Both the position numbers and the translations under genes were made by a program. A stretch of 33,988 nucleotides of DNA, taken from positions 1 through 33,988 of the forward strand of contig JAHEMN010000021.1 of the NCBI GenBank assembly GCA_024643645.1, given 5' to 3'. The DNA comes from Chitinophagaceae bacterium (GTDB taxonomy: Bacteria; Bacteroidota; Bacteroidia; Chitinophagales; Chitinophagaceae). Below are positions 1-33,988 of the stretch, one piece after another. Every line of letters starts with the position of its first letter. The stretch's first letter is position 1. The notes beneath the pieces are model-generated. The model was not told the origin of the DNA. It did no database searches and was given only the letters and a program-made list of their open reading frames with translations.

Positions 1-1
1 C

Positions 2-235
2 GGGATAAATGAAAAATGGATTAAGCGGATAAAGGGAATCAGGGCAAACGCTTCTTGTAAAAGTCATGAAGAATTGGATGAAGCCACAGAATTAGACAGG
101 GGAAATCCACAGGTATTAGGTAATGAATATAAGAGGCTGAAAGAGACATTTAATCAGCTGAACGTATTTGGGGGTTGTTGTGGTACCGACGAAGAACATA
201 TTCTTGAGATTATAAAGCAGGTTAAGACTGCTTGA
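2..235 (+). CDS. Homocysteine S-methyltransferase, C-terminal 77 residues (5' end outside window)
   Basis: The window opens inside a reading frame with no start codon in view. It encodes 77 residues ending at a TGA. The translation contains GIRANASCKSHEELDEA followed later by GGCCGTDEEHI. This is the hallmark C-terminus of the homocysteine S-methyltransferase (Pfam S-methyl_trans, MmuM/MetH N-domain) family, where the paired cysteines of GGCCGT together with an upstream cysteine bind the catalytic zinc. The family moves a methyl group to homocysteine to make methionine. The protein ends about 15 residues after the GGCCGT block, as in stand-alone MmuM-like enzymes or the separate MetH N-domain protein common in Bacteroidota; the fragment cannot separate these. 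No cobalamin-binding domain follows in this frame. Confidence 0.85.
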   Translation, partial: GINEKWIKRIKGIRANASCKSHEELDEATELDRGNPQVLGNEYKRLKETFNQLNVFGGCCGTDEEHILEIIKQVKTA

Positions 236-362
236 TATTAAAAGTGACAGTGCATAACAAAAGTATTTGCAAAGGCTGGGCTGGACATTCTTTGAAATCA
301 TACCTTGCAAACACTTGAATAATTAGCGGCAATTATTTTAATTTCTGTAAAAATTCAAGAAC

Positions 363-479
363 ATGAAAATTGTAGTTTTTAGTTTATTGATAAATTTTTC
401 TCTGTCCACTTACGTTCAAACAACATCAACAATTAATGTAATTGACTTTGTTAAAATAGTAAATGAAAATCAATCTTAA
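363..479 (+). pseudogene. 38-codon ORF resembling the N-terminus of a secreted protein, possible gene remnant
   Basis: ATG at 363 opens a 38-codon frame starting MKIVVFSLLINFSLSTYVQ, which reads like a Bacteroidota signal peptide, followed by TTSTINVIDFVKIVNENQS and a TAA at 477-479. The stop falls immediately before the last base pairs of the convergent SulP gene (its stop codon is 480-482). Small secreted Bacteroidota proteins with an N-terminal 'FVKI.N' segment after the signal peptide normally continue well beyond this point (recollection, not searched). I therefore read this as a possible remnant cut off at the SulP 3' end, but a chance ORF in AT-rich sequence is also possible. Confidence 0.25.
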
Positions 480-2009
480 TTACACTTTATCTACCACAAT
501 CTTATACGTCGGATCTTCCAACACATTTACATCAATAATCTCTTCTGCATTCTTCAATAATTTTTTACAATCTGCACTCAGGTGTTTTAAATGTATCTTT
601 TTACCTACCCTATGATATCGTTCGGTGATCTTATTCAATGCTTCAATGGCAGACATATCCACTACCCTGCTTTCTGCAAAATCAATGATCACTTCTTCAG
701 GATCATTCAACACATCAAATTTTTCATTGAAGGCTGTGATCGATCCGAAAAATAATGGCCCATATATCTCGTAATGTTTTACTCCGGCTTCATCAAAATA
801 TTTTCTTGCACGGATGCGTTTGGCATTATCCCATGCAAATACCAATGCTGAAATTATAACACCGATAATAACTGCCAGTGCCAGGTTGTGCAATACCACT
901 GTTACCAGTGTAACCATCACCATTACAAAAATATCAGACTTCGGCATCTTAGTAAATGTTTTGAAACTGGCCCACTCAAACGTTCCTATCGCCACCATGA
1001 TCATTAACCCCGTTAATGCTGCTATAGGAACTTTCTCAATTAAGCCTGAACCAAACATTACAAATACCAATAGCATTACTGCTGCTACAATACCGGACAG
1101 CCTTGCCCTTGCACCATTGGATACATTAATCAAGCTCTGCCCTATCATTGCACAACCACCCATTCCTGAAAAAACACCTGATAAAATATTTGCTGCACCT
1201 TGTGCTACTGCTTCTTTATTTCCTCTGCCCCTTGTTTCTGTTATTTCATCAACAATATTTAATGTCAATAAACTCTCTATTAATCCTACACCCGCAACAA
1301 TTGCTGCAAAAGGAAAAATTATCTGTAGTGTTTCAAAAGTAAACGGCACACCAGGAATATGAAATGGTGGAAACCCTCCCTGGATAGAGGCCATATCACC
1401 AACGGTCTTTGTATCAATACCTAAAAAGAAAACTAAACCAAATACAACTAATATAGCAGTTAAAGAAGCCGGTATCACTTTAGTTAATTTAGGCAAACCC
1501 CAAATGATGAACATGGTCAATAATACCAGTCCTGTTAAAATGTATAATGAGGTTCCGGATAACCAATTACCTGAAGGATCTTTGAACTGTGCCAGTTGCG
1601 ACATAAAAATGATGATCGCCAATCCATTTACAAAACCATAAATAACAGGTTGAGGTACGAGGCGAATCAACTTACCCAATCGTAAAAAACCTGCTGCCAT
1701 CTGTATCAAACCAGCCAGGATAACTGTAGCAAAAATATATTCTACCCCATGATCTTTTGCCAATACAACAATAACAACAGCTACGGCACCGGTAGCACCT
1801 GAGATCATTCCCGGCCGGCCACCAAATATGGAAGTAACAAGCCCCATCATAAAGGCTGCATATAATCCGGTTAATGGAGAAAGCCCTGCAATAAAAGCAA
1901 AAGCTACAGCTTCTGGCACCAATGCCAAAGCCACCGTTAATCCGGAAAGTATCTCTGTTTTATAATCTACCTTTTGAGTAAGATCAAAAAGATTCAAATA
2001 TTTTTTCAT
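480..2009 (-). CDS. SulP family inorganic anion transporter with STAS domain
   Basis: A 509-residue inner-membrane protein of the SulP/SLC26 family, which moves sulfate, bicarbonate or other anions, usually with Na+ or H+. The first ~390 residues are nearly all hydrophobic helices and contain family blocks such as LALVPEAVAFAFIAGLSPL (TM1), SGATGAVAVV (TM3) and LVPQPVIYGFVNGLAI. The last ~100 residues form a cytoplasmic STAS domain with VVDMSAIEAL at the place of the conserved loop. Length is typical for the shorter bacterial members (BicA- or DauA-like). The substrate cannot be read from sequence; the VPQPVIYGFVNGLA form is shared with bicarbonate-type members (weak inference). It is transcribed alone, away from the divergent gene at 2334. 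Confidence 0.93.
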   Translation of the reverse strand: MKKYLNLFDLTQKVDYKTEILSGLTVALALVPEAVAFAFIAGLSPLTGLYAAFMMGLVTSIFGGRPGMISGATGAVAVVIVVLAKDHGVEYIFATVILAGLIQMAAGFLRLGKLIRLVPQPVIYGFVNGLAIIIFMSQLAQFKDPSGNWLSGTSLYILTGLVLLTMFIIWGLPKLTKVIPASLTAILVVFGLVFFLGIDTKTVGDMASIQGGFPPFHIPGVPFTFETLQIIFPFAAIVAGVGLIESLLTLNIVDEITETRGRGNKEAVAQGAANILSGVFSGMGGCAMIGQSLINVSNGARARLSGIVAAVMLLVFVMFGSGLIEKVPIAALTGLMIMVAIGTFEWASFKTFTKMPKSDIFVMVMVTLVTVVLHNLALAVIIGVIISALVFAWDNAKRIRARKYFDEAGVKHYEIYGPLFFGSITAFNEKFDVLNDPEEVIIDFAESRVVDMSAIEALNKITERYHRVGKKIHLKHLSADCKKLLKNAEEIIDVNVLEDPTYKIVVDKV

Positions 2010-2055
2010 TCAATTAATTTAATAACAGCTTATGCAAATAAAATTATTGGATAAA

Positions 2056-2096
2056 CAAATCAACGATCACTTATAAAACGCACAAATATTTTTGTG
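2056..2096 (-). promoter_or_regulatory. Candidate sulP promoter with an inverted repeat over the -33 box
   Basis: On the minus strand TTTG (2083-2086) lies 19 bp upstream of TTGATTTG (2056-2063), one mismatch from the Bacteroidota -7 box TAnnTTTG. The -33 element sits inside a perfect inverted repeat CACAAA-tatt-TTTGTG (2081-2096), the usual geometry of a repressor or activator site. It would give a 5' leader of about 40 nt before the SulP start at 2009. AT-rich background makes chance matches common. Confidence 0.35.
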
Positions 2097-2259
2097 ATTA
2101 AATGGTGGAAGATAATTTGCAGTAACTATGATTTTCACTGGGTTGCAAACATAAATTTTTTAAACGTATAAAATATTTTTAAACAATAACATGTAAGTTG
2201 CTAAAAACAAACTAATTGTAATGATGCATCCAAAAAGATCATTAATCTATCTCTTTCTA

Positions 2260-2290
2260 TTGGAAAAAAGGCTGTTTTCGATTAAATTCG
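2260..2290 (+). promoter_or_regulatory. Candidate promoter for the secreted propeller-like gene
   Basis: TTG (2260-2262), a 20-bp spacer and TAAATTCG (2283-2290), one mismatch from TAnnTTTG, fit the Bacteroidota housekeeping promoter. The expected transcription start is near 2297. That leaves almost no leader for the TTG codon at 2301 but a normal leader of about 37 nt for the ATG at 2334, which supports the ATG as the start. Confidence 0.4.
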
Positions 2291-2333
2291 CAGATAGCGA
2301 TTGAAAATATTAAAGATCAATTTAGTATTCATT

Positions 2334-3257
2334 ATGTATAAATTCTTTTATTTATTTGTCGGGGTTTTCTGTTTTTCAATTTCAAATGCTCAGCCTCCGC
2401 AAGTAGAAATTCCACAGTATTCCATCAATAATGTTCCTTTACCATCTGAAATGGATAACCAGGTTTGTATTTCAGGTATGAAATTCTATGATGGTAAATT
2501 ATATTTTGCATCGGAACGTTGCCCTGTTGTTTTTGTAGCCGATCCCTCAACAGGAAAAATACTTAACAGCATCAACTTTCAATTACAGAAGGATTTTGAG
2601 ATTGAAGGATTGTCATCGTATAATGACAAGCTTTACATGATCTCTGAAAGCGAGGTGGGTCTTTATGAACTTGATATTACAACCGGCTCAACAAGAACAG
2701 TTTCAACTTCAATTCCGCTACCGGAAAAATCGAAACATGGTGATGGTATGGAAGGGATTGCCGGCAATGAAACAAATGAAAAAATATATTTGCTAAGAGA
2801 AAGAAATGAAGAAAGAACATTTGCACAGATCTATACATTCGCTGTAGTGCATAGTGGACAATCAAATGAACTCAGTCTTCAATTTGAATCAAAGATAGAA
2901 ATGCCACTATTAACTACTCAATGGAGGTATTCAGATATTTGTTACGATAAAAAGAACAGCAGGTTGATCTGTCTTAAATCTTATTCAAAAGGAAAATTCC
3001 GTCAACAATTTCTTGAATCGATCAGTATAGATGAAAATGGCAAATTGCTCCGTGAAACATTAAGCAATATACCGGTTGAAAATTTTTCTGAGATCTCCAA
3101 TACTTATAAAGATCAGAAATACAGTATGAATCTGGAAGGGATTACTTTGGATAATGAGAATAATATTTTTATTGTCAGCGATAATACATCCGGAAAGGCA
3201 AAATGTGACTTACCTGCTAAAGAAAAAACGATATTGCTGGAGTTAAAAAAGTTATAG
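2334..3257 (+). CDS. Secreted SdiA-regulated / phytase-like beta-propeller protein
   Basis: A 307-residue exported protein. The frame is open to a TTG at 2301, but the ATG at 2334 gives a clean signal peptide (MYKFFYLFVGVFCFSISNAQ) and suits the upstream promoter. The mature part has repeated short strands with ELEG-like turns: FEIEGLSSYNDKLYMISES in the first third, GDGMEGIAG in the middle and MNLEGITLDNENNIFIVSD near the end. These resemble the 'EGx(T/S)...(I/V)SD/E' repeats of SdiA-regulated and esterase-like-phytase beta-propellers. Substrate and partners are unknown. It is followed 71 bp later by another secreted protein on the same strand; shared function is not shown. Alternative: a general NHL/SMP-30-type propeller. 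Confidence 0.7.
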   Translation: MYKFFYLFVGVFCFSISNAQPPQVEIPQYSINNVPLPSEMDNQVCISGMKFYDGKLYFASERCPVVFVADPSTGKILNSINFQLQKDFEIEGLSSYNDKLYMISESEVGLYELDITTGSTRTVSTSIPLPEKSKHGDGMEGIAGNETNEKIYLLRERNEERTFAQIYTFAVVHSGQSNELSLQFESKIEMPLLTTQWRYSDICYDKKNSRLICLKSYSKGKFRQQFLESISIDENGKLLRETLSNIPVENFSEISNTYKDQKYSMNLEGITLDNENNIFIVSDNTSGKAKCDLPAKEKTILLELKKL

Positions 3258-3328
3258 AAAACGTTAAAGGATTCTAAACTATTTATTTACACAACCTTTT
3301 GGCATGAATTTGCGACTTTAGCTTGTAT

Positions 3329-3733
3329 ATGAAGAAATCTTTACTATTTATTTTATTTGCTGCTTTTTCAAGTCCTTTATTTGCACAAAAAATCGACAGC
3401 ATTTTTTTTCACCTGTATACCGACAGTTTGAAAAAAGGGCAACACAACTATATCAATGTTGATGGAAAACTATCCAATGGCCGCTGGCAACCAATGACCA
3501 GTAAGGATGTAACATTTTCCTGTGCTACCGCCGGTTTTTCCGGGAACGAACTGATAATCCCCGATAATTTTAAAGACGAAAAAGTAGTGGTAAAGGCAGT
3601 TCTGAAGTCAAATTCCTCTGTCTGGATAGAAAAAACAATCTGGATCAAGACAAAGCCGGATGGCGAACTTCCTACCAAAGAAGACATTCTGAGAGATACA
3701 ACTCCTGCAAAAAAGACAAAAAGAAAAAACTGA
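3329..3733 (+). CDS. Small secreted protein of unknown function
   Basis: A 134-residue protein. ATG at 3329 is preferred over the in-frame TTG at 3323 because it begins exactly at the signal peptide MKKSLLFILFAAFSSPLFAQ. The mature part looks like a single beta-rich domain (YINVDGKLSNGRWQPMTSKDVTFSC... and VVVKAVLKSNSSVWIEKTIWIKT), compatible with an Ig-like fold, and ends in a basic tail (PAKKTKRKN). The pattern 'dGK.snGr..Plt..DvtF..s.g...gn.l.i...' recurs in hypothetical Bacteroidota exported proteins, but I cannot name the family. It lies directly upstream of the SRP RNA gene. Confidence 0.7.
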   Translation: MKKSLLFILFAAFSSPLFAQKIDSIFFHLYTDSLKKGQHNYINVDGKLSNGRWQPMTSKDVTFSCATAGFSGNELIIPDNFKDEKVVVKAVLKSNSSVWIEKTIWIKTKPDGELPTKEDILRDTTPAKKTKRKN

Positions 3734-3796
3734 AAATTTATCTTTTTTAATCACACTTTTCCTTCAAACTGCAAGCAAAAAACACAGCTATACCCT

Positions 3797-3804
3797 TATC
3801 TTTG
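3797..3804 (+). promoter_or_regulatory. -7 box of the SRP RNA promoter
   Basis: TATCTTTG is a perfect match to the Bacteroidota -7 consensus TAnnTTTG and ends 4 bp before the first paired base of the SRP RNA (3809), which is the right distance for transcription initiation at the RNA 5' end. No convincing TTTG lies 17-23 bp upstream, so only the -7 element is claimed. Confidence 0.5.
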
Positions 3805-3808
3805 CGGC

Positions 3809-3903
3809 GGCAGGTCTTACACGACCAGCTCCTGCTGAACCCTCCCAGGGCCGGAAGGCAGCAAGAGTAGGTGGTTGAGCGGTGCGATGTAATCAGCCTG
3901 CCA
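3809..3903 (+). ncRNA. ffs: Signal recognition particle RNA, small bacterial type (4.5S)
   Basis: About 95 nt forming one long hairpin. The outer strands GGCAGG (3809-3814) and CCTGCC (3897-3902) pair, and the apex contains GGGCCGGAAGGCAGCAAGAG with the GGAA tetraloop at 3853-3856. This is the conserved Ffh-binding domain IV: tetraloop, symmetric loop with the AGCA side, and asymmetric loop. The RNA binds Ffh and directs nascent membrane and secreted proteins to FtsY. The 3' end runs into T7 (3904-3910), so the terminal helix can act as its own intrinsic terminator. No Alu domain is present. Exact ends are predicted from base pairing. Confidence 0.93.
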
Positions 3904-3911
3904 TTTTTTTA

Positions 3912-3931
3912 CCCCCTATCCCTGAAGGGGG
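3912..3931. other. GC-only hairpin after the SRP RNA
   Basis: CCCCCT (3912-3917) pairs with AGGGGG (3926-3931) around an 8-nt loop. On the minus strand it is followed by a run of seven A, on the plus strand by AATAAAAAT, so it is not a textbook terminator in either direction. It may back up termination of the SRP RNA. Similar C4/G4 hairpins occur at 4688-4700 and 6088-6103. Confidence 0.5.
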
Positions 3932-3993
3932 AATAAAAATCTTCAGGCATTACCAACTTTCAAAATACAATCCCCGGCGTGGGAGCAGGACTT

Positions 3994-4647
3994 ATGAAAT
4001 TTTTTATTGATACAGCTAATCTAGATCAGATCAAAGAAGCCAATGAATTAGGTATTCTTGATGGTGTAACAACCAACCCTTCCCTGATGGCTAAAGAAGG
4101 CATCAAAGGTGAAGCAGCTATCATGGCACATTACAAAACAATATGTGAACTGGTGGATGGTGATATAAGTGCTGAAGTTATCAGTACTGAATTCAATGCT
4201 ATCGTGGAAGAAGGAAAAAAATTAGCTGATATACATCCGAATATCGTTGTAAAAGTTCCGATGATCAAAGATGGTATAAAAGCAATTAAATGGTTTTCTG
4301 ATAACGGTATCAGAACCAACTGTACCCTTGTATTTTCTGCTGGCCAGGCAATTTTAGCTGCCAAAGCCGGTGCTACCTATCTTTCTCCATTTATCGGAAG
4401 AATTGATGATAGCAACTGGGATGGAGTTGAACTGATCTCTCAGATCTCACATATCTATTCTATACAGGGATATAAAACTGAAATTCTTGCCGCTTCTATT
4501 CGTAATGCACTACACATTGTAAAGTGTGCTGAAGCAGGTGCTGATGTTTGTACTTGTCCGCTGGACTCTATTCTTGGATTATTAAAACATCCATTAACAG
4601 ATATTGGCCTTGCAAAATTTTTGGAGGATGCCAAGAAAACTCAATAA
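3994..4647 (+). CDS. fsa: Transaldolase / fructose-6-phosphate aldolase family (TalC/FSA type)
   Basis: A 217-residue class I aldolase, the usual size of the small TalC/FSA group. The frame extends to a GTG at 3979, but ATG at 3994 gives the canonical N-terminus [16 protein letters not shown] and is preceded by a purine-rich GGAGCAGGA. Family blocks: [13 protein letters not shown] (~25-37), NIVVKVPM with the Schiff-base lysine (~83-90), [32 protein letters not shown] (~105-136) and a C-terminal DICTC-like/[14 protein letters not shown] stretch. These enzymes transfer a dihydroxyacetone unit in the non-oxidative pentose phosphate pathway or cleave fructose-6-phosphate. Sequence alone does not separate the two activities; transaldolase is the safer call for this subfamily. 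Cytoplasmic, apparently monocistronic. Confidence 0.93.
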
Positions 4648-4687
4648 GTAATAATAGTATTTTTTATTATTAATTAAATTATGCTAT

Positions 4688-4700
4688 CCCCTTTTAGGGG
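4688..4700. other. Short C4/G4 hairpin between convergent genes
   Basis: CCCC-TTTTA-GGGG lies in the 87-bp gap between the transaldolase gene and the convergent DUF5103 gene. An AT-only inverted repeat (TAATAAT ... ATTATTA, about 4648-4671) precedes it. The pair may terminate transcription from both sides, but no clear T-run follows the GC stem. Confidence 0.35.
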
Positions 4701-4734
4701 CTCAGTAATATAATTTGTAAGATTAGCTAATGGG

Positions 4735-6015
4735 CTATCGCTGAAATGTTGAATTAACCCTGGTAAAACCTACAAGCTCATCAGCCCTGGCACCAAATTG
4801 GCGGAAGTAAACCATCACCATATAACTATTCTCTGTTCCCCAATAATTTCCTTCTGTATTTTCATATGAAGCTTTGAACCCATTTTGCTTTTTATCCGTA
4901 AGTGTAACGTAAGAGTAATTATAATATCCCTGTTTCAGGAACAATGCTTTTTCATACACTCCTTTTTCCTCGTTAAAGATCATTTTTGCATTTTCATCCT
5001 GTATATAATTCGTAAGCTCCCCAAAAACATAAATGCTTTTACCCTCATAAGGTCTGTTGCCAGGAGGAACATAAGTGAAATGCACCCATGCATAATCACT
5101 TTGCCACAGCGCATTTGGATTATCCCTGTTCTCCACCGTGTAAATACCATTAATATCACTGTAATAAATATATAATTGCTGGCGCCGCTCACCATCAGGT
5201 TTTACATATACATCAACACGGCTATTTGTATCATTATCTTTTATAAGTGTCATTCTCTCACTCATTAATCTTAAGCTTCGCAGATCGATCCATCGCCACT
5301 CTTTACCAGAAGGGAATGTTGTATTTTCCTCATCACTATATTCATAATAATTTCCCCGGAAAATAGTAGGACGATCAATAACATTGGCCGTAGCCCAGAT
5401 ATTATTCTGTATCACTACCACTTTCAGATCCTGCGGAGAAAATGCATTTAGCTGGCCTTGTCCTGCTTTTACATTTACCTGTACCCGTTGGTGAGTACTG
5501 AAATAATTGGCATTGAAGGGTTGTGTAACCTGGGCTGATACAATTGCTTTCGTATTTACGATCAGCATTCTTTTAGTGAAGATCAATTTTGATGTGTCAT
5601 CATTCAAAAAAACCTTTAATAAATAATTACCTGCTTTAGAAGGTGCGGAATTCCTTTCCGGAAGAAAGGCCTGGTAATGTGTATACCTTGTCTCAACAAT
5701 TGAAGATGAACGGTAATTGGTGATCCGGTTTGAAGTAAACCCTCTTATATAATCGTATACCTGAATATTGGCAGGCGTCCAATCAGCATTACATAGTTGA
5801 AATGAGTAGTAATAATATTTTACATCCGCATCCATATCATCAAAATGTAATTCCAGTTGTTCATTGGAGTTTAGCATGAGTGCAGGATAACTGTATATAT
5901 CTCCGGCTTTGTACAATTTTACCGTCCGGATATTCTGTTTATAAATATGATCGGGTATTTGTGCAGTAGCTGAAAATAAAAAGAAGAGGGAAATAACTGT
6001 ACAGAATTTTTTCAT
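4735..6015 (-). CDS. DUF5103 protein, type IX secretion system plug-like
   Basis: A 426-residue exported protein. The ATG at 6015 starts the signal peptide MKKFCTVISLFFLFSATAQ; the longer frame would use a TTG at 6039 and place eight extra residues before it. The mature protein opens with PDHIYKQNIRTVKLYKAGD and YPALMLNSNEQLELHFDDMDADVKYYYYSFQLCNADWTP, the hallmark of DUF5103, now described as the domain of the plug protein that binds the SprA translocon in the type IX secretion system. The middle and C-terminus are beta-rich and aromatic (YNYSYVTLTDKKQNGF, NSYMVMVYFRQFGARADELVGF). It is expected in the periplasm or at the outer membrane. No other T9SS gene lies in this window. DUF5103 paralogues may have other roles, so the exact partner is inference. 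Confidence 0.85.
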   Translation of the reverse strand: MKKFCTVISLFFLFSATAQIPDHIYKQNIRTVKLYKAGDIYSYPALMLNSNEQLELHFDDMDADVKYYYYSFQLCNADWTPANIQVYDYIRGFTSNRITNYRSSSIVETRYTHYQAFLPERNSAPSKAGNYLLKVFLNDDTSKLIFTKRMLIVNTKAIVSAQVTQPFNANYFSTHQRVQVNVKAGQGQLNAFSPQDLKVVVIQNNIWATANVIDRPTIFRGNYYEYSDEENTTFPSGKEWRWIDLRSLRLMSERMTLIKDNDTNSRVDVYVKPDGERRQQLYIYYSDINGIYTVENRDNPNALWQSDYAWVHFTYVPPGNRPYEGKSIYVFGELTNYIQDENAKMIFNEEKGVYEKALFLKQGYYNYSYVTLTDKKQNGFKASYENTEGNYWGTENSYMVMVYFRQFGARADELVGFTRVNSTFQR

Positions 6016-6087
6016 ATTAATCTTAATGCTATTATTCAATCAAATATTGCTTAAAATACGATAAAAAGGAAGAGAAATCTTAAGAAG

Positions 6088-6103
6088 CCCCTTATTTTTG
6101 GGG
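6088..6103. other. Short C4/G4 hairpin in divergent promoter region
   Basis: CCCC-TTATTTTT-GGGG sits in the 105-bp gap between the divergent DUF5103 and FtsX-type genes, about 18 bp upstream of the FtsX-type start. Being between two starts it cannot be a simple end-of-gene terminator. It resembles the hairpins at 3912-3931 and 4688-4700. Confidence 0.35.
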
Positions 6104-6120
6104 AAGACAAACAATTTAAT

Positions 6121-7383
6121 TTGAAGGTTGCAGGTTTTATAGCAAACCGGATAGCATTTAATCAACAAAAATCCTTTTCCCGGTTCATTATCCGTTTATC
6201 TACTGTGGCTACTGCTATTAGTGTAGCTGTAATGATCATTACTGTTTCCCTTGCCAATGGATTCCAGGAAACAGTAAGCCAGAAAGTTTTCAGCTTTTTA
6301 GGGCATATACGGATCAATGAAAAACAACCCGATAAAGCCATCATATCGGAAGAAACTCCCATAGAAGAAAATAGTCAACTGGTAAATCTTATCCGGCAAA
6401 ACCCTGAGGTAAAAAGCATTCATCCATTTGCAACCAAGTACGGCATCTTAAAAACAAAAGATGAAATAGAAGGAGTACTGGTAAAAGGTTTTGACAGTAC
6501 TTATAATTTTGATCACATCAGGGAGTTCATAAAAGAAGGAAGACCGATAAAATTCAATGACAGCACTTACAGCCGGGAGATAATGATATCAGACTATACG
6601 GCTAAACAATTACAATTGAAACTAAATGATAAAGTGCTGATCTATTTTATCCGTCCGGATAAAAATAGTGGTAGTGAATCAGGCTTACCTAATATCCGTC
6701 CGGATAAATTAACGATCACAGGCATTTTTAAAACCGGAATAGAAGATTATGACAAGACCTTTGCCATTGGCGATCTAAAACTAATACAACGGCTGAATGA
6801 CTGGAATGAAAATGAACTTGGAGGATATGAGCTCTTTCTACATGATTATCACAAAATTGATGATGTTGCCAATGACATTTATGCGATGCCAAAATTTCCC
6901 CTTACCTGGAATACCGTCAGCGTAAAACAAATATCTCCTAACATTTTTGACTGGCTCAGTATGCAGGATGTAACCCGGAATGTACTGATAGGATTTATGG
7001 TGATCGTTGCCATCATCAATCTGATTACCTGTCTCATCATTCTTGTGCTGGAAAGAGTAAGAATGATAGGGATATTAAAATCATTGGGAGCTTCTAACTG
7101 GACCGTTCAGGAAATATTTCTGAGGCATTCTTTATTTATCACAATAACAGGTATAATCACCGGTTTAATATTTGCAATTGGTTTACTATGGCTGCAAGAT
7201 GCGACTGGCTTCATCAAACTAAAAGAAGAAGCCTATTACATGAGTGAAGCTGCAGTAAAAATAGTTTGGTGGCAGGTTGCTCTTATCTGTGCCGGCACAC
7301 TGGCAGTTTGTTTTTTAGTACTAACGATCCCAACTATTCTGGTAAGAAAAATTCAACCGGTAAAAGCAATTCAATTCAGATAA
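6121..7383 (+). CDS. FtsX-like ABC transporter permease (LolC/LolE-like)
   Basis: A 420-residue inner-membrane permease of the MacB/FtsX superfamily. One TM helix near the N-terminus (STVATAISVAVMIITVSLANGF, ~27-48) is followed by a large periplasmic domain (~50-280) and three TM helices (~288-312, ~338-358, ~384-408), the LolC/E topology. The FtsX motif region VLERVRMIGILKSLGAS precedes TM3. The frame has no usable ATG near its start, so the TTG at 6121 is taken as the initiation codon. LolC/E-type permeases lift lipoproteins from the inner membrane with ATPase LolD; no ATPase gene is adjacent here, as is common for these scattered Bacteroidota genes. The role in lipoprotein release is inference from the family. 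Confidence 0.85.
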   Translation: MKVAGFIANRIAFNQQKSFSRFIIRLSTVATAISVAVMIITVSLANGFQETVSQKVFSFLGHIRINEKQPDKAIISEETPIEENSQLVNLIRQNPEVKSIHPFATKYGILKTKDEIEGVLVKGFDSTYNFDHIREFIKEGRPIKFNDSTYSREIMISDYTAKQLQLKLNDKVLIYFIRPDKNSGSESGLPNIRPDKLTITGIFKTGIEDYDKTFAIGDLKLIQRLNDWNENELGGYELFLHDYHKIDDVANDIYAMPKFPLTWNTVSVKQISPNIFDWLSMQDVTRNVLIGFMVIVAIINLITCLIILVLERVRMIGILKSLGASNWTVQEIFLRHSLFITITGIITGLIFAIGLLWLQDATGFIKLKEEAYYMSEAAVKIVWWQVALICAGTLAVCFLVLTIPTILVRKIQPVKAIQFR

Positions 7384-7391
7384 TAACATTC

Positions 7392-8126
7392 TTATACAAT
7401 ATGAGAGAGTATTATTCCGGTGGCTACTGCAGCATTCAGTGATTCCGCTTTTCCTTTTTGCGGTATTGTAATTTTCGTAGTAACAGACGCCAATACTTCA
7501 TCACTGATGCCTTTAGCTTCATTTCCAATTACTAAAATGCCTTCTGTTATTTTATTGATCGAAGTCACATCCTCACCATTAAGCATTGCTGCATATACAG
7601 GTATACCTTTTTGTTTCGATAACCAATTGGATAGAGTTGTATAATGTACCTGTACTCTGCAAATACTTCCCATTGTTGATTGTATCACTTTTGTATTGTA
7701 AATATCAGCACTCTGAGCATTACAAATAATCTGATCAATACCATACCAATCGGCAATGCGTATGATCGTTCCCATATTTCCGGGATCCTGTATATTATCC
7801 AATGCCAGCGTAATTTTATTTTTTACTGTGATTTCATCACTTGTTTCAAACTTTTTTACAAGAGCCAGCACCTGGTTAGGTGTAGTTAAATGTGAAATTT
7901 TTTCTAATTCTATTGTACTTATTTCCTGCACATTCAATTTATCAGCAACACTTTTATTTTCTTCAATCCAGTTTTTCAAAGCGAAAATTTCAATTATTCC
8001 CGGATTTTCCATTGCAATAAGTTCATTTACCAATTTGGGTCCTTCTGCAACAAAGACAGGTTCTTGTTGCCTGAATTTTTTCTGGCCTAAACTTTGAATA
8101 TATTTGAGCTTAGATTTAACAAGCAT
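7392..8126 (-). CDS. SpoU/TrmH-family RNA 2'-O-ribose methyltransferase
   Basis: A 244-residue SPOUT-class enzyme that methylates ribose 2'-OH in rRNA or tRNA with SAM. An N-terminal L30e-like substrate-binding domain (~1-95, with FVAEGPKLVNEL) is followed by the knotted catalytic domain with all three SpoU motifs: LDNIQDPGNMGTIIRIA (~109-125) with the catalytic Asn and Arg, GILVIGNEAKGIS (~193-205), and ITIPQKGKAESLNAAVATGI near the C-terminus. It is close to RlmB/TsnR-type enzymes, and the target nucleotide cannot be read from sequence. It converges on the FtsX-type gene (8-bp gap) and is divergent from the tamL-like gene, 21 bp from that gene's ATG. Confidence 0.92.
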   Translation of the reverse strand: MLVKSKLKYIQSLGQKKFRQQEPVFVAEGPKLVNELIAMENPGIIEIFALKNWIEENKSVADKLNVQEISTIELEKISHLTTPNQVLALVKKFETSDEITVKNKITLALDNIQDPGNMGTIIRIADWYGIDQIICNAQSADIYNTKVIQSTMGSICRVQVHYTTLSNWLSKQKGIPVYAAMLNGEDVTSINKITEGILVIGNEAKGISDEVLASVTTKITIPQKGKAESLNAAVATGIILSHIV

Positions 8127-8147
8127 ACATCTTCTTTTAATTCATTT

Positions 8148-10484
8148 ATGTCGATCACCTCATCAATTAATTGTCGTACTATCCTTCAGGTATTTGTAGT
8201 TACGATGGTGATCTTTTTCAGTTCCTGCGGTGTAATTCCTAAAGATTATCCGGTAAAAGAACCATTTGTATTCAAATATAATGTGACAGTAGATGGAAAT
8301 TACACTCAAGAGGAAAAAAATGATCTGGAATCAAGGCTTTCACGCCAATTAGACGATAGTATCAAGGTTCGTACTGTTCATAAAGTTTTCTACAAAGGTG
8401 GCATCAACCGTCCTGTTTTAATCAAACCACCTGTATTCAGGCCTGCCAATGCTGATAGATCCATTCAATTCATGAAAGCATTATTGATCTCAATCGGTTA
8501 TTTTAAAGATAGTATAACTTATACTACTGCCATTGACACAGTAAATGAAGATCAATATCGAACAACGGTAAACTTTATTGTAAAACCCGGCAAAATTGTA
8601 CGTATTGATTCATTCGCATATAATTTCAAACAAGCTGAATTACAATCGCTGGCATTGGAAAATCAAGCCGGAAGCTTTGTAAAAAAAGGAGATCCGTTTG
8701 CTAAAGCCACTATTTCACAGGAGCTGGACAGGCTGGTTGATATTTACAGGAACAATGGCTATATGCGATTTGGCAGAGAAGAAATAATAGGACTATGGGA
8801 TACATTAGATATTTCTTTGTTACGTCCCACATTTGATCCGCTGGAACAAATAGAAATACTTCAAAAGCTTAAAGAACGCCGTGAGAACCCTACAGCCAGT
8901 CTTGAATTAAGATTAAAGACAGGATCTGATACCAGTAAACTGACTAAATATTATATTGGCAATATCAATGTATACCCGGATATAACATATGATACTGCGG
9001 GCCTGGAAAGAAAAGAGGTATTTATAAATGGTGTAAATGTCATTTATTATAATAATGTTTTTAAACCTAAAATACTTCCACAAAATATTTATTTCAAACA
9101 TGGAGAATTATACAACCAACAGAAATATCTGAGAACGATCAATCGGTTTAATTCACTTGGTGCATGGCGAGTAGTCAACATCGATCAGATTGCAAGAAAA
9201 GGACAGGATACAGCAGATTTCAATGTACGGCTTACTCCTGCTTTAAAATATTCATTTACTGCGAATATAGAAGCCAGTCAAAACTCCAGTGCCATTTCCG
9301 GCAACTTGTTTGGTATCGGATTCAACATTGGTTTGTTAAACAGAAATTTTGCGAGGTCTGCCAACCAAAGCACTACCAATATCAGGTATGGTGTAGAATT
9401 AGGAAATAAGCTGATACAATCTCAACAAGCAAGTATCAGTCATAATATTTATTTTCCAAAAGCTATTCCCAATTTCAGACTCCTCCCAGAAAAATACCGT
9501 AATAATATCAGAACCATACTCTCTTTTAATGCAGCCAATACAGAAAGAAATTTATTATATAATCTTACTACTATCAATGGTTCCTGGGGAGGAGAATATC
9601 AAGGTAACATAAGTAAAAAAAATAAGCTACTTCAAGTATTCTGGAAAATTCCAAATATTGAATACTCCTATCTGGTTAGAAGAGATAGCTTAAAAACGCT
9701 GATTGCAAATAACCCCGTATTAAAAAATATTTTTACTGATGGATTTATTTCTTCGGCCATTGGTGGCCTTACTTTAAAAAATATTAAAGAAAAAAAACCA
9801 AATGTATTTGCTTTCAATGTTGAGATCCCATTCATCGCAGGTATTATTCCAAGTAAATTTTTAGACACTCAACTTTACAAATTTATAAAGGTAAATACAG
9901 AATTTACACAGGCATTCAAATTCAGTAAATCTTCTCTGGTATTACGGTTATTTGGTGGTATAGGATATGAGTTTAACTCAACAGTAAATGAGAATAAAAG
10001 AAATTCATTGCCGTTCTTCAAACAATATTTTGCTGGTGGCCCCAATAGTATGAGAGCATGGCGATTGAGGAGATTGGGACCCGGCTCTTCTGTGAAAAAC
10101 TTTGACCAGTTTCCAGATCGCTTTGGCGATGTTCAATTAGAATTTAATGCTGAATATCGGTTTAAAATAGCTGAAATCGCCGGTAATAAAATTGAAAGTG
10201 CTTTATTTACAGATATCGGAAATGTGTGGTTCTTAAAAAAAGCAGCAGGATCACCTGAAGAGGTTTTTAATTTTGGCAGATTAGGAAAAGACATTGCTAT
10301 AGGGCTCGGTACGGGCCTTCGTTTTGATTTCGATTTCTTTATTATCAGGGTTGATTATGCGTTCAAAGTAAAAGACCCAAGCCCTTCATTGGATAATATC
10401 GCCAGTCAGAATAAATTATTTTATGATTGGAAATTGACCAACGGACAACTGCAAATAGGTATCAATTATCCTTTTAGTCTTTAG
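8148..10484 (+). CDS. TamL-like BamA/TamA-family outer-membrane lipoprotein
   Basis: A 778-residue Omp85-family protein. ATG at 8148 is chosen because it clears the divergent methyltransferase gene; the open frame runs back to a TTG at 8094 that would overlap it. The N-terminus ends in a lipobox-like FFSSCG (Cys27), so the mature protein should be lipidated. This fits TamL, the lipoprotein form of TamA in Bacteroidota. POTRA-like segments fill the periplasmic half (~35-380, e.g. FIVKPGKIVRIDSFAY, PALKYSFTANIE). The C-terminal half is a 16-strand-type barrel with FFKQYFAGGPNSMRAWRLRRLGPGS (the conserved barrel-lumen RGF-like block) and a final strand LQIGINYPFSL. It should act in insertion of outer-membrane proteins with TamB, but no tamB gene is next to it. 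It converges on truB with an 11-bp overlap. Confidence 0.9.
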   Translation: MSITSSINCRTILQVFVVTMVIFFSSCGVIPKDYPVKEPFVFKYNVTVDGNYTQEEKNDLESRLSRQLDDSIKVRTVHKVFYKGGINRPVLIKPPVFRPANADRSIQFMKALLISIGYFKDSITYTTAIDTVNEDQYRTTVNFIVKPGKIVRIDSFAYNFKQAELQSLALENQAGSFVKKGDPFAKATISQELDRLVDIYRNNGYMRFGREEIIGLWDTLDISLLRPTFDPLEQIEILQKLKERRENPTASLELRLKTGSDTSKLTKYYIGNINVYPDITYDTAGLERKEVFINGVNVIYYNNVFKPKILPQNIYFKHGELYNQQKYLRTINRFNSLGAWRVVNIDQIARKGQDTADFNVRLTPALKYSFTANIEASQNSSAISGNLFGIGFNIGLLNRNFARSANQSTTNIRYGVELGNKLIQSQQASISHNIYFPKAIPNFRLLPEKYRNNIRTILSFNAANTERNLLYNLTTINGSWGGEYQGNISKKNKLLQVFWKIPNIEYSYLVRRDSLKTLIANNPVLKNIFTDGFISSAIGGLTLKNIKEKKPNVFAFNVEIPFIAGIIPSKFLDTQLYKFIKVNTEFTQAFKFSKSSLVLRLFGGIGYEFNSTVNENKRNSLPFFKQYFAGGPNSMRAWRLRRLGPGSSVKNFDQFPDRFGDVQLEFNAEYRFKIAEIAGNKIESALFTDIGNVWFLKKAAGSPEEVFNFGRLGKDIAIGLGTGLRFDFDFFIIRVDYAFKVKDPSPSLDNIASQNKLFYDWKLTNGQLQIGINYPFSL

Positions 10485-11160
10485 GATTATCGCTTCTGAA
10501 TTTCTTTTCAAATGAATCGATCTGTTGTGCATCTTTCAGCAAAAATTCACCGATCCTTGTACGACATAAACTACTGAGATGAGCTCCACAACCCAAAGCT
10601 TCCCCAAAATCAAATGCAAGGCTTCGGATATATGTACCTGTTGTACAAACAACTTTAAAATACACAAGTGGCAGATCAACATTCACAATTTCAAATGCTT
10701 TAATAGTAACCCGTCTGGGTTCTATTTTTACTTCTTTTCCCTGCCTGGCCAATTCATACACTCTTTTTCCTTTAATTTTTATAGCTGAATGTGCAGGTGG
10801 TACCTGTAATATTTCTCCGGTAAATTTTTTTGTTGTTTCCCTGATCAATTCCTCAGTAATATCTTCATATGATCTAAAATTCTCAGGCTCACTTTCCAAA
10901 TCATAAGTAGGCGTAGTAGAGCCTATGGTAAAAGTGCCGGTATACTCCTTTTCCTGAGCCATGTATTCATTTATACGCTTTGTAAACTTTCCGGTACAGA
11001 TGATGAGTAACCCGGTTGCCAAAGGATCTAAAGTGCCTGCATGACCTATCTTTTTTATCCTGATAATATTCCTGAGTTTTTGTACTACATCAAACGATGT
11101 CCATCTCAGTGGCTTATCAATTAATAATACCTGCCCCTGCTCATATGCTGTTTTATCCAT
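10474..11160 (-). CDS. truB: tRNA pseudouridine(55) synthase TruB
   Basis: A 228-residue pseudouridine synthase that converts U55 of the T-loop in tRNAs. Family motifs are complete: LLIDKPLRWTSFDVVQKLR (~12-30), KIGHAGTLDPLATGLLIICTG with the catalytic aspartate D45 (~37-57), and the C-terminal CTTGTYIRSLAFDFGEALGCGAHLSSLCRTRIG. The protein ends soon after the catalytic domain and lacks the PUA domain of the ~314-residue E. coli enzyme, as is usual in Bacteroidota. It starts 35 bp after the DUF58 gene on the same strand and may be the last gene of that operon. Its 3' end overlaps the convergent tamL-like gene by 11 bp. Confidence 0.95.
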   Translation of the reverse strand: MDKTAYEQGQVLLIDKPLRWTSFDVVQKLRNIIRIKKIGHAGTLDPLATGLLIICTGKFTKRINEYMAQEKEYTGTFTIGSTTPTYDLESEPENFRSYEDITEELIRETTKKFTGEILQVPPAHSAIKIKGKRVYELARQGKEVKIEPRRVTIKAFEIVNVDLPLVYFKVVCTTGTYIRSLAFDFGEALGCGAHLSSLCRTRIGEFLLKDAQQIDSFEKKFRSDNPKD

Positions 11161-11195
11161 TGCGCAAATGTAAGGTTTGTAAATAGCTATTGTGC

Positions 11196-12521
11196 TTAAA
11201 TTGACATCCTGGTTTTTAATTCCAGGTATTTATTGACTGTGTTAACCGTGAGATTTTCAGGTGTAGTTAATATGGAAGGAATACCATTTTTATGCAGCTC
11301 TTTTACCATTAATCTTTTTTCATAGGCAAATTTTTCTGCTATCGTCTTTATGTAAATATCTTCGAGTGAAGCTACCTTTCCATCTATCAATGACTTCAAT
11401 TCTGTATTCTCAAAAAAAACAACCAATAGTAAATGATACCTGGCTATCTTTTTTAATGCACCCATCTCCCGTTGTAAACTTTCTAATGATTCAAAATTGG
11501 TAAATAATATCAGTAAACTTCTGTTGGTGACCCTGTTCCGGATAACAGAAAACAATTTTTCAAAATCTGATTCAAGAAAATCTGTTTTTTGCCGATACAG
11601 GCTTTCCAGTATCATGTTCATCTGCATCGGCTTTTTGTCAGCCAATAAAAAAGTATCCAGGTTCTTTTCAAAAGTTATGATGCCTGCTTTATCTTGTTTT
11701 ACTAAAGCAACATTAGATAAAACCAATGATGAATTGATAGCATGATCCAATAAGGTCAAACCATGAAAAGGCATTTTCATTACCCTTCCTTTATTTATCA
11801 AACAATAGATCTGCTGACTTCTTTCATCAGTATAATTATTTACCATTAAGCCATCTTTCCGGGCAGTTGCTTTCCAGTTGATCGTTCTGTAGTCATCTCC
11901 TCTTACGTATTCTTTTATTTGCTCAAACTCCATACTATGGCCAATCTTACGAATCCTTTTAACACCAACTTCCTGTAACCGGTTACTGACAGCCAGTAAT
12001 TGATATCTGCGCATTTGTATATAAGATGGATAAACCTTTACAACATGGTGTGTTTTTGAAACATAACGCCTTTTAATAAATTGCAGGGGGCCATGAACAT
12101 ATACATTGATATTCTCAAAAAAATATTCCCCTCTCGTCATTGGCTTTAATAAATACTCAAAAGAATACTTTTCACTTCTATCTATAGTTATCTTTCTTAT
12201 CCAATTCCTTTCCTGAAACTGTATAGGCAATTCATCGATTATACTTGCCTTTATACGGAAAGGATAGTAATTATGTAATTCAATTACAACTTTATTATCA
12301 TCACCAATGCTGAAACGACCATTCACTAATCGTTCAACATTAATTCCATTCTGTTTACTATAAACAAGAAGTGCATCAATAAAAATGGTAATAAATAGTA
12401 ATAAAAGAAGCAACCCTCCTATTTGAAAAAAAACTGGTTGAAAAAAGCTTACTACAAAAAATACTGCCCCTGCTCCGGCAACATAGTATGCAATATTATT
12501 TATATAGAAGGATTTTAGCAT
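11196..12521 (-). CDS. DUF58 domain-containing membrane-anchored protein
   Basis: A 441-residue protein with two close N-terminal TM segments (~9-32 and ~33-54), a beta-rich middle (~60-170), and the DUF58 signature YVRGDDYRTINWKATARKDGLMVNNY (start ~205) that precedes a von Willebrand A-like fold. At the place of the usual vWA metal-site start (LDxxRxM or DxSxS-like) this protein reads LINKGRVMKM (~241-250), so the expected Asp is Asn243. DUF58 proteins pair with MoxR AAA+ ATPases, here the gene 24 bp upstream. Biochemical role is unknown; in the family the pair is thought to mature or remodel membrane or secreted proteins. It is part of the minus-strand operon running from 16553 down. Confidence 0.92.
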   Translation of the reverse strand: MLKSFYINNIAYYVAGAGAVFFVVSFFQPVFFQIGGLLLLLLFITIFIDALLVYSKQNGINVERLVNGRFSIGDDNKVVIELHNYYPFRIKASIIDELPIQFQERNWIRKITIDRSEKYSFEYLLKPMTRGEYFFENINVYVHGPLQFIKRRYVSKTHHVVKVYPSYIQMRRYQLLAVSNRLQEVGVKRIRKIGHSMEFEQIKEYVRGDDYRTINWKATARKDGLMVNNYTDERSQQIYCLINKGRVMKMPFHGLTLLDHAINSSLVLSNVALVKQDKAGIITFEKNLDTFLLADKKPMQMNMILESLYRQKTDFLESDFEKLFSVIRNRVTNRSLLILFTNFESLESLQREMGALKKIARYHLLLVVFFENTELKSLIDGKVASLEDIYIKTIAEKFAYEKRLMVKELHKNGIPSILTTPENLTVNTVNKYLELKTRMSI

Positions 12522-12545
12522 TGAATTTTCACTATTGATTCATGG

Positions 12546-13523
12546 TTACCTCGGCACATCCATACTCTGAATGATCTGTTTGATCACATCATCTTCAGTG
12601 ATACCTTCCATTTCTTTATCTGGTGACAAAATAATGCGGTGACGAAGTACAGACGGAATAATTGCCAGAATATCCTCCGGTGTTACAAAATCCCTACCCT
12701 GCATTGCTGCCATAGCTTTTGATGCATTCATAATAGCTAATGATGCTCTTGGCGATGCACCAAGATAGATCGATTTGTTATTTCTGGTCTGGTGGATCAG
12801 TTTGGCTATAAACTGTAATAATTTTTCCTCTATGATCTGCTTTTTTATTTGCTGACGTAAAGCTGCTACCTGTTCGCCTTGCAATGCAGGTTTTATCATT
12901 TCCATTGCTGTTGTATTTCCCATACTATGGAATTGTGTAAGAATTGACAACTCTTCCGCTTCATTAGGATATGGAACCATTATTTTAAATAAAAAACGAT
13001 CTAACTGTGCCTCAGGCAAACGATAAGTACCCTCCTGCTCTACCGGATTTTGTGTGGCAAGTACCATAAATGGTGATGCCATTGGAAATGTTTTTCCATC
13101 AACAGTTGCCTGTCTTTCTTCCATAATCTCCAATAAAGCAGATTGTGTTTTTGCAGGCGCCCTGTTGATCTCATCTACCAATACAATATTGCTGAATACA
13201 GGACCTTTCTTGAATTCAAAACTTGCTTCCTTCGGATTAAAGACAGGTGTACCCAACACATCTGAAGGCATAAGGTCTGGCGTAAACTGAATGCGGGAAA
13301 AATCCACATTCACACTTTTCGCCACCAATTTAGCCGTTAAGGTTTTGGCCACACCTGGTACACCTTCAATCAATACATGCCCATCAGCCAATAATGCTGT
13401 AATGATCAGCTTTACCATTTCATCCTGCCCTACAATAATCTTTTTTATTTCATTTCTGATAGAAGCGACTGCATCATTAAGCGCAGACAGATCAGTACGT
13501 TGTTCAAATATTTGTTCTTCCAT
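12546..13523 (-). CDS. MoxR-family AAA+ ATPase
   Basis: A 325-residue AAA+ ATPase of the MoxR/RavA clade. All catalytic motifs are present: Walker A GVPGVAKT (54-61), Walker B IVLVDEINRAPAK (from ~113), sensor 1 LATQNP (155-160), and an arginine-finger segment LPEAQLDRFLFK (R176). The C-terminal lid domain has YLGASPRASLAI and DFVTPEDI, typical of MoxR. These ATPases act as chaperones that remodel vWA/DUF58 partners. It starts one base after the stop of the DUF4350 gene and is followed by DUF58, so the products should be made together. Cytoplasmic. Confidence 0.96.
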   Translation of the reverse strand: MEEQIFEQRTDLSALNDAVASIRNEIKKIIVGQDEMVKLIITALLADGHVLIEGVPGVAKTLTAKLVAKSVNVDFSRIQFTPDLMPSDVLGTPVFNPKEASFEFKKGPVFSNIVLVDEINRAPAKTQSALLEIMEERQATVDGKTFPMASPFMVLATQNPVEQEGTYRLPEAQLDRFLFKIMVPYPNEAEELSILTQFHSMGNTTAMEMIKPALQGEQVAALRQQIKKQIIEEKLLQFIAKLIHQTRNNKSIYLGASPRASLAIMNASKAMAAMQGRDFVTPEDILAIIPSVLRHRIILSPDKEMEGITEDDVIKQIIQSMDVPR

Positions 13524-13524
13524 T

Positions 13525-14757
13525 TTATGTGATTTTATAGAATGATTCTAATTGTTTATGAAAATCAGCAACCTGAAAAGGTGAAACAGCAATGTTTGTA
13601 TCAAGACTTTTTATAAAAGATATTATTCCACGAACATTTTGTTCATCAGCACCGGATTTGAATACCAAATTATTGATAAATTCATCATCGAGCTTACCGG
13701 TAGGTAATTTGTACTTATTCCTGATGTGCTCAAGATAATATGCACTCATTTTTTTACAAAGATTTTTATGATCTCCTTTATCATAATACAGACGGCCGAT
13801 CGTTTTAACAAAATCCAGCGAATCATTTTTAGGCTTGGTTAAAACCGGAATAATTCTTTGCTTCCTTCTCATTTCGAATAATACATAAGCTAATAAAGCA
13901 ATAATTGCAGTAAGCAATGCCGCCTTCAAAGAAGGATACTTAAACAATACACTCAACCAGCTTTTATCATTCTTTTTATTATTTTTTGTATTTCTGTTAA
14001 GGTAAAACTCATCCCATACAATTGTTTTAACATCCGGATTGATCAGTGAAAATACTTTTTCATAATACCTGAAATTATTCTTATGCAACAAAAAATAATT
14101 ACTGAAAGAGATCGGTGCTAAATGAATAAATAAATTACCCTGCCCGGCTTGTAAATGAATAAAATCAGGATTGCCGTTTTTATCTCTTCCAAGAATATCA
14201 GCTATTGTTGTATCCACATCACTAAATGATGAGCTGATCCCCCTCCCCGGATATGTATAAGTTAATTGATCTTCAAATGGCGGATGTACCAATTGAACAG
14301 TAAGACTGTCATATAAATATTCCTCTTCATTATTATAATATACAGGAAGCTGAGTATCATTTGTCCGACATTTTAATATTTTCTCTACATCATATGAAAG
14401 CACTCTGGCTGTAATAAAAATATCGTTTCCATGTTCTGCAAAATCTAACAGCTTTTTAATTTCTGCTTCGTCAGCAGTAAATCTATCGGTAACAATTATC
14501 AATGCCTGATCGATGCCATAAGTAGATAATGAATCCCAATATCCGGGTTCATATTTATCAGCTGAAATATAGGCCCCGGGAAACAAGTTTTTTAAATTCT
14601 CATACGCCACATACATCCCATATGGATTTTTGTCTTGCTTGCGGAAAGTTACTCTGCTATTTATGTGCCGGTTTTTTTTATTATTACCTGTTGCAATCAA
14701 TGCAATAATGGCTGCAACTATCAAAAAAATAAATATATATGTGGAATACTTCTTCAA
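13525..14757 (-). CDS. DUF4350 domain-containing membrane protein
   Basis: A 410-residue protein with an N-terminal TM helix (IFIFLIVAAIIALIATG, ~8-24), an extracytoplasmic region (~25-270) containing the DUF4350 pattern (NPYGMYVAYENLKNLFPGA ... DQALIIVTDRFTADEAEIKKLLDFAEHGNDIFITA), a second TM (~275-292) and a cytoplasmic tail. It initiates at a TTG whose last two bases plus the next base form the TGA stop of the DUF4129 gene (TTGA, 4-bp overlap), so translation is probably coupled. DUF4350 resembles GATase1-like folds used in ABC-linked proteins, but no catalytic residue can be claimed. Its operon with MoxR and DUF58 suggests a membrane partner of that ATPase. Confidence 0.88.
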   Translation of the reverse strand: MKKYSTYIFIFLIVAAIIALIATGNNKKNRHINSRVTFRKQDKNPYGMYVAYENLKNLFPGAYISADKYEPGYWDSLSTYGIDQALIIVTDRFTADEAEIKKLLDFAEHGNDIFITARVLSYDVEKILKCRTNDTQLPVYYNNEEEYLYDSLTVQLVHPPFEDQLTYTYPGRGISSSFSDVDTTIADILGRDKNGNPDFIHLQAGQGNLFIHLAPISFSNYFLLHKNNFRYYEKVFSLINPDVKTIVWDEFYLNRNTKNNKKNDKSWLSVLFKYPSLKAALLTAIIALLAYVLFEMRRKQRIIPVLTKPKNDSLDFVKTIGRLYYDKGDHKNLCKKMSAYYLEHIRNKYKLPTGKLDDEFINNLVFKSGADEQNVRGIISFIKSLDTNIAVSPFQVADFHKQLESFYKIT

Positions 14758-15584
14758 CCTATCTTATTTAATTGATTTTCAAATTCATCAAAATCATTTT
14801 TGATTAAATGATAAGCCTCTTCTGAGATAATGAATTGACCATACCAACTATACTCATAATTGCGGGTTACCTTGAAAAACTGCTCATACTTTGATGTGGA
14901 TGACAACTCTGATAAATAATCAAAGTTTGTTTTATCCTCTTTGTATCTAATAATTTTCTGCTCGGCCATATTTTTTAAAAGTCGCAAGAACATAAATCTT
15001 ACTGCCAACCTGTAATTACCAATTGCTGCTGCTTTATCGATCTCCTTATGGTAATTGATCGCAAAAATGTCCTCAGGCATTTCTCCATCTTGTTCATTTT
15101 GAGAAATCAAAATCTTCTTCTTTCTGAAAAGCCCAATATTACTGCCGGAAAGATAGGTGGCGAGAAAAGCAGTAAACCCTCCTATAATAACAAGCCAGAC
15201 CATTAGTCTAAACCAGGATTGTTGCCCCAAAGGTGTATCCGTTTTTTTATTATTTTCTTTTTTTTCGCTTTTCTTGCCAGCCTCATCTGCATACCAGAAT
15301 TCATCTTCCTTTTTTAATTTTGATATCACTGTATCAGGAATATTTCTTTGTTGTGCTGGTCGCCACAAAGTATACCTGTCATCTTTCCTGATAAAAACAT
15401 CTTCATCAGGTTCTTTATTTTCCTGTACTGTATCGATTACAATATCCGGCGCCAGCTCTTCTATAACATTGATTGAATCTGACGATGTTTGTGCAATTAA
15501 TAAAGAAGATGAAGGCACTAAAAAGATCAGCAATAGTTTTAGCCCGATTACAACAGTTATATTTTTGAGATTGATTACCGGCAC
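14754..15584 (-). CDS. DUF4129 domain-containing membrane protein
   Basis: A 276-residue protein. The N-terminus is hydrophobic (VVIGLKLLLIFLVPSSSLLIA, signal peptide or anchor), followed by an acidic, charged extracytoplasmic part (~35-120), one TM helix (LMVWLVIIGGFTAFLATYL, ~127-145) and a cytoplasmic C-terminal DUF4129 domain with GNYRLAVRFMFLRLLKNM and RNYEYSWYGQF. It initiates at a GTG placed directly after the TAA of the SpoIIM-like gene; GAGGAGGAA at the end of that gene provides an unusually strong Shine-Dalgarno sequence for this phylum. DUF4129 is also found at the C-terminus of some transglutaminase-like proteins linked to MoxR/DUF58. No enzymatic motif is seen here. Confidence 0.88.
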   Translation of the reverse strand: MPVINLKNITVVIGLKLLLIFLVPSSSLLIAQTSSDSINVIEELAPDIVIDTVQENKEPDEDVFIRKDDRYTLWRPAQQRNIPDTVISKLKKEDEFWYADEAGKKSEKKENNKKTDTPLGQQSWFRLMVWLVIIGGFTAFLATYLSGSNIGLFRKKKILISQNEQDGEMPEDIFAINYHKEIDKAAAIGNYRLAVRFMFLRLLKNMAEQKIIRYKEDKTNFDYLSELSSTSKYEQFFKVTRNYEYSWYGQFIISEEAYHLIKNDFDEFENQLNKIG

Positions 15585-16553
15585 TTATACTTCCTCCTCA
15601 TTTTGATGTAATGACATTTTTCTTCCTAGCCTGATCGGGTAAATAATAAAATACCAAATAACAAATAAAACGGAGAGAAAAAATATAGCGGTGGTTAAAA
15701 TAGAAATATCGTTATATAACCTGGTAATAAATCCTTCAAAAAAAGCTGCCATCGCAAATACCGGGATCAGCCCTATCATTATTTTCACCCCATCTTTTGC
15801 ACCTTGTTTAAATGCATCGATCCTCCTTATAGTTCCGGGAAAAAGAAAACTCTTACCCAACACCAATCCGGCGGCAGTTGAAATTATGAGAGCTGTTATT
15901 TCCAGTGTGCCATGTACAAATACCACTAACCAAAAATCGACGCCTAAACCTCTTGCTGTAAAAAATTGATCGAAAACACCTAGCATGATCGAATTTTTAA
16001 TAGCGATATATAAGCAGGGAATTCCTGCAAATATTCCTGATACAAACATCAGAAAAGAAACTCTGATATTATGTATCATCAGATTCAACCAACTGAGAAA
16101 TGGATTTCCATGTTCATATATGCCAAACGGATTTCCATTCGCAATATTCTCCTGGGTATGATCAACATAATCATCACCAAAAATACTGCGGGCTATTCCA
16201 TCATCCTGATCAGAAACAAAAAACCCAATTACGAAAAAAACAAGAAAGAAAAGAAAAGAAAACAGTACAACTTTATGATGCTTTCGAATCGTTAAAGGCA
16301 GATCATATTTCCAGAAAGTAACTAGCCTGTTTGATTCTTCCTTTCTGTTTTTATAAATATCAAGATAGACCTTTGATGCCTGGGAGTTAATATATTCAGT
16401 TACTTTACCAGAAGGATAAAAAGTTTTTGCATAGGCAAGATCATCTACCAACTGGGTAAAATCTGCAGCCATTTCATCCGGATCATTTGATGGCATATGC
16501 TGATTTTTCATCCAGCGATCCTTATTTTTCTTAATAAAAAGGGCTTCTCTCAC
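15585..16553 (-). CDS. SpoIIM-like (stage II sporulation protein M family) membrane protein
   Basis: A 322-residue inner-membrane protein, first gene of the minus-strand operon. After a cytoplasmic ~100-residue helical N-terminus there are about five or six TM helices: VVLFSFLFFLVFFVIGFFV, IRVSFLMFVSGIFAGIPCLYIA, FWLVVFVHGTLEITALIIS with the conserved HGxLE motif, MIGLIPVFAMAAFFEGF and a last one near the C-terminus. HGTLE and GxxFxxxG blocks are the SpoIIM/DUF95 signature. Despite the name this has nothing to do with spores in Bacteroidota. Genes of this kind are regularly found next to RDD, MoxR and DUF58 genes, as here. Function unknown. Confidence 0.93.
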   Translation of the reverse strand: MREALFIKKNKDRWMKNQHMPSNDPDEMAADFTQLVDDLAYAKTFYPSGKVTEYINSQASKVYLDIYKNRKEESNRLVTFWKYDLPLTIRKHHKVVLFSFLFFLVFFVIGFFVSDQDDGIARSIFGDDYVDHTQENIANGNPFGIYEHGNPFLSWLNLMIHNIRVSFLMFVSGIFAGIPCLYIAIKNSIMLGVFDQFFTARGLGVDFWLVVFVHGTLEITALIISTAAGLVLGKSFLFPGTIRRIDAFKQGAKDGVKIMIGLIPVFAMAAFFEGFITRLYNDISILTTAIFFLSVLFVIWYFIIYPIRLGRKMSLHQNEEEV

Positions 16554-16739
16554 TTACCGATATTTAAGTTGTAAAATACTGTATTATTGGAGATAAATGA
16601 ATCTTTCTGAAACGGATATTTTACATATGTCAAAATCAACCGAATATTGATCTTCTTGTTAACTATATTAACTGAATTTTATAAAAGCTTCCATACTAAA
16701 AACAATATTCCATACCTATAAAATCATATATTTATTTCA

Positions 16740-17162
16740 ATGAGTTTTATATTCAATTTTATACTTTTCTGCTTTTCAATCGGAATCATTCATTCGGAAT
16801 TCAAACAGGAAAGGCCTGAAATAAAGATCGTAAATGATCTGTTCCGGTTGAGAAATGAGCATAAAGCTGATTCCGCTGAACTATTCTTTGCAGATACGGT
16901 ACAGGTATATATGAAATACATGAGAAATGTTCCCAAACAAAAAATTACTCAGAGTGATAAAAATTTCTGGAAAGCTCATCCAAAGAACAAATTTGAAATA
17001 ACTGCACCGGTGCAAATAAGTGAGCTTAGCGGTATTACTATTGCCACCATTTATGGAAAAGAATATCTTGATGGAAAAGATTTCAAAAATGAAAAGATCG
17101 AAATTAAATTCAACAGAAAAAAGAAGATTATTTCTTACAGAGGTTTTAATATCACTAAATAA
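16740..17162 (+). CDS. Small exported protein of unknown function, possibly NTF2-like
   Basis: A 140-residue protein with a hydrophobic N-terminus (FIFNFILFCFSIGIIHS, signal peptide or anchor). The rest, IVNDLFRLRNEHKADSAELFFADTVQVYMKYMRNVPKQKITQSDKNFW..., has the helix-then-beta layout of SnoaL/NTF2-like domains: an N-terminal helix pair, an aromatic 'FF/FADTV' segment, and C-terminal strands ending in KKIISYRGFNITK. It lies between the divergent SpoIIM-like operon and the RDD gene (65-bp gap on the same strand). Family placement is tentative. Confidence 0.6.
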   Translation: MSFIFNFILFCFSIGIIHSEFKQERPEIKIVNDLFRLRNEHKADSAELFFADTVQVYMKYMRNVPKQKITQSDKNFWKAHPKNKFEITAPVQISELSGITIATIYGKEYLDGKDFKNEKIEIKFNRKKKIISYRGFNITK

Positions 17163-17227
17163 TACTATTCATATATTTAATAAGATAAAAAATTATTAAA
17201 TTGACTTATTAAGTAAACAACCTGCTA

Positions 17228-18043
17228 ATGGCAGTAATTAAAGTACCTACAAATTTTAATATTGAAGTCGACTTTGAAGTACCGGAATTTTACCGTCGGC
17301 TTTTTTCCCTTATCATAGATGTACTGATAGAATATTTTTATCTGAGAATTGCCGGCGAAATTTATAGTTCAATTTCCAGTTACAGTAGTTTCGACAGGGA
17401 CAGTCAATACAATATGCAGGCAATAGGACTTTTACTTTTACTTCCTGTTCTTTTATATCACCCGGTTATGGAAATAACAATGAACGGACAAAGCTTTGGT
17501 AAAAAGATAATGGGCATCCGGGTAGTTAATGAGATAGGTGGCCGGCCGGGTATCAGCCAGTTTTTGATCCGATGGCTTTTACGTATTTCTGATCTCTGGA
17601 TAGCCGTATTGCTTTTTATCATGATCAGCAATCCTGATTTTTTGCGGGATGCAGAATCTACTTTTATCATTTTATCCGCTCTAGCTTTTTTAATAACTGA
17701 TATAGTACTGGTTGTATCTTCTAAAAAGGGACAACGTATCGGTGATATACTTGCTAAGACGATATTGATCAGAACCAATCTGAAAGGCAATATAGAGGAT
17801 ACTATATTTATTGACATTGCAGATAACTATGTACCCTCTTACCCGCAGATAATGCATCTTAGCGATAAAGATATTAATGCCATAAAAAGTATATTGGAAA
17901 CAGCTCGTAAAAGAGGTGATTATTCAATGGCAGAATCAGCCAGTATCAAAATAAAAAATCACCTCAATATAGTTTCAGGACTTTCTCCGTTTGACTTTCT
18001 GGATATACTTCTTAAAGATTACAATTATCTGTCAACAAAATAA
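17228..18043 (+). CDS. RDD family membrane protein
   Basis: A 271-residue inner-membrane protein. The RDD domain covers ~17-185: FYRRLFSLIIDVLIEYF (R23/R24 and D31), two further TM segments (~66-82, ~114-134), NGQSFGKKIMGIRVV (~86-100), a TM at ~145-163 and QRIGDILAKTILI with D173. These are the Arg and two Asp residues that name the family. A soluble C-terminal tail of ~85 residues follows (DKDINAIKSILETARKRGDYSMAES...), longer than in minimal RDD proteins. In Bacteroidota and Actinobacteria RDD genes commonly accompany SpoIIM/MoxR/DUF58 operons, matching the divergent operon here. Transport or anchoring roles have been suggested for the family; none is proven for this type. Confidence 0.92.
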   Translation: MAVIKVPTNFNIEVDFEVPEFYRRLFSLIIDVLIEYFYLRIAGEIYSSISSYSSFDRDSQYNMQAIGLLLLLPVLLYHPVMEITMNGQSFGKKIMGIRVVNEIGGRPGISQFLIRWLLRISDLWIAVLLFIMISNPDFLRDAESTFIILSALAFLITDIVLVVSSKKGQRIGDILAKTILIRTNLKGNIEDTIFIDIADNYVPSYPQIMHLSDKDINAIKSILETARKRGDYSMAESASIKIKNHLNIVSGLSPFDFLDILLKDYNYLSTK

Positions 18044-18071
18044 AAAATGAGTTCCTGTTAGCAGAAACTCA
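18042..18071 (-). terminator. Intrinsic terminator of the DUF5362-like gene
   Basis: TGAGTT (18048-18053) pairs with AACTCA (18066-18071), with an inner CTG/CAG pair set and a TTAG loop. Read on the minus strand the stem is followed by six T (18042-18047), so it should end transcription of the gene at 18093-18554. It overlaps the stop of the RDD gene and may also stop plus-strand transcripts weakly. Confidence 0.6.
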
Positions 18072-18092
18072 CTTCAATAATATTTATATAAA

Positions 18093-18554
18093 TTATATCC
18101 CGGCTGCAATACCTGCAACTAATGCCAGCAGATAAATTGAGATTAAGATTATGGTAAATATCCCCATGAACTTAAACATCGATTTTAAGTTTTGAAAAGA
18201 CATCGTAAGATTTGCCTGGTCATCTGAATCTAAAGCAGCTTTCATGTGGTTTGAGAAACGCAATAAATACAAACAAGGGAAAAAATATATTATTGCGATA
18301 ATAATGTAAACTACTGCCATCATTGGCCCAAACCCTTTTAATGCAACACTATTATTACCTCCATAATCCCCGAAAGCCTTGTTTAATTCTGAAGTTTGAG
18401 TCGCTACAAAAATACCTGCAAGCACAATAAATACACACATAATAAAGCCGATGATAGCTAAAAACTTTCCCCACTTTGCAGACTCTCTAAGGAAAGATTT
18501 TGATTGAGAATCCATGTTTAATCCAAATATAGATTGCTCATTGTTTTGTTCCAT
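18093..18554 (-). CDS. Small DUF5362-like integral membrane protein
   Basis: A 153-residue protein with a polar N-terminus (~1-25), three or four hydrophobic helices (GKFLAIIGFIMCVFIVLAGI ~30-49, MAVVYIIIAIIYFFPCLYLL ~79-98, and a long final helix GIFTIILISIYLLALVAGIAAG) and the amphipathic segment DDQANLTMSFQNLKSMFKFMG before the last helix. The pattern 'YF.PclyLlrFs..mk.al...d...l..s...Lks.fkf.Gi' fits DUF5362 proteins of Bacteroidota. No function is known. It stands alone with its own promoter and terminator. Confidence 0.75.
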   Translation of the reverse strand: MEQNNEQSIFGLNMDSQSKSFLRESAKWGKFLAIIGFIMCVFIVLAGIFVATQTSELNKAFGDYGGNNSVALKGFGPMMAVVYIIIAIIYFFPCLYLLRFSNHMKAALDSDDQANLTMSFQNLKSMFKFMGIFTIILISIYLLALVAGIAAGI

Positions 18555-18576
18555 GTTTAGTTGGTTTTGGTTGTGC

Positions 18577-18607
18577 TAAAAATAGATTATTCTTTAACAG
18601 TCACAAA
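18577..18607 (-). promoter_or_regulatory. Candidate promoter of the DUF5362-like gene
   Basis: On the minus strand TTTG (18604-18607) is followed after 19 bp by TATTTTTA (18577-18584), one mismatch from TAnnTTTG. The predicted transcription start near 18571 leaves a leader of about 16 nt before the ATG at 18554. Confidence 0.4.
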
Positions 18608-18626
18608 AGAATTTTATATTATCAAA

Positions 18627-20102
18627 TTAATATGCTCTGGCAAATAAAACTCTTTCTTTAGAAGGCTTCCCTGTTAATATACATTTCCCTTCCTCCTGTT
18701 TATTGTTTAACGGTATACATCGTATAGTTGCCTTTGTTTTTTCTTTTATTGCTTCTTCCGTTTCAGCAGTACCATCCCAATGGGCGGCGATAAAGCCTCC
18801 CTTTTCATCCAGCAACTTTTCAAATTCATCCCAACTATTGGCCGGAGTTATATGTTCGTCCAGGTAATCTTTTGCTTTGTTGAACATACCAGCTTGTATA
18901 TCTGCCAGTAATATTTCCAGGTATTGGGCTATCCCTTCCAGCGGCACAACCCTTTTTTCTTTTGTATCCCTTCTGGCTACTTCCACCACATTCTTTTCCA
19001 GATCTCTTGTACCAATTGCAAGCCTGACAGGAACACCTTTCATTTCATATTCAGCAAATTTCCATCCTGGCCTTGCATTGTCATTATCATCATACTTAAC
19101 CCTAATGCCCATTGCCTTTAATTCGCCAATGATCGCATTTACTTTTTCATCGATCATTGTTTTTTGTTCATCTCCTTTATAGATCGGAACGATCACTACC
19201 TGGAAAGGTGCAATTTTTGGTGGTAAGATCAACCCCTGGTCATCACTATGTGCCATTACCAATGCCCCAACTAATCTTGTGCTTACACCCCAACTGGTTG
19301 CCCATACATATTCCAATTGATTTTCTTTATTCGAAAATTTAACATCGAATGCTTTGGCAAAATTCTGCCCAAGAAAATGTGAAGTGCCTGCTTGCAATGC
19401 TTTACCATCCTGCATTAAACTTTCAATACAATAAGTTTCTTCAGCACCTGCAAATCGTTCGCCAGGAGTTTTTATTCCTTTAATAACTGGCAATGCCATG
19501 AAGTCTTCTACAAAAGTGGCATACACTCCAAGCATTTTCTCCGTTTCTTCAATGGCTTCATCACGGGTGGCATGTGCAGTATGTCCTTCCTGCCATAAGA
19601 ATTCGGCAGTACGTAGAAACAAACGGGTTCTCATCTCCCATCGGACAACATTAGCCCATTGATTGATCAACAATGGAAGATCACGGTAAGATTGAACCCA
19701 GTCTTTATATGTGTTCCAGATAATTGTTTCTGATGTCGGACGAATGATCAGTTCTTCTTCCAGTTTAGCTTCCGGGTCCACAATTACACCTCCACCATCT
19801 GGATCATTCTTCAACCGGTAATGGGTAACCACTGCACATTCTTTGGCAAACCCTTCCACATGAGCAGCTTCTTTACTTAAAAAGCTTTTTGGAATGAACA
19901 GCGGAAAGTATGCATTCACATGCCCGGTATCTTTAAACATTTTATCTAATGCATCCCGCATATTTTCCCAAAGTGCAAAACCGTATGGTCTGATGACCAT
20001 ACAACCCCTAACAGCCGAATGATCGGCCAATTCACCTTTTACTACAAGGTCGTTATACCATTGCGAATAATCAGTTTCTCTAGATGTGATCTCCTTACTC
20101 AT
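18627..20102 (-). CDS. proS: Proline--tRNA ligase, archaeal/eukaryote-type (ProS type 3)
   Basis: A 491-residue class II aminoacyl-tRNA synthetase that charges tRNA-Pro. The frame opens further upstream, but ATG at 20102 gives the canonical N-terminus [20 protein letters not shown]. Motif 2 is [21 protein letters not shown] (~154-173), preceded by the proline-site segment [16 protein letters not shown] (~121-136). Motif 3 is seen in [20 protein letters not shown]. There is no ~180-residue editing insertion, and the protein has the extra C-terminal domain (with CIPL...GKCILTGKP cysteines) ending in an aromatic ARAY, all marks of the archaeal/eukaryotic form normal in Bacteroidota. Cytoplasmic. 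Confidence 0.96.
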
Positions 20103-20273
20103 GTTTAAAAAAAGTTTAACGATTAACCAACCTTTAATCAATATTTAACAGGCCAGAAAACAATATTTAATTGAATGGCTAAATCTTTGCTGCTTAATTA
20201 GTAAGCAATTGTGCCCCTTCAAAAGTCGCACAAAAGTAGTAACTTCATTATTAACTCACTTAAACCATTTGCC

Positions 20274-20939
20274 ATGAAATCAGCAATTTTACTTCTGGCT
20301 TTAACTGTAGTTGTTCTTAGCAGCTGTACAACTGCATATAATACTGGTCAAACCCCTGATGACGTCTATTATTCCCCTGCCCGACCACAGGATGAATATG
20401 TACAATCTGAAAAAAGGAATGACCGTAATTACCGATATTCTGATGACTATTATGAGGACCGCTATCTGCGGATGAAAGTGCAGAATCGTTATCGTTGGAG
20501 TGATCTGGATGATTGGTATGGATCAGAACGTCGTTACAGGTATACCGTTTATACCGGCTACAATTTATATAACAATCCATGGACACCACAGACCTACTGG
20601 AATAGTTATTACAACCCTTATTATTCTCATTGCTATACAACCGGTAATATTAAAACAACAGCTTATACTAAACCCAGAATATTTAATTTAAACACCTATA
20701 CTTCCACAACGACAAATACCAGGAAGATAAACAGCAACAGCTTTAAGAATACCAGTAATACCTATTATGAAACCAGTACAAGAGACAGAAACAGTAATAG
20801 TAATTCCGGCAGTTTTCTGAGAAATATTTTCAATGGAAATAATTCTTCCTCTGGTTCAAAAGTCAATACCAGTAGTGGTAATTCATCAGGTAACAGTTCA
20901 GGATCATCTGGAAGCAGTGCACCGGTAAGAAAGTTTTAA
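20274..20939 (+). CDS. Low-complexity lipoprotein rich in Tyr, Asn, Ser and Thr
   Basis: A 221-residue protein. ATG at 20274 is chosen over a GTG at 20211 because it starts directly at a lipoprotein signal MKSAILLLALTVVVLSSCTT with lipobox LSSC. The mature part has a charged, Tyr-rich segment (~25-80, e.g. RNYRYSDDYYEDRYLRM), a Tyr/Asn/Trp segment (~90-130, NNPWTPQTYWNSYYNPYYSH), then a Ser/Asn/Gly-rich disordered tail with many short SSG and NSS units. Such proteins are common in Bacteroidota and probably sit in the outer membrane; no enzyme motif is present. Function not recognised. Confidence 0.8.
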   Translation: MKSAILLLALTVVVLSSCTTAYNTGQTPDDVYYSPARPQDEYVQSEKRNDRNYRYSDDYYEDRYLRMKVQNRYRWSDLDDWYGSERRYRYTVYTGYNLYNNPWTPQTYWNSYYNPYYSHCYTTGNIKTTAYTKPRIFNLNTYTSTTTNTRKINSNSFKNTSNTYYETSTRDRNSNSNSGSFLRNIFNGNNSSSGSKVNTSSGNSSGNSSGSSGSSAPVRKF

Positions 20940-21016
20940 ACTTTTCTTAGTATGAACTTTTACTTGCCAATGTTATGGCCTGAGCAACCAATTCATTACA
21001 TTTTAATTTATTAAAT

Positions 21017-22564
21017 ATGAGAAAAATATTTTTCCTGGTAGCTTTCTGTGCCTGCTGTACCGGTATCAATGCACAGGAACCGGCTGATGCACTTCGCTTT
21101 GCCTGGAATGCACCTAGCGGAACTGCCCGCCAACAAGCTATTGGAGGAGCGATGACTTCATTAGGAGGCGACCTTTCTGCAACATTTGTTAATCCTGCAG
21201 GACTTGGATTTTATAAAACCGGAGATTTTGTAATAACTCCGGGTTATAATCTTTTCAATACAAATGCAACTTATTATGGCCGCTCTGAAAAAGATAAAAG
21301 AAACAGCTTTTCTTTCGGAACAACAGGTTTTGTAATGGGTACAGAAACAAATGGCAGAAACAGAAGAAAATCCGGAGCCGCTTTTGCAATAGCTATCAAC
21401 CGAACTGCAAGCTTCAGTAATAAGATATTGTACCGGGGACTAAACACTCAAAATTCATACTCACAAAAATTTCTGGAAGAAATAAATAACAATAATGTAA
21501 AGGATGCAAATGCTGTAGCAAGTAATTATCCTTTCGGAACAAGTCTTGCATTCAATACTTACTGGATCGATACGATCAACGGAGGCAGTTCCGGCAATTA
21601 TCAATTCAAATCAAGAGCCACTATCGGAAACTTATTTCAGGAAAACGCTGTAACCAACTCAGGAGGTATTACAGAATTGGCACTGGCTTTTGCCGGTAAT
21701 AAAAATGATAAATTTTATTTTGGAGGAACAATCGGAATTCCGTTTTTGAACTACAACAGAGAAAGTAGTTTTATAGAAGCAGATGCAAGTTCTAATACTA
21801 CTAATAATTTTGACTTTGCATCTATTACTGAAAACCTGAATACGGTTGGTACAGGTATAAATTTGAAAATGGGAGTGATCTATAAACCACAGGAATATGT
21901 ACGCCTGGGTTTGGCAATTCATACTCCAACTTTATATTCATTAACAGATAAATACAGTTCCTCAGTAACTACCGGAACTGAAAATTATAAAGGACTGCTC
22001 ACTCAAAGCTCGGGAGATTTTACAGGAGGACAGGACGCTGAATTCAAGTATTGGCATATTACTCCTTACCGTATTATGGGCAGCGCCTCATATGTTTTAA
22101 GAGAGATTGAAGATGTAAGAAAACAAAAAGGTTTTTTAACCGCAGATATCGAATATGTAAATTACAAAGCATCTTCATTTACAACAGATCCCAATGGCGA
22201 TAACAGCCAGGACACAAAAGATTATTTAAAAAAGCTGAACCAGGCAATTGATAATAGCTATAAGGGTACGTTCAATTTTAAGGCTGGTGGAGAACTGAAA
22301 TTTACAACGATCATGGCAAGGCTTGGTGTTGCCTATTATGGCAATCCTTATAAGAATTTAGGTAATGGAGAAAAAGGAAACCGATTCTTATTAAGTGGTG
22401 GACTTGGATACAGGAACAAAGGAATTTTCATTGACCTTACATATGTACATACAATGGGTAAAGATATTCACTATGCCTACCGTTTACAAAATGCGGCATT
22501 TGCCGGTGCAAGCTTAAAACAAACCGGTGGCAATATTTTAGCTACAATAGGATTCAAAATTTAG
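21017..22564 (+). CDS. Outer-membrane beta-barrel protein, FadL/TodX (OMPP1)-like
   Basis: A 515-residue protein with a signal peptide (MRKIFFLVAFCACCTGINAQ). The mature N-terminus LRFAWNAPSGTARQQAIGGAMTSLGGDLSATFVNPAGLGFY is the FadL-type hatch segment: conserved 'GGa..alg.d.saty.NPAgla' block. The rest alternates amphipathic strands, contains YRPQEYVRLGLAIHTPT-like barrel repeats (KPQEYVRLGLAIHTPTLYS), and ends in NILATIGFKI, a terminal strand with aromatic/hydrophobic finish. FadL-family proteins carry hydrophobic compounds across the outer membrane; the substrate here is unknown. A strong terminator follows at 22593. Confidence 0.85.
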   Translation: MRKIFFLVAFCACCTGINAQEPADALRFAWNAPSGTARQQAIGGAMTSLGGDLSATFVNPAGLGFYKTGDFVITPGYNLFNTNATYYGRSEKDKRNSFSFGTTGFVMGTETNGRNRRKSGAAFAIAINRTASFSNKILYRGLNTQNSYSQKFLEEINNNNVKDANAVASNYPFGTSLAFNTYWIDTINGGSSGNYQFKSRATIGNLFQENAVTNSGGITELALAFAGNKNDKFYFGGTIGIPFLNYNRESSFIEADASSNTTNNFDFASITENLNTVGTGINLKMGVIYKPQEYVRLGLAIHTPTLYSLTDKYSSSVTTGTENYKGLLTQSSGDFTGGQDAEFKYWHITPYRIMGSASYVLREIEDVRKQKGFLTADIEYVNYKASSFTTDPNGDNSQDTKDYLKKLNQAIDNSYKGTFNFKAGGELKFTTIMARLGVAYYGNPYKNLGNGEKGNRFLLSGGLGYRNKGIFIDLTYVHTMGKDIHYAYRLQNAAFAGASLKQTGGNILATIGFKI

Positions 22565-22592
22565 TCGTGATCAAAAAAAGACTGCATTTAGG

Positions 22593-22615
22593 GGTATCAG
22601 AAATGATACCTTTTT
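22593..22615 (+). terminator. Intrinsic terminator of the FadL-like gene
   Basis: GGTATCA (22593-22599), GAAA loop (22600-22603) and TGATACC (22604-22610) form a perfect 7-bp hairpin followed by five T. It lies 29 bp after the stop codon. Confidence 0.85.
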
Positions 22616-22657
22616 CCATTTGTTTCAAAAAACATCCAATATTACCATCTGTCAAAT

Positions 22658-22692
22658 TTTGAAATTAACGGAATTTTTAACGCTTATCTTCG
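22658..22692 (+). promoter_or_regulatory. Candidate promoter of the LolA-like gene
   Basis: TTTG (22658-22661), a 23-bp spacer and TATCTTCG (22685-22692), one mismatch from TAnnTTTG. The spacer is at the upper end of the usual range. The -7 box lies 13 bp before the ATG at 22706, so the leader would be very short. Confidence 0.35.
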
Positions 22693-22705
22693 CAAAAACA
22701 GAATT

Positions 22706-23413
22706 ATGAAAAAGATATTATTCTTACTACTAAGTTTTGCTTTTGTTACTGTAAATGCACAAACTGTAGATGAAATTATTACGAAATATTCAGATGCAAT
22801 TGGCGGGCTGGAAGCCTTTAATAAAGTTAAGACCATAAAAATGTCTGGTACAATCATTATGCAAGCTGGAGAAATTCCATTTACTACTGAGATCATTAAT
22901 GGCAAAGCCGTAAGGTTAGATGCAGAATTTATGGGGCAAGCTATAGTTAACAGTTATAGCAATGGTATTGGATGGAAAATAAATCCATTTGGAGGAGCCA
23001 CAACTGCCACTGATGTTACAGGAACTGAATTAAATGATCTTAAATCACAAACCAGTATTGCTAATAACCTGATGGATTATAAGAATCGTGGCCATAAAGT
23101 TGAATTAGCCGGAAACGAAATGGTTGATGGAGTAAATACATTCAAAATAAAGCTAACAGCAAAAGAAGATGACCGCATTACTTATTACTTTATTAATAGT
23201 ACAGATTATTTATTGAGCAAATCAGTTACTTCAAGAGATATGCAGGGACAAGAAGTAGATGTGGAAACTTTTTATAAAGACCTAAAAGATATTGATGGCT
23301 TAAAATTCAGTATGAAAAGAAGCCAGGAAGTTGGCGGCCAGGAGTTTCAGTCATTTGTTATGTCAAAAATTGAACTGAACGTTCCTGTTGATGAAAAGAT
23401 CTTTCAGAAATAA
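22706..23413 (+). CDS. LolA-like exported protein
   Basis: A 235-residue periplasmic protein. Signal peptide MKKILFLLLSFAFVTVNAQ, then TVDEIITKYSDAIGGLEAFNKVKTIKMSGTI, a standard opening for the outer-membrane lipoprotein-sorting (LolA/LolB/VioE-like) half-barrel family in Bacteroidota. Alternating strands follow, with YYFINSTDYLLSKSV and DLKDIDGLKFSMKRSQEVGGQEF near the C-terminus, which match the family's later strands. Proteins of this group bind lipids or lipoprotein acyl chains in the periplasm; several Bacteroidota paralogues exist per genome, so this need not be the true LolA. It has its own promoter and terminator. Confidence 0.75.
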   Translation: MKKILFLLLSFAFVTVNAQTVDEIITKYSDAIGGLEAFNKVKTIKMSGTIIMQAGEIPFTTEIINGKAVRLDAEFMGQAIVNSYSNGIGWKINPFGGATTATDVTGTELNDLKSQTSIANNLMDYKNRGHKVELAGNEMVDGVNTFKIKLTAKEDDRITYYFINSTDYLLSKSVTSRDMQGQEVDVETFYKDLKDIDGLKFSMKRSQEVGGQEFQSFVMSKIELNVPVDEKIFQK

Positions 23414-23435
23414 TTCTGCCATAGAAAATCAATTC

Positions 23436-23462
23436 AAAGCAGCTATCCGGCTGCTTTTTTTA
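23436..23462. terminator. Terminator between convergent genes
   Basis: AAAGCAGC (23436-23443) pairs with GCTGCTTT (23450-23457) around a 6-nt loop and is followed by a T-run to 23461 on the plus strand. It ends the LolA-like gene. The T-run reaches into the stop codon (23460-23462) of the convergent HsdR-N-like gene, so the two genes share the site. Confidence 0.8.
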
Positions 23463-23903
23463 TTTAGTTCCGAATACAGGTAATTCATTTTGAACGTTCA
23501 ATTTACCGTTTTGCCTTTTCCACACATAACAGCTATTCCCGTTGGTGATAACCAAATAGTTTACAGGTATACTGATATTGTATCTTAACAATTGTTGTAA
23601 AACATCTTCTCCAAGTTTTACATTCATGGCCTTACACTCTACCATCATCCACGGCTGATGTTCCTTATCGTAAATCAAAACATCAAACCTCTTTTTCAGA
23701 TCACCAAGTTTTAGTTCTTTTTCTACTGCGATCAATGAGGAAGGATAATCATTTACCTGAATTAAATATTGAATAAAATTCTGACGTACCCATTCTTCGG
23801 GAGAAAGAGCCACCCACCTTTTTCGAAGTACATCGAAGATCGATTCTTTGCCACCCTCTTCCTTAATTTTAAAATCTGTTTCCGGGTAGTTGATTTGTAC
23901 CAT
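23460..23903 (-). CDS. Stand-alone HsdR N-terminal-like PD-(D/E)XK protein
   Basis: A 147-residue protein matching the type I restriction enzyme R-subunit N-terminal domain (HSDR_N_2). After a short N-terminal segment come RKRWVALSPEEWVRQNFIQYL (~27-47) and the nuclease-fold core: E61 region AVEKELKLG, D74 in RFDVLIYDKEHQ, ECK at 89-91, and QQLLRYNI (~103-110) as the Q..Y helix; the D...ExK set is complete. No helicase, methylase or specificity gene is near, so it is not part of a restriction system here. Similar free-standing proteins are widespread in Bacteroidota, suggesting a house-keeping DNA role (inference). It is divergent from AMP nucleosidase with a 30-bp gap. Confidence 0.88.
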   Translation of the reverse strand: MVQINYPETDFKIKEEGGKESIFDVLRKRWVALSPEEWVRQNFIQYLIQVNDYPSSLIAVEKELKLGDLKKRFDVLIYDKEHQPWMMVECKAMNVKLGEDVLQQLLRYNISIPVNYLVITNGNSCYVWKRQNGKLNVQNELPVFGTK

Positions 23904-23933
23904 GCTTCAAAAGTAATTGTTTAATTTGCACAC

Positions 23934-24704
23934 ATGAAGACAAGAGAAGAAATAGTAGAAAACTGGCTTCCACGATATACTGGTGAAAAGCTTGAAAATT
24001 TTGGTCGTTATATATTATTGACCAACTTCAGCAACTATGTAAACATGTTTGCTAAATGGCACAATGTTGAAGTTATTGGAGTAGGAAAACCAATGCAATG
24101 TGCCACTGCTGATAATATCAGTATCATCAATTTTGGAATGGGAAGCCCTACTGCTGCTACTATAATGGATTTATTATCCGCAATAGAACCTAAAGCAGTT
24201 TTATTTCTTGGAAAGTGTGGTGGATTAAAAAGAAGAAATAAACTGGGCGACCTGATATTACCGATAGCTGCTATCAGAGGTGAAGGAACTTCTAATGACT
24301 ATTTCCCTCCTGAGGTACCAGCCTTACCTGCATTTGCCTTGCAAAAAGCAGTTTCTACAACGATCAGGGATTATGAGGTTGATTACTGGACAGGCACTGT
24401 TTACACAACTAATCGCCGTGTGTGGGAACATGATGAACCTTTCAAAGATTATTTACAACAAATAAGAGCTTATGCAATTGACATGGAAACAGCCACTGTT
24501 TTCACTGTCGGGTTCTATAATAAAATTCCAACAGGTGCTTTATTATTGGTAAGTGACCAACCAATGACACCAGAAGGTGTAAAAACAGAAGAAAGCGATA
24601 AAAATGTTACCGCTCAATTTGTAGAGAACCACATTAAAATCGGGATCGATTCATTAAAACAACTAATGAATGATGGCCTAACAGTACGGCATCTGAAATT
24701 TTAA
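23934..24704 (+). CDS. amn: AMP nucleosidase, short Bacteroidota type
   Basis: A 256-residue phosphorylase-fold enzyme that hydrolyses AMP to adenine and ribose-5-phosphate. Motifs of the nucleoside phosphorylase fold are clear: ISIINFGMGSPTAATIMDLL (~62-81), AVLFLGKCGGLK (~88-99), AIDMETATVF (181-190, the conserved purine-phosphorylase E) and LLLVSDQPMTPEG (~203-215). The E. coli Amn is nearly twice as long because of an N-terminal regulatory domain absent here. The ABC ATPase gene begins 12 bp downstream, so the two are very likely cotranscribed. Cytoplasmic; purine salvage or AMP homeostasis. Confidence 0.92.
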   Translation: MKTREEIVENWLPRYTGEKLENFGRYILLTNFSNYVNMFAKWHNVEVIGVGKPMQCATADNISIINFGMGSPTAATIMDLLSAIEPKAVLFLGKCGGLKRRNKLGDLILPIAAIRGEGTSNDYFPPEVPALPAFALQKAVSTTIRDYEVDYWTGTVYTTNRRVWEHDEPFKDYLQQIRAYAIDMETATVFTVGFYNKIPTGALLLVSDQPMTPEGVKTEESDKNVTAQFVENHIKIGIDSLKQLMNDGLTVRHLKF

Positions 24705-24716
24705 AAACAGCATTCA

Positions 24717-26423
24717 ATGGAGTCATTATTATCTATAAATAATCTTTCCATTGATTTTCATTCAGGCACTACACTAACTCATGCATTAAAAAATGTATCA
24801 GTTACCATTAACCGTGGTGAGATAGTGGCACTTGTCGGAGAATCCGGTTCCGGTAAATCAATTACTGCACTTTCTATTTTACAATTACTACCAACACCAC
24901 CAGCCGAAATATCCTCCGGACAGATCTTCTTTTCTGAAGATGGTGAGCATTCTTTTGATTTATTAAAAAGAAATAGCAGTGAAATACAGAAGATCCGTGG
25001 TAATAAAATTGCCATGATCTTCCAGGAACCAATGACATCTCTCAACCCGGTATTGACCTGTGGCGATCAGGTAATTGAAGCAATTCTATTACATAATAAG
25101 ATCAGTAAGAAAGATGCAAAACAAAAAGCTATTGAATGGTTTGAAAAAGTAAAGCTGCCAAATGCAGTTGCATTACTAAACCGTTATCCGCATCAATTAA
25201 GTGGTGGACAAAAACAGCGGGTAATGATAGCAATGGCTATGTGCAGTGAACCTGCTTTACTTATTTGTGATGAACCTACAACAGCACTGGATGTTACCGT
25301 TCAAAAAACGATCCTTTTATTATTGAAGGAATTACAACAGCAATCCATTATGGGTATTATTTTTATTACCCATGACCTTGGAGTAGTTGCCGAAATTGCC
25401 GACAAGGCAGTTGTAATGTATAAGGGAGAAGTAGTGGAACAAAATTCTGTGACCGAGATATTCTCAAATCCCCAACACCCTTACACAAAAGCCTTATTGG
25501 CTTGCAGACCAGTAAATCATAAAAGAGGAGAAAGATTGCCAATAGTTTCTGATTTTATGGAAGAAAAGATTCATCAAAATGAATATGCTTTTGCAAATGA
25601 AAAAAAACATCATATCTCAGATGAATATATGCTGAAAGTTGAAAATCTTTCTGTCTGGTTTCCATCAAAGAAATCTCTTTTCGGCAAATCACAAGGATTT
25701 ACAAAAGCGGTCAATGATGTTAGTTTCAATTTATTTAAAGGAGAAACATTAGGATTAGTGGGTGAAAGCGGATGTGGTAAGACCACTTTGGGAAGAGCAT
25801 TGCTAAGATTAATTGAACCTACTGCAGGAAAAATAATTTATAACAATATTGACCTGACCGCCAAAAAAAGAGATGAGTTAAGATCCCTAAGAAAAGAGAT
25901 GCAGATCATTTTTCAAGACCCCTACTCGTCCCTTAATCCAAGGATCACTATCGGGTCTGCCATAGCTGAACCCATGAAAGTGCATGGTATGGGTTCATCT
26001 GAAAAAATAAGAAAGGAAAAAGTGAATGCCTTACTGGAAAAAGTTGATCTGAAACCAGAACATTTTAACCGCTACCCGCATGAATTCAGTGGAGGACAAA
26101 GGCAACGAATCGTTATTGCCAGAGCGTTAGCATTAAATCCTTCTTTCATTATTTGTGATGAATCAGTATCAGCTTTAGATGTTAGTGTTCAGGCCCAGGT
26201 ATTGAATCTGCTGAATGATCTTAAAAAAGAATTCGGGTTTACTACGATCTTTATTTCACATGATCTGTCTGTAGTACGATATATCAGTGATCGGATAATG
26301 GTGATGAACAATGGAAGTATTGAGGAATCAGGTGATGCTGATTCTGTTTATTATCATCCAAGTTCAGAATATACAAAAAAGCTGATCGCTTCTATACCTA
26401 AAGGAATAATTACAAATTCTTAA
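24717..26423 (+). CDS. Fused double-ATPase ABC transporter protein, oligopeptide/dipeptide type
   Basis: A 568-residue cytoplasmic ATPase with two complete nucleotide-binding domains in one chain, equivalent to DppD plus DppF (GsiA/YejF layout). Domain 1: Walker A GESGSGKS (41-48), signature LSGGQ (161-165), Walker B LLICDEP (181-187). Domain 2: Walker A GESGCGKT (349-356), signature FSGGQ (457-461), Walker B FIICDES (477-483). Each domain is followed by the oligopeptide-transporter tail ([12 protein letters not shown] at ~254-265 and a shorter [13 protein letters not shown]). No permease or binding-protein gene lies beside it, so its membrane partners must be encoded elsewhere. It overlaps the convergent TraB-family gene by 4 bp. 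Confidence 0.95.
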
Positions 26424-29400
26424 TAATCGTCTTCCTCATTATCTTTAAAAAAGTTTTTTGCACTCTTTCGCTGTGAATAGAGCAGTTTCTTTAACTCCAG
26501 CTTCAATTGATTCTCAATCGGTGTATCAGTTTTCAACCTTGTATCCAACAAGGCAGTGAATTTATTTTTATTTGTTTGAAAAGATGAAAAGATTGAAACA
26601 GTATTATCATTAGCAGTGGAATCATCAAATTCATACTGAAAAGGATCCTCCGGAACAAGACCAACTACTGCCAACTTCCAACTAACATCGTCTTTTTTAG
26701 CCTTGTATTTATAAAAGTAAATAAACCCATTTTTATTTTTATAAGATGTGCTGAGTTTGTCAATATAGACTATCGAATCCGGTTTATCATATAGTGCTTT
26801 GCCCAACAACTCACTTCTACCAAGATCAATATGATTATTATACTTTTTTGGAAAAATAGCTAACTTCTTTCTATCCTTTAGTTCAGTATATAATTCAAAC
26901 CGATAATCATCAAGGGCAGCAAAATAATTTAGAATTGTATCAGGGTATGGCTTTTTATTTTCGATCAATAATAACAGTGTAGTGTATTTTAACTGCTTGT
27001 CATTTGATCGTAACATTTGTTGTATCAATGATTGTACCGGAGGATTCGTTTCCCAAAATGGCAGTAAAAGTGTTGCATATAAACTCAGATCATCATTTCC
27101 TTTATCTTTTTCATCATCCTCATCTGAAAGTGAAGTTGAATAATTATCGCTTTTACTTTCTTCTGCTTTTTCTATCGATCTCTTTTTTTCAGCAATAGAT
27201 TGTTTCTTTAATTCTTGTTTGGCTTCAAGCAAAAATTTAGAAAAATAGGATTCATAATCTTTGGTATTTACAATACCGCTATCCACCATATTACCTAAAA
27301 TCCGCATAATGCTGCTTTTATAGTCTTCGAGATTCAGCAATGGAAGCAGATCCTTTATAATCGTTTTAGTTAGTTGTAATGAGTCCAGTAATTCATCCAA
27401 AAAACGGCCATTATCAAATAAATATCCTGATCTGTATTTTTTTAACAGATCATATGTTCCATAATCATTGTAGTCGCTTTCCGGAAAATCAAGGACAGGT
27501 GGTTCATTATTAATGATCTCTTTAAATGTGTTATATGCATAAGCTGTTCTTTGTTGCAATAAACTTTCAAGAACAGCATATTGCAACTCTATCGTATCAT
27601 CCAATGCATAGTAGATATCTTTCAGATAATTGGCAGCATCATTAGTTTTGATCTTATCCAGTTTATTGATAAATGCTTTCTTAGTTTCAAGATATTTCTT
27701 TTCATCCCAGTTAAGGCTGGCAATAGCTTTTTTCAAATCCGGAAGATCAGTTGAATCAATTTCAATATTCGCTATATACTTTACCGCCTTTTTATGTTGA
27801 ACAGAATCAGCACTAAAAAAATCACTGAAAAATAGATCTGTTTTTTTAATGAAAGGATTAACCCCTTTAAGTGATTCCTCAGGTGAAAAACTATTATAGA
27901 ATTCTTTGATAAAAGCACTGGGTTCTGTTAAGGTATCTGATTGTGTGATCAATGAAAAACCAACACCATTCTTATAAAAGGCCTTTGTCCAAAATGTTCT
28001 GCTACTTCCGGTATCTGAAACGATTTTTTCCCAAACTTTCATTTTATTTGGCAGCTCTGTTCTTTTCTTCATCCGAACGATCCATGAACTATCTGAATCA
28101 ATTAATGACTCATTATCTTTTTCCATTATTAAACTGTCCTTCGAATAATAATACCTCGGCGACTTATAAAACGATACAAATATTTTTTCGCCGGTACTAT
28201 CATTGCTGATCAATTTGGTCCGATAAATACCGTTTTCTAATAGATCTTTTTCAGTAACATTCTCATCTTCATTAAAATAACTGGTCGATTGCGGAATATT
28301 TAATTTTATCTTTTCTTCTACCGGATAAACAGGTGTTTTAACTGAAAAGTATAGTGAAGTATCATTTTGTTGCCTGGCATTACCATATACAAATGGTTTT
28401 ATCTCGAATGAATTCAAAAATTTTTCCATTTGAATGGATTCCTTCTTTCCATATGCTATTAAAGTATAGTAATGTGGCCCTTGTATTAAGAACCTTGTAT
28501 GAAAAACTCCCCCCTTCTTTTCTCTGTATTTTACATCTAATGCCGGATAGCCATTATAAATTACCTGTTTGCAGCTAATTTGTGAATCAATGAATTCAGA
28601 AGCCCTAAAACTTTCATCCATCAATTTCAGATCGAAAGAGTCTTCCTCTGCAAATCCATAATTATGGATACTTGATTTGATGATACGAAAAAAATTACCC
28701 GATGATTTATCTTCTGCCTCATATATCCAGCTGCCATCATTACCAATATAAGGTTCATGAGGCAGGTCTATTGCAAATCCCCCATAGGAGGGTGAGTATT
28801 TTTTCCAACTGTTATAAGATCCTGTTCCACTATTGTATTCTTTCAATCTAATACTGCCAAAGAATTTATCTGCTTCATCGCCATATTTTATATAATCACC
28901 GTTGCCACTCATTTTAAAAAAAATAATTTCAAAAGGCGTAACAAAAATATTATAGCGTTGCAGATCACCTCTGCGGGTTCTGCTTGTCAGATCAATTCCT
29001 TTGTAACCATTCTTGCTTATTGATTTCTTATCAATAATTTTTCCCGGAACATTCTCATATAAAAGACTATCAATTTTTTTTAATACCATATCCTCACTAT
29101 GATTCCACATCCAGGCGTTTGTCATTATCCTCGTGTACATATAATAACTGCCATTGGCCATATCAGCATATTGCCACTGATCTAGTGATTCATCATCAGA
29201 TATCTTATAAAAAGTGCCAGGTATATTAACTTTCAAAAAACTATCCCGTGAAGATTCAGTATGAAAAGAAACCAGAACCCTGATCCTGTCAATGATATCT
29301 TTTTGCCGGCTTGCCCTTTCACCCATTTTTATGGGTCTCATTTTGTATCCTTTGCTTCTTAATATTTCAATCACACCTCTATCACCCGGCAGGTGTGCCG

Positions 29401-30226
29401 CACCAACACCAACAAACAAAACTGAACCTGACTTTATGATGGAATCAATTGAACCAGCCTGGATCTCATTACGTTGATACAAAAATTTTTCATCAAAAGC
29501 TGCCGACACACTGTTGTATTTATTGATGGAATCCAATTGATCAAGATTGCCTGTACGGTAAGCTTCCTGTAATTTATCAGCAGAATAATCATCAGCCATA
29601 TCATCATAACTTCTTTCCTTCTTGTTCTTATCTTTTGCAGCATCTTTATATGCTTCTGCCATCAATCGCATACTTTCACCATAATCTTCTACACCGGCAA
29701 CTTTTTTACCCCACTTCTTTCCACATTGAAAAATATACATATCCAGATAAGTGTCTTCTTCAAAATCACTTGACTCATTTCCATAGCTCCGGTAAAGCAA
29801 ACTGTTTATTGTTGAAGGATTACTGTATAAAGAATTTTCAATCTTATTGTAGTATTCATAAAATTTAAGTGTGTTAATTGTGAGGTAGTCATTGGGTAAA
29901 GAATTAAGAGCATTGAACAAAGAAAAACTACTGCTTAACCGGCTTCCAACAATTTCATATTTATTCATATCCTCCTGCCAGGTTTCCGGATTTGTTTCTA
30001 ATGCAACCACCTGGGAATTTCTTAAGGCTATATAAAAAGAATCAGGAAGATTAAAAGCCAGTTTGCTACTTACATGCATAGTGCCGATGAGATAAGACGG
30101 CTTCTTAAGTCCATTACCTGTTATTTCCCAAAGCAGACTGGGATATTTCTTATTATTTATAACAGGCTGAGTCGCTGCTGAGAGAAAATAAAATGATATT
30201 AAGATTATAAAATAAATTCGTTTCAT
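26420..30226 (-). CDS. Very large TraB/GumN-family exported protein with C-terminal repeat domains
   Basis: A 1268-residue protein with signal peptide (~1-19). Residues ~28-300 form a TraB/GumN (Tiki-like) domain with all hallmark motifs: LIGTMHVSS (GTMH 48-51), VVALETNP (~73-80) and VGVGAAHLPGDRGV (272-285). Ordinary members end there at about 300 residues. The further ~970 residues contain three related blocks of ~140-155 residues (~320-462, ~476-612, ~626-782), with NGYKGIDL / NGYPALDV as a shared strand, a following 'F....YxxI/L' strand and an 'FFGSI' / 'FLNSF' / 'FYNSF' ending. A helical HEAT-like part (~805-1130) with an acidic linker (~1028-1046) and a basic/acidic tail follow. Tiki-like TraB domains can be metalloproteases; activity here is inference. 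Single gene, divergent from queA. Confidence 0.85.
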   Translation of the reverse strand: MKRIYFIILISFYFLSAATQPVINNKKYPSLLWEITGNGLKKPSYLIGTMHVSSKLAFNLPDSFYIALRNSQVVALETNPETWQEDMNKYEIVGSRLSSSFSLFNALNSLPNDYLTINTLKFYEYYNKIENSLYSNPSTINSLLYRSYGNESSDFEEDTYLDMYIFQCGKKWGKKVAGVEDYGESMRLMAEAYKDAAKDKNKKERSYDDMADDYSADKLQEAYRTGNLDQLDSINKYNSVSAAFDEKFLYQRNEIQAGSIDSIIKSGSVLFVGVGAAHLPGDRGVIEILRSKGYKMRPIKMGERASRQKDIIDRIRVLVSFHTESSRDSFLKVNIPGTFYKISDDESLDQWQYADMANGSYYMYTRIMTNAWMWNHSEDMVLKKIDSLLYENVPGKIIDKKSISKNGYKGIDLTSRTRRGDLQRYNIFVTPFEIIFFKMSGNGDYIKYGDEADKFFGSIRLKEYNSGTGSYNSWKKYSPSYGGFAIDLPHEPYIGNDGSWIYEAEDKSSGNFFRIIKSSIHNYGFAEEDSFDLKLMDESFRASEFIDSQISCKQVIYNGYPALDVKYREKKGGVFHTRFLIQGPHYYTLIAYGKKESIQMEKFLNSFEIKPFVYGNARQQNDTSLYFSVKTPVYPVEEKIKLNIPQSTSYFNEDENVTEKDLLENGIYRTKLISNDSTGEKIFVSFYKSPRYYYSKDSLIMEKDNESLIDSDSSWIVRMKKRTELPNKMKVWEKIVSDTGSSRTFWTKAFYKNGVGFSLITQSDTLTEPSAFIKEFYNSFSPEESLKGVNPFIKKTDLFFSDFFSADSVQHKKAVKYIANIEIDSTDLPDLKKAIASLNWDEKKYLETKKAFINKLDKIKTNDAANYLKDIYYALDDTIELQYAVLESLLQQRTAYAYNTFKEIINNEPPVLDFPESDYNDYGTYDLLKKYRSGYLFDNGRFLDELLDSLQLTKTIIKDLLPLLNLEDYKSSIMRILGNMVDSGIVNTKDYESYFSKFLLEAKQELKKQSIAEKKRSIEKAEESKSDNYSTSLSDEDDEKDKGNDDLSLYATLLLPFWETNPPVQSLIQQMLRSNDKQLKYTTLLLLIENKKPYPDTILNYFAALDDYRFELYTELKDRKKLAIFPKKYNNHIDLGRSELLGKALYDKPDSIVYIDKLSTSYKNKNGFIYFYKYKAKKDDVSWKLAVVGLVPEDPFQYEFDDSTANDNTVSIFSSFQTNKNKFTALLDTRLKTDTPIENQLKLELKKLLYSQRKSAKNFFKDNEEDDY

Positions 30227-30269
30227 AAGTCGATATACTGAGAAAAATGATCGGGTTTTAGAGAATTTA

Positions 30270-30277
30270 CAAATTTA
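30270..30277 (-). promoter_or_regulatory. -7 box for the TraB-family gene
   Basis: On the minus strand TAAATTTG is a perfect TAnnTTTG -7 box, placed 43 bp before the ATG at 30226. No TTG was found at the proper -33 distance, so only the -7 element is claimed. Confidence 0.35.
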
Positions 30278-30391
30278 AGATGCAATAGTGCATAAGAAAG
30301 CATAAAATATTTATGATTTTCAATGCTTTAGACAGCAACTTCTTGTGTATAAGAATATAAAAATTAAATAGGCTTTTGAGAATGAAAAGAT

Positions 30392-30399
30392 TACCTTTG
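30392..30399 (+). promoter_or_regulatory. -7 box for queA and its leader
   Basis: TACCTTTG matches TAnnTTTG perfectly. Transcription would begin near 30404-30406, immediately before the first leader hairpin. A TTTTG at 30374-30378 is too close (13 bp) for a standard -33 box. Confidence 0.45.
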
Positions 30400-30404
30400 C
30401 CAAC

Positions 30405-30515
30405 TTTAAATGCAGTAGCATTGACCAAACCCGGCGCCGTAAGGCCGGATTAGGAATATCCCGGCAACCCAGCCAGGTTTGTGTCAAGACTTAGATGATA
30501 TAAACCCAAATACAC
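30405..30515 (+). ncRNA. Structured queA 5' leader, candidate riboswitch resembling the SAM-I (S-box) clan
   Basis: The ~110 nt between the -7 box and queA fold well. An 11-bp helix pairs 30421-30431 (TTGACCAAACC) with 30476-30487 (GGTTTG, T bulge, GTCAA). Before it, AATGC-AGTA-GCATT (30409-30422) can form a small hairpin. Inside, two helices compete: CCG/GCC..GTAA..GGCCGG (30431-30448, GNRA-type loop) and GCCGGAT/ATCCCGGC (30444-30450 with 30458-30465). CCCGGCAACC (30460-30469), the preceding GGCG...A..GGCC.GAT pattern, an AACC/GGTT hairpin and the later GTGTCAAGAC...AGATGA segment resemble the core of S-box RNAs in the same order. The canonical S-box P1 and P4 are not found. QueA consumes SAM, so SAM sensing is plausible; a preQ1-type aptamer was not recognised. 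Structure is seen; ligand is inference. Confidence 0.55.
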
Positions 30516-31565
30516 ATGAAGCTTTCACAATTCCGTTTCGACCTCCCTTTAAACCTTATTGCACAAAATCCAACAAAACGAAGAGAAGATGCCCGAATGA
30601 TGGTTGTTAATCGTCATACCGGCGAGATCGAAAACAAGCATTTCCGTGATATCATCGATTATTTTGATGACAAGGATTGTTTTGTTGTAAATAACACCAA
30701 AGTATTTCCGGCAAGAATGTATGGTCGTAAAGAAAAAACTGGTGCAAAGATTGAAGTATTCCTTTTAAGGGAATTAAACAGACCTAACCGTTTATGGGAT
30801 GTGATCGTTGACCCGGCCAGAAAGATCCGTGTAGGAAATAAACTATATTTTGGTGATCAGGAAGATCTGGTTGCAGAAGTAATAGATAATACAACAAGCC
30901 GTGGTCGTACAATTCGTTTTCTTTGGGAAGGTTCAGAAGAAGAATTCAGGGCACAATTGGAAAAATTAGGAGAAACTCCGCTTCCGAAATATATTAAACG
31001 CAAACCAGACGAGGAAGATAAAGAGAGATACCAGACTGTATATGCGAAACATGAAGGTGCTGTTGCAGCTCCAACTGCCGGTCTTCATTTTAGCCGGGAG
31101 TTGATCAAACGATTAGAAATAAAAGGGATTCGTTTTGCAGAAGTAACATTGCATACCGGTCTTGGCACTTTCCGTCCGATTGAAGTTGAAGATCTCAGTA
31201 AACATAAAATGGATGCTGAGTATTATCAAATTGATGAAAATGCTTGCAAAATAGTAAACCGTGCAAAAGAATATGGTCATCGTATCTGCTCTGTAGGTAC
31301 AACAACCATGAGAGCAATGGAATCTTCTTTTACCGCAAAGAAATTATTAAAACCTTCTGAAGGCTGGACAAATATGTTCATTCATCCTCCTTATGAGTTT
31401 AATATAGCAGATTCATTAATCACCAATTTTCATTTGCCGAAAACTAGTTTACTGATCATGACCTGTGCATTTGCAGGATATGAACTAACTATGGAAGCTT
31501 ATAAGAAAGCTATTAAAGATAAATATCGCTTCTTCAGTTATGGAGATGCTCTATTAGTTATCTAA
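30516..31565 (+). CDS. queA: S-adenosylmethionine:tRNA ribosyltransferase-isomerase QueA
   Basis: A 349-residue enzyme that moves the ribosyl part of SAM onto 7-aminomethyl-7-deazaguanine in tRNA, giving epoxyqueuosine. Family blocks: [25 protein letters not shown] (~7-31), [29 protein letters not shown] (~56-84), [14 protein letters not shown] (~185-198), [17 protein letters not shown] (~211-227), [10 protein letters not shown] (~264-273) and the C-terminal [11 protein letters not shown]. Length is normal. ATG at 30516 is the first codon of the conserved N-terminus and follows the structured leader by about 28 nt. No other queuosine gene lies nearby. A bidirectional terminator separates it from the convergent DsbA-like gene. 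Confidence 0.97.
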
Positions 31566-31586
31566 AACTATTTAGTAAAGGAATTA

Positions 31587-31620
31587 AAAAAAGCCCCGCA
31601 TTGCGAGGCTTTTCTTTTTT
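31587..31620. terminator. Bidirectional terminator between queA and the DsbA-like gene
   Basis: AAGCC-c-CGC (31591-31599), ATT loop and GCG-a-GGCTT (31603-31611) form a stem with one C.A mismatch, flanked by an A-run on the left and TTTTCTTTTTT on the right. This layout terminates transcripts from both sides. Confidence 0.85.
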
Positions 31621-31631
31621 ATTAAACTTAT

Positions 31632-32222
31632 TTAAGCTTTTTGTTTTTTCTTAGGTGCTGCTTTTTTTGCCTTGGCCTTGGATTTAGTTTTCTTTAATGC
31701 TGCTTCTATCGCTGCACTAAGATTTGCAAATGTTGGTTTACCACTAACCATTTCATCATTTACAAAAAAAGCAGGAATATCTTTTACACCTCGGTTCCTT
31801 CCTTCTTTAATATCATCCTGTACCTGCCAGCCATAAACTCCGTTTACCAATTCATCAAGGAATTTTTTATTGTTTACACCAGCCTCTTTACTATATAATT
31901 TTAAACTGGTAGTACCAAGATTTCTACGATTAGCAAATAGTACATTGTGCATCTCCCAAAACTTCCCTTCCTGTCCGGCAGCTACAGCAGATTCACTTGC
32001 TTTTAAGCTGCGTTGATGTATCAGCGTTAATGGGAAGTGCCTGAACTGAAACCTGATCTTTCCTTCATAAGCTTCAAGCAATTGCTTTACTATCTCATTT
32101 ACTTTGGCACACTCTTCACTCTCATATTCACCAAACTCAATAAGGGTGACCGGGGCATTAATATCCCCAACAAACATTTCCTCTGGTTCAATGATAATAA
32201 CATCATCTTTTTTAAACGCCAT
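31632..32222 (-). CDS. DsbA-family thioredoxin-fold protein with SEEC site and Lys-rich tail
   Basis: A 196-residue thioredoxin-fold protein of the DsbA/FrnE (Thioredoxin_4) group. The fold is clear: GDINAPVTLIEFGEYESEECAKV (~19-41), FRHFPLTLIHQRSLKASESAVAAGQEGKFWEMHNVLF (~60-96) and GVKDIPAFFVNDEMVSG with the cis-Pro at 150. The usual CxxC becomes S35-E-E-C38, so only one of the two active-site cysteines remains. There is no signal peptide, so it should stay in the cytoplasm. The last ~20 residues (~177-196) contain 11 lysines, like histone H1-type tails, and may bind nucleic acid or acidic partners. It cannot form the usual disulfide; glutathione- or peroxidase-type chemistry, or no redox role, is possible. 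Confidence 0.88.
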   Translation of the reverse strand: MAFKKDDVIIIEPEEMFVGDINAPVTLIEFGEYESEECAKVNEIVKQLLEAYEGKIRFQFRHFPLTLIHQRSLKASESAVAAGQEGKFWEMHNVLFANRRNLGTTSLKLYSKEAGVNNKKFLDELVNGVYGWQVQDDIKEGRNRGVKDIPAFFVNDEMVSGKPTFANLSAAIEAALKKTKSKAKAKKAAPKKKQKA

Positions 32223-32868
32223 TTTTTCTCCTTTTTATTATATCCTCTTCAGAATATTTTATTGTAATATAAATAACAAAATCCCGGCCAATAAGTTGAA
32301 AAACTGGCTTTTATGCCATTAAACTTTGTACCGGAAGCGATGAAGATAATATTTTTTACTACCCTACCAAATACGGTTATCCCATATTTCTTAACACAAT
32401 CACATATCGCTGATATTCAATTATTTAACTAAAATAATTTTAATGCCTTAAAACTTGTAAAACAAACGCAATCAAAATATGAGGAACTACAAAATTGCCA
32501 GTGATAAATTAAGTTTACAACTCCTGCCAATAAGTCGGAAAGTTTGAAAAAACCACTTGGATATCCTTTACAAATGATAATATATAATATTGACATTTAA
32601 CAAGTTAAGTTATTTTTTCAGAGGTTGGAAATGAATAATGATACTAAATGTTGATTCGTTGATCTAAAAAATGGCTCCTACTTTTACATCATCAAAGCAA
32701 AATCAAATTGCTTTTCTACAGGAAAACAAGATCCTGTAATTACATAACAACTACTTGCCCTTTTGTTTGTCCATTTTCAACTACAGTTTGCTGCCTGATA
32801 TTTTTTTGAACACTTTTTTTAACCCTATCTGAACGTTTTAAACCGGGCAGACTAAAACACTTATTATT
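32223..32868. other. 646-bp gap with no supportable gene
   Basis: AT-rich, with no ORF of coding character on either strand outside the shadow of the DsbA-like gene. It holds a 10-bp direct repeat GCCAATAAGT at 32287-32296 and 32526-32535, each followed by G/A-rich sequence, and a possible promoter TTG-17 bp-TACTTTTA (32659-32686). No tRNA or recognised RNA motif was seen. It may carry the promoter and a long leader of the small gene at 32869. Confidence 0.5.
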
Positions 32869-33279
32869 ATGAAAAAGATCTTTTTAAACAACCGCTTAAT
32901 TGCAATTGCATTTATTACACTCTTTTCAATTGGAACTGTAACATCTGTAATGGCCAGTAATTATGATTTTGAAGTACCTGTAGTATTAAAATACATCGGA
33001 CATGTGAAAAATCAACCGATGTTTGAATTGAAATTTTACGGTAATGCTGAACAGAATAGTTTTACAATATTTGTTAAAGATGAATATGGCAATGTCCTTT
33101 ACCGTGAAAATATTAAAGGAGAGACATTTTCAAAAAAATTCACTTTCATAGAAGAAGAGTTAGGTGACATCAGACTCAATTTTGAAGTATTCTGTAATAA
33201 CACTAAAAAGTCAGCTTACTTTGAGGTCAACAGAAATGATCAAATAGTTAAAGACTATTCTGTAGCAATAATAAAATAA
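32869..33279 (+). CDS. Small exported protein of unknown function
   Basis: A 136-residue protein with signal peptide (~1-29, MKKIFLNNRLIAIAFITLF... to VMAS). The mature ~105 residues look like a single beta-sandwich: VVLKYIGHVKNQPMFELKFYGNAEQNSFTIFVKDEYGNVLYRENI, then FSKKFTFIEEELGDIRLNFEVFCN and SAYFEVNRNDQIVKDYSVAIIK. The 'F.v.ikDe.GnvLY.e.i.g..fskkf.f' pattern recurs in short exported Bacteroidota proteins with no assigned function. A perfect terminator follows. Confidence 0.7.
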   Translation: MKKIFLNNRLIAIAFITLFSIGTVTSVMASNYDFEVPVVLKYIGHVKNQPMFELKFYGNAEQNSFTIFVKDEYGNVLYRENIKGETFSKKFTFIEEELGDIRLNFEVFCNNTKKSAYFEVNRNDQIVKDYSVAIIK

Positions 33280-33307
33280 TTAAAACCCATTAAAAACAAA
33301 GAAAAAA

Positions 33308-33340
33308 GCAACACTGGAAATTCCGGTGTTGCTTTTGTTT
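33308..33340 (+). terminator. Intrinsic terminator of the small exported protein gene
   Basis: GCAACAC (33308-33314) pairs with GTGTTGC (33326-33332); inside are a T.G wobble and GG/CC around an AAATT loop. TTTTGTTTT follows. The A-run before the stem may also allow function on the minus strand. Confidence 0.85.
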
Positions 33341-33376
33341 TAGCATAGCAGACTTTTATGCTTAGTTATATTAAAA

Positions 33377-33844
33377 TTAATTCTTTGAATAATTTTTTGG
33401 CAAAAGATTCAGTTCATCCAATAATCCAGCTGCTACTCCTTTACCTGGAGTCAAATTACGTATCTCCATAATCTTATCACTACGTAACACTATTTCAACA
33501 GATGTAACTATTTTATTTATTTTTTTACCTGTCTTTTTTAAGCTTTTCCAACCTTTTTTCAGTGCAGGCATTGTTTGGCTATGTGTTCCTTTAATTTTGA
33601 TCTTGGCTTTAAAAGTTTCTCCATCAGACGTCAGATCTACGATCTCAAATTTAGCATCCGGCATTCCCTCTTTTATTCTGCGATATATATCAAGATACTC
33701 ATCACCGCTAACTTCTTTCATCAGGATCACAGAACTAAACTTTCCATCAAGACATTCCTGTGCTTCTTCAAATCTATCTTTTCCAATAGCATTAAATACA
33801 TTCAGAATTACATCGTAATCCTGATAATTCATAACATTCATCAT
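33377..33844 (-). CDS. Uncharacterised cytoplasmic protein, possibly NTF2/SnoaL-like
   Basis: A 155-residue protein with no signal peptide. DYDVILNVFNAIGKDRFEEAQECLDGKFSSV resembles the paired N-terminal helices of SnoaL/NTF2-like domains ('v..ff.al...d...a...l...f'). The following EVSGDEYLDIYRRIKEGMPDAKFEIVDLTSDGETFKAKIKIKGTH fits the same family's helix and curved sheet. A basic segment KKGWKSLKKTGKKINK (~95-111) and GKGVAAGLLDELNLL near the end are additions. Two ATG codons open the frame; 33844 is used, with the alternatives 33841 and 33832. Catalytic residues cannot be assigned. Confidence 0.65.
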   Translation of the reverse strand: MMNVMNYQDYDVILNVFNAIGKDRFEEAQECLDGKFSSVILMKEVSGDEYLDIYRRIKEGMPDAKFEIVDLTSDGETFKAKIKIKGTHSQTMPALKKGWKSLKKTGKKINKIVTSVEIVLRSDKIMEIRNLTPGKGVAAGLLDELNLLPKNYSKN

Positions 33845-33988
33845 ATATAATTATTTTTTAAGTGAAAAATGGGGCGGAATTACCGCAGATTAGTCAGATA
33901 ATACGAAAAATATCGTTACAATCCAAATAAAAGTTCTTTCTTAATCCTAATTTTTATTAACAAGTTTTTGATTACCAAAGTATTACAA

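Follow-up and report, generated by a model that had tools for sequence, protein, structure and literature searches.

What does the RNA leader in front of queA do in this member of the Chitinophagaceae? QueA follows TGT in the queuosine pathway, and its substrate is tRNA with a GUN anticodon whose G34 position already holds preQ1. In the window, by which we mean the whole 33,988-nt stretch of DNA analysed, the gene 3' of the leader is queA (30516–31565, plus strand). It encodes a 349-aa SAM:tRNA ribosyltransferase-isomerase, identified by NF001140 (462 bits, cut-off 324) and TIGR00113 (410 bits, cut-off 267), with 1yy3, 1vky and 1wdi as relatives in the PDB. A preliminary description of the leader had reported competing helices and proposed kinship with the SAM-I clan of riboswitches. 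Here we ask whether these helices are conserved, which known RNAs they resemble, and how they may bear on the queA start codon.

Upstream of the leader, a TAnnTTTG-type element lies at 30392–30399 (plus strand). Most relatives examined have a similar TA(N)2TT(T/C)G at the corresponding position, and we take the element to represent the Bacteroidota -7 promoter consensus; the queA transcript is expected to start shortly 3' of it. A leader peptide was considered and dropped because the 23-codon ORF from 30382, found by eye, begins 5' of this inferred promoter element. Further upstream, a 1268-aa ORF (26420–30226, minus strand) runs divergently from queA and has no NCBIfam match at E ≤ 0.001.

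Architecture and conservation of the leader

The leader is organized around a long-range helix, P1, in which the 5' strand TTGACCAAACC (30421–30431) pairs with the 3' strand GGTTTGTGTCAA (GGTTTG-T-GTCAA, 30476–30487) over 11 bp, with U30482 bulged. The 5' strand is supported by covariation, and the 3' strand, which acts as the candidate switch strand, by the family alignment and by alternative partners in the predicted folds. Many relatives have a P1 that continues outward. Columns 4–7 of the family alignment face columns 156–159, where all four pairs are double-changed and 74.8% of cells are paired. By this alignment AGT (30414–30416) of the window, on the 5' side of the outer extension, can face ACT (30489–30491), whereas the window's outer stretch adopts local AATGC/GCATT pairing in the predicted fold instead.

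The constant part of the window leader is P2 (30431–30448), a putative operator formed by the five-pair hairpin CCGGC-GCCGUAAG-GCCGG. Its loop, G-CCGUAA-G, displays the hexaloop CCGUAA at 30437–30442. The GCCGG arm (30444–30448) is common to two helices, pairing with CCGGC at 30431–30435 in P2 and with CCGGC at 30461–30465 in P3 (30444–30465); P2 and P3 are thus mutually exclusive alternatives. The window also contains CCCGGCAACC at 30460–30469 and two copies of AAACC, at 30427–30431 and, just before the start codon, at 30502–30506. The preliminary description had counted the latter copy among the partners of GGTTT in the P1 3' strand, and this third pairing is longer than was noted, joining GGTTTGTGTCA (30476–30486) to TGATATAAACC (30496–30506). 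This anti-P1 strand pairs in the fold with P2 imposed and is kept in L002, L003 and L069. In addition, TGTGT (30480–30484) is able to pair with ACACA (30512–30516), including the A of the AUG, within ACACATG (30512–30518), a possible masking site that takes in the queA AUG (30516–30518).

The predicted fold is unusually stable, with MFE z-scores of -3.5 for 30405–30520 and -4.0 for 30415–30490, and none of 200 shuffles was as stable. A non-redundant set of 84 leaders served for counts of the loop, the P2 closing pair and P3. The octaloop GCCGTAAG (GCCGUAAG in the window sequence) is present in 81 of them. C-G closes P2 in 53 leaders and U-A does so in 31; L129 has A-U. P3 with at least five Watson-Crick pairs can form in 46/84 leaders versus 17.8 expected from mononucleotide shuffles of the downstream sequence; in L090, for example, its partners are ACCGGGGATTG and TAATCTCCGGT.

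Covariation in P1 was assessed on two alignments. When 23 leaders were aligned with plain MAFFT, RNAalifold recovered the core hairpin only, because P1 shifts register among them, and a model-guided alignment was therefore used. In this alignment 86.0% of P1 cells pair, changes on both sides are found in 16 of 21 pairs, and double-changed cells number 214 versus 71 in shuffles (0/500 as high); pairing is down to 21–43% once the partner strand is displaced by 1–3 columns. Since a model-guided alignment is biased towards its own structure, figures from a plain MAFFT alignment of 19 genus leaders are given alongside, and they agree in part. Here 82.0% of P1 cells are paired, with 18 double-changed cells versus 6.8 and a covariation score of 0.132 versus 0.078 (each 0/500 as high); double-changed pairs number 5 versus 3.9 (139/500 as high) and further pair types 14 versus 12.2 (73/500 as high). 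The preliminary description had named a lack of conservation or covariation among relatives beforehand as refuting. Both were found, and its 11-bp helix, with compensatory changes in relatives, and its two exclusive inner helices are upheld.

Its assignment to a riboswitch class, in contrast, fails. In an all-Rfam cmscan of 29800–31700 at E ≤ 10, no riboswitch model, SAM and preQ1 included, gave a row in the leader, and mir-551 (E 0.54) was the only row across it. The window shares CCCGGCAACC with the SAM-I/SAM-IV clan as a likeness, whereas CCGGCAACC, the core on which an S-box-like order of elements was proposed, is found in 1 of 84 leaders. On these grounds both the SAM and the preQ1 riboswitch were rejected as candidates, and with them kinship to the SAM-I clan.

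The leader is very likely a real, conserved, cis-regulatory RNA. A DNA search of 38 genomes matched it in its own genome and in 22 others of the genus, three of them weakly (E 0.02–0.03), and all 23 loci precede queA, with QueA proteins 87–100% identical. In 15 genomes representing the order's other families the best match had E 0.003, and queA was present in none of the seven loci fetched at matches of this kind (L021, L025–L030). A covariance model built from 19 genus leaders matched 42/42 genus genomes, at one place each except for a weak second match in G019, and 52/394 family genomes, representing 19 of 101 genera. A second model, built from 85 matches, recovered 44/195 family genomes (29 of 101 genera) and, across the phylum, 6/395 genomes, five of them in the family and the sixth (G1040) not at queA. 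The core pattern ACCNRRCCCGGYGCCGTAAGRCCGG was found at 50 places in genome_contigs, every one on the queA strand and 51–166 nt upstream of queA. The records are titled Bacteroidetes, Bacteroidota, Chitinophagaceae, Chitinophagales, Sphingobacteriales and Terrimonas, and twice Sphingomonadales. Matches away from queA were set aside, namely the second match in G019 (L077), a pattern match in G366 (L038, L080) and the match in G1040 (L130, L156).

CYGUAA hairpins in other queA leaders

The loop is also found in leaders that the covariance models do not match. Twenty-three family genomes were picked from those without a model match, and inspection of their queA upstream regions by eye disclosed a CYGTAA element in 17 and none in six; the element is missing upstream of queA in two genomes that belong to a different family within the order. 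Many of the family leaders contain TCATG-CCGTAA-CATGA, by itself or with another CCGTAA hairpin 3' of it. The corresponding 16-mer, TCATGCCGTAACATGA, occurs once each in 27 of 98 family genomes, at queA in all 27, and its reversed control gave 0 matches. Six leaders (L108, L128, L129, L131, L144, L145) carry the TCATG hairpin together with a window-type hairpin, which connects the two forms. In several leaders the hairpin takes in the queA AUG itself, as CCGTAA hairpins in L169, L172, L230, L232, L252, L253 and L254 and as CATATC-CTGTAA-GATATG in L176 and L179. Separately, CTCATGACATGAG in L005 and L047 lies over a two-codon ORF (ATG ACA TGA), ~70 nt 5' of the start codon at which queA begins in relatives.

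At class level, QueA was found in 98/99 genomes, and a second QueA-like protein (34–41% identical, open frame of ~390–500 aa) in 32 of the 99. From the 98 QueA-bearing genomes we picked 40 queA upstream regions, in most cases one or two from a family and largely from among the higher-scoring matches. With stem ≥ 4, CYGUAA hexaloop hairpins are present in 16/40 and the next hexaloop in 3/40, and 24 regions have no CYGUAA hairpin; with stem ≥ 5 the figures are 13/40 for CYGUAA and 2/40 for the next hexaloop. Dinucleotide shuffles of these 40 regions yielded 0 CYGUAA hairpins at a stem of at least 5 in 100 rounds. Among class queA leaders the stems vary and the loop is constant, and some are bare hairpins of 14–22 nt (28 nt in L216) with no other conserved part seen. 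The loop is CCGUAA in 12 of the 16 class-set hairpins and in 66 of 69 hairpins of the leader clusters; CUGUAA is found in L176, L179, L191, L197, L204 and L221. The clusters number 75 (60 with a hairpin and 15 without under the stem rule), and many of their loci were fetched by the motif itself, so that they give no frequency estimate.

Hairpins of this type were also counted away from queA. Outside queA leaders, eight CYGUAA hairpins with a stem of at least 5 were found in 1.34 Mb of fetched DNA, a figure that counts both strands and includes overlapping loci more than once, and seven of the eight form one array (L247). Across the 99 class genomes the pattern AATCCYGTAAGATT matched 21 times, in 13 cases at queA and in eight elsewhere, versus once for the reversed control. 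On the sense strand of tgt loci from 25 genomes, 0/25 carry a CYGUAA-type hairpin, and in this comparison the hairpin is therefore private to queA.

Two further loci have features of their own. The array in L247 (492–795; G1155:C2, ~320791–321094) comprises seven CCGTAA-loop hairpins in an intergenic stretch of a locus without queA; four are copies of GAAGCCCCGTAAGGCTTC, 60–90 nt apart, and three are relatives, and the array is flanked by the end of one ORF and by a second ORF that resembles, by eye, a transposase. In L241 (~700–800, a minus-strand match in G1086:C48), AATCCCGTAAGATT and GGAAGTCCCGTAAGGTTTCC are followed by a terminator-like hairpin, and this stretch, downstream of an 85-aa ORF, is maybe a small RNA.

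Predicted effect on the queA start region

The preliminary description had suggested a switch-like masking of the translation start. This holds insofar as the exclusive helices can occupy the start region. In its free fold the window adopts P1 and P3 as a rod. Forcing P2 costs 0.5 kcal/mol and cuts the expected number of pairs joining the sequences on either side of P2 from 6.6 to 1.3; 30476–30486 is then predicted to pair with 30496–30506. Masking of the AUG itself is not predicted for the window, where forcing P2 changes AUG access from 0.52 to 0.56, and only the stretch from -25 to +9 becomes less accessible (0.63 to 0.54).

Forced-P2 folding was extended to 75 of the 84 leaders, at a median cost of 1.7 kcal/mol. 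AUG access changed by more than 0.1 downwards in 35 leaders and upwards in 0; it was not reduced by more than 0.1 in the other 40, the window among them. Access of the -25 to +9 stretch fell in 13 and rose in 2. A complementary analysis compared duplexes between the stretch 15–75 nt before the AUG and the leader's own or a permuted start context, using 74 of the 84 leaders. Own-context duplexes averaged -7.10 versus -6.07 kcal/mol (sd 0.32), and 6 of 5000 permutations were as good, for 29 start contexts to which the leaders were collapsed and with relatedness left in the permutations. Examples include TCATGAG/CTCATGA (L004), TGTGTCA/TGACACA (L015) and ATGCGTT/AACGCAT (L013), and the P1 3' strand is absent from the best duplex of some leaders. 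This comparison is what points to ACACATG as a possible masking site, which is not the predicted outcome for the window with P2 forced. In L012 (G005), GTGTC of the P1 3' strand has a potential partner in a GACAC that precedes TTTTTT. This looks like a terminator and may act on transcription rather than by masking the start.

A proposed translational operator and its alternatives

The conserved loop resembles the target of the enzyme encoded downstream. The window genome gave 30 tRNA matches. The anticodon loop reads CUGUAAA in tRNA-Tyr, CUGUCAC in tRNA-Asp and UUGUGGU in tRNA-His, and tRNA-Asn is not among the matches. CUGUAA equals positions 32–37, the first six loop bases, of tRNA-Tyr, which TGT and then QueA act on, and CCGUAA differs from it at U33. 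The hexaloop has 6 nt (8 in the window) versus 7 in a tRNA anticodon loop.

A protein operator read by QueA appears to be the best account of these leaders, because the element is small, sometimes lies in the AUG, is tied to queA and resembles QueA's tRNA target. We therefore propose, tentatively and with a little less than an even chance of being right, that the queA leader is a translational operator which mimics the Q-tRNA anticodon loop, is bound by QueA and through this binding shifts towards a fold in which the start region is occupied. Translational control through an occupied start region is likely on its own. Binding by a protein, and repression by that binding, are what we infer, and QueA is more likely as the binder than any single rival.

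In such a mechanism, the CYGUAA hairpin would be bound by a pathway enzyme that reads GUN loops, most likely QueA and less likely TGT, and QueA would bind it when in excess over its tRNA substrate. In the simplest leaders, with the AUG within the hairpin stem, the binder would block initiation directly. In the window, without binder, the P1–P3 rod would leave the start region open; a binder capturing P2 would break P3 and loosen P1, and the freed 3' strand of P1 (30476–30486) might then pair with 30496–30506 or with ACACA at the AUG and lower translation. Several observations weigh against the operator account. The common loop CCGUAA has C at the U33 position, and CUGUAA is found in only some leaders, six of which are named above; 24/40 class upstream regions and, by eye, 6/23 family leaders have no hairpin; 8/21 AATCCYGTAAGATT matches, like the L247 array, are not at queA; the loop length departs from the 7 nt of a tRNA anticodon loop; and in 40 of 75 leaders, the window included, forced P2 does not reduce AUG access by more than 0.1.

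The binder could instead be TGT, holding the loop as a non-reacting decoy and so coupling queA translation to free TGT. TGT recognises hairpins that carry UGU in the loop, and its classic minimal substrate is the 17-nt anticodon hairpin of tRNA-Tyr (PMC10103133). The CUGUAA leaders contain this UGU, and TGT was found in 25/26 genomes tested. Against this stand the commonest loop, CCGUAA, which lacks UGU (66/69 cluster hairpins and 12/16 of the class set), the genome G1151, which has a CUGUAA leader (L197) and no TGT found in its assembly, and the tgt loci, none of whose 25 members carries the hairpin; TGT as binder thus seems unlikely. We judge a metabolite riboswitch for preQ1, SAM or another ligand to be quite unlikely. 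P1 and P2, with the near-invariant octaloop (81/84) and the recurrent P1 bulge, could form its pocket, and both the alternation of rod and hairpin and the start-region pairing would suit it, but no Rfam riboswitch matched. Moreover, an S-box-like pocket would not fit, because the conserved element recurs in other class families as bare hairpins of 14–22 nt (28 nt in L216), too small to leave much pocket room.

Pairing of the loop in trans with UUACRG of a small RNA or a tRNA loop would fit the C/U alternation at one loop position, as a G partner pairs with both; a conserved loop on freely varying stems is equally expected of a protein site, and we give pairing in trans a slim chance. A very slim one attaches to the idea that the mRNA itself is a pathway substrate, in which TGT would put preQ1 into the G of the CUGUAA loop, QueA would bind or modify it, queA translation would read pathway flux and CCGUAA would be an unmodifiable decoy. 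The slimmest chance of all goes to a leader whose structure is passive, or to a small RNA in its own right. Rfam does type RF03093, a queA-associated motif discussed below, as 'Gene; sRNA', but all 50 pattern places lie on the queA strand upstream of queA, leaders pair with their own start context better than with permuted ones, and the AUG is inside the hairpin in nine fetched loci.

Comparison with known systems

RF03093, the queA RNA, is an orphan Rfam motif of 59 positions that precedes queA in members of the window's bacterial family, and reportedly comes from Weinberg et al. 2017. The two share a site just upstream of queA and the CCGUAA loop, which is that of the first RF03093 hairpin and, in L163 and L164, of the second one too. 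They differ in that the first hairpin of RF03093 is UUCAUG-CCGUAA-CAUGAA, which the window lacks, whereas the window has one P1-enclosed hairpin with the octaloop G-CCGUAA-G. The RF03093 model (gathering 52.6 bits) gave no row for the window at E ≤ 10, and 0/19 other same-genus loci scored at gathering. Gathering was reached in L159, L163, L164, L231 and L234 (L164 and L231 are one genome), with L157 and L236 below it. In one scan, 12 of the 19 loci covered had no row at E ≤ 0.05, L108, L128 and L144 among those without one, and eleven class upstream regions gave no match at E ≤ 0.5. Judged from sequence, the window leader is outside RF03093 by its model and a divergent relative by position, loop and intermediates. 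The Rfam output gives no mechanism for RF03093. The terms 'queA RNA', 'queA motif' and 'RF03093' occur in no paper of the literature searched, whose scope leaves out most subscription papers, and no autoregulation of queA appears in the titles and abstract openings of the literature matches listed. With the operator account, an orphan Rfam motif gains a concrete, testable mechanism, and RF03093 is widened from one form to a set of shared-loop queA leaders in many class families.

The preQ1 riboswitches (I–III) likewise control queuosine genes from an mRNA leader. The window differs from them in giving no match to their models, in having a hairpin loop as its conserved part and in the gene controlled, queA. 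If the operator account is true, queuosine synthesis would have a control point other than the preQ1 riboswitch. Bacteroidota rarely use Shine-Dalgarno sites, and the account, if true, would also imply start-codon masking without such a site.

The E. coli thrS operator mimics an anticodon. In yeast, a HisRS-type tRNA synthetase is bound to its own mRNA at a putative anticodon mimic and autoregulated (PMC6542539). These two systems and the queA account have in common that an anticodon-like site in the own mRNA of a tRNA-reading enzyme limits translation; the queA account differs in that the enzyme modifies tRNA and its binding is predicted. If true, a tRNA modification enzyme would control itself by anticodon mimicry, like some tRNA synthetases.
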